55,374 nt of DNA, taken from positions 1-55,374 of the forward strand of contig JAHDXH010000006.1 of NCBI GenBank assembly GCA_023382875.1, given 5' to 3'. Position 1 is the stretch's first letter. Each line of letters starts with the position of its first letter. The DNA is from Patescibacteria group bacterium (GTDB lineage Bacteria; Patescibacteriota; Microgenomatia; UBA1400; PJMF01). Shown in pieces: positions 1-55,374 of this stretch. The notes beneath the pieces were generated by a model that saw nothing but the letters and a program-made list of their open reading frames with translations, made no database searches and was not told where the DNA came from. Made by a program: the position numbers and the translations under genes.

Positions 1-1
1 A

Positions 2-283
2 ATGACTGCAGAGGGAGATTGGACTAATCTAATTGTTGACGTTTATTTGCCAAGGTTGTTGGAAGGGGAAAGTTACGACTCTCTTAGAGAAGAGCTTAAA
101 AAATTTATGGCTGATTTAGATGGATTCCACCCAGGATCTGGTCCATATGTTAGGCTTATGGATATTTTTCAGCAGGTCATGAGATCTGGAAGTAGTGAAA
201 AAAAAGATAAGCTTTTGTCTGGGGAAACAAGAGAACAGTACATGGAAAGAATGAAGGCACAAAGAGAGCGAAATAACAGTTAA
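2..283 (+). CDS. hypothetical protein, possibly 5'-partial
   Basis: The 93-residue frame opens at an ATG at the first possible position of the window, so the true start may lie upstream. The product is charged, with an acidic N-terminal half and a basic tail rich in K, R, E and Q, and is probably helical. No signal peptide or membrane segment is visible. It ends 12 nt before recR and is probably co-transcribed with it. In many bacteria the nucleoid-associated protein YbaB/EbfC sits at this place, but I see no convincing YbaB sequence here, so no function is assigned. Confidence 0.6.
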   Translation: MTAEGDWTNLIVDVYLPRLLEGESYDSLREELKKFMADLDGFHPGSGPYVRLMDIFQQVMRSGSSEKKDKLLSGETREQYMERMKAQRERNNS

Positions 284-295
284 ATTTCTTTTGAA

Positions 296-901
296 ATGCA
301 AAAACTTCCGCGCGCTGTGCGGAGGCTAATCGAGAAGTTTGAACGACTTCCTGGTATTGGCCCGAAATCCGCCCAGCGCTTGGTTTTCTATTTACTTCAT
401 AATCCCGACCATGAGTTGGAGGATTTTGCTGAGCGCTTAATTGCTCTCAAAAAGGAGACAGTCACTTGCGAAATTTGTCACAATGTCAGTGAATCTAACC
501 CTTGTTCGATTTGTACTGATAGTAGCCGCGACAAAAATGTCTTGTGTGTGGTGGAACAACCTTTGGATTTGTTGGCTCTAGAAAGAAGTGAGCAATTTAA
601 AGGTTTATACCACGTTTTGCACGGTTCAATTTCTCCGCTTAACAACATTGGTCCTGATCAAATTTTTTTGAAAGATTTGTTGGGCCGCTTAGATGGAGTG
701 GAAGAATTAATTGTGGCAACCAATCCCACCATGGAAGGGGAAGCCACGGCTTTGTATATTTCTGAATTAATTACTAATCGTTTGGGTGATAATTCTCCCC
801 GCATTACCAGAATTGGCCATGGGTTGCCTGTGGGCGCTGATATTGAGTATGCCGATGGCGTGACTTTGGCCCGCGCTCTTGAAGGCAGGCGAAAAATCTA
901 A
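296..901 (+). CDS. recR: recombination mediator protein RecR
   Basis: The 201-residue length is normal for RecR. A helix-hairpin-helix with LPGIGPKSA lies at residues 18-26. A four-cysteine zinc finger uses Cys58, Cys61, Cys70 and Cys73. A Toprim domain spans about residues 81-176 and contains ATNPTMEGEAT at 141-151. With RecO, RecR loads RecA onto SSB-coated single-stranded DNA during gap repair. The ATG at 296 follows the upstream frame by 12 nt. Identification is secure. Confidence 0.97.
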   Translation: MQKLPRAVRRLIEKFERLPGIGPKSAQRLVFYLLHNPDHELEDFAERLIALKKETVTCEICHNVSESNPCSICTDSSRDKNVLCVVEQPLDLLALERSEQFKGLYHVLHGSISPLNNIGPDQIFLKDLLGRLDGVEELIVATNPTMEGEATALYISELITNRLGDNSPRITRIGHGLPVGADIEYADGVTLARALEGRRKI

Positions 902-931
902 TTTTTCCTTATATATACGTCTAATTTGCTC

Positions 932-960
932 TTGAAAAATGAGAGTTTTTGCGTTATCTT
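932..960 (+). promoter_or_regulatory. sigma-70-like promoter for hpf
   Basis: TTGAAA (932-937) and TATCTT (955-960) are separated by exactly 17 nt. A start site near 967 would give a leader of about 105 nt that contains the hairpin at 992-1040. The -35 region shares the element CTTGAAAAATGAG with the next promoter at 1428. Confidence 0.55.
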
Positions 961-991
961 AAGATCAAACATGAGGACAGACATCTCAACA

Positions 992-1056
992 GAAGCCCTG
1001 TTTCTTAGTTTCAAATTTTGGAACTAGGGAGCAGGGTTTTTAGTATCTTAGCCCTG
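992..1056 (+). promoter_or_regulatory. candidate transcription attenuator in the hpf leader
   Basis: Positions 996-1012 pair with 1020-1036 as a continuous 17-bp stem (with G-U pairs) around a 7-nt loop. Five T follow (1037-1041), which is the form of an intrinsic terminator. A second GCCCTG copy at 1051-1056 could pair with the same CAGGG (1032-1036), giving a competing hairpin just before the ribosome binding site. Two mutually exclusive structures of this kind are typical of attenuators. The simpler alternative is a recR terminator with a second, internal hpf promoter. Confidence 0.5.
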
Positions 1057-1071
1057 AAGAAAGGTTTTGCC

Positions 1072-1392
1072 ATGAACGTTTCCGTTCAATCAAAAACTTT
1101 AGAAATCACTGAGGCTTTGCGCCTTTTTTGCGAGAAACAGGCCGGAAAGGTGGCTCGTTTCAGTCAAAAAATTTCCTCGATTAATATTTACGTTGAAAAT
1201 ATCGCCAAAAAGAAAAATGATCCTGCAGCAGCCAGCGTTCAGTATGCAGTTAACGTTCCTGGTCAAGTGTTGGTCGTTAAAAGGCGAGCAGCTGACCTAT
1301 ATGAAGCTGTTGTTGATGCTACCAATGGCATTATGAGGCAAGTTCGAAAAGAAAAAGAAAAACGAATTGATAAGAAAAGAGGCGAGCGCTAA
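1072..1392 (+). CDS. hpf: ribosome hibernation-promoting factor, HPF/RaiA family (short form)
   Basis: The 106-residue product matches the S30AE fold: a basic strand-helix protein with an N-terminal ITEALRLFCEKQAGK helix and the C-terminal VVKRRAADLYEAVVDAT segment typical of HPF. It binds the 30S decoding centre and silences ribosomes in stationary or starved cells. The start is ATG 1072, preceded by AAGAAAGG, rather than the in-frame TTG at 1018, which lies inside the leader hairpin. It is the short form, lacking the C-terminal dimerisation domain of long HPF. The tail is strongly basic (RKEKEKRIDKKRGER). Confidence 0.9.
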   Translation: MNVSVQSKTLEITEALRLFCEKQAGKVARFSQKISSINIYVENIAKKKNDPAAASVQYAVNVPGQVLVVKRRAADLYEAVVDATNGIMRQVRKEKEKRIDKKRGER

Positions 1393-1427
1393 TTTTTTTT
1401 CAATCTCAACTCACCACCAACTTAAGC

Positions 1428-1458
1428 CTTGAAAAAATGAGTCTTTTCAAGTTACAGT
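1428..1458 (+). promoter_or_regulatory. promoter with overlapping inverted repeat
   Basis: TTGAAA (1429-1434) and TACAGT (1453-1458) are 18 nt apart, and the -10 ends 6 nt before ATG 1465, which predicts a leaderless mRNA. A perfect 8-bp inverted repeat, CTTGAAAA (1428-1435) and TTTTCAAG (1444-1451), covers the -35 and spacer, as an operator could. Confidence 0.45.
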
Positions 1459-1464
1459 ACTGGT

Positions 1465-1884
1465 ATGGCAGACACAACTAATGTAACTTCGAGTACTTCT
1501 GATTTATCAGCGGCGATGGGGGCGGCGGTAGCAACCAGTACTGCTCCTGTTGGTGCTGCTGCTGTTCCATCTGCACCGGCCAAGCGCAATCCGCTAGATA
1601 TTTTGGAGGATATTCTTGATAACGCTGAGGCTCAAAAGGCAGAAAACAAAGTTGAGGAAGAAAAGCAGCAAAAAGACGCAGAGTTAAAAGCCAAAGAAGA
1701 AGAAGTTCGTCAACAAGATCTTCACAGAATTGAAGAAGAACGGGCAAAAATGGCTAACATCGGACAAACCCCAGAGGAACAAGCACGACAACTACAGCAG
1801 CAAGAAAAAGCAGTAGAACAACAAAATCAAGCCGAAGAGCAAAAAGGCTATGAAATTGTTCAGCTTGGTCACACTAAAATTTAA
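1465..1884 (+). CDS. hypothetical Q/E-rich coiled-coil protein
   Basis: The 139-residue product has an Ala/Ser/Thr/Pro-rich N-terminus (residues 1-40), a short helix NPLDILEDILDNAE and then a long charged segment of K, E and Q heptad-like sequence (about 50-125) that should form a coiled coil. No signal peptide or membrane span is visible. The start is ATG 1465, 6 nt after a -10 hexamer. It is followed after 20 nt by a protein of similar composition, suggesting a functional pair. I do not recognise the family. Confidence 0.75.
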   Translation: MADTTNVTSSTSDLSAAMGAAVATSTAPVGAAAVPSAPAKRNPLDILEDILDNAEAQKAENKVEEEKQQKDAELKAKEEEVRQQDLHRIEEERAKMANIGQTPEEQARQLQQQEKAVEQQNQAEEQKGYEIVQLGHTKI

Positions 1885-1904
1885 TTTTTTATTTCACATT
1901 AAAT

Positions 1905-2474
1905 ATGGATGGTTCTGGCAACAATTCTTTACCACCTCTTGATTCATTAAGCGAAACTGCTCAAGCAGCGCTAGGTCAATCAGCTTCTACTTCATTACCT
2001 TCTTCGTCTTTACCAGCCCAGTTATCTTCGCAACAAACACCTACACCCACTGAACCAAGAGAAGTGGGGACGCTGAAAGAAGAATTAATTGACCGTCCCC
2101 TTACTGATATTCAAAATGAGCTGGGTAAATTTTTGTCATTAAGTGAGTTTTTAGGTATCGAAAATCCTAGCGATACTCCAGAAGAAAAAGTTAAAAAGCA
2201 GCAAATGCTGCAAAATTTTAATCAATTGAGTCAGGAAGACCAAGCCGCTGCGCAGCAGATTTATCAAGAACGAATGGCGCTTCAACAACAAAAAGATGAA
2301 GAGATGGTGGCTCGTAATCAACGTGAACAAGAGGCTAGAGAGAGCTCAATTGCTCCTCCCAGTGGTCCACAACATGGTGCTCCCGACCAAAGTGGTCAAT
2401 CAAAAAGTCAAATGGCAATGCAAAAGCTCAAAGACGACCGAACAAAGTCTGGCACGTTGCAAAGTGCTAATTAG
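1905..2474 (+). CDS. hypothetical low-complexity protein
   Basis: The product has 189 residues. Residues 1-50 are Ser/Pro/Gln-rich and probably disordered. Residues 52-95 (LKEELIDRPLTDIQNELGKF) form a more ordered core, and 100-145 are a Gln/Glu-rich helix. The tail is again Ser/Gly/Gln-rich. It shares composition with the preceding protein and lies 20 nt after it, followed by a clear terminator, so the two form one short transcription unit. Function unknown. Confidence 0.75.
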   Translation: MDGSGNNSLPPLDSLSETAQAALGQSASTSLPSSSLPAQLSSQQTPTPTEPREVGTLKEELIDRPLTDIQNELGKFLSLSEFLGIENPSDTPEEKVKKQQMLQNFNQLSQEDQAAAQQIYQERMALQQQKDEEMVARNQREQEARESSIAPPSGPQHGAPDQSGQSKSQMAMQKLKDDRTKSGTLQSAN

Positions 2475-2563
2475 CCTTTATAATTTCCTTGATGTTAATT
2501 ATTAATTCCAACAACTGTTGTTTCTGTTCTGAAGAATAACTCAGGTTGTTGATATTTTTGTAG

Positions 2564-2585
2564 GCCACCTGAGGGTGGCTTTTTT
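2564..2585 (+). terminator. intrinsic terminator
   Basis: GCCACC (2564-2569) pairs with GGTGGC (2574-2579) around a short loop and is followed by six T (2580-2585). It closes the unit of the two Q-rich proteins. Confidence 0.85.
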
Positions 2586-2627
2586 AGTAGCTAGGGCGGA
2601 TTTCCGCTAAATAAAAAAAAGGAAAAA

Positions 2628-3348
2628 ATGAAAAAAGAAAAACTTAAGGTTAAGCAAAACTGGCAAGAAAAAGGGGTGGGTTTGGTAATTGCTCACCCTG
2701 ATGACGAATCCATGATGTGGTCACTTTTGGAGTGTCTTTGTTGAAGCTGAAGTTCCAGTGACGGTTATTCTTTTGACACTTGGGGAAATGGGGAGTGTGA
2801 GTGGTCAACCCGATTTAAATCCGCATGAGGTTGCAGAAATCAGGAGATTAGAATTTGCACAGGCCATGACAAGCTTAGGCATAGCATATGAGATTTTTGA
2901 ATTTGGTGATTTTTCCTTAGCGACGATGCCTTTTAGAAATATTGCTTTGCCACTTTTGAATTTGCTTAGAGAAAAAGATTTGGCAGCAATTTTCACTTTT
3001 CATCCCTATGAAATTACCCCTGATTTTGATCATCCTGATCATAACTTAACTGGGGAAGCTGCTCGTTTTGCAGCTACAGGGCAAAACATAAAACATTTAA
3101 AAGTTGGCCCACAAGCCAATGGCAAACAAGAAGTGCAGGCTACCAACTCCCGCCCTGAACTTTATTTTTGGACCACTAATGAATCTCAAGCTACTCACCA
3201 AATTAAAGTAGGGAAAAAGTCGAACAAGCGTCGTCAAAAATATTTAAGTGAAAACTATCCTTCTCAATTCCCAAGACAGACCAAAAAGCATTGGGGTACA
3301 ATCTTTGATAGATTTGGTAAGAAAGAATATTATCAACGTGTCAGATAA
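2628..3348 (+). pseudogene. PIG-L family deacetylase, frameshifted
   Basis: From ATG 2628 (preceded by AAGGA) the frame reads into the PIG-L metal motif AHPDDESMMW, then hits TGA at 2742-2744. The rest of the protein continues in the +1 frame from about 2725: VFVEAEVPVTVILLTLGE, with the second zinc motif DHPDHN further on. Removing one T from the four-T run at 2725-2728 restores one frame of about 239 residues. PIG-L enzymes are zinc-dependent N-deacetylases of GlcNAc-type sugars. Either the gene is broken, or there is a sequencing or assembly error at the homopolymer. The good condition of the second part favours an error or a very recent mutation. Confidence 0.8.
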
Positions 3349-3360
3349 ATTTAAAAACAT

Positions 3361-4803
3361 ATGAAACTTTACAATACTTTAACTAGAGATTTTTCGGAAA
3401 TTAAACGTGTGGATCAATCAGATGCTAAAAAAGAAATCGGTCTTTATGCTTGTGGTCCGACAGTTTATGACTATACCCATTTGGGTCACTTGAGAAAATA
3501 CGCTCTTGATGACGTTTTAGTGAGAGCTTTGCGCTATGAAGGAATTGCGGTCAAGCATGTCCAAAATATTACCGATGTTGGACATTTGTCGGACGATGGT
3601 GACAGCGGTGAAGATAAATTGGAAAAAGGTGCTAAAAAATATGGTCAATCAGTTTGGGACGTAGCACACCAATTTGAAAACTATTTTTGGCATTCCATGG
3701 ATTTAATGAATGTTGCAAAGCCTGATGTTAGTTGTCGTGCCACTGACCATATTCAAGAACAATTGGAAATGGTTAAAACTTTGGAGAAAAAAGGTTTTAC
3801 TTATGTGATTGAGGGGGATGGGGTTTATTTTGACACTTCCAAACTTGATGATTACGGAAAATTAGCCCGTCTTAAGCTAGATCAACTCAAAGAGGGGGCG
3901 AGGGTTGATTTTGTTGATGGAAAAAGAAACCCTGCTGATTTTGCTTTGTGGAAATTTGAACGAGCCGGAGAAAATCGAGCCATGGTTTGGCCAAGTCCAT
4001 GGCATGAACGCAGTTTTCCAGGTTGGCACATTGAGTGTTCAGCAATGAGTATGCACTATTTGGGCGATCAATTTGAAATCCACACAGGAGGTATTGATCA
4101 CATTCCTGTTCATCACACCAATGAAATTGCTCAAGCCGAGGCTACCACCGGCAAAAAACCATTTGTTGAAGTTTGGGTTCACCACAACTTCCTGCAAGTT
4201 GAGGGAGAAAAGATGAGTAAGAGTCTTGGCAATATTTTTACGATTGATGATGTCATTAAAAAGGGTTTTGCCCCAATGGCTTTGCGCCTTTTGTATTTAT
4301 CTGGACATTATCGTAGCGAAATGAATTTCACTTGGGATAATTTGGCTGGTAGTCAAAAAGCTTGGGAAAGATTGGTGAAGTTGGTTGGTGAGTGGAAACA
4401 AGAATTAGATTCTCAAAATCAAGAAGGTGGTCAAGATTTGCCAAAGTTATCAGCGAGGGCACAAAAATATCTAAAAGATTTTTCAGATCAAATTGCCGAC
4501 GATCTCAACACTGCTCAAGCATTAGCTACGATGTGGGAAGTGACAAAATCGGATGAACTATCTAGTCAAGATAAATTGCTTTTGGTTTATGAATTTGATC
4601 AGGTTTTAGGATTGGGTTTAGAAAACGTGAATGTTAAATCAGCCGAGGAAAAATCAATTCCCGAAGAAGTCAAAAAATTACTTTTAGAACGTCAAATGGC
4701 TCGGGAAAATCACGATTGGGCAGAGTCTGATCGACTTAGAGATAAAATTTCTGAGTTAGGTTTTAGTGTGGTGGATGGCCAAAATGGACAAACGTTAGAA
4801 TAA
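3361..4803 (+). CDS. cysS: cysteine--tRNA ligase
   Basis: This 480-residue class I synthetase charges tRNA-Cys. The HIGH motif appears as THLGHLR (His40, His43), next to the zinc ligand Cys31 in ACGPTVYD. The central WHIECSAM and HHTNE segments supply further zinc ligands, and KMSKSLGN (near residue 284) is the second class signature. The C-terminal helical anticodon-binding region ends with the usual ARENHDWAESDRLRD segment. Length is normal. It follows the PIG-L gene by 12 nt. Confidence 0.97.
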   Translation: MKLYNTLTRDFSEIKRVDQSDAKKEIGLYACGPTVYDYTHLGHLRKYALDDVLVRALRYEGIAVKHVQNITDVGHLSDDGDSGEDKLEKGAKKYGQSVWDVAHQFENYFWHSMDLMNVAKPDVSCRATDHIQEQLEMVKTLEKKGFTYVIEGDGVYFDTSKLDDYGKLARLKLDQLKEGARVDFVDGKRNPADFALWKFERAGENRAMVWPSPWHERSFPGWHIECSAMSMHYLGDQFEIHTGGIDHIPVHHTNEIAQAEATTGKKPFVEVWVHHNFLQVEGEKMSKSLGNIFTIDDVIKKGFAPMALRLLYLSGHYRSEMNFTWDNLAGSQKAWERLVKLVGEWKQELDSQNQEGGQDLPKLSARAQKYLKDFSDQIADDLNTAQALATMWEVTKSDELSSQDKLLLVYEFDQVLGLGLENVNVKSAEEKSIPEEVKKLLLERQMARENHDWAESDRLRDKISELGFSVVDGQNGQTLE

Positions 4804-4808
4804 TTTGC

Positions 4809-4814
4809 TATATT
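4809..4814 (+). promoter_or_regulatory. -10 element, leaderless pattern
   Basis: TATATT ends 7 nt before ATG 4822, so transcription should begin at or next to the start codon. No Shine-Dalgarno sequence is present. No good -35 is visible. Confidence 0.4.
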
Positions 4815-4821
4815 TATTTAT

Positions 4822-6087
4822 ATGCGAAAAATTGCTTCCGTTTTTGTTTTGATATTCTTAGGTTTTGCTCTTAGTACGTCTGGTATTCGTGCTGAGCAAT
4901 ATGACAACTTGGTTCAGTTGCCCCTAGATCAAAACCAAGCGGAGGTTATTGATGATCAGGTTGGAGGTGAAGTTTTGGGCACCCAAACCACTAAGGCAAT
5001 GGTTTCTGATAAATCTGTCTTAGACGTAACTACAGTCGATGCTGGTCCACATTTTTTCTACGGTGAAGAGCAAGTGATAGATGAAAATTTAGTTGGTGAT
5101 GTTTATGTGTTTGCTGGCAAAGTTGAAATTAATGGCAACATTGATGGAGATTTGATGGTTCTTGGTGGAACTGTGGTTTTGAATGGCGATGTTACTCAAG
5201 ATGTTAGAGCTGGTGCTGGCACAATTTATGTTAATGGTCAAATTGGACAAAATCTGACTGTTGGTGCCGGTCAAATTTATTTTGGTGAAAAAGCTCTGAT
5301 TGGCAACAGTGTTGTAGCAGCTGGTGGAGATGTTAATCTTGATGGTCAAACTACTGGTAAAGTCTTGCTTGGTGGTGGAGCTGCTCGTTTGGCTGGTAAA
5401 TATGGCTCCGATGTTCACGCTCAAGCCGACACTTTCAAAGTTATGCCTGGAGTTGTTGTGGCTGGCTCTTTGATTGCTGATGCCTATACGTCCGCCGATG
5501 TTGCTCCTGACGCTCAAGTGATGAAGGAAAATATGGTGAAGGTTGTGCCACCAGAACAAAAAAACAGACCACAACGTGAAGAAAAAATGAGATCAGTAGG
5601 TGGTGTTTTAGTTAAAGCAGTGATGATGGAGTTTTTATTTAAGTTATTGATCGGCTTTGTCTCGGGCAGTATTTTGATTTACTTCTTACCTAAATTGGTT
5701 AAAGCCGCTAAGAATCAAGTTTTACTCGCTCCAATGGCTAATTTTGGCTGGGGATTAGTCTATTTGTTTATGACCCCGATCGTTATCTTGTTAACTCTAG
5801 TGAGCGTAGTGGCTATGCCAATTGCTGGTCTACTAGTCTTGATTTACTTAGGTAGCATGATGGTCGCTCATACCGTAGTAGCTGTGGCTCTTGGTGATAA
5901 ATTGGTTCACGGTGCCAATGTTAAGATGTTTAAAAATCCATATTTAAGCTTTGGTGTTGGTTTGTTGGTTTTGAGGCTGGTGTGCTTCTTGCCACTACTT
6001 GGTTGGATGGTTGGATTTGTTTCTTTCACTATCGGTATGGGAACTTTGTTTATCTTAATGAAATCTTATTTAGCAGAAAGAAAATAA
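4822..6087 (+). CDS. bactofilin-like polymer-forming membrane protein
   Basis: The 421-residue product begins with a cleavable-looking signal peptide (about residues 1-24, ending in GIRA). Residues about 85-230 carry short repeated hydrophobic strands with many G, D, N and V (EINGNIDGDLMVLGG, VLNGDVTQDVRAGAG, VNGQIGQNLTVGAG). This is the right-handed beta-helix pattern of bactofilins and related polymer-forming proteins. The C-terminal part, from about 260, has about four membrane helices. Together these suggest an extracytoplasmic beta-helix anchored in the membrane, perhaps in envelope organisation. A PspC-domain peptide follows after 1 nt. Confidence 0.8.
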   Translation: MRKIASVFVLIFLGFALSTSGIRAEQYDNLVQLPLDQNQAEVIDDQVGGEVLGTQTTKAMVSDKSVLDVTTVDAGPHFFYGEEQVIDENLVGDVYVFAGKVEINGNIDGDLMVLGGTVVLNGDVTQDVRAGAGTIYVNGQIGQNLTVGAGQIYFGEKALIGNSVVAAGGDVNLDGQTTGKVLLGGGAARLAGKYGSDVHAQADTFKVMPGVVVAGSLIADAYTSADVAPDAQVMKENMVKVVPPEQKNRPQREEKMRSVGGVLVKAVMMEFLFKLLIGFVSGSILIYFLPKLVKAAKNQVLLAPMANFGWGLVYLFMTPIVILLTLVSVVAMPIAGLLVLIYLGSMMVAHTVVAVALGDKLVHGANVKMFKNPYLSFGVGLLVLRLVCFLPLLGWMVGFVSFTIGMGTLFILMKSYLAERK

Positions 6088-6088
6088 T

Positions 6089-6277
6089 ATGAAAAAATTG
6101 GTTCGTCCTAAGAAGGGGAGAAAAGTAGCTGGCGTAGCTTTGGCTTTTGCTAATTACTTTAATTTAGATGTGACTTTGGTCCGTTTAATCTGGGTGTTTT
6201 TATTAATCCCAGGAGGTTTCCCAGGCTTTATTCCTTATGTTTTGTGTTGGTTGGTAATTCCTGAGGATACAAAGTAA
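6089..6277 (+). CDS. PspC domain protein
   Basis: This 62-residue protein is essentially one PspC domain: basic N-terminus RPKKGRKVAGVALAFANYFNLDVTLVRLIWVF, then a hydrophobic stretch PGFIPYVLCWLVIPE. In other bacteria PspC proteins sense or transmit envelope stress. It starts 1 nt after the bactofilin-like gene, so the two are surely co-transcribed and probably act together at the membrane. Confidence 0.85.
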   Translation: MKKLVRPKKGRKVAGVALAFANYFNLDVTLVRLIWVFLLIPGGFPGFIPYVLCWLVIPEDTK

Positions 6278-6294
6278 TTAAAAATGAATATTAG

Positions 6295-6322
6295 CCCCGC
6301 CTTAGCCGGCGGGGTTTTTTTT
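6295..6322 (+). terminator. intrinsic terminator
   Basis: CCCCGCC (6295-6301) pairs with GGCGGGG (6308-6314), followed by eight T. The T-run leads directly into the -10 element of the next gene. Confidence 0.92.
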
Positions 6323-6323
6323 G

Positions 6324-6329
6324 TATAAT
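6324..6329 (+). promoter_or_regulatory. consensus -10 element, leaderless pattern
   Basis: Perfect TATAAT directly after the previous terminator, 8 nt before ATG 6338. This favours ATG 6338 over the in-frame GTG at 6332 as the start. Confidence 0.6.
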
Positions 6330-6337
6330 TAGTGCCT

Positions 6338-6700
6338 ATGAAGGAAAAACTTACGCAACTAGGATTAGTTGGTTTTGGGAAAGAAGTTGGCTCACAACTT
6401 GTTCGCGAGGAAGAAGCTGCGAATATTACAGTTGAAGCTGAACAGCGATCATTTTTTATTGTTCCTCAGAATACTACTGTTTTTCGTCTTCTTAACCCAG
6501 ATTTAGGCATGACGGTATTGAGTGCTTTTTATGTCACCAAAAAAGATAACGCCAAAGTTAATGGAGGATTAATAAAAGTTCGGGTTGAACAAGAAGGAAT
6601 TGAGGTTTATCGTGACGGTCAGAGATCTGTTTTAAGTAAGGGTGAAATTTTGGAAGTTCCAATTAAAAGGTTAGTTAAAAAACAAAGGGACGGGGTTTGA
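6338..6700 (+). CDS. hypothetical protein; 3' end lies in a repeat
   Basis: The 120-residue product is mostly beta-strand-like and charged, with no membrane segment. I do not recognise the family. The start at ATG 6338 is chosen because it lies 8 nt after a consensus -10 element. The last seven codons (KKQRDGV) and the stop fall inside the 39-bp repeat at 6677-6715, which also acts as terminator for the convergent gene. The original C-terminus may therefore have been replaced when the neighbouring island arrived. Confidence 0.65.
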   Translation: MKEKLTQLGLVGFGKEVGSQLVREEEAANITVEAEQRSFFIVPQNTTVFRLLNPDLGMTVLSAFYVTKKDNAKVNGGLIKVRVEQEGIEVYRDGQRSVLSKGEILEVPIKRLVKKQRDGV

Positions 6701-6715
6701 ATCCGTCCCAGTGTG
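6677..6715 (-). repeat. 39-bp direct repeat copy 1, intrinsic terminator on minus strand
   Basis: Identical over 39 bp to 7188-7226. It contains the hairpin GGGACGG (6688-6694) / CCGTCCC (6703-6709). Read on the minus strand the hairpin is followed by TTTGTTTTTT, so it should terminate the gene 6747-7100. It overlaps the 3' end of the convergent plus-strand gene. Confidence 0.85.
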
Positions 6716-6746
6716 AGATGCGGTGCGCCTGTGTTACTGGTGCGGA

Positions 6747-7100
6747 TTAACTTTCGTCTTCAGATTCCGGCACGGTATAGACAAAGGCGACACTTTCAAT
6801 GGGTTCGTTGTCGGGGTCGTCCGCGTAGAATTGCGCGACGTGCGCAGCGAACAACTCAGACACCGAATTGGCGTGGTCTGGAGCAGGCGGTTCGCCGACT
6901 TCACCAACGGCTGGTGTGGTGAATGCGTCTTCGTCTGTCCAAACGAAAGCTTCTTCCGGCGCTTCATTGAGGTAGAGGTCAACCACATCATCCGCGAAAT
7001 ATTCGCTGGTTTCTGTTTCGACCCATTCGCCATCAACAAGCTCCAGAACCGCGACTGGCTCATAGTTCTCCAGTCTGACGAACAACAATCTTCTTTCCAC
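6747..7100 (-). CDS. hypothetical acidic protein, tandem paralogue A
   Basis: The 117-residue product starts at GTG 7100, seven nt after a strong AGGAGG. Choosing this start also aligns it with the upstream paralogue. It is very acidic, with clusters of D and E, and has no signal peptide or membrane span. It shares with the protein at 7264-7605 the pattern VAV-EL-GEW, VWTD-DAF, VGePPaP, and a C-terminal FVY. Base composition is GC-richer than in flanking genes. I know no function. The acidity would fit a protein-binding or DNA-mimic role, but that is only speculation. Confidence 0.8.
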   Translation of the reverse strand: MERRLLFVRLENYEPVAVLELVDGEWVETETSEYFADDVVDLYLNEAPEEAFVWTDEDAFTTPAVGEVGEPPAPDHANSVSELFAAHVAQFYADDPDNEPIESVAFVYTVPESEDES

Positions 7101-7187
7101 CTTCAATCCTCCTGAACCTAAGATTGCCGAGAAACTCAACCACGCGAAAGCATGGTCAGATCAATTTTAACATGAAAAAAACTCAGG

Positions 7188-7226
7188 AAAAAACAAAGGG
7201 ACGGGGTTTGAATCCGTCCCAGTGTG
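7188..7226 (-). repeat. 39-bp direct repeat copy 2, intrinsic terminator on minus strand
   Basis: Exact copy of 6677-6715, placed 511 bp away and immediately downstream (minus strand) of the gene 7264-7605. It has the same hairpin with a T-rich tail on the minus strand. A gene with its terminator therefore seems to have been duplicated as a unit, with the terminator kept identical while the proteins diverged. Confidence 0.85.
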
Positions 7227-7263
7227 GAGTAAATTGTGTTTACTTAGTTGGCGTTAAGTTTCG

Positions 7264-7605
7264 CTATTCAGCCGCAGTAGCTTCATAAACGAAAATTAAC
7301 CCGGTGAGTTCGGCGCTTTCGTCTTCCGAGCGCAGGTGCTGGAGGTAGGCATCGTAGACCCGTTCAGCTTCTTCCGGCGAGGGCGGATTGCCAACTTTTA
7401 CATTGGCATCAATCATGAAAGCATCGCCGTCTGTCCAAACGAGGTTGCCTGAGCCTGCCGAATCTTCGATGAGGTATACGTCTGACGGGATGCCATAGTA
7501 AACCTCGATTGAGACTTCTTGCCATTCGCCGGCAAGCAGTTCCTGCGCCGCGACTGGATAACCATCAGGGTCCAATCCGGCAAAGACAAAACGTTTTTCT
7601 GTCAA
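7264..7605 (-). CDS. hypothetical acidic protein, tandem paralogue B
   Basis: The 113-residue product starts at TTG 7605, six nt after AAGGAG. It is a diverged paralogue of the protein at 6747-7100: both begin with a basic pair and FVF/LFV, then GEW, VWTD-DAF, VG-PPsP and a final FVY. It is acidic and soluble. It is the first gene of the minus-strand pair, with a promoter at 7662-7689. Use of a non-ATG start with a strong Shine-Dalgarno contrasts with the SD-less genes around, which suggests acquisition from elsewhere. Confidence 0.8.
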   Translation of the reverse strand: MTEKRFVFAGLDPDGYPVAAQELLAGEWQEVSIEVYYGIPSDVYLIEDSAGSGNLVWTDGDAFMIDANVKVGNPPSPEEAERVYDAYLQHLRSEDESAELTGLIFVYEATAAE

Positions 7606-7661
7606 CTTACACTCCTTATATCAACTGAAACACAAAACCGCTCATTTGAACGGTCGCAAGT

Positions 7662-7689
7662 ATTATAACATATGGATTGATCAATACAA
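7662..7689 (-). promoter_or_regulatory. promoter for the acidic-protein pair
   Basis: On the minus strand TTGTAT (7684-7689), a 16-nt spacer and a consensus TATAAT (7662-7667). The leader of about 50 nt contains the inverted repeat ACCGTTCA/TGAGCGGT. Confidence 0.6.
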
Positions 7690-7787
7690 TTTATTAAGCC
7701 TATAGTCTTTGACTTTTATATGAATAAAATGTAAAATTCACGCGTTGTTTAACATTTAAATCGTCATAACCTACTGGAGGCAAACAA

Positions 7788-8399
7788 ATGACGAGTACGA
7801 ATACCACACTTTTTCTAGATGCTCTGATGTTGGGCAAGGTCAAGGGGTCAACTTTTAAAAAGGTTGACTTATCGAGAATGGATTTTTCCGGTAGAACAAG
7901 CCTTTGGGATGAGGCGATTTTGCCTGAAGTTAATCTTGTTCACACCGATATGAGAAGCACGCTTTTGCTAAATGCAGTCATGCATGGCGCAATCCTTCGG
8001 CACACGGATGTTGGTGTCAAGCCAGACAGTAGTTTATCTGTGTCTGATTGGAATGGAACCGATTTATCTGGGGCAACTGTAGTCAATTCGACTCTAACCA
8101 ACGGTGTGTTTAATCGCACTAAGTGGGTGAATGCGACTTTTGATACGGTTGCCATGTCGGGAGCGTACTTTAACTATGCCGATTTTCGAGGCGCAAAGTT
8201 CATTGGCGATATACTCTTCAGAGACATTGTTTTCGCTGGTGCAGATTTGCGCGATGCAGATTTGTCGAGGGTAGTTGTTCCTAGTTGGACTGCTTTTGAC
8301 GGTGTGCATGGTATTTCCTTTGATAGAGCCATTATGAATGGCAGCACCAAGATGCCTCGTGGTTTCAATCCTCGTAATCACCGCATTCAGTGGGCATAA
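7788..8399 (+). CDS. pentapeptide-repeat protein
   Basis: The 203-residue product consists largely of degenerate A(D/N)LXX-type repeats: VDLSRMDFSG, TDLSGATVVN, AYFNYADFRGAKF, AGADLRDADLSR. These fold as a right-handed quadrilateral beta-helix. Some pentapeptide proteins (Qnr/MfpA type) mimic DNA and protect gyrase, while others have no known role, so no specific function is claimed. ATG 7788 has a strong GGAGG seven nt upstream, unlike its core-gene neighbours. It lies in the GC-richer island, divergent from the acidic-protein pair, and ends in its own terminator. Confidence 0.85.
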   Translation: MTSTNTTLFLDALMLGKVKGSTFKKVDLSRMDFSGRTSLWDEAILPEVNLVHTDMRSTLLLNAVMHGAILRHTDVGVKPDSSLSVSDWNGTDLSGATVVNSTLTNGVFNRTKWVNATFDTVAMSGAYFNYADFRGAKFIGDILFRDIVFAGADLRDADLSRVVVPSWTAFDGVHGISFDRAIMNGSTKMPRGFNPRNHRIQWA

Positions 8400-8418
8400 A
8401 AACAACGCTACAACAGAG

Positions 8419-8450
8419 TCCCGACCTTCGCTGGTCGGGATTTTTGTTTT
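8419..8450 (+). terminator. intrinsic terminator
   Basis: TCCCGACC (8419-8426) pairs with GGTCGGGA (8433-8440) and is followed by TTTTTGTTTT. It ends the pentapeptide-repeat gene. Confidence 0.92.
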
Positions 8451-8456
8451 CCTTGA

Positions 8457-8462
8457 TATAAT
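8457..8462 (+). promoter_or_regulatory. consensus -10 element of ychF, leaderless pattern
   Basis: TATAAT followed by 6 nt and ATG 8469. The predicted start of transcription is the A of the ATG. There is no room for a ribosome binding site. Confidence 0.65.
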
Positions 8463-8468
8463 TCACCT

Positions 8469-9563
8469 ATGTCTTTATCTATTGGAATCGTTGGTTTGCC
8501 TAATGTTGGCAAATCTACTTTATTTAACGCCTTACTCAAACAACAAGCTGCTTTGGCGGCTAATTATCCTTTTGCTACCATTGAGCCCAATGTTGGTATT
8601 GTGCCGGTTCCAGATGAAAGACTGGCAGTTTTGGCTAAAATTGTTAATACCTCAGTGATTAAACCAGCTACAGTCGAATTTGTGGATATTGCTGGTTTGG
8701 TGCGGGGAGCTTCAAAAGGCGAAGGGCTTGGTAATAAATTTTTGGCCAATATTCGTGAAGCTAATGCTATTGTTCACGTAGTCAGAGCTTTTGCCGATAG
8801 TGGCATTATTCGAGAAGGGTCGACTAATCCTCAGGAGGATTTAGCTATTATTCGCATGGAATTGCAGCTAGCTGATTTGGCAACTTTGGAAAAACAACAT
8901 CCACCTAAAGGTAAAGCTGAAAAAGAAGAATTATTGCGTTTCGAAATCGTCCAGAATTTCATTAAAAGACTTAATAACGGTCAAAATATTAGGCTAAATA
9001 ATGGCGAATTATCAGAGGAAGAGGAATGGGTTGCCAAAGAATTGGGTTTGCTTACCTCCAAAAAGGAACTCTTTGTTTTGAACATCGCCGAAGAAGATTT
9101 GGGTGAAAACAAAGTTGATGGTTTGACAGAAAAATTTGCTACTGAACTTAATTTGCCCAAGGAAAGTGTAATTGTGATGTGCAACAAAATCGAAAGCGAG
9201 TTATCGAGTTTATCCGATGAAGATCAAGCTCTTTATTTAGAAGAATTGGGTCTAAAAGAGAGTGGTTTAGCTCGTTTGATTAAGTCTGCCTATCAAGTTT
9301 TGGGTTTGCAAAGTTTTCTGACCGCTGGTGAACTAGAAGTTAGAGCTTGGACAATTAAGCAAGGAGCCAAAGCACCTCAAGCAGCTGGGGTTATTCATAC
9401 AGATTTTGAAAAAAAGTTTATTAAAGCTAATGTGGTGAGTTTTGAGGACTTTGTTGAGTTTAGTGGTTGGAAAGGTGTCAAAGAAGTTGGCCGACTCCGA
9501 CTTGAGGGTAAAGACTACGTGATGAAAGATGGTGATGTGGTCGAGTTTATGATTGGCAGCTAG
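8469..9563 (+). CDS. ychF: redox-responsive ATPase YchF (Obg-family)
   Basis: The product has 364 residues, the normal YchF length. The P-loop GLPNVGKST is at residues 9-17, DIAGLVRGASKGEGLGN follows as the G3/switch region, and the fourth motif is NKIE instead of NKxD, the change that gives YchF/OLA1 proteins ATP preference. The C-terminus is a TGS domain ending in KDYVMKDGDVVEFMI. YchF associates with ribosomes and is involved in translation and stress responses. It has its own leaderless-type promoter. Confidence 0.96.
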   Translation: MSLSIGIVGLPNVGKSTLFNALLKQQAALAANYPFATIEPNVGIVPVPDERLAVLAKIVNTSVIKPATVEFVDIAGLVRGASKGEGLGNKFLANIREANAIVHVVRAFADSGIIREGSTNPQEDLAIIRMELQLADLATLEKQHPPKGKAEKEELLRFEIVQNFIKRLNNGQNIRLNNGELSEEEEWVAKELGLLTSKKELFVLNIAEEDLGENKVDGLTEKFATELNLPKESVIVMCNKIESELSSLSDEDQALYLEELGLKESGLARLIKSAYQVLGLQSFLTAGELEVRAWTIKQGAKAPQAAGVIHTDFEKKFIKANVVSFEDFVEFSGWKGVKEVGRLRLEGKDYVMKDGDVVEFMIGS

Positions 9564-9574
9564 GTCTTTTGTGT

Positions 9575-9655
9575 TATAATCCAGATTACAATATTAATTA
9601 AACTTGCTCATTCCGGCTAATTTATTAATCGGAATATCAAAGCTTAAGGGCAAGT
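9575..9655 (+). promoter_or_regulatory. rpsF promoter and structured leader
   Basis: A consensus TATAAT (9575-9580) starts a leader of about 85 nt. ACTTGC (9602-9607) pairs with GCAAGT (9650-9655), and within it ATTCCG (9610-9615) pairs with CGGAAT (9630-9635). The S6:S18 complex is known to repress its own mRNA through a leader structure with a conserved CCG. This leader sits in the right place and could be a variant, but I cannot confirm the consensus by eye. Confidence 0.5.
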
Positions 9656-9672
9656 ACAAGGAATAAGCACCT

Positions 9673-10071
9673 ATGTTAAAACTCATTGCGGATAAAGCCG
9701 CTAAAAAATACGAGTTTACCTATTTGCTTCCTGAATTTTATACCAGTGCTGAAGTGGCCAAAGCTGCCGCTGAAGTTGAAGAATTGGTAAAAAAAGTAAA
9801 AGGCAAAATTGTCTCCACTGAAGATTGGGGCAAAAAACCTTTGGCTTATAAAATTCACAAGGGTAGTAAAGCTCACGCTGAAGCTCTTTTCACTCATTTA
9901 GTGATCGAGATGGAAGCAAAAAATGCGCAAAAATTTGAGCGCGATGTTTATTTGAGCGAAAAGATTTTGAGACATCTTTTGGTCGTTGAAGAAAAAGCTT
10001 CAACTCCATTGGTCGAAAAATCATTCGATAAAGAAAAAGCTCCAGAAAAAGACAAGGAGACTCAGGAGTAA
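9673..10071 (+). CDS. rpsF: 30S ribosomal protein S6
   Basis: The product has 132 residues. The S6 ferredoxin-like core is seen in YEFTYLLPEFYTSAEVAKAA, then STEDWGKKPLAYKIHKGSKAHAEALFTHLVIE, then VYLSEKILRHLLV. The C-terminal extension is rich in K and E. S6 pairs with S18 on the 30S platform. It is first in the classical rpsF-ssb-rpsR order. Confidence 0.95.
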   Translation: MLKLIADKAAKKYEFTYLLPEFYTSAEVAKAAAEVEELVKKVKGKIVSTEDWGKKPLAYKIHKGSKAHAEALFTHLVIEMEAKNAQKFERDVYLSEKILRHLLVVEEKASTPLVEKSFDKEKAPEKDKETQE

Positions 10072-10168
10072 GATCTTTGTTAGATTTGTGCTTTAATATC
10101 TACACAGTTATAAAATGAAGCCTTAAGTTAAAGGCGGGCCCCACCAGGTGGGCACGAAAGGAAAAGAT

Positions 10169-10612
10169 ATGTCAGCAAGATCCTTAAATAGGGTAACCCT
10201 GATTGGCAACTTAACAAGAGATCCAAATCTCAGATACACACCAAGTGGTGCATCAGTTTGTTCTTTCGGATTAGCAACCAATCGTAGCTGGACTCCAGCC
10301 GATGGTGGTGAAAAACAAGAAAAAGCTGAGTTCCACAACATTGTGGCTTGGGGTAAATTAGCAGACATTTGTGGTCAGCTTCTTCACACCGGCGACAAAG
10401 TATATTTAGAAGGTAGAATTCAGACGAGAGATTGGAAGACAGATGACGGTCAAGATCGCAGAATTACAGAAATTGTGATCGAAAACATGATTCTTTTGTC
10501 TTCACGCTCTGGCAAAAACCCAGATGACTATGGCGATATGGCTGCAGCATCAACTGGTTCAGAACCAGAAGCGGGCGCTAGCGAAGATGTCTCCGATGAA
10601 ATTCCATTTTAA
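10169..10612 (+). CDS. ssb: single-stranded DNA-binding protein
   Basis: The 147-residue protein starts at ATG 10169 with AAAGGA upstream. An in-frame GTG at 10148 lies inside a leader hairpin and is not preferred. The OB fold begins with LNRVTLIGNLTRDPNLRYTPSG and continues to about residue 108. A disordered acidic linker follows and ends in the tip DEIPF, which binds partner proteins. Two small hairpins precede the gene (GCCTT 10120-10124 / AAGGC 10131-10135, and a GC-rich one at 10138-10153). Confidence 0.96.
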   Translation: MSARSLNRVTLIGNLTRDPNLRYTPSGASVCSFGLATNRSWTPADGGEKQEKAEFHNIVAWGKLADICGQLLHTGDKVYLEGRIQTRDWKTDDGQDRRITEIVIENMILLSSRSGKNPDDYGDMAAASTGSEPEAGASEDVSDEIPF

Positions 10613-10625
10613 AGGAAAATAAACA

Positions 10626-10850
10626 ATGGCAAGAAAAAAAAGAATTCGCTTACCAAAAATTGCAAAAATTGCTGAATCTCACATGTTTACATACAAGAGA
10701 GTCGGCGAGTTAAAACGTTACATTACTGAGCAAGGTTATATCTACTCAAGAAAAGTAACCTCTTTAACTCAAAAACAACAAAAGAGTTTGAGAACTGCTA
10801 TTCAAAGAGCACGTTCATTAGCTCTTTTGCCATTCACTCAAACTTTGTAA
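10626..10850 (+). CDS. rpsR: 30S ribosomal protein S18
   Basis: This 74-residue basic protein has the S18 signature YITEQGYIYSRKVTSLTQKQQKSLRTAIQRARSLALLPF. It binds S6 on the 30S platform. It lies 13 nt after ssb and is the last gene of the operon, before a terminator. Confidence 0.96.
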   Translation: MARKKRIRLPKIAKIAESHMFTYKRVGELKRYITEQGYIYSRKVTSLTQKQQKSLRTAIQRARSLALLPFTQTL

Positions 10851-10874
10851 TTTTAATTTAAAGTGAAATTAACC

Positions 10875-10907
10875 AAACGGTCTTCTGATAAGGAAGGCCG
10901 TTTTTGG
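10875..10907 (+). terminator. intrinsic terminator of rpsF-ssb-rpsR
   Basis: AAACGG-TCTTC (10875-10885) pairs with GAAGG-CCGTTT (10893-10903) and continues into a T-rich tail. Confidence 0.88.
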
Positions 10908-10918
10908 TTTTTGTAAGT

Positions 10919-11019
10919 TATAATATGTCAAAATCCATCGAGATTAAAATATATCTTGCTCGACCGATCGGTGACTCAATCCTTCATCAATATCGGTCTT
11001 ACAAGATAATTTTTAATCT
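10919..11019 (+). promoter_or_regulatory. promoter plus long hairpin leader before the TPR gene
   Basis: TATAAT (10919-10924) predicts a start near 10931. Positions 10942-10958 and 11002-11018 form an inverted repeat matching at 15 of 17 positions. After a 3x3 internal loop, GACCGAT (10962-10968) pairs perfectly with ATCGGTC (10992-10998) around a 23-nt loop. The whole 79-nt element lies between the promoter and ATG 11040. It could be a cis-acting RNA, or a small MITE-like insertion with terminal inverted repeats. Confidence 0.6.
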
Positions 11020-11039
11020 TAATAAATTAGTCAAATAAT

Positions 11040-11720
11040 ATGAATCACCAAACTAATCAACCTCATCATCAATCAGAAGAGTCGCGCGAACTCCAAGACT
11101 ACCAAGTTTCTTTGGAACTTGCTATCGATAGTGAATTTTCTTACGACGAAGCAGGGGATGAACTAGGTTTTAGCGAAGTCCAAGCGGGAAAAGCTTTGAC
11201 TTACCGCCAACTTTTTAAGGCTAGTAAAAATGGCCACTTTTTAGTCATGGCTAAACATGCTGCTTTAGCAGGTGTGGAAATTGCCAAGAATTCCAAACTG
11301 AAAGATGCTATGGCCATTCCAGTTTTCAATTTGGCCAAAGTTTATGAAGAAATTGGTGAACTTGAACAAGCTAAAGCCCTTTATGAAGAAGCAATAGATC
11401 ATATTACTAATAACCCACCTGCTCATCACAATCGACCAGCCGTCAAATTAGACTTTTTGCTTCATTTGCTGCTTTGCAAAATCCAACTCGGAGAAATTAC
11501 CTTAGCTGATGAGGTGGTAAAAGTAATCAAACAAATTGAAAATCAAGCTGATGAGTCAGACTATAATCGTAAAGTTTGGGCATCTGGTGGTTATTTGCGT
11601 TTGGCAGAAATTCTTAAAGATGCTTCTTACCTCGAGGATGCTAGAAAAATTATTGAGTCAGATGATCGCTTAGAGCTTAGAAATATAGAGTGGCAGGAAC
11701 TAGCCGATGAGTTAGAATAG
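11040..11720 (+). CDS. TPR-repeat protein
   Basis: This 226-residue soluble helical protein has at least one clear tetratricopeptide repeat at about residues 95-128 (AIPVFNLAKVYEEIGELEQAKALYEEAI) and weaker ones on both sides. TPRs mediate protein binding. The gene is 7 nt upstream of the CtpA protease, so it may be an adaptor or regulator for it (inference). No signal peptide is present, so it is probably cytoplasmic. Its leader is unusually structured. Confidence 0.75.
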   Translation: MNHQTNQPHHQSEESRELQDYQVSLELAIDSEFSYDEAGDELGFSEVQAGKALTYRQLFKASKNGHFLVMAKHAALAGVEIAKNSKLKDAMAIPVFNLAKVYEEIGELEQAKALYEEAIDHITNNPPAHHNRPAVKLDFLLHLLLCKIQLGEITLADEVVKVIKQIENQADESDYNRKVWASGGYLRLAEILKDASYLEDARKIIESDDRLELRNIEWQELADELE

Positions 11721-11727
11721 AATCTCG

Positions 11728-12972
11728 ATGAAAAATTTCAAACTAACTTACTCCAGACTTATTAACTTGATTATTGTGGTTTTAGTTTTTGTCTTGGGGA
11801 CGGTTATTGGAAGCAAGTATGGCAGTATAGTTAATTTTGATGCCAAATCAAAGCAAATCAAGTTTACGGTTAGTAATATTCAAACCCCAAGCGAAAGAAA
11901 AGATGTTAACTTTGGTCAATTTTGGGAAGTCTGGGGTATTTTGGCTGATGATTATATTGATAGTAGTAAGTTAAACGATCAAAAAATGGTGGAAGGTGCT
12001 ATTGGCGGCATGACTGCGGCTCTTGGCGATCCCTACACCATTTATTTGCCACCAGAGCAAGATAAAAGAGCGGCAGAATCACTAGCTGGTTCTTTCTTTG
12101 GTGTTGGTATTGAGCTTGGTTACATCGAAAAAACAGTTGGCGTGATGGCTCCGATCAAAGGCTTGCCAGCGGAAAAAGCTGGAGTTAAAGCTGGCGATAT
12201 AATTCTCCATATTAAAGATGAAAATAAGGGTTTGGATGAAGATAGCATTGGTTGGACCTTGCAAGACGCAGTCGACAAAATCCGAGGCGAAAAGGGCACT
12301 AAAGTTACTTTGACTTTGCTAAGACCTTCGGAAAAACCAGAGCCATTTACTGTTGATTTGGTTCGTGATCAGGTAGTTATTCCATCTGTCGAATTGACCA
12401 TGGAAGAGCAAGCTGGTAAAAAAGTTGCTCACATTGTTTTATCTCGTTTTGGTGAAAGAACTCATGCTGAATGGGAAGAAGTGGTCAAGCAAATTTTGGC
12501 TCAAAAATCCAGTATTGCTGGCATCGCTCTTGATATGCGTAACAACCCCGGTGGTTTCTTCGATGGAGCAGTGGAAATCTCAAGTGATTTTATTCAAGAC
12601 GGTGTGGTTGTTTCTCAGCAAGGTAAATTTACCAGTCAACCTTTCAAAACCACAGGTTTGGCTAGATTAAAAGGCATTCCAACGGTAGTTTTGGTTAATA
12701 AAGGCTCAGCTTCAGCTTCGGAAATCGTCGCGGGTGCTTTGAAAGACAACCTTAACTTCAAATTGATTGGTGAAAATACTTTTGGCAAAGGTACCGTTCA
12801 AGACCGTCGTGAACTCAGTGGTGGCGGTGGCCTGCACGTCACGATTGCCAAATGGATTATGCCAAAAGGCGAGTGGATTAATGAAAAAGGTATTCCTGTC
12901 GATGTGGAAGTGAAAGATGACTCTGCTACTGAAGCAGATGAAGTGCTCAATAAAGCAATCGAACTGCTTTAA
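11728..12972 (+). CDS. ctpA: C-terminal processing peptidase, S41 family
   Basis: The 414-residue product has an N-terminal membrane anchor at about residues 10-30, a PDZ domain at about 118-205 (GIELG, AEKAGVKAGDIIL) and the S41 protease domain. The Ser/Lys dyad is Ser329 in GSASASE and Lys354 in FGKGTVQ, 25 residues apart as in Prc/CtpA. The active site should lie outside the cytoplasmic membrane, where such proteases trim or degrade secreted and envelope proteins. Its last 4 nt overlap the end of prfA on the other strand. Confidence 0.95.
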   Translation: MKNFKLTYSRLINLIIVVLVFVLGTVIGSKYGSIVNFDAKSKQIKFTVSNIQTPSERKDVNFGQFWEVWGILADDYIDSSKLNDQKMVEGAIGGMTAALGDPYTIYLPPEQDKRAAESLAGSFFGVGIELGYIEKTVGVMAPIKGLPAEKAGVKAGDIILHIKDENKGLDEDSIGWTLQDAVDKIRGEKGTKVTLTLLRPSEKPEPFTVDLVRDQVVIPSVELTMEEQAGKKVAHIVLSRFGERTHAEWEEVVKQILAQKSSIAGIALDMRNNPGGFFDGAVEISSDFIQDGVVVSQQGKFTSQPFKTTGLARLKGIPTVVLVNKGSASASEIVAGALKDNLNFKLIGENTFGKGTVQDRRELSGGGGLHVTIAKWIMPKGEWINEKGIPVDVEVKDDSATEADEVLNKAIELL

Positions 12973-13940
12973 TCTTCACTCGAATCTAACTCGCCCAAAT
13001 CTTTTCCAGATTCAATAGCTTCACTAGTGGTTTTAATGACTTTGAAAAGATAACCTTCTAAAATATTTGGTAAGTCGTACCAAGATTCTTTAATGCGATG
13101 ATCGGTAACGCGACTCTGAGGATAGTTGTAGGTTCTAATTTTTTCAGCACGCATATTACGACCAATGGCAGAACGAGCTGCGCCTTCTGATTTGAGGCGT
13201 TCTTCTTCCTTAATTTCCCAAAGTTCAGCTCTGAGCATTTCAAGAGCAATGGCACGATTTTGAGCCTGTTTGCGTTCTTGACGTGATGCTACGGCAATGC
13301 CAGTAGGAATGTGGGTTAAGCGCACCGCTGAATTGGTTTTATTGACGCTTTGACCGCCAGCGCCACCAGCACGAATAAATTGCCATTCTAAATCTTCTTC
13401 GCGGATTTCTATGGCTTGGGGGTGAACCTCCGGTAAAACAGCCACAGAAGCGGTTGAGGTATGAATTCTACCCGCAGCTTCAGTGGTAGGAACGCGTTGG
13501 ACGCGGTGAACGCCTGACTCATATTTAAAGACGCTGTAAGGAGTAGGGAATTGTGCATTGAATTCTTCGTCATCAGAACGAACTTTGCCTTTAAATTTGA
13601 AAATCAAATCATCAATCATTTCCATTTTTAGACCAAGTAAATCGGCAAAACGCATGTACATTCTCTTTAAGTCTTCACCCCAAAGTTTTGCTTCATCGCC
13701 GCCTGTGCCACCTCGAATTTCGAGAATACAGTTAGTAGGTTGCTCACCGACTTTTGGTCCATCTTCTTGACTGGATTCAAGATCGCTAGCCAACTTTTCT
13801 AAAGTGGCTTTTTGTTCAGTGAGTGACTCAATTTCTTGTTTAGCCAATTCGCCAAGCTCAGGATCTGACAATAAAGCCTGATTTTCTTTAATCTGGTTTT
13901 CCAATTGGTCGATTTGATTTTGGTAGGGGTTAAAACTCAT
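12969..13940 (-). CDS. prfA: peptide chain release factor 1
   Basis: The 323-residue product starts at ATG 13940; the upstream in-frame TTG (13952) lies in a terminator. The catalytic GGQ is at 195-197 (RAGGAGGQSVNKTNSAVRLTH). PTT at 151-153 (RVQRVPTTEAAGRIHTS) is the PxT motif of RF1, which reads UAA and UAG. It is shorter than the usual 355-360 residues, mainly in the N-terminal domain. It converges on ctpA with a 4-nt overlap. Confidence 0.93.
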   Translation of the reverse strand: MSFNPYQNQIDQLENQIKENQALLSDPELGELAKQEIESLTEQKATLEKLASDLESSQEDGPKVGEQPTNCILEIRGGTGGDEAKLWGEDLKRMYMRFADLLGLKMEMIDDLIFKFKGKVRSDDEEFNAQFPTPYSVFKYESGVHRVQRVPTTEAAGRIHTSTASVAVLPEVHPQAIEIREEDLEWQFIRAGGAGGQSVNKTNSAVRLTHIPTGIAVASRQERKQAQNRAIALEMLRAELWEIKEEERLKSEGAARSAIGRNMRAEKIRTYNYPQSRVTDHRIKESWYDLPNILEGYLFKVIKTTSEAIESGKDLGELDSSED

Positions 13941-13953
13941 AAAGTTATACAAA

Positions 13954-13980
13954 AACTCAAGCTGTTTTGCAGCTTGAGTT
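13954..13980 (-). terminator. intrinsic terminator of rpmE
   Basis: AACTCAAGCTG (13954-13964) and CAGCTTGAGTT (13970-13980) form a perfect 11-bp stem with a 5-nt loop. On the minus strand it is followed by TTTTTG. Confidence 0.9.
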
Positions 13981-14000
13981 GATTATACATTAGCGGTTAG

Positions 14001-14339
14001 CTAGGCAGCTTTTTCTTCTTTTTTCAAAGAAATCTTTTGCTCAGCCAAGAGTTGTTGATAGGTTTTAGCTTCACCAGCTGGTTTTTCTTCTTTAACAACG
14101 TCTTTTTTCTTTGAGGCAGCGGCAGCTTGTTTGGCTTTAGCAGCTTCCATTTTCTTCAAGAATTTATCGACACGACCTTGGGTGTCAACAAATCTCTCTT
14201 CACCAGTAAAGAAAGGGTGGCATTTACTACAGATATCGAGTTGCAAAGAATCACTCATAGAACCAGAGACAAAAGAATTGCCGCAGGCGCAGGTGAAAGT
14301 AGCTTGATGGTTCCAATTTGGATGGATATTTTTTTTCAT
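14001..14339 (-). CDS. rpmE: 50S ribosomal protein L31, extended
   Basis: Residues 1-65 are a zinc-type (C+) L31: NIHPNWNHQATFTCACGNSF, then CSKCHPFFTG, with Cys17, Cys19, Cys37 and Cys40. The remaining 47 residues are an Ala/Lys/Glu-rich extension not found in ordinary L31 of about 70-80 residues. Zinc-type L31 can serve as a zinc store and is often replaced under zinc limitation. A palindrome sits at its transcription start. Confidence 0.93.
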   Translation of the reverse strand: MKKNIHPNWNHQATFTCACGNSFVSGSMSDSLQLDICSKCHPFFTGEERFVDTQGRVDKFLKKMEAAKAKQAAAASKKKDVVKEEKPAGEAKTYQQLLAEQKISLKKEEKAA

Positions 14340-14371
14340 ATTTTTGTTTCGCTCTTGCTTAATACAAGGGT

Positions 14372-14395
14372 TACTCTTTAAGAGTATGAATTATA
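14372..14395 (-). promoter_or_regulatory. rpmE promoter with palindrome at the start site
   Basis: On the minus strand TATAAT (14390-14395) lies just upstream of a palindrome TACTCTT-T-AAGAGTA (14372-14386) that would cover the start site. It could be an operator or the 5' hairpin of the mRNA. Confidence 0.5.
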
Positions 14396-14423
14396 TCACA
14401 GAAGGGGAAAAGGTTTAACCTAA

Positions 14424-14738
14424 TTAATCGTCGTAGCCCTCTTCGCCAAAAACCTCGCGCTCAACTGGTCTTTCATTTGGTTGGTCGATGTGGGGACCAA
14501 CTAAGGTACCTCGAAGGTTAATTGGGCAGGTTTTGCCATGGTATTTATTAGTATCTTCTCTTCTTTCTTCTGACTCAGGCTTAACCCAATCACCATAAAC
14601 ATCAACTTTTTTACCTTGTGGCTTACCTCTGTCCATCGGGTTATATGCATCTAGGTATGCTTGCCATTCTTCAGGGGAAGCATTTGGTCCGGGAACGGGA
14701 AGCTCTGAATTATTAGATGTTGATCTAGTTTCAATCAT
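14424..14738 (-). CDS. hypothetical protein
   Basis: This 104-residue, hydrophilic, Pro/Glu-rich protein contains PEEWQAYLDAYNPMDRGKPQGKK and an acidic tail. No membrane segment or known motif is visible. The start ATG 14738 has GAGG six nt upstream, embedded in the last codons of mgtE, so it is translated from the hisS-transporter-mgtE transcript. Family not recognised. Confidence 0.65.
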   Translation of the reverse strand: MIETRSTSNNSELPVPGPNASPEEWQAYLDAYNPMDRGKPQGKKVDVYGDWVKPESEERREDTNKYHGKTCPINLRGTLVGPHIDQPNERPVEREVFGEEGYDD

Positions 14739-14741
14739 ACT

Positions 14742-15998
14742 TTACCTCAATAAGATTGTTGCTAAGCCTAAGAATACCATAAACCCAAGGACGTCGGTGG
14801 CAGTGGTGATGAAGACTGTGGCAGAAGAGGCTGGATCTTTACCTGCTTTTCTCAGAACGACTGGCACTAAGGTACCAAAAGTAGCTGACACCATTAAGTT
14901 GGCAACCATGGCTACTCCCAAAACGACTCCTACCAAAACATTACGATTAAAGATTGCCAGAATAAGAAAAACAATTAGTCCATTGATTATGCCATTGATA
15001 AATGCAGCATAAAGTTCATTTTTTAAAGTTCGGCCAATGTCTTTCCAACCTAGGTCGTGGTCAGCTAAACCCCTCACCATGACAGCGAGTGTTTGAGTGC
15101 CAGCATTGCCGCCCATACCTGCAACAATAGGCATGTAAACGGCCAATAATACTTGTTTCTCGATGACATTATGGAAAAGACTAACGGTGAATGCTGCCAA
15201 AAATGCAGTAGCCAAGTTGATTAAGAGCCATTTATGACGGAATTTTATTTTTCTTTTGCCATTGTCATAAACAGATTCTTCGTCGTTAACACCAGCAAAG
15301 TCGTATAGAGCTGAAGCTTCTTCATCCTGCATGAGTTTAATCACATCATCAGAATAAATAATACCCAAAATGTTATTGCTGCTACCCAACACCACCACTT
15401 TGCTATGAGGGTGTTGAGAGAAAAAATCTAAAACATCTTTTTCCGAAGTATCAAAATTAATGGTGGCAATTTTATTAATATGTTTGCTTGCCGTATCATG
15501 CATCTTGGCGATAGCAAGTTTAAAGCCGGGAATAAAGCCTAGCAGTTTATGCTGTTCACTAACGACCAAAATAACAGGCAATTTTCCAGTTCTTTTTTCA
15601 TGAGTTAAAACTTTTTCTGATACTCCAGAAATTTTTTCACTTTCTTCAACCATAATGTAGTTGAGGCTCATTAGGTCAGCAGCCGTATCAGGCTTAAAGC
15701 TCAAAAGCATGGTGATGTCTTGTTTGAGTCGCTCATTAAGGCCATCAATAACTTTACTAGCATGTTTTTTGCTTAGTAAACGCACAATGTCTGTGGCTTC
15801 ATCTGGATCCATTTTTTCTAGAAGTGTAATGAGTTCTTCTTCTGGCAGGCGATTGACGAGGTCTTTTAAAACATGGTGGGAAAGCTTCTTAAGCAGGGAG
15901 ACTTGCTGTTTTTCATCAAAACTCCGGAAGAGATCAACTCTTTCTCTGGGATGATAGGATAATTCTAAGACCACTTGGCGCAAACCATTCTTTTTCAT
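14742..15998 (-). CDS. mgtE: magnesium transporter MgtE
   Basis: The 418-residue product contains the N-terminal MgtE superhelical domain (LPEEELITLLEKMDPDEATDIVRLL), a CBS-domain pair at about 115-235 (ILVVSEQHKLLGFI, SKVVVLGSSNNILGIIYSDD) and a C-terminal membrane domain with five helices including the conserved MPIVAGMGGNAGTQTLAVMVR pore segment. MgtE is a Mg2+-gated Mg2+ channel. It follows the DMT-family transporter by 15 nt. TAAACT six nt before the ATG could be its own -10. No M-box leader is visible. Confidence 0.95.
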   Translation of the reverse strand: MKKNGLRQVVLELSYHPRERVDLFRSFDEKQQVSLLKKLSHHVLKDLVNRLPEEELITLLEKMDPDEATDIVRLLSKKHASKVIDGLNERLKQDITMLLSFKPDTAADLMSLNYIMVEESEKISGVSEKVLTHEKRTGKLPVILVVSEQHKLLGFIPGFKLAIAKMHDTASKHINKIATINFDTSEKDVLDFFSQHPHSKVVVLGSSNNILGIIYSDDVIKLMQDEEASALYDFAGVNDEESVYDNGKRKIKFRHKWLLINLATAFLAAFTVSLFHNVIEKQVLLAVYMPIVAGMGGNAGTQTLAVMVRGLADHDLGWKDIGRTLKNELYAAFINGIINGLIVFLILAIFNRNVLVGVVLGVAMVANLMVSATFGTLVPVVLRKAGKDPASSATVFITTATDVLGFMVFLGLATILLR

Positions 15999-16013
15999 GA
16001 GATAAGTTTACGA

Positions 16014-16934
16014 TTATTTTCGTCTTTCGGCTAGATAGACCCCAAAGAAAATGACAATGAGGGAAATAAGTTGAAAAACGTTGATATGTTCTCCTAAAAC
16101 TAGATAACCTAAGGGAACGTAAACCAAGGGTTGAAGGTACCAAAAAAGACTAGCTTCTGATGTTTCAATGTTTTCCTGACCTTTGATGTAAGCTGTTAGA
16201 CCGATGATGGAGCCGAAAACCCCCATATAAAAGGCTGGCCAAAAAACCTTAATGTTTAAAAGTTCTGGCCAGTAAATTGGTCCCGACTCCCACCAGCCTA
16301 AAATCATGAAGAAAATTAGCGCCACGAAAAAACTTATCCCACTTACAAAAAATTTAGGTAAACCTTGGTAAACTTTTTTGGCCAACGGAAAATAAAAAAC
16401 ATTAGCCAAATTATGAAGGATTATTAGTAAATTTCCCCAAATCGAAAAGTGATTGAACTGACCATTGAGGCTAAAAAAGGGAATTAAAGTTAAGAAAATG
16501 GTGCCAACAAAGGCAATGCTCAAGCCTTTAAGTTCATATTTTTCAATTTTTTCCTTAAGGAGAAAAAAACCACCTAAGGTTACAAAAATCGGCACGGTGG
16601 TGGCGATTAAGTTGGCCTCAAGCGCTGAGGTGAGTTTTAATCCAGAGTATAGGGCTGCCAAAGCTAAGCCACTGCCAACTATTTCTAGGCCAGTAATTTG
16701 TGCTAGTTTTTTAAGGATATTTTTTTTACCTACTTTTTCTTTAAATTTTGGCCATAGGTAAATCAGGATTGGAATTGCTGCTATTGAGGCAATTAGATAG
16801 CGGTAGATTAAAAATCTATTGGGTGTGGTAATTTCTAAGGCGGGTTTGACGACAATAAAAGCAGCGCCCCAAAGCAGAGTGTTAATTGCCAACAAAAAAT
16901 ATGACCGCCAACGCTGGGCAGATATTTTAGCCAT
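16014..16934 (-). CDS. EamA/DMT-superfamily transporter
   Basis: The 306-residue product has about ten hydrophobic helices in two EamA halves: the first begins NTLLWGAAFIVVKPALEI, the second NLLIILHNLANVFYFPLAKK. It carries the typical VYVPLGYLVLGEHINVFQLISLIVIFFGVYLA C-terminus. DMT exporters move metabolites such as amino acids, purines or sugars; the substrate cannot be told. It lies between hisS and mgtE in one minus-strand unit. Confidence 0.88.
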   Translation of the reverse strand: MAKISAQRWRSYFLLAINTLLWGAAFIVVKPALEITTPNRFLIYRYLIASIAAIPILIYLWPKFKEKVGKKNILKKLAQITGLEIVGSGLALAALYSGLKLTSALEANLIATTVPIFVTLGGFFLLKEKIEKYELKGLSIAFVGTIFLTLIPFFSLNGQFNHFSIWGNLLIILHNLANVFYFPLAKKVYQGLPKFFVSGISFFVALIFFMILGWWESGPIYWPELLNIKVFWPAFYMGVFGSIIGLTAYIKGQENIETSEASLFWYLQPLVYVPLGYLVLGEHINVFQLISLIVIFFGVYLAERRK

Positions 16935-16959
16935 ACTTTAGCTTAGCAGATTGAAGATC

Positions 16960-18201
16960 TTAAGAGAATCGTTCAACCAATTCACTTAAACTAAGCTTGA
17001 ATTGTTGGCCAGTGCTCATATCTTTAAGCACTACTTGGTTTGCCAGTTTCTCCTCTTCGCCAATGATGACAACAAAAGGAATTTGCTTTTGATCAGCATA
17101 TTTGAATTGCTTGCCAAGTTTATCGACGGCAGGGTAGAGCTCAGTTTTAATTTTGGCTTTTCTTAATTCACCAGCAACTTTTAAAGATTCTGGCAACAAG
17201 CTTTCATCAAATACGCTGACCAAAATCTGACTGGTTGATTTGTTTTCTGGCAATAAGCCCAAAGCGACTGCTGCTTCGACAGTGCGGTCAAAGCCAAAAG
17301 CCACGCCAACAGCTGGAACATCGACACCGCCAAGGTTGTCGATCAGTTTGTCATAGCGTCCGCCACCACCACTGGAACTACCACCATATTCTGGCAATAA
17401 GATTTCAAAAATCATACCGGTGTAATAATCCAAGCCTCTAGCTAGAAAAGGATTGAAGACTAGTGACTTTTCATCTACACCTAGGGCAATTGCACCATCA
17501 ATAATGGCCTTAAGATTGTCGGATGGCCCGGTGGTTTGAAGGGTAGTCAGTGCTAATTTTGCTTGTTCTTCTGCTAAGCCTTTTTCTACCAGCTCAGCTA
17601 CAACTTCAATTTGAGTTTTTTTGTCCAATTTATCGATAGTTTGAATCAAAGAAAAAACATCAACTTTGTCAGTGGTGAACGGTGTGAGATTAGCCATCAA
17701 GGTTTGGCGGTCGTTGAGATTGAGAGCAATTTCTTTGAAGCCAAGCTCTTTGTAAGCAAAGTAACTGCAGGCTAAAATCTCGCTGTCAGCTAGGGTAGAA
17801 GTACTACCAAAAATATCAATGTCACATTGAGTAAATTCACGGTAACGACCTTTTTGAGGTTTGTCGGCACGGAAAACATTTTGAATTTGATATCTTCTAA
17901 AATATTTAGGCAATTGACCTTGATATTGAGCCAAAATTCTGGCCGTTGGCACGGTTTGGTCATAACGCAAAGCGATTTCTCTTTCGCCACGATCGGTAAA
18001 AGAGTAGACGAGTTTGTCTGCTTCATCGCCATATTTTCCCAACAACAATGAGGCATATTCGAGAGTTGGTGTTTCTAGTGGCTCAAAGCCAAAACGCTCG
18101 AAAACCTCACTGATTTTCTTTTCTACATAATCGCGGTTTCTTTTTTCTTCTGGTAAAAAGTCGCGAAAGCCTTTTAGTGTTTGTAAGTTTGTTTTTGTCA
18201 T
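16960..18201 (-). CDS. hisS: histidine--tRNA ligase
   Basis: The 413-residue class II synthetase begins LKGFRDFLPEEKRNRDYVEKKISEVFERFGFEPLETPTLE (motif 1). ALRYDQTVPTAR and the RYQIQNVFRADKPQKGRYREFTQCDIDIFG segment form motif 2. The histidine-binding motif is GLDYYTGMIFEI, and SGGGGRYDKL belongs to motif 3. The C-terminal anticodon-binding domain covers about 325-413. On the minus strand, TACAAT (18211-18216) lies 9 nt before the start. Confidence 0.96.
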   Translation of the reverse strand: MTKTNLQTLKGFRDFLPEEKRNRDYVEKKISEVFERFGFEPLETPTLEYASLLLGKYGDEADKLVYSFTDRGEREIALRYDQTVPTARILAQYQGQLPKYFRRYQIQNVFRADKPQKGRYREFTQCDIDIFGSTSTLADSEILACSYFAYKELGFKEIALNLNDRQTLMANLTPFTTDKVDVFSLIQTIDKLDKKTQIEVVAELVEKGLAEEQAKLALTTLQTTGPSDNLKAIIDGAIALGVDEKSLVFNPFLARGLDYYTGMIFEILLPEYGGSSSGGGGRYDKLIDNLGGVDVPAVGVAFGFDRTVEAAVALGLLPENKSTSQILVSVFDESLLPESLKVAGELRKAKIKTELYPAVDKLGKQFKYADQKQIPFVVIIGEEEKLANQVVLKDMSTGQQFKLSLSELVERFS

Positions 18202-18238
18202 AATTTATTTATTGTAACTTAATATTGGTTGGAGGTAA

Positions 18239-18303
18239 TAAAAAACCCCCGATTGGGGGCCATTTTGCTACACAAAAACTCACCCCCTTGTTTATGAGTG
18301 GGT
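18239..18303 (-). terminator. tandem terminator region after the M24 peptidase gene
   Basis: On the minus strand CCCCC-AATC-GGGGG followed by six T (about 18240-18259) is a strong intrinsic terminator. Just upstream, ACTCA and TGAGT (within 18278-18303) form a second, weaker hairpin followed by TTTTTG. Confidence 0.75.
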
Positions 18304-18352
18304 ATGATGAGCTACTTTGGTAAGCAAAAGAACTGTTTTGTTCATACTCAAA

Positions 18353-19429
18353 TTATATCATTTTAAGCTTGGATTCAGTTAGGCAAAAAACTTGGGCGTC
18401 TTTTAAAAGCAATGTGTTTTCATAACGAATGCCAAATTTACCTGGTAAATAAATACCTGGCTCGATGGTGATTACACAGTTATTGGGGATTAAAGTTTTG
18501 TTGGTGAGGTAGATGGATGGTGATTCGTGGATATCTAGGCCTAATCCATGTCCGGTGGTATGAATAAAGTATTGGCCGTATCCTGCTTGGTTGATGATGC
18601 TTCTAGTGGCTTGGTCAATTTTGGCGGCGGTTACTTCTGGGGACTGCAAAGCTTTTACGCCAGCCAAATAGGCAGCATTGATTGTTTTTGAAATTTGCAG
18701 ATACTCTAGATCGGGGTTTGGTCCAAACCACCAGCTTCTAGTCATATCTGATCGGTAGTTGGAAACTGTTGCCCCAAAATCAATAAGAATAGCTTGGTTA
18801 TTTTCGAGTTTTTTATTAGTTGGTTGATGGTGAAGTAGGGCTGTATTTTCGCCAAAAGCGACAATTGTAGGAAAAGCTTCTTGCTGACTGCCAAGTTTTC
18901 TTAAAATCTCCTTGAGAAGTTCAGCCACTTCAATTTCCGTTAGACCAATTTTGATTTTACGTTTCAATTTTTCAAAAGTTTGAGCACTAATTTTTCCAGC
19001 CGTCACCATTTTTTCTATTTCTTCCTCATCTTTACTCATTTTTTGCTGATTAAGCCAGTCATGGGTTAGTTTATCCAGTTTGACTGGCAAGGTTTGCAAA
19101 GCTTCCCACTCGGTGACAACCAGATCGTTTTTATCAATTAGTAGTCGAGTGTCTGATTGATCTTTTAATTTTTGGTCTAAACTTTTGGTCAATTGCTCCA
19201 GACTTATTCCTGCCACATATTGGCAAAAGCTAGTTTTTTTAATGGGGCTAAAACTATGGTGGAAAAGGGTTACTTGTGTTTTAGTAATCAATAAAAATGC
19301 CTCTCTTTCTTCGGGAACCAAAAAACCAAAATCAACTAAATAGGAGATATCGGTCGGTTTTGAGAAAAGAACAGCAGTTTGAGAATCAAGATTATTTTGG
19401 AAAGCTTTGAGACGAGCTTCAATTTTCAT
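18353..19429 (-). CDS. M24 family Xaa-Pro aminopeptidase
   Basis: The product has about 358 residues. An N-terminal creatinase-like domain is followed by a pita-bread domain with the five metal ligands in order: Asp in LIDFGA, Asp in SDMTRSW, His in HTTGHGLGLDIHE, Glu in IEPGIYL, and Glu in RYENTLLL. Such enzymes remove N-terminal residues before proline from peptides. The start ATG 19429 overlaps the end of the upstream gene by 11 nt; an in-frame TTG at 19438 is less likely. Confidence 0.92.
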   Translation of the reverse strand: MKIEARLKAFQNNLDSQTAVLFSKPTDISYLVDFGFLVPEEREAFLLITKTQVTLFHHSFSPIKKTSFCQYVAGISLEQLTKSLDQKLKDQSDTRLLIDKNDLVVTEWEALQTLPVKLDKLTHDWLNQQKMSKDEEEIEKMVTAGKISAQTFEKLKRKIKIGLTEIEVAELLKEILRKLGSQQEAFPTIVAFGENTALLHHQPTNKKLENNQAILIDFGATVSNYRSDMTRSWWFGPNPDLEYLQISKTINAAYLAGVKALQSPEVTAAKIDQATRSIINQAGYGQYFIHTTGHGLGLDIHESPSIYLTNKTLIPNNCVITIEPGIYLPGKFGIRYENTLLLKDAQVFCLTESKLKMI

Positions 19430-20102
19430 CTTGAGCAATAACGGTTAAGACTCTGATTCTAGTCGCGATTTTGTCACCTTCATCATCATAAGCAATGACT
19501 AAAGCTTGCATGTCGGTTTCAATGTCAGTTCTTTTGATTTCTTCACCCTTCAAATCTTCATAAACAGTTTTGGTGTTAGTGGTGACTTCAATTGCTTCTG
19601 GATTATCGCGAGGGATGATGGTGAAAGTAGTTTTGTCACTCTCACTAATTGTGCCTAGAGTGGTCAAATAAGATCTTGGTCTAATGTCGTCTGTAGAAAC
19701 TAAAATCCTGATTGGCTTGAAGCTGTCATCTTCAACGACACCCATTACGACCAACCAGTTATCAACAGCTAAGTCTGCCAGTTTCATTTTGGTTGTACCT
19801 TTGAGTAATTCAACGTCGCTGGTAATTGGTAAGATTCTTGTGGCTTTATTAGTTTTGACAGTCACAGCTTCTTCACTGATTCTGATAACTTGACCAATAA
19901 AACCTTGCTTGGTGGAATCTAAGTTATTGATGATGCCTGTAATTTGGTCTTTTTTTTCCTCGACAATTCTTTCAATTCTAGCTTTGAGGTTTTGGGTGGT
20001 TTGGGGACTACTGGTGGCTTCTTGAGCGTGAACACCAGTTGCCAGGCTCAAATTGAGGGCAAAAAGACAGGTCAACGCTAATAGTTTTTTAGTTTTATTC
20101 AT
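19419..20102 (-). CDS. hypothetical secreted protein
   Basis: The protein (about 227 residues) starts at ATG 20102, which overlaps the stop of the upstream gene by 8 nt and opens a clean signal peptide (MNKTKKLLALTCLFALNLSLATGVHA). The mature part contains a coiled-coil-like stretch (LKARIERIVEEKKDQITGIINNLDSTK) and then small beta-rich segments resembling OB-like domains of unknown proteins (GFIGQVIRISEEAVTVKT, DNWLVVMGVVEDD). Function not recognised. It lies in an overlapping three-gene minus-strand unit. Confidence 0.75.
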   Translation of the reverse strand: MNKTKKLLALTCLFALNLSLATGVHAQEATSSPQTTQNLKARIERIVEEKKDQITGIINNLDSTKQGFIGQVIRISEEAVTVKTNKATRILPITSDVELLKGTTKMKLADLAVDNWLVVMGVVEDDSFKPIRILVSTDDIRPRSYLTTLGTISESDKTTFTIIPRDNPEAIEVTTNTKTVYEDLKGEEIKRTDIETDMQALVIAYDDEGDKIATRIRVLTVIAQDEN

Positions 20103-20565
20103 CTTTGGTATCGGCACTTGGTGAGGCATCATTGCTATCGCCAAGAAGTGGCTTGGTGGTGTAAATAACCGTTAGCTCTTTGGTGATAACCTTACCATCT
20201 TCATTAATTGATTTGACTTGAATCACATTGCTACCTACTTCTAATTTGGCTGAGATAGAGAAGTTGCCAGAATCATCAGCTGTAGTAACAAAATCCTGAT
20301 CGCCCACTAAAATTACAATAAATTCGTTTTCATTGGTAGTACCAGCAATGGTCACATCGGCTGATTCTTGAATTGATTCATCAAGGGGTGAATGGATGAC
20401 TAAATTGCTAATCAAATCAGAAGAGGCTTCTGGAGTAGGTGATACTTCAGTGTTAGTAGTTTGGTTTTTGGGAGTCAACATGATTTTGGTGCGGTAAAAT
20501 CCAAACACGATGACTAAGCCCAAAGCCAGGCCCATGAAGATAGCTAGAAGTAACTCTTTTTTCAT
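20095..20565 (-). CDS. membrane-anchored protein with Ig-like domain
   Basis: The protein (about 156 residues) starts at ATG 20565, where KKELLLAIFMGLALGLVIVFGF forms an N-terminal membrane anchor. A Thr/Ser/Pro-rich linker follows, then one beta-sandwich domain (NLVIHSPLDESIQESADVTIAGTTNENEFIVILV to KELTVIYTTK) of the kind found repeatedly in cell-surface proteins. The domain is outside the cell. On the minus strand TATAAT (20576-20581) lies 10 nt upstream of the start. Confidence 0.75.
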   Translation of the reverse strand: MKKELLLAIFMGLALGLVIVFGFYRTKIMLTPKNQTTNTEVSPTPEASSDLISNLVIHSPLDESIQESADVTIAGTTNENEFIVILVGDQDFVTTADDSGNFSISAKLEVGSNVIQVKSINEDGKVITKELTVIYTTKPLLGDSNDASPSADTKDE

Positions 20566-20658
20566 TTTCAACCCTATTATAGTTAAAGAAGTCATATATT
20601 CAACTTGAGTATCTGTTCAACCTCTGATATTTTAAGAGTGCAACTAAGGAGAACTATT

Positions 20659-21315
20659 ATGGAAATTACATATCTTGGCCACAGCTGTTTTCGCCTCAAG
20701 GGAAACTTGGGCACAGTCATTACCGATCCTTTTGACAGTTACATCGGGTTTAACTTACCCAGTGCTAGCGCTGATATTGTGACCATTTCTCATGACCACA
20801 AAGACCACAACAATTACAAAGCCATTAACGGTACAGCTCGAAGAGAAAAACCTTTCATCATTACCCATCCAGGTGAATATGAAGTAGGTGGCATTTCTGT
20901 TTTTGGTGTCAAAACTGATCATGACGCCAGTGGTGGAGCAGAGCGAGGTAGTAATATTGTCTATACCGTTTTGATTGATGATCTTAAGATTTGCCATCTG
21001 GGAGACTTAGGTCATGAATTAACTCAAGAACAACTTACCGAAATTGGACAGGCTGATGTTTTGTTATTACCTGTTGGTGGTGTTTTCACTATTGGAGCAG
21101 ATCAGGCACTTAAAATTGCTCAAGCAATGGAACCAAGTTATATCGTGCCAATGCACTATAAAACTGCCAAGCATGATGTTAATGTTTTTGGTGACATGGC
21201 AACTTTAGAAGATTTCATGAAAGAATTTGGTTCAGAAATTGTTCCAGTGCCAAAATTGGTAATTAGTAAAGATCGCCTGCCAGAAGAAACAGAGATGGTA
21301 GTTCTAATGAACTAA
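20659..21315 (+). CDS. metallo-beta-lactamase-fold hydrolase, UPF0173-like
   Basis: The product has 218 residues from ATG 20659, preceded by AAGGAG, one of the few clear Shine-Dalgarno sequences in the core genes. The zinc motif is SHDHKDHNN, followed by HPGEYEVGG, HLGDLGHELT and VPMHYKT, the pattern of the UlaG-like/UPF0173 branch. The in vivo substrate is unknown. It lies 13 nt upstream of dnaB. Confidence 0.88.
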   Translation: MEITYLGHSCFRLKGNLGTVITDPFDSYIGFNLPSASADIVTISHDHKDHNNYKAINGTARREKPFIITHPGEYEVGGISVFGVKTDHDASGGAERGSNIVYTVLIDDLKICHLGDLGHELTQEQLTEIGQADVLLLPVGGVFTIGADQALKIAQAMEPSYIVPMHYKTAKHDVNVFGDMATLEDFMKEFGSEIVPVPKLVISKDRLPEETEMVVLMN

Positions 21316-21328
21316 CATCAAGCCAGTG

Positions 21329-22633
21329 ATGAAAGCTAGAATTCCGCCCCATGATTTGTCGGCTGAAGTGTCAGTTTTAGGTTCAATTTTGATTGACTCT
21401 GACGCTATTATTCAGGTGGCAGAAATTATCAAGTCTGACGATTTTTACGAACCCAGTCATCAAATGATTTACGCAGCGATGATGGAGCTTTTTGAAAAGC
21501 GCCAGCCAATTGATGCCGTCACATTATCTAACCAACTTAAAAAAGCTAAACAACTTGATACCGTTGGTGGATCATCCACCATTGCCAAGCTCACTAACGA
21601 AGTTACAACTTCCTCTAATGTTACTCATTATGCCAATCTTGTGGCAGAAGCAGCGATGCGTCGTAATATTATTTCGACCGCTGCCGAGCTTGGTGAGTTA
21701 GCATTTGATGAATCTCAGGAAGCTCGAGATATTTTAGATACCACCGAGCAAAAGATTTTTCAGATTTCTCAAACGCAGGACCGCGATGCTTTTGTGCCGA
21801 TTAAGGATACATTGGCAGAAAGTTTTGAACGTATCGATGAAATGCAAAGAAACCCTAACTCGATGCGGGGTATTCCTACTGGTTTGGCTGATCTAGATGG
21901 AATTTTGGCTGGTTTTGGTAAATCCAACCTTTTGATTTTAGCAGCTCGTCCTGGTATGGGTAAAACCGCTTTGTCTTTGAATATTGCTCAACATATTGCC
22001 GTTAATGAAAAGAAAAAAGTGGCCATTTTTTCTCTAGAAATGAGTAAGGAAGAGCTTGTGGATCGTTTGTTGGTGTCACAAGCAGATATTGATGCTTGGC
22101 GTCTTAAAACAGGTCGTTTAGATCAGCAAGATTTTATGAAGTTATCAGACGCGATGGGGGTATTGGCTGATACTCACATTTTTATTGATGACAAACCAGG
22201 CATGACTATTTTCGAAATGAGAACAAAAGCCAGGCGCTTGTCTATGGAGCATGGCCTTGATTTCCTTGTGGTCGACTACTTGCAGTTGGCGCATGGTCGA
22301 ACCATGGATAATCGTGTCCAAGAAGTCGCAGAAATTTCGCAGGGTCTAAAAAACATTGCTCGTGAACTTAAGATTCCGGTTTTGGCTTTGTCTCAGTTGT
22401 CTCGTGCAATTGAAAGTCGTGGTGAAAAAACTCCGCAGCTTTCTGACCTTCGTGAATCGGGTTCTATCGAGCAGGATGCTGACGCAGTTATGTTTTTGTA
22501 TCGAAAAGACGATGATATTCGTGAATCCGTTAATCTCAAAATCGCTAAGCACCGTCATGGCTCAGTGGGAGATATCGATCTGTACTTCCGTGGCGATCGC
22601 ATGAAATTTTACGGTTTAGAAACAAAACGCTAA
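21329..22633 (+). CDS. dnaB: replicative DNA helicase DnaB
   Basis: The product has 434 residues from ATG 21329; a GTG directly before it is an alternative. The N-terminal domain begins PPHDLSAEVSVLGSILID, followed by the helical linker and the RecA-like motor domain with ARPGMGKT at about 206-213. Other motifs are FSLEMSKEELVDRLL, DFLVVDYLQL and LSQLSRAIESRGEKTPQLSDLRESGSIEQDAD. This hexameric helicase unwinds DNA at the replication fork. No intein is present. Confidence 0.97.
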   Translation: MKARIPPHDLSAEVSVLGSILIDSDAIIQVAEIIKSDDFYEPSHQMIYAAMMELFEKRQPIDAVTLSNQLKKAKQLDTVGGSSTIAKLTNEVTTSSNVTHYANLVAEAAMRRNIISTAAELGELAFDESQEARDILDTTEQKIFQISQTQDRDAFVPIKDTLAESFERIDEMQRNPNSMRGIPTGLADLDGILAGFGKSNLLILAARPGMGKTALSLNIAQHIAVNEKKKVAIFSLEMSKEELVDRLLVSQADIDAWRLKTGRLDQQDFMKLSDAMGVLADTHIFIDDKPGMTIFEMRTKARRLSMEHGLDFLVVDYLQLAHGRTMDNRVQEVAEISQGLKNIARELKIPVLALSQLSRAIESRGEKTPQLSDLRESGSIEQDADAVMFLYRKDDDIRESVNLKIAKHRHGSVGDIDLYFRGDRMKFYGLETKR

Positions 22634-22672
22634 ATACATATAGCGAGCTTTTAGAAGTTGAGAGTGAGTAAA

Positions 22673-22912
22673 TTAGGCTTTTTGGGTAAAACCAAAGAGA
22701 AGGTAAATCAAGCCCCCAGTCAAAACAATGAAAACGATGGTGAAACCCAAGTTGGAGCGCAAATTTTTGCTGGCTTTATCAGGGTCAGCGGCATCAGCGG
22801 AAATGATGATAACCATCGCAATAACCAGCCAAATGACGCCACGCACTACAATTGAAGCAAAGCTATCAATGCGGAATGCACTAGCAACCAGTTCGCGAAC
22901 GGTTTCCATCAT
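22673..22912 (-). CDS. hypothetical two-helix membrane protein
   Basis: The protein (about 79 residues) has two membrane helices (SIVVRGVIWLVIAMVIIIS and LGFTIVFIVLTGGLIYLLFGF) separated by a short polar loop. The open frame extends upstream into tRNA-Leu, so the start is placed at ATG 22912, with ATG 22909 as the alternative. It lies just downstream of tRNA-Leu on the same strand. Function unknown. Confidence 0.65.
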   Translation of the reverse strand: MMETVRELVASAFRIDSFASIVVRGVIWLVIAMVIIISADAADPDKASKNLRSNLGFTIVFIVLTGGLIYLLFGFTQKA

Positions 22913-22977
22913 AAGTTTAATATGAAGGTTTTTTGAGTTTTTTGCAAGTTTGGGAAATCGGTCCAAAAGGGCTTGGG

Positions 22978-23062
22978 TGCCGAGAGAGGGAGTCGAACCC
23001 TCACGAGGGGTTATCCTCATGGGTTTTTGAGACCCACGCGTCTACCATTTCGCCACCTCGGC
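22978..23062 (-). tRNA. tRNA-Leu(CAA)
   Basis: On the minus strand the gene begins GCCGAGGTGGCGAAATGG and folds into a class II tRNA. The acceptor stem is GCCGAGG/TCTCGGC with one G-U pair, the anticodon loop is CTCAAAA (anticodon CAA, reading UUG), and there is a long variable arm (GAGG...CCTC) and a GGTTCGACTCC T-arm. The discriminator is A. The following bases are CCC, so the CCA end is not encoded. Confidence 0.96.
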
Positions 23063-23083
23063 AAGTGAATAGGGGTTATTTTA

Positions 23084-23530
23084 CTATTTGAGGAGGTAAA
23101 CAGCAATCACCACTAAAATTTGTGGAATTAGGCCGAAAAACACGTGGTGAGTGGAATGATGAAAAAAGTGATGCAGGTCGGTCAGTGGACGCAGGAATGG
23201 CAAGTCTAGTTTGAGGAAGTTTTTTGGTGCGTCTAGTAAATCTGGCAATATTCCTGCCAAAGCACCCAACCAGATGTGCCATTGAATTTGGGCATGGCCA
23301 GCTTGAAAAAACCAATACAAAAGTCCAAAAGTGGCAACCAATTCTAAAACTTCAAAAAACAAGGCAGTTTTAACGCTTCTTTTTCCTGTTGATAAGCCGG
23401 TCCCAAAGTCCCAGTGGGGAATCCAGTCTTCCAAATAATGGGCGCTAACCGCTGCTGGAATATAAAAAGCAGGGTGGGGGATTTGGCTGGCCAAAAAAGC
23501 ACCGGTTAAGCTATGGGGGATAGACAACAT
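23084..23530 (-). CDS. membrane protein, DUF457/YdjM-like putative metal-dependent hydrolase
   Basis: This 148-residue membrane protein has several helices and conserved histidines and acidic residues at membrane borders: IPHSLTGAF, SAHYLEDWIPHWD, LPDLLDAPKNF, DLHHFFHHSTHH. This His/Asp pattern resembles the predicted membrane-bound hydrolases related to YdjM, and biochemical function is unproven. On the minus strand TACAAT (23539-23544) lies 8 nt before the ATG. Divergent from lgt. Confidence 0.65.
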   Translation of the reverse strand: MLSIPHSLTGAFLASQIPHPAFYIPAAVSAHYLEDWIPHWDFGTGLSTGKRSVKTALFFEVLELVATFGLLYWFFQAGHAQIQWHIWLGALAGILPDLLDAPKNFLKLDLPFLRPLTDLHHFFHHSTHHVFFGLIPQILVVIAVYLLK

Positions 23531-23590
23531 AGAAAGCTATTGTAACGCGAATCAAGTTAAGTTGCTATGGAGCTTCATTTAGGTCTGGGT

Positions 23591-23596
23591 TATGAT
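23591..23596 (+). promoter_or_regulatory. -10 element of lgt, leaderless pattern
   Basis: TATGAT followed by 6 nt and ATG 23603; no Shine-Dalgarno sequence fits between them. Confidence 0.5.
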
Positions 23597-23602
23597 AGGT
23601 GA

Positions 23603-24427
23603 ATGTGGCCAGTTATTTTTTCTCTCGGCAGATTTGAGTTAAGAACTCTGACAATTTTTACCTTTTTAGCTGTATTTTTTGCGAGCTATTTTTTTTGGCG
23701 ACGAGGTCGAGAAGAACATTATAGTGAAGAAAATTTATTCGATGGTTTTGTTTTGTCTGTTTTGTATGGTTCAATCTTTGGTCGGATTGGTTTCATTTTT
23801 TTTAACCTAGAAAATTTTGGTCTTAATCTTATTAAATGGCTTGATATTTTTGCTCATCCTGGAGTTAATAGTTTGATTTTTTTATTTGTGGCTGGCTTGC
23901 ATTTGTATCGCTATGCCCTAAAAAACAGGTGGGATGTTTTTGAAGTGATGGATTTTGCTGTTGGGTCATTGTGTTTGGGCTTATTTTTGAGTTGGTTGGG
24001 TTTGTTTTTTGATGGTACCAGCTTTGGTTTGGCGACCAATTTGCCAGTAGGTATGGTTTTTCCTGGTGTCTTTGACCGCCATCATCCGATCCAACTTTAT
24101 TACACGATTTTCTATTTTATTTTATTTGTTTACTTGACCAGAGTAGAGTACAAATATCGTACTTTCCTTTGGTATAGGTATGGCAAAAAAACTGCCCAAA
24201 CGGGGTTTTTGACGAGCGTATTTTTGATTTTTACTGGCGCATTTTCTTTTTTTGTTAATTTTTTCTCTTTTCCAAGTTTAGTATTTAATGGTTGGAGATT
24301 TGATTTTGTTTTATCACTAACGTTATTTATTTTTGGTTTAATTTTGATGGGTATTCGCTCTGGCAGGCTTTCAACAAAATTTTTAGGTCGCAGAAATAAA
24401 CACTTGTTGGAAACAATGAGGGTTTAA
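23603..24427 (+). CDS. lgt: prolipoprotein diacylglyceryl transferase-like protein
   Basis: This 274-residue integral membrane protein has seven or so helices. Lgt landmarks are YGSIFGRIGFIFFN (the Lgt signature region with the essential Arg), DFAVGSLCLGLFLSWLGLFFDG and HPIQLYY, equivalent to the usual HPsQLYE. Lgt transfers diacylglycerol to the lipobox cysteine of preprolipoproteins. The sequence is diverged, but the next gene is lspA, which acts on the product, and this supports the call. Confidence 0.85.
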   Translation: MWPVIFSLGRFELRTLTIFTFLAVFFASYFFWRRGREEHYSEENLFDGFVLSVLYGSIFGRIGFIFFNLENFGLNLIKWLDIFAHPGVNSLIFLFVAGLHLYRYALKNRWDVFEVMDFAVGSLCLGLFLSWLGLFFDGTSFGLATNLPVGMVFPGVFDRHHPIQLYYTIFYFILFVYLTRVEYKYRTFLWYRYGKKTAQTGFLTSVFLIFTGAFSFFVNFFSFPSLVFNGWRFDFVLSLTLFIFGLILMGIRSGRLSTKFLGRRNKHLLETMRV

Positions 24428-24430
24428 TTC

Positions 24431-24820
24431 ATGAAGATATTTTTTCTTTTGCTTGGTCTAGATCAATTAACCAAGTATTGGGCTACGAAAACTGACTTGG
24501 TTCACTATAACGAAGGTTTATCTTTTGGTTTGGGAAGTGGGGGAGTGCCGCTAATTTTTTTAATTTTGGGGTTTTTGTTGACCTTAATCTGGGTTTTTAG
24601 AAAAATTGATTTACCAAAATGGTTTGAAGTTTTATTTTTTGCTGGTGCCATTTCTAATCTGTTGGACAGATTTTTCTTTGCCGGTCAGGTTAGAGATTGG
24701 CTGCCAATTCCTGTCTTTAACCTCGTTAATAACTTGGCAGATTGGTACATTTTTAGTGCGGTGGCAATTTATGTATTAAAATACCTCTATGATGAATATC
24801 GAAAAAATTTACGAAGATGA
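24431..24820 (+). CDS. lspA: lipoprotein signal peptidase (signal peptidase II)
   Basis: The protein has 129 residues, shorter than the usual 150-170. It retains LDQLTKYWA near the N-terminus and the two catalytic aspartates in AISNLLDRFFFAGQVRDWL and NLADWYIF, with about four membrane helices. It cleaves the signal peptide of diacylglyceryl-modified prolipoproteins. The gene lies 3 nt after lgt and overlaps the next gene by about 30 nt. Confidence 0.92.
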   Translation: MKIFFLLLGLDQLTKYWATKTDLVHYNEGLSFGLGSGGVPLIFLILGFLLTLIWVFRKIDLPKWFEVLFFAGAISNLLDRFFFAGQVRDWLPIPVFNLVNNLADWYIFSAVAIYVLKYLYDEYRKNLRR

Positions 24821-25631
24821 CGATTTGTTGGTCATAAATAAACCAGCTGGAGTCGTGGTTAACGAAACCAAAACGTTGCCCAACCAAGAAACTATTCAAA
24901 GTTGGTTTTGGCAAACTTTGACTGATGAACAAAAAAAAGCAGCAGTTGAGCCAACCTTAATTCCCCAAGATTTCGATGAGACATATGGTGATCCACAAGC
25001 CATCTTTGCTGAGAGAAAAGGTATGGTTCACCGTCTTGATAAAGAAACTTCTGGGGTTTTGGTTTTGGCTAAAAACCCATCATCTTTAGTCAACTTATTG
25101 GATCAATTCAAAAAAAGAGTTACCCAAAAAAAATACTTGTGTTTGGTTCATGGTCGGTTTGGTGTAACTGAAGATCTGATTAGTTTTCCGATTATGAGAT
25201 CGACACAAGATAGAATGAAGTTCAGAGTTGATGTTGAGGGTAGGGAAGCAGTAACGGCTTACAAAGTCGTTGAATATTATGATGCTTTGGACATGAATAA
25301 TTTGAAAGAAGCTGGTGTTAGCGATGACGATCTCAAATCCATCAAAAAAAACAGTAATTCATATCAAGGATTTAGCTTAGTTGAGTGTTGGCCCAAAACT
25401 GGACGGACCCATCAAATCAGAGTTCACCTTAATCACATTAAACATCCTTTGGTTGGTGACAAGTTATACGTTGGAAAAAAGCGAAAAAAATTGGATGAAA
25501 TCTGGTGTAAGAGACATTTTTTGCACGCCAATGAGTTAACGCTTATTCATCCACGCACCAATGAAAAACTAACTTTAATTGCGCCTTTAACAGAAGAATT
25601 GCAAAGAATTCTTAATTTTTTCCAAAAATAA
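24789..25631 (+). CDS. RluA/RluD-family pseudouridine synthase
   Basis: The 280-residue product has the family core: YEDDDLLVINKPAGVVVN, the catalytic aspartate in MVHRLDKETSGVLVLAK, the YLCLVHGRF strand, and GRTHQIRVHLNHIKHPLVGDKLY. There is no N-terminal S4 domain. It converts uridine to pseudouridine in rRNA or tRNA; the target position cannot be told. The start overlaps lspA, with ATG 24789 or 24792. An insertion after HRLD (residues 150-195) is larger than usual. Confidence 0.92.
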   Translation: MMNIEKIYEDDDLLVINKPAGVVVNETKTLPNQETIQSWFWQTLTDEQKKAAVEPTLIPQDFDETYGDPQAIFAERKGMVHRLDKETSGVLVLAKNPSSLVNLLDQFKKRVTQKKYLCLVHGRFGVTEDLISFPIMRSTQDRMKFRVDVEGREAVTAYKVVEYYDALDMNNLKEAGVSDDDLKSIKKNSNSYQGFSLVECWPKTGRTHQIRVHLNHIKHPLVGDKLYVGKKRKKLDEIWCKRHFLHANELTLIHPRTNEKLTLIAPLTEELQRILNFFQK

Positions 25632-25651
25632 GTTATGGTTTAATAGGTGAC

Positions 25652-26872
25652 ATGTCACCAGAAAAACTAACCATTCGTGAAATGATTGCTGCTACTGGTT
25701 CTGAGCGTCGTCGTCGGATGATGGCAGAGCTAATGAAGTGGATTCAGGATTATGGTTACGTTGATTATGAAATTGTTGTTCATAACCTTTCTCCAGATAG
25801 AGACGCTGGTGTTGAGGAATCAGACTCTAGTGAGGCAACTGTGGTTGCGTGGGAGAAGGCGTTGGTGGTGGCTTTGTGTTTAGGCATCTTAGAAAAAGAT
25901 GATGTTCCTGAAGAATTGATGAATCAGTGGCAACATGTGATTAGAATCATTGGACCTAGTCAGCTGAGCGATGATCATAAGGAAGTTAAAACCACAATCT
26001 TTGGTGGTGACGTTGTGACTACGGTTAGAGGAGACCATGAGGGAGCAGAAGATAGAGAGTTGCTTAAAGTTGAGCGCGATTTGGCTGGTAAAAATCCAGA
26101 TGAACAAGCAGATATTTTAACCAAAGACAAAGCAGAAATTAAAAAACTTTATTGTTCTGCTAGCGGTTTTTTTGTGACTTACAATATTGGCATCGCTTTA
26201 CTTTCCAATGATGAAGTTGGTGATAAAAGAGGGGTTGTGGCTGGTTGGGAAGTGATGATTAAATTCAAGCCGTTGTCAGAAGAGATTATTGATAAAGCTT
26301 ATGAAATTACTCCAGAAGGTCAAAAAGTTGGCAGTGCTTTTCAAGTTGGTCCAAGAGTTGATTTAGCGAGCTTGGCTTCAACCAGAGATGCTGATGGCAA
26401 TTATCCTTACTTAGATAATGATTTTGGGGTGTGGGTCAAAAATGTTAATCAACCTGATGATCAACCAAAGCCTATTCAGGTGGAAGTGATGAAAGGATTG
26501 GTGGTTGGGGGTTTACTGCCACCACATTTGTGTTTAGAATTGCTAGCAGCGCTAGATAACCAAGTTCCAAAAGGTGAAAAACCCTTAGAGCCAGTTCAGA
26601 TTAAGCTAGATATCGACGCCGCATCAATGATAGAGCAATTTAAACCAGTTTTAGATAGTGTTCGCATCGAACAAGTTGGTGATTTTAAAGTTATTCAATT
26701 CCCTGATAAAAAAGACCCTAAGATTACTACTGGTATTTCCTTGGATGAAGAAGGTAAGTTGACTCACTTTGGTGAGTTGGGCTTGAAAGTGGCTATTTTG
26801 CGCCTAGTTGATGACGACGCCACTATGGCTGATGCAGCAATGAAATATTTGTTGAAGAAGCTAGGATTATAG
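25652..26872 (+). CDS. hypothetical protein, possible paralogue of 27051 product
   Basis: This 406-residue acidic soluble protein matches no family I know. Motif-like parts are the N-terminal ERRRRMMAELMKWIQDYGYVDYE, a central KKLYCSASGFFVTYNIGIALLS and a C-terminal VGGLLPPHLCLELLAALDN. The last two resemble VKWYCSDSFIIHWLIAFAIE and VDRVLPIAFMESLLNDE in the protein encoded at 27051, so the two may share an origin. TTTAAT (25639-25644) lies 7 nt before the ATG. Function unknown. Confidence 0.75.
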   Translation: MSPEKLTIREMIAATGSERRRRMMAELMKWIQDYGYVDYEIVVHNLSPDRDAGVEESDSSEATVVAWEKALVVALCLGILEKDDVPEELMNQWQHVIRIIGPSQLSDDHKEVKTTIFGGDVVTTVRGDHEGAEDRELLKVERDLAGKNPDEQADILTKDKAEIKKLYCSASGFFVTYNIGIALLSNDEVGDKRGVVAGWEVMIKFKPLSEEIIDKAYEITPEGQKVGSAFQVGPRVDLASLASTRDADGNYPYLDNDFGVWVKNVNQPDDQPKPIQVEVMKGLVVGGLLPPHLCLELLAALDNQVPKGEKPLEPVQIKLDIDAASMIEQFKPVLDSVRIEQVGDFKVIQFPDKKDPKITTGISLDEEGKLTHFGELGLKVAILRLVDDDATMADAAMKYLLKKLGL

Positions 26873-26889
26873 CCTATAACTTTTAGCTG

Positions 26890-26918
26890 TTGACAGTCTT
26901 TCAATTTTGTAGTTAAAT
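26890..26918 (+). promoter_or_regulatory. strong sigma-70-type promoter
   Basis: A perfect TTGACA (26890-26895), a 17-nt spacer and TTAAAT (26913-26918). It is the best -35 in the window and drives the structured leader that follows. Confidence 0.75.
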
Positions 26919-26924
26919 ATTCGG

Positions 26925-27040
26925 ATACTTAAAAAGTATGTAGCGGAAGCACCTAAATTGTTTTCGCTCCCAAGCAACAAACCGCCTCAAATAGAGGAGA
27001 GGAAAACCAAGTGAGCTGAAAATGAGCGGGTGTTTTTTTT
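26925..27040 (+). ncRNA. candidate structured leader RNA ending in a terminator
   Basis: From the predicted start near 26925, about 115 nt of RNA end in eight T (27033-27040), only 10 nt before ATG 27051. CACC (26950-26953) pairs with GGTG (27029-27032) and CGCTC (26965-26969) with GAGCG (27024-27028), closing a multi-branched domain. Inside, CCTC (26985-26988) and GAGG (26994-26997) form a small hairpin. This is the layout of an attenuator or riboswitch, or of a small RNA with read-through. I do not recognise a known class (it does not match SRP RNA or the common riboswitch cores). Confidence 0.45.
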
Positions 27041-27050
27041 ATTACCAAAA

Positions 27051-27809
27051 ATGAGTAAACTGCCTGAAAAAATCAATTCCTACACACCTATTTTAGGGAC
27101 TGCTAAAGAGCGTAATATCTCTACATTCCAAGAGCTTTATGGGCCAATTTTATCCGCAGATCCAGAAACACTGGGTGAAGTGTTTGAGGCAGAGCCAAGA
27201 GAAATTGATCCTACTGTTGCTGCTCGTTTCAAAACTAGAAGAATTTTGGAGGGTTACACAGTTCCTGAGGGTGAAAAGAAAGTCGCTTTGGGTGCAGATG
27301 TGGTTTTTGTTAATGGTAAGCGCCATTTAAAATCAGAAGCTTTGGGTGCTGATTTGGACATGGAAATCGAAGAGACAGTTAAATGGTACTGTAGTGACTC
27401 TTTTATTATTCACTGGTTAATTGCTTTTGCCATTGAAACAGATGATGGATTGAAAAGAATTACTGTTCTCGATGTAGAAGGTAATTATCACGAACCATTA
27501 AAAGAAGATGATGTTCGTCAAGCTTTTAATCAAAAAATTAACGCGAGAATTCCCTTAGTTGAAGCAGGAAGAAATGGTAAGGCAACTTTTACAGTTTCGA
27601 ACTCTTACCATGACGAAAAAGTAGATATTTCTCAAAAGTTGGCTGAGTTGCTGGTTGTAGATAGAGTTTTGCCAATTGCCTTTATGGAAAGCTTGCTTAA
27701 CGATGAAGCAATTCCAGTGGAGGGTTGGGAGTTTGTCTTGATAAAATTATTAGCTGACCAAAACGAGATCGCAGATTATAATGACAGCACTTATGACGGC
27801 ACTATCTGA
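27051..27809 (+). CDS. hypothetical protein behind a structured leader
   Basis: The 252-residue acidic soluble protein starts at ATG 27051; the frame remains open upstream into the leader's T-run, which is not coding. It has no signal peptide or recognisable domain. Segments VKWYCSDSFIIHWLIAFAIETDDG and VDRVLPIAFMESLLNDE resemble parts of the protein at 25652. It overlaps the next small gene by up to 29 nt. Function unknown. Confidence 0.75.
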   Translation: MSKLPEKINSYTPILGTAKERNISTFQELYGPILSADPETLGEVFEAEPREIDPTVAARFKTRRILEGYTVPEGEKKVALGADVVFVNGKRHLKSEALGADLDMEIEETVKWYCSDSFIIHWLIAFAIETDDGLKRITVLDVEGNYHEPLKEDDVRQAFNQKINARIPLVEAGRNGKATFTVSNSYHDEKVDISQKLAELLVVDRVLPIAFMESLLNDEAIPVEGWEFVLIKLLADQNEIADYNDSTYDGTI

Positions 27810-28032
27810 AAAATTAAGCGCAGTCCCAGAAGGTTACTTAGTTCACCAAAAAGGTGATCGTTTTGGCTTATATAAAGCTGGGGCAACCCCAGATGATGGC
27901 GAATGGTTGGTTTCAGCACCAGATGTTTACTTTGAACGTGAAATGAAGGGTTTACTAGGAATTTTTTTTGAGGAAAAACTGGTAGAAACTTTATATTTAC
28001 AGCTTCTTGAACTTTTCCAAAAAAAACAATAA
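27781..28032 (+). CDS. hypothetical small protein
   Basis: The protein has 83 residues from ATG 27781, overlapping the upstream gene by 29 nt; ATG 27793 is a plausible alternative, 10 nt after a TATAAT (27777-27782). The sequence VPEGYLVHQKGDRFGLYKAGATPDDGEWLVSAPDVYFE looks like a small beta-domain followed by an amphipathic helix. Its position suggests a partner of the 27051 product. Family not recognised. Confidence 0.65.
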   Translation: MTALMTALSEKLSAVPEGYLVHQKGDRFGLYKAGATPDDGEWLVSAPDVYFEREMKGLLGIFFEEKLVETLYLQLLELFQKKQ

Positions 28033-28054
28033 CCCACTGTTTGACGAGTGGGTT
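28019..28054 (-). terminator. intrinsic terminator for the minus-strand gene 28080-28328
   Basis: AACCCACT (28031-28038) pairs with AGTGGGTT (28047-28054). On the minus strand the stem is followed by a run of eight T within the end of the plus-strand gene. It may work poorly in the plus direction, where no T-run follows. Confidence 0.75.
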
Positions 28055-28079
28055 ATGCGCAAATGTGTAGAAGGCAATT

Positions 28080-28328
28080 TTACTTGCCGAGGCGGCGGCG
28101 GTAGTGAAAAACCACCCAGTAGCTTTTTAGGCTGAACAGTACCGTGCTGAGTCTTAGATATAAGTATATCCAAGCCAACAACAAGGCGATTGGTCCAGCC
28201 CAGATGTCGTACTCATCGAAGTAGAGGACGAGGTATGTTAGTCCGACCATAAATCCCAGCACCACCCACTGCCAAAGTTGTACTTTGGGGTGGAGAATGA
28301 CAGGTTGTGTTCTTTCTGCAGAATCCAA
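28080..28328 (-). CDS. hypothetical two-helix membrane protein
   Basis: The 82-residue product starts at TTG 28328 with AAGGAG six nt upstream. It has two membrane helices (LWQWVVLGFMVGLTYLVLYFD and AGPIALLLAWIYLYLRLSTVLF) and a strongly basic C-terminus (HYRRRLGK). The strong Shine-Dalgarno, TTG start and GC-richer 3' end resemble the genes of the 6.7-8.4 kb island. Function unknown. Confidence 0.65.
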   Translation of the reverse strand: MDSAERTQPVILHPKVQLWQWVVLGFMVGLTYLVLYFDEYDIWAGPIALLLAWIYLYLRLSTVLFSLKSYWVVFHYRRRLGK

Positions 28329-28423
28329 CTTTAACTCCTTATAGCTTCTTTTTCGCCGGTCCGATGTATTATAGGATAATATATTGATCTGTCAATTTTT
28401 TCTATCTTTGTTATACTTCACTC

Positions 28424-28471
28424 ATGCGAAAATCAACTTTAATTTTCCAGCTCGCATTTTCCTCACTTTAA
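28424..28471 (+). CDS. candidate leader peptide upstream of glyA
   Basis: TATACT (28412-28417) followed by 6 nt and an ATG opens a 15-codon frame, MRKSTLIFQLAFSSL, that ends at TAA 28469-28471. Three of the 15 codons are serine, including an adjacent pair. An 8-bp hairpin with a T-rich tail follows, then glyA, whose enzyme uses serine. This could be an attenuation leader, but such a short frame may also be chance. Confidence 0.3.
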   Translation: MRKSTLIFQLAFSSL

Positions 28472-28493
28472 TTGTCATTTGTGATTTTGTTTG

Positions 28494-28530
28494 CTACCTT
28501 TGACAAAAGGTAGGCTTTTATAATTTTTTA
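28494..28530 (+). terminator. hairpin before glyA, possible attenuator
   Basis: CTACCTTT (28494-28501) pairs perfectly with AAAGGTAG (28506-28513) around GACA, followed by a T-rich tract. It lies between the candidate leader peptide and glyA. A further -10 like hexamer TATTAT (28529-28534) lies 7 nt before glyA. Confidence 0.55.
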
Positions 28531-28541
28531 TTATTTTTAAT

Positions 28542-29858
28542 ATGTCAAAAGATCAAATTTTTGAATTAATAAACCAAGAGGAACAACGACAAAAAGAGAA
28601 AATCGGCTTGATCCCTTCGGAAAACACAGTTTCGGAAGCGGTGTCAGCAACTTTATCTAGTTGTTTGTCTAATAAATACTCTGAGGGTTATCCAGATCAT
28701 CGTTACTACGAGGGCAATCAAATTATTGACCAGATTGAAAAACTTGCTCAGGAGAGAATTAAAAAATTGTTTGCTGTACCTTATGTGAATGTTCAGCCCT
28801 ATTCTGGTTCGCCCGCTAATGCAGCGATTTATTTTGCTTTAATGCAACCCGGCGAAACTTTGTTGGGTTTAAAACTAACCCAGGGCGGCCATTTAACCCA
28901 CGGTCACCCTAAAGTTACCGCTTCAGGTCGTTTTTACAACTCCGTCCAATTTGGGTTGGATAGTAATGATCGCGTCAATTTTGAAGAAGTTAGAAAATTA
29001 GCTCATGAACATAAGCCTAAGGTTATCGTCGCTGGCAACACTGCCTATCCTTTCGAATTAGACTTTAAGAAATTCAGAGAAATTGCTGATGAAGTCGGAG
29101 CTTGGCTGGTGGCTGATATTTCTCATGTGACTGGTTTGGTGATTGGTGGTGAGCATCTTTCGCCAGTGCCGTATGCCGATGTCATTATGTCAACAACGCA
29201 TAAAACCTTCAGAGGCCCTCGTGGAGCTATGATTATGGTAACAAAGAGGGGATTAGAGCGTGATCCTGACCTAGGTAAAAAAATTGATTCAGCTATTATT
29301 CCTGGCCTTCAGGGTGGTCCACACAATGCTACTACCGCGGCTATAGCTGTCGCTGCTGGAGAAGCTACTACCAAGCAGTATTTGGCTTACACTAAACAAA
29401 TAAGAAAAAACGCTGACGCTTTAGCCGAAGAACTGAAAAAACAAGGTTTGAAGTTGGTGGGTGATGGCACTCAGACTCACTTAATGTTGATTGATTTAAC
29501 AGAGGTTGGATATGGCTTGGGTAAACAAGTGGCTTTTGCGATGGATGTGGCTGGTATTTATGCCAATTGTAATACTGTGCCCAAAGAAACTTGCTCGCCT
29601 TTTTATCCTTCTGGCATTCGTTTAGGAACCCCATTGGTCACTTCTAGGGGTATGAAAGAGTCAGAAATGAGAAAAATTGCTGCATGGATTGCTCGGGTTG
29701 TTGAACTTGTCAAAACTGAAGAGTTGCCTAAAGATAAAAAAACTCGAGCTTCTTTCATGCGTGATTTTGAGCAAAGAATGTTGGCTAACAAGCAGTTGTT
29801 AGAAATTTTTGAAGAAGTTAAAGCGTTAACTAAGAATTATCCTTTATTTTCTTGGTAG
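28542..29858 (+). CDS. glyA: serine hydroxymethyltransferase
   Basis: The product has 438 residues. PLP-binding Lys221 lies in STTHKTFRGPRGAM. Other family segments are IPSENTVSEAV, YEGNQIIDQIE, NVQPYSGSPANAAIY and PSGIRLGTPLVTSRG. It interconverts serine and glycine with tetrahydrofolate and so feeds one-carbon units to FolD, encoded 1.6 kb downstream. The last 22 nt overlap the 3' end of the minus-strand FkbM gene. Confidence 0.97.
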   Translation: MSKDQIFELINQEEQRQKEKIGLIPSENTVSEAVSATLSSCLSNKYSEGYPDHRYYEGNQIIDQIEKLAQERIKKLFAVPYVNVQPYSGSPANAAIYFALMQPGETLLGLKLTQGGHLTHGHPKVTASGRFYNSVQFGLDSNDRVNFEEVRKLAHEHKPKVIVAGNTAYPFELDFKKFREIADEVGAWLVADISHVTGLVIGGEHLSPVPYADVIMSTTHKTFRGPRGAMIMVTKRGLERDPDLGKKIDSAIIPGLQGGPHNATTAAIAVAAGEATTKQYLAYTKQIRKNADALAEELKKQGLKLVGDGTQTHLMLIDLTEVGYGLGKQVAFAMDVAGIYANCNTVPKETCSPFYPSGIRLGTPLVTSRGMKESEMRKIAAWIARVVELVKTEELPKDKKTRASFMRDFEQRMLANKQLLEIFEEVKALTKNYPLFSW

Positions 29859-30535
29859 GCATTGATCAAAACCATGCCAGTAGCTCTTTTGAGGGGAGTG
29901 AGTTTGCCTTTTTTGTAGAGTTCAACTTTGAAGCCAGTTTGTTCAAGTTGTTTGACTAGCTCTGACAAGTTTTGACTAGGCACTGGATGAAACTCACACA
30001 AAATTTGCTTGACTAAACTTAGTTTTGGCACAGCTTCTTTAAGAACCACTTGTTCGGCACCCTCGATATCAATTTTGAGTAAGTCGATTGGTTGATTGAT
30101 CAGCGAGCTTAAGGTTACAGCTCTGACTTCAACAGGAGTAGTAGTTTGTGATTTGGTCCAATTGCCTTCGATGACACCGGCAGTGGAATGCCAGTTATTA
30201 TTGCTATCGGTGTGAAGGGTGATTGTTCCAGGTTTGGCTGCTACAGCTAGTTCAAGTGCATTAGTGGTTGTCAAGTTATTTTCAAAAATATTTTGTTCAA
30301 GTAACTTGAAATTTTTGGCGATTGGTTCCACGGCCATAATCTGAGCGTGAGGATAATGTTTTTTAAAGTAGAGAGTCGCTAAACCAATGTTGGCACCGAT
30401 GTCTAAAATAACTGGATCAGGCCTGTCTGACTCAAAGTAATAAAGATCTTCAGTAAAGATCTCATTTTTTAAAACATGATATTCTTCTTGGTTGTCGAAA
30501 AAAACGCTGAAAGTTCCAAGTTTTGTTTTTTGCAT
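29837..30535 (-). CDS. FkbM family methyltransferase
   Basis: The 232-residue product contains SAM-binding VILDIGANIGLATLYFKKHYP, AVEPIAKNFKLLEQN and the FkbM hallmark LLKIDIEGAEQVVLKEA. Members methylate sugars, lipids or small molecules, often in glycan clusters; the substrate is unknown here. Convergent with glyA, with a 22-nt overlap of coding ends. Divergent from nfo. Confidence 0.9.
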   Translation of the reverse strand: MQKTKLGTFSVFFDNQEEYHVLKNEIFTEDLYYFESDRPDPVILDIGANIGLATLYFKKHYPHAQIMAVEPIAKNFKLLEQNIFENNLTTTNALELAVAAKPGTITLHTDSNNNWHSTAGVIEGNWTKSQTTTPVEVRAVTLSSLINQPIDLLKIDIEGAEQVVLKEAVPKLSLVKQILCEFHPVPSQNLSELVKQLEQTGFKVELYKKGKLTPLKRATGMVLINAYQENKG

Positions 30536-30574
30536 ATTTGGGTTAAGTTATTATAAAAGAGAAATAATAAAATT

Positions 30575-31426
30575 ATGACGAAAAAATTAATTGGTGGACA
30601 TGTTTCAACGGCGGGCGGTTTGCATTTGGCCGTAGAAAGAGCAAATGCTATCGGTGGCAACTGCGCTCAAATCTTTTCGGGTTCTCCTCGGATTTGGCAG
30701 CGTCAGTCGTTGGCTAAAGTTGAGACAAATAAATTGTTTTCAGAACAAGAAAAATATGGTGTTGAGAGAATCTATATTCATGCGCTTTATTTGACTAACT
30801 TAGCTACAGAAAATCCCGAATTAGCTACGAAGACAGTCAAAGCTTTGATTTATGATTTGAGCTTTGCAAGTCACATCAAAGCTTCGGGAGTAATTGTTCA
30901 TGTGGGCAGTCACCAAGGTCGGGGCTGGGATAGTGCAAAGGATATTATTGCTGAGCGTTTGACTGAGATTTTAAACAACACTCCCACTGACTCAGTTTTT
31001 CTCATCGAAAACTCTGCTGGTCAAAAAGGTAAGGTAAATAGCGAGCTGGCTGAAATTAGATGGCTGATGGACAAAGTTCAAAACCCACGTCTTGGTTGGT
31101 GTTTGGATACTTGTCATGCTTTTTCGGCTGGTTATGGATTGGCAAAAGCTCAGCCAGGAAAAGCGCTTCTGATTGACGAAATAGAAAAATATCAGCTTTG
31201 GGACAGTTTAAAGGTGATTCACGTCAATGAAAGCAAGGGTAAACAAGGTGGCGGCATTGATCGCCATGACAATTTAGGAATGGGGGAAATTGGCGACCAA
31301 GCTTTAAGAGAGTTGTTGACTAATAAAAAATTAGCTCACGTGCCATTGTTACTCGAAGTTCCCGGATTTGATGGCAATGGTCCTGACGCTGAAAACATTG
31401 AGTTGCTTAAAAAAATAGTTAGCTAG
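30575..31426 (+). CDS. nfo: endonuclease IV (AP endonuclease)
   Basis: The 283-residue product starts with IGGHVSTAGGLHLAVERANAIGGNCAQIFSGSPRIW. Metal ligands are visible in VIVHVGSHQGRG, LIENSAGQKGKV, WCLDTCHAFSAGY, IHVNESK and DRHDNLGMGEIG, ending in LLLEVPGF. It is a TIM-barrel three-zinc enzyme that cleaves DNA 5' of abasic sites in base excision repair. Confidence 0.96.
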   Translation: MTKKLIGGHVSTAGGLHLAVERANAIGGNCAQIFSGSPRIWQRQSLAKVETNKLFSEQEKYGVERIYIHALYLTNLATENPELATKTVKALIYDLSFASHIKASGVIVHVGSHQGRGWDSAKDIIAERLTEILNNTPTDSVFLIENSAGQKGKVNSELAEIRWLMDKVQNPRLGWCLDTCHAFSAGYGLAKAQPGKALLIDEIEKYQLWDSLKVIHVNESKGKQGGGIDRHDNLGMGEIGDQALRELLTNKKLAHVPLLLEVPGFDGNGPDAENIELLKKIVS

Positions 31427-31465
31427 ATTCTTTTTCCAGATATAAAGTGGTAAAATAACTGTCTT

Positions 31466-32362
31466 ATGGTGATTTTTGACCCACAATCATATATTCAAAA
31501 AACCAAAGCTAAACTTATGGCTTCGGTTAGTTTGTTGCGTCAAAAAGGCATTGTCCCCAAAGTTGCTGCCATTATGTATGTGGAGGATAAGGGTAGTCAG
31601 CTTTATACCGGTATTAAAAAAGACATGGCCGCTCAATTGGGAATAGAGTATGAAGTCTTTGAATTTAGTTTGACAGGCGGGATTGAGCCGGTGCTTAATA
31701 AACTCAGACAATTAAATGAAGATTCAAGTATCACTGGTATTATTGTGCAAAAACCGACTCGTAAAATTTGGGTGAGTGCTAATTTTATCGAAGGTGAAGA
31801 AAAAGATATTAAAAAAACTTATGACACTTGGTGGAGACTACAAACCAATTTGATTGCTCCACGAAAAGATGTTGATGGTCTTAATCCATCTGTCATTGAG
31901 GCTATTTTAAATGATCGATTGGTTGAACAAAATCGGGTTATGCCGGCTACGGCCAGAGCGGTTTTGGAAATTTTTAACGAGGCTGAAATCAGTTTGAACG
32001 ATAAAAAAATTGTTATTTTAGGCAAATCAGATTTACTTGGCTTACCATTGTTTAATTATTTTTTGAGTAAAAAATATCAGGTTGAAAATTTAGGTAGAAA
32101 AGAGCTGGCGGCGCGAGTGGAAAAGGGAATTGGTCTTACTGATTTTGACGTTGTTATTTCTGCTACTGGTGTTAAAAATTTAATTACGGCTGAATTGGTC
32201 AAAGACGGTGTGATTGTGGTTGATGTGGGAGAGCCAAAGGGTGATGTTGACTTTGATTCTGTCAAAAATAAAGCCAGTTTTATTACTCCTGTTCCGGGTG
32301 GCGTTGGTCCAATGACGGTTATTTCTTTGATGGCCAATCTTTGCGATCTGATTAAAGATTAA
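31466..32362 (+). CDS. folD: bifunctional methylene-THF dehydrogenase/cyclohydrolase
   Basis: The 298-residue product keeps the catalytic Tyr47-xxx-Lys51 (YTGIK), GIIVQKPTRK, RKDVDGLNP, the Rossmann segment KIVILGKSDLLGLPLFNYF and the closing PVPGGVGPMT. An insertion of about 20 residues around IEGEEKDIKKTYDTWW sits in the substrate loop region. It converts 5,10-methylene-THF to 10-formyl-THF, downstream of GlyA. TAAAAT (31451-31456) lies 9 nt before the ATG. Confidence 0.94.
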   Translation: MVIFDPQSYIQKTKAKLMASVSLLRQKGIVPKVAAIMYVEDKGSQLYTGIKKDMAAQLGIEYEVFEFSLTGGIEPVLNKLRQLNEDSSITGIIVQKPTRKIWVSANFIEGEEKDIKKTYDTWWRLQTNLIAPRKDVDGLNPSVIEAILNDRLVEQNRVMPATARAVLEIFNEAEISLNDKKIVILGKSDLLGLPLFNYFLSKKYQVENLGRKELAARVEKGIGLTDFDVVISATGVKNLITAELVKDGVIVVDVGEPKGDVDFDSVKNKASFITPVPGGVGPMTVISLMANLCDLIKD

Positions 32363-32391
32363 AAAGATCTATATTCCCAGATCTATTGTGT

Positions 32392-32501
32392 TATAATACC
32401 AACATTAATTATTTATTTGCGTCTTGGTTGTTGTTCAAACATCCTGATTACAAACACCCAAGGCAAGATCCTCAAATTAAAAGAGGAAGAAAAAGGATAC
32501 T
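32392..32501 (+). promoter_or_regulatory. rpsB promoter and leader
   Basis: TATAAT (32392-32397) lies in TTGTGTTATAAT, the same 12-mer as before rpsF. The leader of about 100 nt ends with AAGGA (32493-32497) four nt before the ATG. ATCCT (32468-32472) could pair with AGGAT (32494-32498), or its CCTC with GAGG (32483-32486), so the ribosome site may be switchable. S2 is known to repress rpsB in other bacteria, and the class here is not identified. Confidence 0.45.
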
Positions 32502-33227
32502 ATGAGATCAATCGATCTTTCATCTTTGCCAGAAAAGGCACCAGAATACGATTTAAGACAGCTTTTGGAAGCTGGTTGTCACTTTGGTCATCACACCAAA
32601 AAATGGCACCCAATGATGGCTGAGTGGATTCACATGGAAAAAGACCAAATCCACATTTTTGACTTGGCTAAAACTGCTAAGCAATTACAACACGCTTATA
32701 ACTACGCTTACATGCTTGCTTCACAAGGTAAATCATTAGTAGTCGTTGGTACCAAAAAACAAGCTAAAGATATTGTTAGAGCTGTCGCTACTGAAGCTCA
32801 AATGCCTTACATTGCTTCAAGATGGTTGGGTGGTACTTTGACCAACTGGGAACAAATTTCCAAATCTATCAAAAACATGATGAAAATCGAAAAAGGTCTT
32901 AAAGATGGTGATTTCAACCACTTGACCAAATTCGAAAGAACTCAGTTAGAAAAACAAGCTGCTCGTTTGGCTAGATTCTTCGATGGTTTGAGAGAGCTCA
33001 AGAGTACTCCTGACGCTTTGTTTGTCATCGATCCTAAAAAAGAAAGAATCACTATTACTGAAGCTCTGGCTAATGATGTTCCTGTTGTTGCCTTAATTGA
33101 CACTAATGGTGACCCAAGAGAAGTCAGTTTGCCAATTCCAGCTAACGACGATGCTGTTGGTAGTATCGAATTAATTGTTAAAGCTGTGGCTGAAGGTTAC
33201 AAAGCAGGTAAAGCAAGTAAGAAATAA
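32502..33227 (+). CDS. rpsB: 30S ribosomal protein S2
   Basis: The 241-residue product has LLEAGCHFGHHTKKWHP, IHIFDLAKTAKQL, VVGTKKQAKDIV, MPYIASRWLGGTLTNW and PVVALIDTNGDPREVSLPIPANDDAVGSI, the standard S2 landmarks. It is partnered with tsf 9 nt downstream, as in most bacteria. Confidence 0.97.
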   Translation: MRSIDLSSLPEKAPEYDLRQLLEAGCHFGHHTKKWHPMMAEWIHMEKDQIHIFDLAKTAKQLQHAYNYAYMLASQGKSLVVVGTKKQAKDIVRAVATEAQMPYIASRWLGGTLTNWEQISKSIKNMMKIEKGLKDGDFNHLTKFERTQLEKQAARLARFFDGLRELKSTPDALFVIDPKKERITITEALANDVPVVALIDTNGDPREVSLPIPANDDAVGSIELIVKAVAEGYKAGKASKK

Positions 33228-33236
33228 GGAGTTTCT

Positions 33237-33698
33237 ATGGCTAACTACACAACTGAAGACATCAAAAGATTAAGAGAAGAAACCGGTGCTGGCATGATGG
33301 ATTGTAAAAAATGCTTAGATGAAGCTAACGGTGACTATGAAGAAGCTAAAAAATTAGTTTTTGCTCGTGGTATCGCTAAGGCTGAAAAGAAAGCTGACCG
33401 TGAAACTAAAGAAGGTTATATCGCTTCTTACGTTCACTCCAATGCTAAAACCGCTTCTTTAGTCGAGATTCTTTGTGAAACTGACTTTGTTGCTCGCAAC
33501 GAAGATTTCCGTACTATGGCTATGAGTATTGCTATGCAAGTCGTAGCTATGAATCCAGAAAATGTTGATGAGTTGATGGCTCAGGATTTCATTAAAGATC
33601 CAAGTATGACTATCGAAGAATTGGTTAAAAGAACCAGTGGCAAAATTGGCGAAAAATTCGTCGTTAACCGCTTCGTTCGTTTTGAAGTCGGACAATAA
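33237..33698 (+). CDS. tsf: elongation factor Ts, short form
   Basis: The 153-residue product has the N-terminal UBA-like domain (TEDIKRLREETGAGMMDCKKCLDEANGDYEEA) and the EF-Tu contact motif TDFVARN at 82-88. Then only one core subdomain follows, ending RFVRFEVGQ. It is little more than half the length of E. coli EF-Ts and shorter than the compact Thermus form. It catalyses GDP release from EF-Tu. TAAGGAG lies before the ATG. Confidence 0.95.
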   Translation: MANYTTEDIKRLREETGAGMMDCKKCLDEANGDYEEAKKLVFARGIAKAEKKADRETKEGYIASYVHSNAKTASLVEILCETDFVARNEDFRTMAMSIAMQVVAMNPENVDELMAQDFIKDPSMTIEELVKRTSGKIGEKFVVNRFVRFEVGQ

Positions 33699-33718
33699 AA
33701 CTTTGAGTTTAAAAATAA

Positions 33719-33745
33719 GCCCTCGTTAACAGCGAGGGCTTTTTT
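33719..33745 (+). terminator. intrinsic terminator of rpsB-tsf
   Basis: GCCCTCG (33719-33725) pairs with CGAGGGC (33733-33739), followed by six T. The -10 of the next gene (TATAAA, 33748-33753) follows at once, 8 nt before ATG 33762. Confidence 0.92.
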
Positions 33746-33761
33746 GTTATAAACTTAAACC

Positions 33762-34679
33762 ATGGTTAGAAAGAAGCAACCTTCACCACCACCTAAATTT
33801 TTTTCATTTATAGTGAATTTTTTACGAATATTTTTGGTGGGTGGAGCAATTTTGAGTGGTTTATTGGTAGTGGTGTTTTTGTTTATTTCGCAAATAGAGA
33901 CGAAGCTAAGTACTCAAAATATTTTATTCATTCCAAACAGTAAAGACGTTTCAGAGGGACAAATAATCTTGGCATCAGTTAATGGCAACTCACAAAAAGT
34001 TTTCGTTTACCAATTCCCAGCGTCATTAAAATCTGAAGTTTTAGGAGGGTATGGTGAATATCCACTGGGTTCCGTTTTACCTTTACTAAAAATTGACCAC
34101 AAAGATAATTATTTTGCTTTGGCTGCTTTTAGTGGGATTTTTCAACATAGTGTGACAAGCTTTTATGAACACCCAATCGACTCCGAACAATTGAGCAAAG
34201 CTAAGTTGATTGGTCTCTTATTGAAGCAAAGGTCAACGTGGTCGTTGGCTTGGCAGATTTATAAACTAGATGGCACAAGTTTATCGTTCAAAAGAGTAGA
34301 GAACTGGGAAGAGTGGGGTAAAGCTTTGAGTGGTCAGTTAGTTGGCAGTATTAATGATCACTGTTCGGTGGCAGTGGTTAATACCACCAAAATTAATGGT
34401 TTAGCGACAAAATTGAGCAATGTTTTAGAAAAGAGTGGGGTAGAGGTCGTCCGGACGACTGATAGCATCTGGGATCAATCTGCTACTGCTATTTATTATG
34501 CTGACGAAAGCGCTCTGGAGTGTGAATCTGTAATTAATGTTATTCAATCTGTTAGCCCAGTTAAACTAATCAAAAACACCGACGAGGTTAAACCCACTCA
34601 GTACCGAGCAAAAGTTGTCTTTTTTATTGGAAACGAATTGGCTGAGATCTTTGGCAAAGAATCAACTAAAGCCGATTAA
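33762..34679 (+). CDS. membrane protein with LytR_C-like domain and degenerate LCP-like region
   Basis: The 305-residue product has a proline-rich cytoplasmic start and a membrane helix at about 20-48. The extracellular region (about 60-130: ILFIPNSKDVSEGQIILASVNGNSQ) recalls a reduced LCP fold without its usual Arg/Asp pattern. The C-terminal part, about 200-300, contains VAVVNTTKINGLATKLSNVLEKSGVEVV, the layout of the LytR C-terminal domain. LCP enzymes attach glycopolymers to peptidoglycan, but this one may be inactive. It overlaps the convergent TPR gene by 4 nt. Confidence 0.65.
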   Translation: MVRKKQPSPPPKFFSFIVNFLRIFLVGGAILSGLLVVVFLFISQIETKLSTQNILFIPNSKDVSEGQIILASVNGNSQKVFVYQFPASLKSEVLGGYGEYPLGSVLPLLKIDHKDNYFALAAFSGIFQHSVTSFYEHPIDSEQLSKAKLIGLLLKQRSTWSLAWQIYKLDGTSLSFKRVENWEEWGKALSGQLVGSINDHCSVAVVNTTKINGLATKLSNVLEKSGVEVVRTTDSIWDQSATAIYYADESALECESVINVIQSVSPVKLIKNTDEVKPTQYRAKVVFFIGNELAEIFGKESTKAD

Positions 34680-35449
34680 TCTTCGTCATCATCAGCGACT
34701 GGAGCGTCATCATCCTCAAGGTTGCGATTGGCTCTTTCAGAAAAGTCATCACTATCTTCGAGATCCATATCGGTGTGGACGATTTCCATCGGAATATTGT
34801 CTTCCAGCAAGAATTTTTCATCAATATCGTTAATGGTGGTCAACAAACTCTTATTAAGTGGGAAAGAGTGAATGTTGGCATTTTGAGCTGATCGCTCAAC
34901 TTCTTTGATGTAGATACTACATGATTTAGTTGAAGATGAATGAACAAAGCATTCGTAGCGATTTTTTCTATTGATGAGTTTGGTCAATCGGAAAGACAAG
35001 TCTTCTGGCAAAGTGCCGATGTATTTGCCGTCAGTTTCCACAGAAATATAACGATTTTTGATTTTTAACTCACAAGTTTGGCCGGGGTTTAAACGGTTGA
35101 GAATTTCTTTTCCAGCTAGTCTATGGAGTTCGACAATTTTGGTTTTTCCAGGCTCTTCAATGAAATTTTCTTGAGAGAAATTAGGGGTAGTGCAAAGTTT
35201 GTTTTTAATTTTTTCTAAGTTTTTCTTAGCAATTGAGTTGGATGAGTCTAATTCCAAAACTTTGTTGAAGCATTGTTTGGCTTTGGTTGACTTGTCTAAT
35301 TGCATGTAAGACAAACCAAGGCGATTCAAAGCACCAATGTCGTTGGGATTGATACCTAAAATTTCTTCATTGATAAGTGAGGCTTTTTGCCAGTCACCAC
35401 CTTTGGCGGCATTGACGGCTAAGAGTTGTAGTGTTGAGAGTTTATTCAT
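34676..35449 (-). CDS. TPR-repeat protein with acidic tail
   Basis: The 257-residue product has tandem TPR units at about residues 5-75 (NAAKGGDWQKASLINEEILGINPNDIGALNRLGLSYMQLDKSTKAKQCFNKVLELD). A separate beta-rich domain at about 115-190 contains ICELKIKNRYISVETDGKYIGTLPED-like sequence, and the tail is a run of D and E. It is cytoplasmic by composition. The combination may serve as a scaffold; partners are unknown. Confidence 0.75.
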   Translation of the reverse strand: MNKLSTLQLLAVNAAKGGDWQKASLINEEILGINPNDIGALNRLGLSYMQLDKSTKAKQCFNKVLELDSSNSIAKKNLEKIKNKLCTTPNFSQENFIEEPGKTKIVELHRLAGKEILNRLNPGQTCELKIKNRYISVETDGKYIGTLPEDLSFRLTKLINRKNRYECFVHSSSTKSCSIYIKEVERSAQNANIHSFPLNKSLLTTINDIDEKFLLEDNIPMEIVHTDMDLEDSDDFSERANRNLEDDDAPVADDDED

Positions 35450-35522
35450 TTGAATAAGCTTAAATTCTGATGATAAAAGATACTATTACGTCTTGTGATT
35501 GTCAACCATTGGGGTCTACATC

Positions 35523-35528
35523 TATAAT
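35523..35528 (+). promoter_or_regulatory. consensus -10 element of yebC, leaderless pattern
   Basis: TATAAT, 8 nt before ATG 35537, without any Shine-Dalgarno sequence. Confidence 0.6.
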
Positions 35529-35536
35529 CGCCCTAT

Positions 35537-36097
35537 ATGGCAGGACACAGCAAATGGAACAATATTAAGAATCGCAAAGGCGCTCAGGATATTAAACGAG
35601 GTAAAGCGTTTAGTCAATGTGCGAAAGCGATTAAGTCGGCTATCAAAGAAGGTGGCGGTGGTGATCCTAAATTTAACCCTACACTTCGTTTGGCTTTGGA
35701 TAAGGCCCGCTCTGTTAATATGCCTAACGACAAGATCCAAAAAGCTATTGATCGTGGTCTAGGTAAAACAGCTGCAGGTACCGTCATGGACGAAATTAAC
35801 TATGAAGGTTTTGCTGCTGGTGGCGTAGGCATGATTATTACCAGTATCACTGACAACAAAAATCGCACCGCTTCAGAAATTAGAACCATCATGTCAAAAG
35901 CAGGTGGGGCATTGGGAAGTCCTGGTTGTGCTAGTTACATGTTCAACCGTGTTGATGGTGAATACCAAGTCACTATGCCTATGATTATTACTGACGAAAC
36001 TCAACAACAAAATTTACAAGAATTAATGGATAGTTTACGCGAGCTGGACGATGTTGAAGATGTTTATATTGCCGGCGAGTGGGAAGGTAAAGAGTGA
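35537..36097 (+). CDS. yebC: YebC/PmpR family protein, internally shortened
   Basis: The product has 186 residues against about 240-250 in the family. The N-terminus is standard (MAGHSKWNNIKNRKGAQDIKRGKAFSQ, then NMPNDKIQKAIDRG, YEGFAAGGVGMII, NRTASEIRTIMSKAGGALGSPGCASYMFNR). The middle alpha/beta domain is largely missing, and the protein closes with LMDSLRELDDVEDVYIAGEW. YebC proteins act as transcription regulators and, as shown more recently, on translation of proline-rich stretches. The stop overlaps the GTG start of the next gene. Confidence 0.93.
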   Translation: MAGHSKWNNIKNRKGAQDIKRGKAFSQCAKAIKSAIKEGGGGDPKFNPTLRLALDKARSVNMPNDKIQKAIDRGLGKTAAGTVMDEINYEGFAAGGVGMIITSITDNKNRTASEIRTIMSKAGGALGSPGCASYMFNRVDGEYQVTMPMIITDETQQQNLQELMDSLRELDDVEDVYIAGEWEGKE

Positions 36098-36861
36098 GAC
36101 GAAGAGAACGTTTTGTCGTTGCTTCTATCATTTTAAGTTTAGGACTTTTCATTGTTCAATTAGTTGATTTGGAGTACCGTGTCTGGGCGGTGGTAGCACT
36201 TGGCTTTGTTTCTTATCTACTTTCTGCTTGGGCTTTATTCGAAGATCTTCAGCCCTTCGAGTGGTTTACGGTTTTGCCTTTTCCCGTGTTTTATGCGATT
36301 TCGGTAGGATTTTTCTACTTTTTACTACCCACCAATTTCCTTAGTCGACTGTTGGTCTTAACCATTTTTGGCGTTGGCATGTATGCCTTGTTTTTAACCT
36401 CTAACATTTTTTCTGTGGCCAAAGGCAAAGCCATTCAGCTGATCCACGCTGCTCATGCCATTGGTTTGTTGTTTACTTTGTTTACTTCTTTGCTTTTAAC
36501 TAACACTGTTTTTTCTTTGCATTTGCCTTTTTATTTGAATGGTTTGGCAGTGGCAGCTATTCATTTTCCTTTGGTATTGATGTCACTGTGGTCCGTCAAA
36601 TTGGAGCAAAAAGTGAGTCGTGAGACTTTGGTTTTGTCAGGGATGTTGACTTTAATTTTGACCGAATTAGTGGTTGGTCTGTCCTTTTATCCCATCTCAG
36701 TTTGGAATCAAGCTTTGTTGACCATGGCAGTTTTATATATCGGTTTGGGTGTCTTACAAAACTACTTGAGAGGGATCTTATTTAGCAATGCAATTCGTGA
36801 ATATTCTCTGGTGGCTGGTCTGGTTGGTTTCATTTTTCTGATGTTGTTTCCTCTAAAGTGA
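36094..36861 (+). CDS. hypothetical polytopic membrane protein
   Basis: The 255-residue product starts at GTG 36094, overlapping the yebC stop by 4 nt (translational coupling). It has seven or eight membrane helices joined by short loops and almost no charged residues inside. No transporter or enzyme motif is recognised. It ends only 15 nt before the ugd start. Confidence 0.75.
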   Translation: MRRRERFVVASIILSLGLFIVQLVDLEYRVWAVVALGFVSYLLSAWALFEDLQPFEWFTVLPFPVFYAISVGFFYFLLPTNFLSRLLVLTIFGVGMYALFLTSNIFSVAKGKAIQLIHAAHAIGLLFTLFTSLLLTNTVFSLHLPFYLNGLAVAAIHFPLVLMSLWSVKLEQKVSRETLVLSGMLTLILTELVVGLSFYPISVWNQALLTMAVLYIGLGVLQNYLRGILFSNAIREYSLVAGLVGFIFLMLFPLK

Positions 36862-36863
36862 GG

Positions 36864-36869
36864 TAGAAT
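36864..36869 (+). promoter_or_regulatory. -10 element of ugd, leaderless pattern
   Basis: TAGAAT lies 7 nt before ATG 36877. It overlaps the upstream in-frame ATG codons at 36868 and 36871, arguing that 36877 is the real start. Confidence 0.5.
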
Positions 36870-36876
36870 GATGGAC

Positions 36877-38172
36877 ATGGAAATCTCAATTATTGGCCAT
36901 GGCTATGTGGGTTTGGTGACCGCCTGCGTATTCGCTGATTTTGGCAACAAAGTACACGTTATTGGTCGCACTCCAGAAAAAATCTCTCGTCTCAGATCCG
37001 GTGATCCGATTATCTATGAACCAGGTTTGGAAGAAATTTTAGATAGAAATCTCAAAAACGGTAATCTAGAATTTTCCACCACTTACGATTCCATTAAAAA
37101 TTCAGAAATTGTTTTTATTGCGGTTGGTACTCCGTCACAAGCAGATGGTTCGGCTGATTTAAGCCAAGTTAAGGTGGTGGCCAAGGAAATTGCTTTGGCA
37201 CTAGGGGAGAGCTTCACGGTTGTTTCCTGCAAGAGTACTGTTCCAGTAGGAACAAATAGAGCAGTTGAAAAAATCTTAACTGAAAATGCGCCAGCTCATG
37301 CTAAATTTGCTGTTGCTTCATGTCCAGAGTTTTTAAGAGAGGGAACAGGAGTTTCTGATACTCTCTCCCCCGATAGAGTAGTGATCGGCACAGAATCCAA
37401 GAAGGCAGCCGATCTGCTTTTAGAACTTCATAAGCCAATTGGCGGTCAAAGAGTGGTTTGTGATTTATCATCCGCAGAAATGATTAAATATGCCTCAAAT
37501 TCGATGTTGGCGACTAAGATCTCCTTTGCCAATTTAATCGCCGAAATGAGTGAAGTGGCTGGGGCTAATGCACCATTAGTTTTGAAAGCTGTAGGGTTGG
37601 ATAACCGCGTTGGAGCTAAATTCTTAGACGCAGGTATTGGTTATGGCGGTGCGTGTTTCCCCAAAGACGTCAAAGCTTTAGCTTTTATTGGCAAGGACTT
37701 GGGTGTTGACTCTAGCTTACTTGATCAAGTCGAAAAGATTAATCATAATGCTCGCGAACGTTTTGCTGAAAGAATTGTCAAACATGCCAAGGGCAAAGTT
37801 TTGGCTATTTGGGGTTTGAGTTTCAAGCCAAATACTGATGATATTCGCGAAGCGCCGTCCATCGAAATCATGAAGTATCTACTCAAAAATGGCTTTTCTC
37901 TTAGAGTTTATGATCCTCAGGCTATGGGTCACATCAGAAGGATTTTTGGTGATCAACTGAGTTATTTCGACAACAAAGATGATGCTTTGGCTGGTTCAGA
38001 TAATTTAGTGGTTTTGACTGAATGGAGTGAATTTGCCGCCGCAGATCTGGAAGAAGTCAAAAAAGTATTGAAAAATCCAGTAATTTTTGATGGTAGAAAC
38101 GTTTTTGATCCAGAACAAATGGGCAAACTTGGCTTTGAGTATTACTCAGTTGGTCGAAAAGACGTTAAATAA
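36877..38172 (+). CDS. ugd: UDP-glucose 6-dehydrogenase
   Basis: The product has 431 residues from ATG 36877, where the start MEISIIGHGYVGLVTACVF matches the family exactly; two earlier ATGs would add only MMD. The Rossmann GHGYVG is at 7-12, followed by VAVGTPSQADGSADLS and the catalytic cysteine in GYGGACFPKDVKAL. The C-terminal domain has WGLSFKPNTDDIREAPS. It oxidises UDP-glucose to UDP-glucuronate with two NAD+. The next gene uses that product. Confidence 0.94.
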   Translation: MEISIIGHGYVGLVTACVFADFGNKVHVIGRTPEKISRLRSGDPIIYEPGLEEILDRNLKNGNLEFSTTYDSIKNSEIVFIAVGTPSQADGSADLSQVKVVAKEIALALGESFTVVSCKSTVPVGTNRAVEKILTENAPAHAKFAVASCPEFLREGTGVSDTLSPDRVVIGTESKKAADLLLELHKPIGGQRVVCDLSSAEMIKYASNSMLATKISFANLIAEMSEVAGANAPLVLKAVGLDNRVGAKFLDAGIGYGGACFPKDVKALAFIGKDLGVDSSLLDQVEKINHNARERFAERIVKHAKGKVLAIWGLSFKPNTDDIREAPSIEIMKYLLKNGFSLRVYDPQAMGHIRRIFGDQLSYFDNKDDALAGSDNLVVLTEWSEFAAADLEEVKKVLKNPVIFDGRNVFDPEQMGKLGFEYYSVGRKDVK

Positions 38173-38176
38173 AAAT

Positions 38177-39121
38177 ATGAACATTCTTGTTGCGGGCGGT
38201 GTCGGATTTTTAGGATCTAATTTTTGCAAGTTATTGCTAGGTAAAGGTCATAAGGTTTGGGCATTGGATAACTTGATTACTTCAAGTGTATCTAATCTAG
38301 AAGCAATTAAGAATGACTCTAATTTTTCGTTTTTACAGGTTGACGTAATTAAGCCGGATTTCATCGGTCAATTAAGTCAGGTCAAATTTGACGCTATTTA
38401 TCATTTGGCTTCACCGGCATCACCACCGTGGTATCAAAAGTATCCGATTGAAACTCTTGAGGTCAACTCGATTGGTACTAAAAACCTGTTGGAACTAGCT
38501 CGTCGAGACGGGGCAAAGTTCATTTATGCTTCAACTTCTGAAGTTTATGGTGATCCGAGTGTTCACCCACAACCAGAGACATATTGGGGCAATGTTAATT
38601 CATTTGGTCCTCGATCTTGTTATGACGAGGCCAAGCGATATGGCGAAGCCATGTGTTACACCTATTTGACCAAATACAATGTTGATGTGAGACTAGTGAG
38701 AATTTTCAATACCTATGGCCCAAATATGGACCCAGACGATGGGAGAGTGGTCTCTAATTTTGTTACTCAGGCACTAAGAGGCAATAAAATGACCATTTAT
38801 GGTGATGGTTCCCAAACTAGGTCGTTTTGCTATGTTGATGATTTGATTAGAGGCTTTTACTTAATGATGGAAAAACCTGTGACAGGAGAAATTATTAACT
38901 TGGGTAATCCAGGCGAATTTACTATGTTGGAGCTTGCCCAAAAAGTGCAGACTTTACTTGGTAAACAACTCGAGATAGTTCATGAACCTTTACCTCAAGA
39001 TGATCCTAAGCAGAGGAGACCTGACATTGGTAAGGCTGAGCGACTCTTGGGTTGGAAGCCAGAAATTGATTTAGATCAGGGATTGGCCGCCACCATCGAA
39101 TATTTTAGCAATAAAATTTAA
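38177..39121 (+). CDS. uxs: UDP-glucuronate decarboxylase (UDP-xylose synthase)
   Basis: The 314-residue SDR protein starts at ATG 38177, 4 nt after ugd; the frame is open further upstream within ugd, but the Rossmann start VAGGVGFLGSNFC fixes the N-terminus. UXS hallmarks are HLASPASPPWYQKYPIET, STSEVYGDPSVHPQPETYWGNVN, the SCYDEAKRYGE YxxxK site, and FVTQALRGNKMTIYGDG. It makes UDP-xylose from UDP-glucuronate. Together with ugd this gives a two-step UDP-xylose branch for glycan synthesis. Confidence 0.92.
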   Translation: MNILVAGGVGFLGSNFCKLLLGKGHKVWALDNLITSSVSNLEAIKNDSNFSFLQVDVIKPDFIGQLSQVKFDAIYHLASPASPPWYQKYPIETLEVNSIGTKNLLELARRDGAKFIYASTSEVYGDPSVHPQPETYWGNVNSFGPRSCYDEAKRYGEAMCYTYLTKYNVDVRLVRIFNTYGPNMDPDDGRVVSNFVTQALRGNKMTIYGDGSQTRSFCYVDDLIRGFYLMMEKPVTGEIINLGNPGEFTMLELAQKVQTLLGKQLEIVHEPLPQDDPKQRRPDIGKAERLLGWKPEIDLDQGLAATIEYFSNKI

Positions 39122-40089
39122 TTTTTCTTTTTGTTTATATTAAGATTTCCTCCTCTGTTTTTATTAGAGTAGGGGGTCTATAGATTTTTGAGACGTCCAG
39201 ATGTAGGGAAGAGTGAATGATATAGTTTGATATAGATAAGTATAGTCTATCTACGTCCTATAACAATGTGGAAAACTCCAAAATTTCCGTGAAATTCTGA
39301 GGGTGTGAAATGAAGCGCTTTAAGGCTACTTACTCGAGTAGAAGCTCAGATTAGCTACACATGTGAATAAGTTATTGAACACAAAATATTATGATGTATG
39401 GCTCAAAATAGAGAGTGAAAGAATAAAAAACCCGAACCGATCAAGCCATTTGCGGGAATAAATCTGGTGTTTTTTGAATGTTTTTGGAGGGAGCTGAGAG
39501 GGGTTTTTATCAGAAGGCTGGCTAGGAATGGGGATGATGCCAAGTAAAAGAAAGAGTACGGTGATTTCCAAGTGATTTTAAAGTGGTGATGATGGTGATT
39601 TATGTTCTCCTCTACTTTTTGATAGGGGGAGTTCTTGATCTAAACATTATGTCGCACAATATAACTTTTGCGACATAGACCACATTTTGCTCGAAGTAGG
39701 TAGTTATCCTCTTTTTATTTTATGTCTGATTTTATTTCTATTAAAAATAATAAATTCTGTTTTTATTTTTGTTTTCTTGATCTCTGCCCCGTCTTAGGCA
39801 TCCTGAGTTTGTGGGCGGATTTTCAGCTCCTAGTCAAAATATCTAAAAAGTCATCAAAAGGTCTAAAATGACATCCAATACCTATTATCCAATGATAGAT
39901 TGGTCATCTTTTTAATAAAAAGCCGTTTTTGGGCGTTTAATGAGCTCATATCTGGTAAATAGCTATAAATCAATCTTTTTAAACAAATGACCAATCGAAT
40001 TTGAGGTTGACGGGTCATTTTGTAGTGATGTTTGGCTGTAGCTACAACTTTAGTGTACTAAGCTGATGAAAAACCTGGTTTCCAATGCG
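39122..40089. other. long AT-rich noncoding region upstream of the small gene and xer
   Basis: No convincing coding frame is present in nearly 1 kb, unusual in a window this compact. It contains a 30-bp palindromic site at 39648-39677. There are two related pyrimidine/purine hairpins near 39150-39175 (CCTCCTCT...GTAGGGGG) and 39606-39632 (CTCCTCTA...TAGGGGGAG). There is also a 10-bp inverted repeat GATTGGTCAT/ATGACCAATC (about 39899 and 39986), a palindrome TACTCGAGTA near 39330, and a 19-mer at 39962-39980 that recurs at 41341-41359. It could hold a recombination or replication-linked locus, or untranslated RNAs. Confidence 0.6.
39648..39677. other. dif-like palindromic recombination site (candidate)
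   Basis: Left arm TATGTCGCACAA (39648-39659), 6-bp centre TATAAC, right arm TTTTGCGACATA (39666-39677). The arms are inverted repeats at 11 of 12 positions. The 12-6-12 geometry is close to the 11-6-11 of Xer dif sites, and the site lies about 0.6 kb upstream of the Xer gene. The arm sequence does not match the E. coli dif consensus. Confidence 0.45.
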
Positions 40090-40206
40090 TCAGTGAATTG
40101 AAGCGGTAATAATTACGGTTCCGTCGGCGTGTTGTAGAACTTCGTCTAGCGATAGTTCTTTAAGCCAGCCCAATGCTAGCAGTTGCTCAATCAATTTCTC
40201 AAGCAT
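40090..40206 (-). CDS. small hypothetical protein (38 aa) with strong ribosome binding site
   Basis: A frame of 38 codons starts at ATG 40206, preceded by a full AAGGAGG five nt upstream, and ends in TGA 40090-40092. The peptide MLEKLIEQLLALGWLKELSL continues into DEVLQHADGTVIITASIH: a leucine-rich amphipathic helix and then a short strand. TATAAT on the minus strand at 40251-40256 would give a leader of about 40 nt. The perfect Shine-Dalgarno makes coding likely. It is divergent from xer, and no family is recognised. Confidence 0.65.
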   Translation of the reverse strand: MLEKLIEQLLALGWLKELSLDEVLQHADGTVIITASIH

Positions 40207-40250
40207 TTTTACCTCCTTGAGTTTGTTTGACGATCTGAGCCAACGGGCTG

Positions 40251-40256
40251 ATTATA
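40251..40256 (-). promoter_or_regulatory. -10 element for the small minus-strand gene
   Basis: TATAAT on the minus strand, about 45 nt before ATG 40206. No good -35 is seen. Confidence 0.45.
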
Positions 40257-40294
40257 GCACCGCAAAGTTTTCTGACTTATGATAGGGTAGACAT

Positions 40295-41233
40295 ATGAGT
40301 GTTTCAACTCTCCCCCAGCCAGCTTTACTAACTTTCTTGGAACATTTGGAAGTAGAAAGAAATGTGAGTCAGTTGACGATTAGAAACTATGCTCATTATT
40401 TAAGGCGTTTTACCGATTGGTTTATGGGTGAGGGTCATTCTGATTTAAAGCAATTGGACCAAGATGTCTTAAGAAAGTACCGTGTTTACCTTGCTCGTTT
40501 GACTGATGAAAAAGGTAATGAGTTGGCCAACTCCACTCAAAGTTACCACATCATTGCTCTTCGTTCTTTCCTTAAATATTTAGTCAAACAGGACTGCCCT
40601 GTTCTCCACCCCGAAAAAATTGATTTGCCCAAAGCCGATGCTAAGCACATGGAATATTTAAACAATCATGAATATGTGGAGAGATTTTTATCACAACCCG
40701 ATTTGGATTCAAAAACTGGCTTGCGCGATAAAGCGATGTTGGAAGTTTTATTTTCCACGGGCCTGCGCGTAAGCGAGTTAGTGTCGCTTAGTCGTGACCA
40801 ACTTAATATCGAGTCACGAGAATTTGGTGTGATCGGAAAAGGTCGACGACCACGAGTTGTTTTTTTATCTGACCGCGCAGCGACGTGGTTGGTGCAGTGG
40901 TTGAATTCGCGACATGATAATTGGCGACCAGTTTTTATTCGTTTAGCCAAAGACAAACCAGATCTTTTAGCTGACGGTGAAGAGATGCGTTTAACTACAA
41001 GAAGTGTTCAGCGCATCGTCGATAAGTATGCAAGACAAGCTCATTTACCAGTTAAGATTAGTCCCCATGGCTTGCGTCATACTTTCGCTACTGATCTTTT
41101 GGCCAACGGCGCTGGGCTCCGCGATGTTCAAGAAATGTTGGGACATAAAAATATTGCGACTACCCAAATTTACACACACGTTACGCAACCAAAGCTAAAA
41201 CAAACTCATAAAAAGTTTCATTCTAAGTTTTAG
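40295..41233 (+). CDS. xerC: Xer-type tyrosine recombinase
   Basis: The 312-residue product has an N-terminal SAM-like core-binding domain (residues 8-100: FLEHLEVERNVSQLTIRNYAHYLRRF) and a catalytic domain. The catalytic set is Arg158 (STGLRVSEL), Lys182 (GKGRRPR), His258 and Arg261 (SPHGLRHTFAT), His284 (LGHKNIATTQ) and Tyr293 (IYTHV). It is closer to XerC/XerD than to phage integrases. Xer proteins resolve chromosome dimers at dif. As the only recombinase here, it may work alone, as in single-Xer systems. Palindromes lie on both sides. Confidence 0.92.
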   Translation: MSVSTLPQPALLTFLEHLEVERNVSQLTIRNYAHYLRRFTDWFMGEGHSDLKQLDQDVLRKYRVYLARLTDEKGNELANSTQSYHIIALRSFLKYLVKQDCPVLHPEKIDLPKADAKHMEYLNNHEYVERFLSQPDLDSKTGLRDKAMLEVLFSTGLRVSELVSLSRDQLNIESREFGVIGKGRRPRVVFLSDRAATWLVQWLNSRHDNWRPVFIRLAKDKPDLLADGEEMRLTTRSVQRIVDKYARQAHLPVKISPHGLRHTFATDLLANGAGLRDVQEMLGHKNIATTQIYTHVTQPKLKQTHKKFHSKF

Positions 41234-41546
41234 TTTTCAGACCAAAATACACACTTTTTGAGTAGGTAACTTCGAGAATAGTTATGAGTCATTGGCAGAA
41301 TGACTCAATTAGTGCTAAGGGGTGATTTTGAGATGATTGGGCTATGAATCAATCTTTTTTTATTTGTCCCCTACCCTCTTCGAGTATTCATCAGTCAAAA
41401 TAAATTATAGTGATAAAAATATAATTTATCTTAGAGGACGCCCATATCTATCAGGCTCAAATTACAAAAAAAGCTATAAAAAGATATCATCTAATATCAA
41501 TCTATAGCTAATTATAAATTATGTTATCGAAATAAGACAGAGAAAT
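41234..41546. other. AT-rich noncoding region with palindromes downstream of xer
   Basis: The 313 nt between xer and tRNA-Ala hold no gene. TGAGTCATT (41285-41293) and AATGACTCA (41299-41307) form a perfect 9-bp stem. GATTG (41336-41340) and CAATC (41349-41353) form a weaker one followed by seven T, a possible xer terminator. The 19-mer at 41341-41359 matches 39962-39980 at 18 of 19 positions. A 30-bp palindrome lies at 41400-41429. Confidence 0.65.
41400..41429. other. second dif-like palindrome (candidate)
   Basis: ATAAATTATA (41400-41409) and TATAATTTAT (41420-41429) are perfect inverted repeats. Read as 12-6-12 the arms match at 11 of 12 positions around GATAAA. The geometry equals that of 39648-39677 but the arm sequence differs, and the AT-richness makes chance more likely. 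Confidence 0.3.
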
Positions 41547-41622
41547 TGGTGGACCCAAGGGGAGTCGAACCCCTGACCTCTTGTATGCCATACAAGCGCT
41601 CTACCAGCTGAGCTATGAGCCC
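41547..41622 (-). tRNA. tRNA-Ala(GGC)
   Basis: On the minus strand the gene starts GGGCTCATAGCTCAGCTGG. The anticodon loop ATGGCAT gives GGC. The acceptor stem has the G3-U70 pair that identifies tRNA-Ala. The T-arm is GGGGTTCGACTCCCC. The CCA end is encoded (41547-41549). It lies 24 nt downstream of gyrA on the same strand and may be processed from the same transcript. Confidence 0.97.
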
Positions 41623-41646
41623 ATTTCCAACATCAGGTATTTTATC

Positions 41647-44487
41647 TTAGCTTTCGTTGTCTGCCAAGGGTTCTTCTTCACTTTCACCCGGCACACTGCC
41701 TTCAGGTTCTTCAAAAGTTAAAGCAACTGCGACTACTCTATCTTCCTTGTTGAGTCTCATTAAAATCACGCCCTGAGTGGCTCTGCCAAGAACAGGAATA
41801 GACTTTTTATCGACAGGCAATTTAATTGTTTGTCCAGTCTTGGTGGAGATCACGATTTCTTCGTTTTGTTCTGTGACCATTCTAGCGGCTGCGATGTTAC
41901 CAGTTTTGGGAGTAATGACTGAAACTTTGACACCCATGCCGGAACGTTTTTGTAATGGGTATTGTTTAAATTCAGTGCGTTTGCCTAAACCGTTTTCTGT
42001 GACGACCAGTAATTGATTAAATTCTTTTTTACCGACGCTTGAAGCCTCTAATTCTTTGGGGTACGACTCGAAGCCGATGACGTAATCATCTTTGCTTAAT
42101 GTAATGCCTTTTACGCCTTTTGTATCGCGCTGGGATGATTTAACTTCAGTCTCAGAAAATTTAATACTCTTACCTTCATGAGTGATGATCATGATGTAGC
42201 TTTCACCATCAGTCAAAACACCTTTGACTAGTTCATCATCTTTTTGAAGGTCGATAGCAACAATGCCGTTCTGGCGAATGTTGTCATAGAGCTTGAGAGC
42301 AGATTTTTTGACTAAACCAGCTTTGGTGGAAAGAAGAACAAATTTGTCTTTGTCTAATTCTTCATCAACTCTGAGCATTGTTTGCACGCGCTCATCAGGT
42401 TTCAATGACAATAAGTTGACGATTGCACTACCCTTGGCTTGTTTTTTAACCTCTGGGATTTCAAATGATTTGAGTTTGTAAACACGGCCTTTGTTGGTAA
42501 AGAAAAATAGTGTGTCGTGAGTGTTGCAAGACAACATACTTAAAACGACATCTTCATCTTTCATTTTGACACCAACGCTACCTTTTCCACCTCTTGATTG
42601 CTGGCGGAAAGACGATGGGCTTAAGCGTTTGACATAGCCGGTTTCCGTTAGCATGATGACGGTGGATTCATTGGCCACTAAGTCTTCTTCTGAAAACTCA
42701 CCAATTTTACCTTTGACCAATTTGGTTTTTCTTTTATCGCCATAAAGAGTGATTAATTCTTGAGTGTCATTGACGATTTGATCCAAAATAGCTGAAGGAT
42801 GAGAAAGTAGCTTAATCAAACGAGTGATTGTTCTTTTAATCTCTTCATACTCTTCTTCAATTTTTTGTCGTTCCAAAGCAGCTAAACGTTTGAGTTGCAT
42901 TTCCAAAATAGCGGTAGCTTGAATTTCGGAGAGCTTGAATTTTTCCATCAAGCGAGCGCGAGCGACATCAGTATCTGGTGACTTTTTGATAGTCTCAATG
43001 ACATCGTCTAAGTGGCCTAAGGCAATCAATAAGCCTTCTAGGATATGGGCACGATCTCGAGCTTCAGCCAACTCAAATTGTGAACGACGAACCGTTACTA
43101 TTTGACGGTGAACAACGTATTCTTTGAGAATCTGTTTGATGTTGAAAAGCTGTGGCACACCTTCGCTGTTCAAAGCCACCATGTTAACCGAGAAGGTTGA
43201 TTGAAGTGGTGTGTATTTGAAAAGTTTGTTTAAAACGACTTTTGGTCTAGCGTCACGTTTCAACTCGATGGTAATTTGCATACCATTGCGGTCTGAGTCA
43301 TCGTTGAGGTCACGAATACCAATGATTTTTTTGTCTCTGACTAAGTCAGCGATTTTTTCGATCAACCTTGCTTTGTTGACCTGATATGGAATTTCAGTGA
43401 CAACAATTTTGAAACCTTTTTTATCTTCTTCGATGCTAGCTTTGGCGCGAATTACCACTTTGCCTCGGCCAGTTTCGTAGGCGTGCTTAATTTCTTTGAA
43501 ATCGTAAATAATACCAGCGGTTGGGAAATCTGGACCATTTATGTGTTCCATAATTTCATCAATGGTGATTTCAGTATTGAAGACACCAGCCAAAACTTCA
43601 GCAGGTGTTTCTAAAATTGGAGCAATCCGTTCTGAAATCGGGGTGGTCTTATCGTCTTCATTGGCGGCTTTTTCAATCTTGGCTAAAATTTCTTTATCCA
43701 AGGGAGCAGCACCCCCCTTCTTGATCATGGCAATCGTTGCTTCACAAACTTCGGTTAGATTATGTGGAGCAATTTTAGTCGCCATACCCACAGCAATACC
43801 TTCAGAACCCATCAACAAAAGGTTGGGTAACTTGCCTGGCAAAACTGTCGGCTCTTGCATCGAGCCATCAAAGTTGTCAGTGAAAGGGACGGTATTCTTA
43901 TTAAGATCAATTAAAAGTTCTTGAGTAATTTTTTCCAAGCGGGCTTCGGTGTAACGCATCGCAGCTGGACTATCACCATCGACAGAACCAAAGTTACCTT
44001 GACCATCGACTAATGGATAGCGCATGCTGAAGTCTTGAGCCAAGCGAACTAAAGCCATGTAGACTGAGGAGTCACCGTGAGGGTGATATCTACCTAAAAC
44101 GTCACCGACAATACGAGCGGATTTTTTGTACGAGCTATTGTGATGGATGCCGGACTTGTACATCGAGTACAAGATACGTCTATGCACAGGTTTAAGGCCG
44201 TCGCGAACATCGGGTAAGGCTCTGGAAACGATGACACTCATCGCATAGTCTAAGTAAGACTTTTCCATTTCACCAACGATAGAGACATGGCTGAGTTTGC
44301 CAAATCTTGAAGGAGTAATTTGTCCCACTAAGGATTCTATTTCTTCGTTGTGACCAGAATCAGATGAAGATTTTTCGTCAGGCGATTCTTGATCAACTTC
44401 AGAATCTTGCTCGACGTCGTTTTGTTCATCTAATTCTTCTTGCTCTTCAAGTGTTTGCTCATCTAATAAATTCTCGTTGTCTATCAT
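41647..44487 (-). CDS. gyrA: DNA gyrase subunit A
   Basis: The product has 946 residues. After an unusual acidic N-terminal extension of about 60 residues (runs of E, D, Q, S) comes the breakage-reunion domain: [35 protein letters not shown], the quinolone region [20 protein letters not shown] and the catalytic tyrosine in [10 protein letters not shown]. The C-terminal beta-pinwheel contains QSRGGKG, the GyrA box, which supports GyrA rather than ParC. With GyrB it introduces negative supercoils. It lies in a gyrB-pyrophosphatase-gyrA unit. Confidence 0.96.
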
Positions 44488-44501
44488 GGTGACTTTCTTA
44501 A

Positions 44502-45449
44502 TTAGGCTAAAGCTTTTTCAATTGCTGGAGCGATTTCTTTTTTGCGGCTCATTTTTGGTCCAATATCAATGATGTTGTCTACAACTGTGCCACTAAAACC
44601 TTTGACAGCAATTTGGCCACTTTCGTCATCTAAAACGAGGATTTTGGTATTAACTTTCAAAATATCGGTAATAGCAACAAAGATGTAATCAACACCTTCT
44701 TTGGCTTTGATAGTTTGCATGGCTTCTAAAAGTCCAGCTTTTTTCTCAGTCAAAACTAAGTCTTGTTCGACTGTTTCTAGTTGGTCGATGAAGACTTTTT
44801 TGCCACCAAAGTCAAAAACTTTGTAGTCATTGGTAACAATTTGTTCATTAGTTAAGCTTGAGACATCTGATTTGGCTTTGAAAATTTCCAAAGTGAAACC
44901 TTCAACATCGCTGATGCCAGCGATTTGAGCTAATTCAGCGCCAAATTGCACATCGGTGGGAGTAGTTGTGGCAGATTTATAGCCAACTGTGTCTGATAAA
45001 AGTGCAGCTAACATTAGAGAAGCAGTGGTTCTGTCTGGAGTAACGCCAGCAATTTTCATCAAACTGAAGATAACGGTGCTAGTAGAGCCCCATGGTCTAA
45101 AGTGCAAGAAAATTGGTTGTGGCAAATCAACGTTGATTTTGTGGTGGTCAACGATACCAACGATTTGATCGGGGTTGAGGTTTTCTAATCTTTGTGATTC
45201 TTCGTTGTGGTCGACTAAAACGACGCGGTCTTCAGCGGTAATATCTGTAGCGCTGATGACGGCTGGAGAGGTTACGCCAAATTTATTGAATAAAAAACTG
45301 GTTTCTGGATTGAGCTCACCAACTATAACGGCTTTAGCATTAGGAAATTCCTGGGCTAATTGGGGTGAGTTTTTGTAAAGATGTTCTAAAGCCATAGCAG
45401 CGACGACAGCGTCGGTGTCAGGTTTCAAGTGTCCAAAGATGTATGTTGT
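44502..45449 (-). CDS. ppaC: manganese-dependent inorganic pyrophosphatase (family II, DHH)
   Basis: The product has 315 residues from ATG 45449; a short in-frame extension to 45470 overlaps the ribosome-binding region. The family II metal motifs are [23 protein letters not shown] and GIVDHHKIN, and the C-terminal DHHA2 domain ends in [31 protein letters not shown] with the substrate-binding SRKK. It hydrolyses pyrophosphate. The placing between gyrB and gyrA is unusual. Confidence 0.94.
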
Positions 45450-45489
45450 CATAATTTCTTTTCTACCCAATTAATGGGCTAAGTAATTA

Positions 45490-47519
<2,030 letters not shown>

Positions 47520-47574
47520 TCACATCCCAAGATTATTTTCCAAGATTGAATTTATTTTAACGCTTTCTATGGCA

Positions 47575-48231
47575 TCAAAAACGGCTTTTTATGGAAAATA
47601 GGCAGTTTTCGAGGGTCATCACAACATTAAAATTCTGCTTAATTTGGCTTAAAGCCAGATTGGTAGCTTCGAGGGCAATGAGAGTTTTGGCGGTAGGTTG
47701 TTGCTGAAGAAGTTGGTGAAGCTGGTGGACTAGGTCAGTTAAAAAAGTGACTGCCTCTTCCCTTTCTTTGTGACTACTCGCCCACTCGATTAACTGAGCA
47801 TGATTGGAATCAGGAAATAGGGCCAAAAAACTTGTTGCCAGATTGGTATCAAGACTACCTTCTTTGTCTTTGCCCATTAGATTGATAATCTGACAGCGAG
47901 ATTTGATGGTGTCTAGGATTTGTTGTTCATTGGTTGATTGCAGGACGAAGCGTATGTAGGCTGGATGCTCTTCGAGTTTTTTTAGAAAAGCGTTTTGTGC
48001 TGGGATTCCAGCTTGGTCAAAATTAGCTAAAATTATGGTTTTTGATGGAAGTTTATAAGGCGAATATAAAATTATTTCTTCTAAATCACGAATGGTTTCA
48101 ATGCTTAATCCTTGGCCATCTTCATTAAAAACAAAAAGGTCTGGTTGGGGTGAAAAATCTAGTTGCCACTCCTTGGTTAGGTACTGACTAAACTGTTGGT
48201 AATCACTAGAAAATATGAGGTGAGCTGACAT
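47575..48231 (-). CDS. holB: DNA polymerase III delta'-like subunit, reduced
   Basis: The product has 218 residues. The region SIETIRDLEEIILYSPYKLPSKTIILANFDQAGIPAQNAFLKKLEEHPAYIRFVLQS, followed by LDTIKSRCQIINL, matches delta'/gamma clamp-loader proteins (sensor-1 and SRC motif). The N-terminus lacks the P-loop and zinc module of gamma/tau, as expected for a delta' reduced in size. A stand-alone clamp-loader subunit opens the beta clamp with DnaX and delta. It is divergent from pilB. Confidence 0.82.
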   Translation of the reverse strand: MSAHLIFSSDYQQFSQYLTKEWQLDFSPQPDLFVFNEDGQGLSIETIRDLEEIILYSPYKLPSKTIILANFDQAGIPAQNAFLKKLEEHPAYIRFVLQSTNEQQILDTIKSRCQIINLMGKDKEGSLDTNLATSFLALFPDSNHAQLIEWASSHKEREEAVTFLTDLVHQLHQLLQQQPTAKTLIALEATNLALSQIKQNFNVVMTLENCLFSIKSRF

Positions 48232-48287
48232 GTTTTTAACTTGTGAAGTCTCCTCGAATCTTATATCATGAAAGCATATAGATTAAT

Positions 48288-50063
48288 ATGCAACCTGCCA
48301 CTCTGCCCGTTCCGGCTCCCGGTACTGTGAGCTCACCACAATCTGTGGTTGACGTTTTGGTGGCAAAAAATCTTCTTACCCAAGAACAAGTTGATTCTGT
48401 TTCTGTAGAACAAGCTGGAAGTAGTAAATCACTGCCAGAGATCTTGATGGAGAAAGGTTTGGTTAGTGAAGAAGATGTAGTTAAGGCCCAAGCCGAACTA
48501 AACGGCTTGCCATTTATTAAAATTGCTGACACTGGCGCTTCTCCTGAGGCTTTGAGCCAAATTGCGGAAAGTATTGCTAGGAGATATCAACTTCTACCTT
48601 TTGCCTACGACAAAAACGAAGGGACTTTGTCTTTGGCAATGTCTGATCCTTTGGACATGACGGCGATTGATTTTGCTCGTCAAAAAACTGGTTTAGAAAT
48701 CAAGCCTTACTACGCCATGCCAAGCGAGCTCGAAAGAGCTTTGACCGAGCGCTATGCTCAGAGTTTATCTTCTGAGGTCAATCAAGCTTTGGAAGAATCT
48801 ACTCAAGTTCGCCAAGCCAAAGAAAAAGCCTCTGATATTTCTCAACTTCAGGGTCAAGTTTTACGCCAGGCTCCGGTTACCAAAATTATTGACACCATTT
48901 TATCTTTCGCTATAAAAGCTCGTTCTTCTGACGTTCATATTGAGCCTCAGGAACAGCGCACACGTGTTCGTTATCGTATCGATGGTATTTTGCAGGAAAA
49001 GCTAATTTTGCCAAAATCAGTTCATGAAGCTGTTGTTTCTAGAGTCAAAATTTTATCCGACCTCAAAATTGACGAGAAGCGTATTCCTCAAGACGGCCGT
49101 TTTAATTTTGTCGCCAATAATGAAGAGGTTGACCTTCGTGTCTCCACTCTCCCAACAGTAAATGGAGAAAAAGTCGTGATGCGTTTGCTTAAGAAAAACG
49201 CCACAGTTCCGACTTTGGAAGAACTGGGCTTAAGAGGTTTTGCTTTACAGCATTTGCAAGACGCGATTAAAGTGCCAAGAGGTATTATTCTGGTGACTGG
49301 TCCGACGGGTTCTGGTAAAACCACCACTCTTTATTCTGTTCTCCATCAAGTGAATACGCCCAAAGTTAACATTGTGACCTTGGAAGATCCGGTTGAGTAC
49401 CAGATGCCAGGAATTAACCAAGTTCAAACTAATCCTCAGGCTGGTTTAACTTTTGCCTCAGGTATGCGCTCTTTCTTGCGTCAGGACCCTAACATCATCA
49501 TGGTTGGTGAGGTTCGTGATAATGAAACGGCCGAGCTGGCTATTCAGGCTTCTTTGACGGGTCATTTAGTCTTCTCTACTCTTCACACTAACTCAGCTGC
49601 CGGTGCTTTGCCACGTCTTCTTGATATGAAGGCTGAGCCTTTCTTATTGGCTTCTTCTATGACTTTGACTATGGGTCAACGTATCGTTCGTTTAATTAAT
49701 CCGGAGTACCGAGAAGAATATAAGCCTGCTGAGCCAGTTCTTGAAGATATTAAAAAAGTTTTAGGTCCTTACTTTGACTTGTGGTGTAAACAAAATCGTA
49801 AAGACCCAAATAATATTACCTTGTTCCGACCAAAGGCTGATCGGCCTGCCACAGAGCCAGAGTACAAGGGCCGTATCGGTATTTTTGAAGTGATGAAAAT
49901 TACCGAGCCGATTAGAAAACTAATCCTTGATCGAAGGCCCGGTGGTGAACTCGAAGTTCAGGCGATGGCTGAAGGCATGATGTTAATGAAACAAGATGGC
50001 TATATAAAAGTTTTGAATGGTGAAACAACCATCGAGGAAGTCTTAAGAGTTGCGGAAATTTAA
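48288..50063 (+). CDS. pilB: type IV pilus assembly ATPase PilB
   Basis: The 591-residue product has an N-terminal MshEN-like domain (LLTQEQVDSVSVEQAGSSKSLPEILMEKGLVSEEDVVKAQ) and a T2SSE ATPase domain. Walker A is VTGPTGSGKTTTLYS, the Asp box is VTLEDPVEYQM, Walker B MVGEVRDNETAELA and the His box TGHLVFSTLHTNSA. The four-cysteine zinc module of many PilB proteins is absent. It powers pilus extension. TATAGA (48277-48282) lies 5 nt before the ATG. Confidence 0.95.
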   Translation: MQPATLPVPAPGTVSSPQSVVDVLVAKNLLTQEQVDSVSVEQAGSSKSLPEILMEKGLVSEEDVVKAQAELNGLPFIKIADTGASPEALSQIAESIARRYQLLPFAYDKNEGTLSLAMSDPLDMTAIDFARQKTGLEIKPYYAMPSELERALTERYAQSLSSEVNQALEESTQVRQAKEKASDISQLQGQVLRQAPVTKIIDTILSFAIKARSSDVHIEPQEQRTRVRYRIDGILQEKLILPKSVHEAVVSRVKILSDLKIDEKRIPQDGRFNFVANNEEVDLRVSTLPTVNGEKVVMRLLKKNATVPTLEELGLRGFALQHLQDAIKVPRGIILVTGPTGSGKTTTLYSVLHQVNTPKVNIVTLEDPVEYQMPGINQVQTNPQAGLTFASGMRSFLRQDPNIIMVGEVRDNETAELAIQASLTGHLVFSTLHTNSAAGALPRLLDMKAEPFLLASSMTLTMGQRIVRLINPEYREEYKPAEPVLEDIKKVLGPYFDLWCKQNRKDPNNITLFRPKADRPATEPEYKGRIGIFEVMKITEPIRKLILDRRPGGELEVQAMAEGMMLMKQDGYIKVLNGETTIEEVLRVAEI

Positions 50064-50066
50064 ACT

Positions 50067-51122
50067 ATGAACATTTTTGACATCATGGAACAAGTTATTG
50101 TGCAGGAAGGCTCAGATATTCATTTGATCGCTGGTTCTCCGCCAATGTTACGTGTTCATGGCGAACTTGCTCCGGTTGAGGGTCTGGCTGCCTTGACCAA
50201 CGAAGAAACTAATATGCTCATTGATCCTTTGTTGACTAAAGAGCAAAAGGATTATGTTCACGTTAATAAAGAAATCGACTTTGGTTTTCAATACAAAGAT
50301 AAAGGTCGTTTTAGAATTAACGTTTATCACCAGCAAGGCAATATGGCTGCTGCTTTGCGTTTGATTCCAACTCACATTAAAACTATTGAAGAGTTAATGT
50401 TGCCTGATATTTTTCATCGTTTCACCCAGTTCAAACAAGGATTAGTTTTGGTAACTGGTCCGACTGGTGAAGGTAAATCGACCACTTTGGCAGCAATTAT
50501 TGAAGAGATTAACTCTTCGAGAGGTGAACATATCTTAACCATCGAAGATCCAGTGGAGTTTATTTATCAGCCCAAGCGTTCAATCATTTCTCAGCGTGAA
50601 GTTAATAAAGACACCCATTCTTGGGCAGTATCTTTGCGCTCTGCTTTGCGCGAAGACCCTGATGTGGTGTTGGTTGGTGAAATGAGAGACTTTGAAACTA
50701 TTTCCGCTGCATTAACGGTGGCTGAAACTGGTCACTTGGTTTTTGGAACTCTGCATACTTCTTCGGCTGCACAGACGATTGACCGTATTATTGACGTCTT
50801 CCCTGCTACTCAGCAAAACCAAATTCGTCAGCAATTAGCCTCCTCCTTGCAAGCTGTTATTTCTCAAAGATTGGTGCCCTTGGCTAGCGGTGGTCGAGTT
50901 GCAGCAGTGGAAATCATGATTGCTATTCCAGCCATTCGTAATTTGATCCGCGAAGAGAAAATTTTCCAAATTGATAACATTATTCAAACTTCTGGCGAAC
51001 ACGGCATGATGTTAATGGAAACTAGTTTGGCCAATTTAGTTCAAAGAGGAGCAATTACTAAAGAAACAGCAGTCGCCTATTCTTTCCGTCCTCAAGAAAT
51101 GAAGAGAATTTTAGGAATGTAG
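50067..51122 (+). CDS. pilT: type IV pilus retraction ATPase PilT
   Basis: The 351-residue product has the PilT features: GSDIHLIAGSPPMLRVHGEL at the N-terminus, Walker A as GPTGEGKSTTLA (with Glu where Ser is usual), TIEDPVEFIY, VLVGEMRDFETI, and TGHLVFGTLHTSSAAQTIDRIIDVFP. Retraction powers twitching and DNA uptake. It lies 3 nt after pilB. Confidence 0.94.
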   Translation: MNIFDIMEQVIVQEGSDIHLIAGSPPMLRVHGELAPVEGLAALTNEETNMLIDPLLTKEQKDYVHVNKEIDFGFQYKDKGRFRINVYHQQGNMAAALRLIPTHIKTIEELMLPDIFHRFTQFKQGLVLVTGPTGEGKSTTLAAIIEEINSSRGEHILTIEDPVEFIYQPKRSIISQREVNKDTHSWAVSLRSALREDPDVVLVGEMRDFETISAALTVAETGHLVFGTLHTSSAAQTIDRIIDVFPATQQNQIRQQLASSLQAVISQRLVPLASGGRVAAVEIMIAIPAIRNLIREEKIFQIDNIIQTSGEHGMMLMETSLANLVQRGAITKETAVAYSFRPQEMKRILGM

Positions 51123-51128
51123 AATTTT

Positions 51129-52331
51129 ATGTCTTATTTTAGGTACGTCGCCAAAAACGAGCACTCCGAAACAGTTAAGGGAAAAGTTGAGGCACAAAGT
51201 AAAACACAAGCTGTCCAAATCTTAAGAAGCAGAAATTTGTTTGTGGTGAGTTTGCAGTTGGAGGGTGACGACTCAATGTCAGTTTTGGGTTCTTTGGTTT
51301 CTGGTGTTAAACATGACGATATTGTTAATTTGACCAGACAACTTTCTACTATGATTACGGCAGGCTTACCTTTGACAGAATCACTGTCAATCTTGGAACA
51401 ACAGGGTAAGCCCGCGATGGTTAAGGTGATCTCTGAGTTACTTAAAGATATTGAGGGTGGTTCCACTTTTGCCGCGGCTTTGAGTAAATTTCCCAAGCAC
51501 TTTACGCCTGTTTACACACAGTTGATTAAAGCTGGTGAAACTGCGGGTGTAATGGATGAAGTGCTGCAGCGTTTAGCAGAAAATATGGAAAAGGATAAAG
51601 AGTTTAAGGCCAAAACCAAAGGCGCCTTAATTTATCCCGCTATCGTCATGATAGCGATGGGTATCGTGGGTATGGTGATGATGGTGGTGGTGGTGCCTAA
51701 GCTGACTGACATGTACAAAGATTTTGGCGCTGAGCTGCCTGCGCCAACGCAGTTTTTGATTGATTTGTCAAATTTCTTTACTAAGACATGGTATCTAATT
51801 TTGGCAGGATTAGGAGCAGGAATTTTTGGTTTAAGAAAATGGGCTAAAACAAGAGCTGGTGCTATCGAAATCGCCAAAATACAATTCAAAATTCCTATTT
51901 ATGGTCGTTTGAAAAGAAAAATTATTTTGACCGAATTAACTAGAACGACAGCTTTGCTTTTGACAGCCGGTATTTCGTTACTTCAAGTTTTGGAAATTGT
52001 TGCCGATGCCGCTGACTCAATTATTTATCAAGAAGAACTTCGCGAAGCGGCTAAAAAAGTGGAAAAAGGTGTTTCTCTAGCTCAGACTGTGACAAATCAA
52101 GATTTATTCCCGATGATTTTGTCACAAATGGTAGCTGTGGGTGAAGAAACTGGTAAATTAGATGAAGTGTTGTTAAAACTTTCGACTTATTTTCAATCTG
52201 AAAGTGAGCACGAGATTAAAAATCTCACCACAGCGCTTGAGCCATTTATCATGATTGTTTTGGCTGTCGGCGTGGGTTTTATGACTATTGCTATCATCAT
52301 GCCTATCTACAGTTTGACTAGTCAGTTCTAG
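51129..52331 (+). CDS. pilC: type IV pilus inner-membrane platform protein PilC
   Basis: The 400-residue protein has two repeated GspF domains (DDIVNLTRQLSTMITAGLPLTESLSILEQQ and LTELTRTTALLLTAGISLLQVLEIVAD) and three membrane helices near 170-195, 215-240 and 370-395. It is the membrane platform on which PilB and PilT act. It follows pilT by 6 nt. Confidence 0.95.
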   Translation: MSYFRYVAKNEHSETVKGKVEAQSKTQAVQILRSRNLFVVSLQLEGDDSMSVLGSLVSGVKHDDIVNLTRQLSTMITAGLPLTESLSILEQQGKPAMVKVISELLKDIEGGSTFAAALSKFPKHFTPVYTQLIKAGETAGVMDEVLQRLAENMEKDKEFKAKTKGALIYPAIVMIAMGIVGMVMMVVVVPKLTDMYKDFGAELPAPTQFLIDLSNFFTKTWYLILAGLGAGIFGLRKWAKTRAGAIEIAKIQFKIPIYGRLKRKIILTELTRTTALLLTAGISLLQVLEIVADAADSIIYQEELREAAKKVEKGVSLAQTVTNQDLFPMILSQMVAVGEETGKLDEVLLKLSTYFQSESEHEIKNLTTALEPFIMIVLAVGVGFMTIAIIMPIYSLTSQF

Positions 52332-52368
52332 CGTGTGTATATTTATCTGTGTATACTTATTTTTAATT

Positions 52369-52995
52369 ATGAAAAAGGTTGACAATAAAATGACCAAAGC
52401 ACTTTCCTTTTTAAAGCTCGGTCGAGGTGGCTTCACCATGATCGAGTTGTTAGTTGTGATTTCGGTGATCGGAATTTTGGCCGTGGCCGTTCTGTCTTCC
52501 ATTAATCCTATCGAACAAATTAATAAGGGTCGTGACACTCGTACTAGGTCCGATGCTGCCCAGCTTATTAATGCAGTTGATAGATACTTCTCTATTCAAG
52601 AAAGATACCCCTGGAATGATGCCAATGGTTCTGACTGGACTCCTACAACCAGCTACGATGAGTACGATGAAGAATTTGTCTCAACTGGTGGTAGTGCAGC
52701 TGCCTGGGGCTGGACTCAAATTTTGAATGACGTTCAAGAGGTTAAAGCTGGCTTTATTACTCGTTTGATTAATGACGATGCTGTAATAGCCTTTAAAGCT
52801 GCGGGCACAAATGAAACCATGTATGCTTGTTTCAAGCCCGCATCTAACTCATTTAAGCGTGAAGCTGCCACTAACTGTGACGCATCTGTTGGTGTAACAC
52901 CTTATGGTACTGGTGATGGCGTGCCATCTTCGATTACCACTTGTGCTACTAGAGACGGTTCAGTTAGCGAAGATAACTACATCTGCTTGCCCTAA
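52369..52995 (+). CDS. type IV prepilin-like protein
   Basis: The protein (about 208 residues from ATG 52369) has the prepilin signal with cleavage after Gly in RGGFTMIELLVVISVIGIL and Glu at +5. After the hydrophobic helix, NKGRDTRTRSDAAQLINAVDRYFSIQERYPW is typical of pilin-like proteins. The C-terminal part has several Cys (YACFKP, TNCDASVG, TTCATRD, YICLP) that could form the disulfide-bonded D-region. It follows pilC and may be the major pilin. GTG 52333 and ATG 52390 are other possible starts. Confidence 0.9.
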   Translation: MKKVDNKMTKALSFLKLGRGGFTMIELLVVISVIGILAVAVLSSINPIEQINKGRDTRTRSDAAQLINAVDRYFSIQERYPWNDANGSDWTPTTSYDEYDEEFVSTGGSAAAWGWTQILNDVQEVKAGFITRLINDDAVIAFKAAGTNETMYACFKPASNSFKREAATNCDASVGVTPYGTGDGVPSSITTCATRDGSVSEDNYICLP

Positions 52996-53002
52996 AGTAG
53001 TG

Positions 53003-53827
53003 ATGTTTTTAACACATTTAGCAATTGGTTCTATCTTATTTATGTTGGGAGCTGCCTTAGGCAGCTTCCTTAACGTTGTCATCAGTAGATCACTTGCCAA
53101 AGAATCATGGATCTGGGGTCGCTCACACTGCGACGAATGTCAAAAACAAATTAGTTGGTATGATAACATTCCCCTTCTCTCTTATTTGATTCTTAAAGCT
53201 AAGTGCCGTCACTGTCATAAACCAATTGCGCTCACCCACCCTGTAGTAGAGTTTTTGGTAGGTAGCTTATTTGTCTGGTGGTACATTTCTATTAGTTTTA
53301 TATTCACTTTAACTCAACATCCATTTGTGATTTTACAACCACTTTTTTGGTTGACTGTCGGCATGGTCTTGGTTGCAATCTTTGTTTATGACATGCTCTA
53401 TTCGCAAATTTTGGTTTTGCCAGTCGCCTTTTTGATGATCTTGACCGTCATTTATAGATTTGCCTTAGTAGGGTTTGGAATTATGCAAATTCATGATTTG
53501 GTCTTGGCTGGATTAGGAATGATTTTGTCGGTATCTTTTATTTGGGGAATTCGTAAAACCGCTTGGTTGATTTACAAAAAAGAAGCTATGGGTGATGGTG
53601 ACGTGATTTTAATGGCACCACTCGCTATGTTAATGGGCTGGCCAAGTGTTCTGGTTGGGCTCTATTTGAGCTTTGTTTTGGGAGGCGTTGTGGGCATGGT
53701 TTTGATCTTGGGAAAAAAGAAACATTTAAAATCAACAATTCCGTTTGGACCTTTCCTCATCTTAGGAACTTTTATATCCTTAGTATGGGGAGATAATTTG
53801 ATCACTTGGTATTTATCTCTTCTTTAA
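53003..53827 (+). CDS. pilD: prepilin peptidase (type IV leader peptidase)
   Basis: The product has 274 residues from ATG 53003; the longer frame overlapping the pilin is not coding. The N-terminal methyltransferase domain has GAALGSFLNVVISR and the zinc site HCDECQ...CRHCHKP. The aspartyl protease residues are in FVYDMLYSQI and GDGDVILMAPLAMLMGWP. It cleaves and N-methylates the prepilins encoded nearby. Confidence 0.95.
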   Translation: MFLTHLAIGSILFMLGAALGSFLNVVISRSLAKESWIWGRSHCDECQKQISWYDNIPLLSYLILKAKCRHCHKPIALTHPVVEFLVGSLFVWWYISISFIFTLTQHPFVILQPLFWLTVGMVLVAIFVYDMLYSQILVLPVAFLMILTVIYRFALVGFGIMQIHDLVLAGLGMILSVSFIWGIRKTAWLIYKKEAMGDGDVILMAPLAMLMGWPSVLVGLYLSFVLGGVVGMVLILGKKKHLKSTIPFGPFLILGTFISLVWGDNLITWYLSLL

Positions 53828-53830
53828 ACA

Positions 53831-54739
53831 ATGAGAATCCTAAAGTCCATGTTTTTTTTCCTACTCTTTTTTGGAGTAGCTGGGACTGTGGGATTTTTTG
53901 TTGGTCGTGAATTTTTGTTAACCATGGGTGCGACCGCTATGAAAAATTCTCTTCGTGAAGTCGCGGAAATTGCAAAAAGCACTGGTACTTATGCAGCTGA
54001 GTGTCGCAAAAAAGGCATCGTTGAATTAGATGAAAGTTCGATTAAATCTATTCAACTGAGATTTACATCTAGCACTGAATATCAAATTGAAGTGGTATGT
54101 CGACAGTTTAGTTTAGATCCAATCGTGGTTAAAGAAGATAAGTTGCCTCAGTTTGTGACTAAAGTTCCTGGTTTTGGCGGGGTCATTTGGGGACAAGCTT
54201 TGAGTGGTGTAGCTGTTCAGTCTTTTGGAAAAGCTAAAAGTATTTTTGTCGAAGATGAGGCGATTGCCATTGGTAATTTGGATGACGTGACTGGCTCGCT
54301 TAGTCCGGTCACGAGTTGTCAGGGTCAAGGTTTTACCTGTTGCCCACTTGAGACAACTATTGGCCAAGGTCGCAGTATCCAAAATGTGAACGATTGTTCT
54401 GCTAATTGTTTTGAGAGCTGTGTGAGAAGGCCAATTATTTTGTCACTTTCAACTCAGCCATTTTTTGATTTAAAAACCAGAGAGGTAGTAGTTAACAAAG
54501 GTGAACAAGTAACTGTGGCTTATGTAACTGATTTTGCGGGGTCAAAAAAATTGGATATCACAATTGATTTTGGTGATGGCGAAACACAGCACATGTCAGA
54601 ATTTTCTGGCGATACTGTTCATCAATATAACTGTGCTCAAACTTCGTGCCGTTATGACTTAGAAGTAACTGCCGTTAACGAAAACGGCATTGAAGCGGCT
54701 AGGACCGCTATTACTAGGGTGACAGTAATTGTGCAATAA
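53831..54739 (+). CDS. membrane-anchored protein with PKD-like domain
   Basis: The 302-residue product has an N-terminal membrane helix (about 6-30). The middle domain is Cys-rich (CRKKG, VVCRQF, CQGQGFTCCPLE, NDCSANCFESC), and the C-terminus (about 215-300) resembles a PKD domain: LDITIDFGDGETQHMSEF, HQYNC, YDLEVTAVNENG. There is no prepilin signal. Its place between the prepilin peptidase and two pilin genes suggests a surface role with the pilus, such as adhesion or pilus-tip binding (inference). Confidence 0.75.
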   Translation: MRILKSMFFFLLFFGVAGTVGFFVGREFLLTMGATAMKNSLREVAEIAKSTGTYAAECRKKGIVELDESSIKSIQLRFTSSTEYQIEVVCRQFSLDPIVVKEDKLPQFVTKVPGFGGVIWGQALSGVAVQSFGKAKSIFVEDEAIAIGNLDDVTGSLSPVTSCQGQGFTCCPLETTIGQGRSIQNVNDCSANCFESCVRRPIILSLSTQPFFDLKTREVVVNKGEQVTVAYVTDFAGSKKLDITIDFGDGETQHMSEFSGDTVHQYNCAQTSCRYDLEVTAVNENGIEAARTAITRVTVIVQ

Positions 54740-54745
54740 TGTGCT

Positions 54746-55180
54746 ATGAAAACTATGACTAATAAAAAGACTCTCTTTGGTTTTACACTGCTCGAACTAT
54801 TGGTGGTCATTTCAATCATTGGTATTCTAGTGGCAATGGGAGCTGTGGCTTTCACTACTGCTCAAAAACGTGGTCGAGACTCCAAACGCCGTGGTGATAT
54901 CCAGGCTATTCAAAAAGCTTACGAGCAATATTTTGCAGATAATACAATGTATGCTACGACCTGCAGCACTATGGCAGATGGTTATATGCCCGGCGGTACC
55001 CCCACTGACCCACAGGGTAATCAGTCTTACATTTTGAATTGTGACTCTGATCAATATTGTATTTGTGCTGAATTGGAAGATATTGATGGTGGCAACGCTG
55101 GTGCTCCAGCTTCTCTAAGTACTGTCTGTGACTACGCAGGTGCACCAAAATCACATTATTGTCTTAGTAACTTGCAATAA
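54746..55180 (+). CDS. type IV prepilin-like protein
   Basis: The product has 144 residues. The prepilin signal is FGFTLLELLVVISIIGILVAMGAVAFTTAQKRGRDSKRRGDIQAIQKAYEQYF, with Glu at +5 after the Gly cleavage site. The short globular part has Cys pairs (TTCSTM, LNCDSDQYCICAELE, TVCDYAGAPKSHYCLSNL). It is a second pilin, smaller than the one at 52369. ATG 54746 or 54755 may be the start. Confidence 0.92.
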   Translation: MKTMTNKKTLFGFTLLELLVVISIIGILVAMGAVAFTTAQKRGRDSKRRGDIQAIQKAYEQYFADNTMYATTCSTMADGYMPGGTPTDPQGNQSYILNCDSDQYCICAELEDIDGGNAGAPASLSTVCDYAGAPKSHYCLSNLQ

Positions 55181-55182
55181 CT

Positions 55183-55374
55183 ATGAATAAAAAATACGGC
55201 TTCAACTTGTTTGGCTTTACCATGATTGAACTTTTGGTGGTGACGACGATTATTATTATTCTTACTTCGATTGGTTTGGTCAGTTATACCTCTGCCAACC
55301 GTTCAGCTCGCAATGGCAAAAGAAAAGCAGATATGGAGATGGTAAGGCAGGCATTGGTTCTATATCGTACAGAC
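55183..55374 (+). CDS. third type IV prepilin-like protein, 3'-partial
   Basis: ATG 55183, 2 nt after the previous stop, opens a frame that runs to the window edge (64 codons). It begins MNKKYGFNLFGFTMIELLVV, a prepilin signal with Glu at +5, and continues through a hydrophobic helix into SARNGKRKADMEMVRQALVLY. It shows that the pilus operon continues past the window with at least three pilin-type genes. Confidence 0.92.
   Translation, partial: MNKKYGFNLFGFTMIELLVVTTIIIILTSIGLVSYTSANRSARNGKRKADMEMVRQALVLYRTD

Follow-up and report, generated by a model that had tools for sequence, protein, structure and literature searches.

Introduction

In the XerS, XerH and XerA systems, one recombinase binds both arms of dif. 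Nearness to the terminus indicated by GC skew is the usual correlate of dif but is not part of its definition. Linkage of the site to the recombinase gene is a hallmark of XerS/difSL and of most XerH/difH systems (PMC2731167). In Proteobacteria and Firmicutes, dif is usually located within 3% of the genome length of the skew switch, and in the Kono survey xerD was found near dnaA where xerC is near dif (PMC3025954). IMEX elements are known to use dif (PMC5357621). A GC skew of one sign is described for Ch65, Collierbacteria and Beckwithbacteria in the accessible part of PMC7143001. For Patescibacteria, no description of dif or KOPS was found in the open-access literature searched. These organisms account for a large share of bacterial diversity.

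Here, we analyzed a palindromic site in a stretch of DNA of 55,374 nucleotides (the window). We conclude, with a probability of roughly 94%, that the palindrome at 39648-39677 serves the class Microgenomatia (Patescibacteria) as its dif site, although no binding, cleavage or dimer-resolution experiment supports the assignment. The original prediction had suggested that it might be the unrecognized dif of its lineage, and conservation, copy number, linkage to xer and common orientation with it, geometry, homology, the reversal of AGGGGAG at the site and copies in phages all back this suggestion. As a fixed landmark for Microgenomatia genomes, the site is independent of GC skew, which cannot be relied upon in this class. 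In combination with AGGGGAG, it opens FtsK reading, dimer resolution and the odd skew of a single sign to testing.

Sequence and geometry of the site

The site as found, TATGTCGCACAATATAACTTTTGCGACATA, was computed directly at 39648..39677 of the plus strand and agrees in every detail with its first description: it is 30 bp long (12-6-12), its 12-bp arms agree at 11 of 12 positions and its centre is TATAAC. Read as 11-6-11, it becomes a 28-bp imperfect palindrome, which is the length of dif. The left predicted recombinase-binding arm of 11 bp (ATGTCGCACAA, 39649..39659, plus strand) aligns with the XerC arm of E. coli dif (GGTGCGCATAA), and the right arm (TTTTGCGACAT, 39666..39676, plus strand) aligns with the XerD arm (TTATGTTAAAT). 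Column counts for the 6-bp central region (39660..39665, plus strand) indicated that its inner four bases vary between lineages while the outer T and C are almost invariant.

When we searched the 1.008-Mb genome of the window (29 contigs), the 30-mer was present as a sole copy, even at 3 mismatches. The site is intergenic and meets the criterion for a bacterial dif of being single-copy and conserved. The palindrome by itself is weak evidence, since the window contains two 12-6-12 inverted repeats with at least 11 of 12 matches and 0.4 would be expected; it is the conservation of the site, and not a palindrome that might arise by chance, that makes it significant.

The arms had been regarded as unlike the classical dif, and this view had to be abandoned. 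The window site is identical to E. coli dif at 16 of 28 positions (shuffle p=0.0008), and its sister forms reach 18-19/28 (18/28 for the f17 consensus, 19/28 for the Falkowbacteria site); B. subtilis dif scores 19/28 in the same comparison. The Falkowbacteria form and E. coli dif have a 16-mer in common (CGCATAATGTATATTA). Thus, in length (28 bp), geometry (11-6-11) and identity (16-19/28) the site resembles the dif of the dif/XerCD and FtsK/KOPS systems of E. coli and B. subtilis, but its arms are nearly symmetric, unlike those of E. coli dif.

Conservation

The degree of conservation was also computed directly. Comparison of the xer-adjacent region in relatives, which had been named as a check, turned out in favor of the prediction: the site is identical in a congener and was found with 0-5 mismatches at 26 of 30 family loci around orthologous xer genes. 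At the other four loci, the fetched contig ends early upstream of xer. Within the order, 76 of 88 genomes contained the core pattern, each of them once, and the reversed control pattern was not found in any of these 88. In the class sample, 261 of 374 genomes gave a match, nearly always as one copy that was identical or nearly so, and nearly all genomes with the site in the order and class scans had no second copy. The profile scan named relatives among Pacebacteria, Levybacteria, Curtissbacteria and Gottesmanbacteria, and these assign the lineage to the Microgenomatia (class name after PMC7143001).

From 64 distinct sites we derived the consensus GTCGCACAA-TNNNNC-TTTTRCGAC. Positions 4 and 27 are conserved in 61 and 63 of these 64 sites, respectively, and both lie outside the searched core, so that their conservation was not imposed by the search pattern.

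About 30% of the sampled class genomes gave no match at the stringency used, among them the majority of genomes in families f20 and f26; as far as can be judged from sequence, the dif of these two families must be more divergent or lost. Neither the linked Xer orthologue nor the site was found in two genomes of the window's own family, G003 (100% complete) and G035 (93%), which suggests joint loss or replacement of the pair. The unmatched share of the class and these two genomes count against the dif reading. Outside the class, dif-like palindromes were seen a short way upstream of xer in several other lineages of Patescibacteria (four loci), and a PSSM built from the Microgenomatia sites found no site in Saccharibacteria loci.

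Recombinases and FtsK

A Xer recombinase gene had been placed about 0.6 kb downstream of the site, and it does start 617 bp downstream. It encodes a tyrosine recombinase of 312 aa (40295..41233, plus strand) with a phage-integrase domain (E=2e-40). The linkage was computed directly: the site precedes xer in the same orientation at each of the 26 family loci that carry it and at all 25 further loci that have xer within 1.5 kb. The distance between the two ranges from 242 bp to ~1.2 kb in the fetched flanks and amounts to 2-3 kb in named relatives. The catalytic residues R158, K182, H258, R261, H284 and Y293, which were assigned by motif position, are invariant in 10 relatives. The best solved relative of the linked Xer is E. 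coli XerD (E=3e-38), and the whole protein aligns to the XerD-FtsK gamma structure 5dcf. It is of the XerC/XerD type, under the NCBI equivalog cut-offs for either. FtsK gamma (PF09397) scored above the cut-off in 7/7 genomes.

The linked Xer had been called a lone recombinase. This holds for the window, which has no other, but not for the genome, in which a second Xer is encoded (G000:C20:9014-9871). Of 110 class genomes, 102 encode the second Xer, and in those closed genomes that were compared its gene is ~30-170 kb away from dnaA. Every copy with a readable box II carries Asn in place of the His of HxxR (VNDLRHT). Its C-terminus is conserved and ends with EEL or similar. The idea of a single-Xer system was correct insofar as dif is linked to a recombinase gene; its other element, that there be only one Xer, is not met, and such a system is not established because a second conserved Xer exists.

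A variant of the dif reading would nevertheless keep one recombinase at work, with the linked Xer alone on both arms and the second Xer in another job. We regard this variant as a serious contender whose chances fall just short of even. The near-identity of the arms (11/12), which exceeds the symmetry of E. coli dif, speaks for it, as do the Asn in the second Xer and the linkage of site and gene into a module, as in XerS/difSL and most XerH/difH systems (PMC2731167). Against it stand the core-gene-like spread of the second Xer, its location near dnaA, which is that of xerD where xerC is near dif (PMC3025954), the resemblance of the linked Xer to XerC/XerD and not to XerS/XerH, and the presence of FtsK gamma. 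It remains unproven whether Microgenomatia dif is bound by one or by both recombinases, and which of them act.

As a dif site, the locus can be set against described systems. With dif/XerCD it has in common a recombinase of the XerC/D type, FtsK gamma and a G-rich motif whose polarity converges on the site, but it is genetically linked to one Xer and located away from the GC-skew switch. Like the difSL/XerS and difH/XerH modules, it adjoins its own recombinase gene (PMC2731167); in contrast to these, its linked Xer is far nearer to XerD/XerC, its 28-bp geometry is classical and a second Xer is conserved. Archaeal dif/XerA likewise involves a near-palindromic 11-6-11 site with short polar motifs (PMC5357621), whereas Microgenomatia have a bacterial FtsK gamma, two Xers and a G-rich heptamer.

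A polar motif directed at the site

About 400 kb was sampled in stretches from each of four closed genomes, which represent three families, and k-mers received scores according to whether they point to the site in both chromosome arms. Here, AGGGGA and AGGGGAG stood out, and AGGGGAG was the only one of 14,984 oriented 7-mers for which the strand-switch interval included the site in all four genomes. With the origin set at dnaA, its best reversal points were 348,610, 818,758, 742,032 and 149,408, and the sites of these genomes are at 348,684, 818,870, 741,520 and 149,250 in the same order. The polarity reversal at the site is a direct observation: the best breakpoint and the site are ~0.1-0.5 kb apart in the four scanned genomes and ~0.1-5 kb apart overall.

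Since AGGGGAG was chosen on these four genomes, the held-out data weigh more. At 85 loci of other genomes, 109 copies point towards the site and 3 point away, but a p-value for this ratio cannot be taken literally because the loci are related. In the held-out genome G186, 56 of 64 copies fit, and the flip at 702,032-709,555 includes the site (707.9 kb); in G128 and G047, also held out, AGGGGAG flips at the site as well. For G103, the flip (616,273 to 621,321) was recorded before the site was looked up, and when the site was then found at 620,909, it had been predicted blind to within 5 kb.

The bias does not depend on gene sense: it was seen for antisense (30:14) and intergenic copies (22:2), and sense copies are biased too. 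Because the strand of the Shine-Dalgarno-like AGGAGG is tied to gene sense and that of AGGGGAG is not, we rejected the possibility that AGGGGAG is a Shine-Dalgarno sequence. The polarity is strong close to dif and weakens with distance, and in G047 and G063 the portion of the long arm nearer to dnaA contains mixed or reversed copies.

In the window, plus-strand copies at 37203..37209, 29892..29898 and 6114..6120 point to dif, and a minus-strand copy at 47049..47055 points to it from the other side. A GGGGAG (within GGGGGAG) at 39626..39631 on the plus strand is located just before the site and also points to it. The only contrary copy in the window (41558, plus strand) is inside a tRNA gene.

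We consider it very probable that AGGGGAG is the KOPS of Microgenomatia dif, with its reading by FtsK being an inference. It differs from the KOPS forms of E. coli and B. subtilis (GGGNAGGG or GAGAAGGG). These forms were tried as candidates and rejected, since there were too few copies and the polarity was not clear.

According to the mechanism that we propose, FtsK would load on AGGGGAG motifs. These are directed at the site from either side, and FtsK would travel along the DNA to it, so that two sister dif copies would meet at the septum. The linked Xer, whose action on the site is inferred, would bind one 11-bp arm or both. If it binds only one, the second Xer, whose gene is near dnaA, may occupy the remaining arm; binding of both by the linked Xer is conceivable because the arms differ so little. 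Recombinase cuts would fall where the 6-bp centre meets the arms, and chromosome dimers would be converted to monomers; dimer resolution as the product is likewise inferred.

Chromosome position and GC skew

The genome of the window is not closed and, therefore, the chromosomal position of its own dif could not be measured. The distance of the site from dnaA is 0.32-0.43 of the chromosome in seven closed genomes of other families and 0.17-0.20 in two closed genomes of the window's own family. In each of these nine genomes, the shorter path to dnaA leads off from the left-arm side of the site.

A GC-skew switch had been expected at the site, and this expectation failed: none of the four closed genomes profiled had a sign change there. 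In G020 and G038, which belong to the window's family, the sign changes at dnaA and again near 0.5 Mb, which is 28-30% of the chromosome (about 240-350 kb) away from the site, and this result persists after genes are separated by strand. In G045 and G063, a single sign was found in every stretch sampled (the last G063 stretch was excluded). In the window, the skew is ~0.15 before the site and near 0.0-0.1 past it. In G045 and G063, the short arm shows a strong skew between dnaA and dif, and the long arm a weaker one.

The small distance from dnaA in the family and the remote skew switch count against the dif reading. As a terminus marker in Microgenomatia, GC skew was rejected, since the switch is either far from the site or absent. 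For this site the skew criterion would have misled, whereas AGGGGAG polarity, which is independent of skew, lands on it within ~0.1-5 kb; dif and AGGGGAG polarity agree with each other and not with skew. The single sign in G045 and G063 is like that of Ch65 and related Microgenomates (PMC7143001, as far as that source was accessible). In the accessible part of that study neither dif nor a polar motif was located; here both were mapped, and both are independent of skew.

It is a tentative idea, somewhat less likely to be right than to be wrong, that the chromosome-separation machinery (dif, AGGGGAG polarity and part of the gene orientation) is anchored at dif and that the strand asymmetry of replication is not. 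If true, replication would end far from dif or run mostly one way round the circle, and the organization of dimer resolution would not depend on where replication terminates. The mismatch between dif and skew, the cause of which is unknown, could be accounted for by replication that is mainly one-directional or by termination away from dif.

Gene orientation changes near the site in several genomes, and AGGGGAG polarity changes there too, as would be expected of a Ter-like replication fork barrier at the true end of replication. We consider such a barrier very unlikely, since skew changes sign at the site in none of the four closed genomes profiled and both geometry and sequence are those of dif.

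Copies in viral contigs

The exact 24-bp core of the site was found in 13 IMG/VR contigs, and the reversed pattern in none. The genes on these contigs include terminases, a primase, a ribonucleotide reductase and one distant integrase; the linked xer was not seen in the portions of the contigs that were read. Such copies raise the question of whether the site, with an integrase-like gene beside it, is primarily an attachment site of a phage or another element and not dif. This is improbable in the extreme, since the class has inherited the site in single copy and with an unchanging neighbor, since the site is homologous to dif and forms the centre of a chromosome-wide polar motif, and since the phage copies fit the known use of dif by IMEX (PMC5357621).

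With the site taken as dif, the copies fit the idea that phages borrow the host Xer there. The viral contigs with an exact dif resemble IMEX phages of the CTXphi type that integrate at dif, but integration was not shown for them and some were read only in part. The dif copies also tag phages of uncultured hosts. Among the central hexamers of the viral contigs are the host-lineage types TATATC, TGTTTC and TATACC.

Surroundings of the site

As a conserved palindrome that invariably precedes xer and shares its orientation, the site might be thought an operator, attenuator or terminator hairpin controlling that gene, but we give this explanation the least credence of all, since the distance to xer varies, no T-run follows the site and AGGGGAG polarity reverses there across whole chromosomes. 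In an Rfam scan near the site, only tRNA was above the cut-off.

The gap that contains dif had been described as a noncoding kilobase. Its size (1.17 kb) is in line with this description, which needs correction in that the gap holds a 38-codon ORF (40206-40090, minus strand). This ORF is located between dif and xer behind AAGGAGG, and its counterpart in the congener is an ORF of 84 aa in the same place with some similarity. A block at 39425-39465, TAAAAAACCCGAA..ATCAA.CCATTTGCGGGAATAAAT, in which CCCG can pair with CGGG, is conserved in the congener to a far greater extent than its surroundings. At 39264-39277, the window reads AATGTGGAAAACT, and the congener version, AATGTGGATAACT, includes a perfect DnaA-box sequence (TGTGGATAA).
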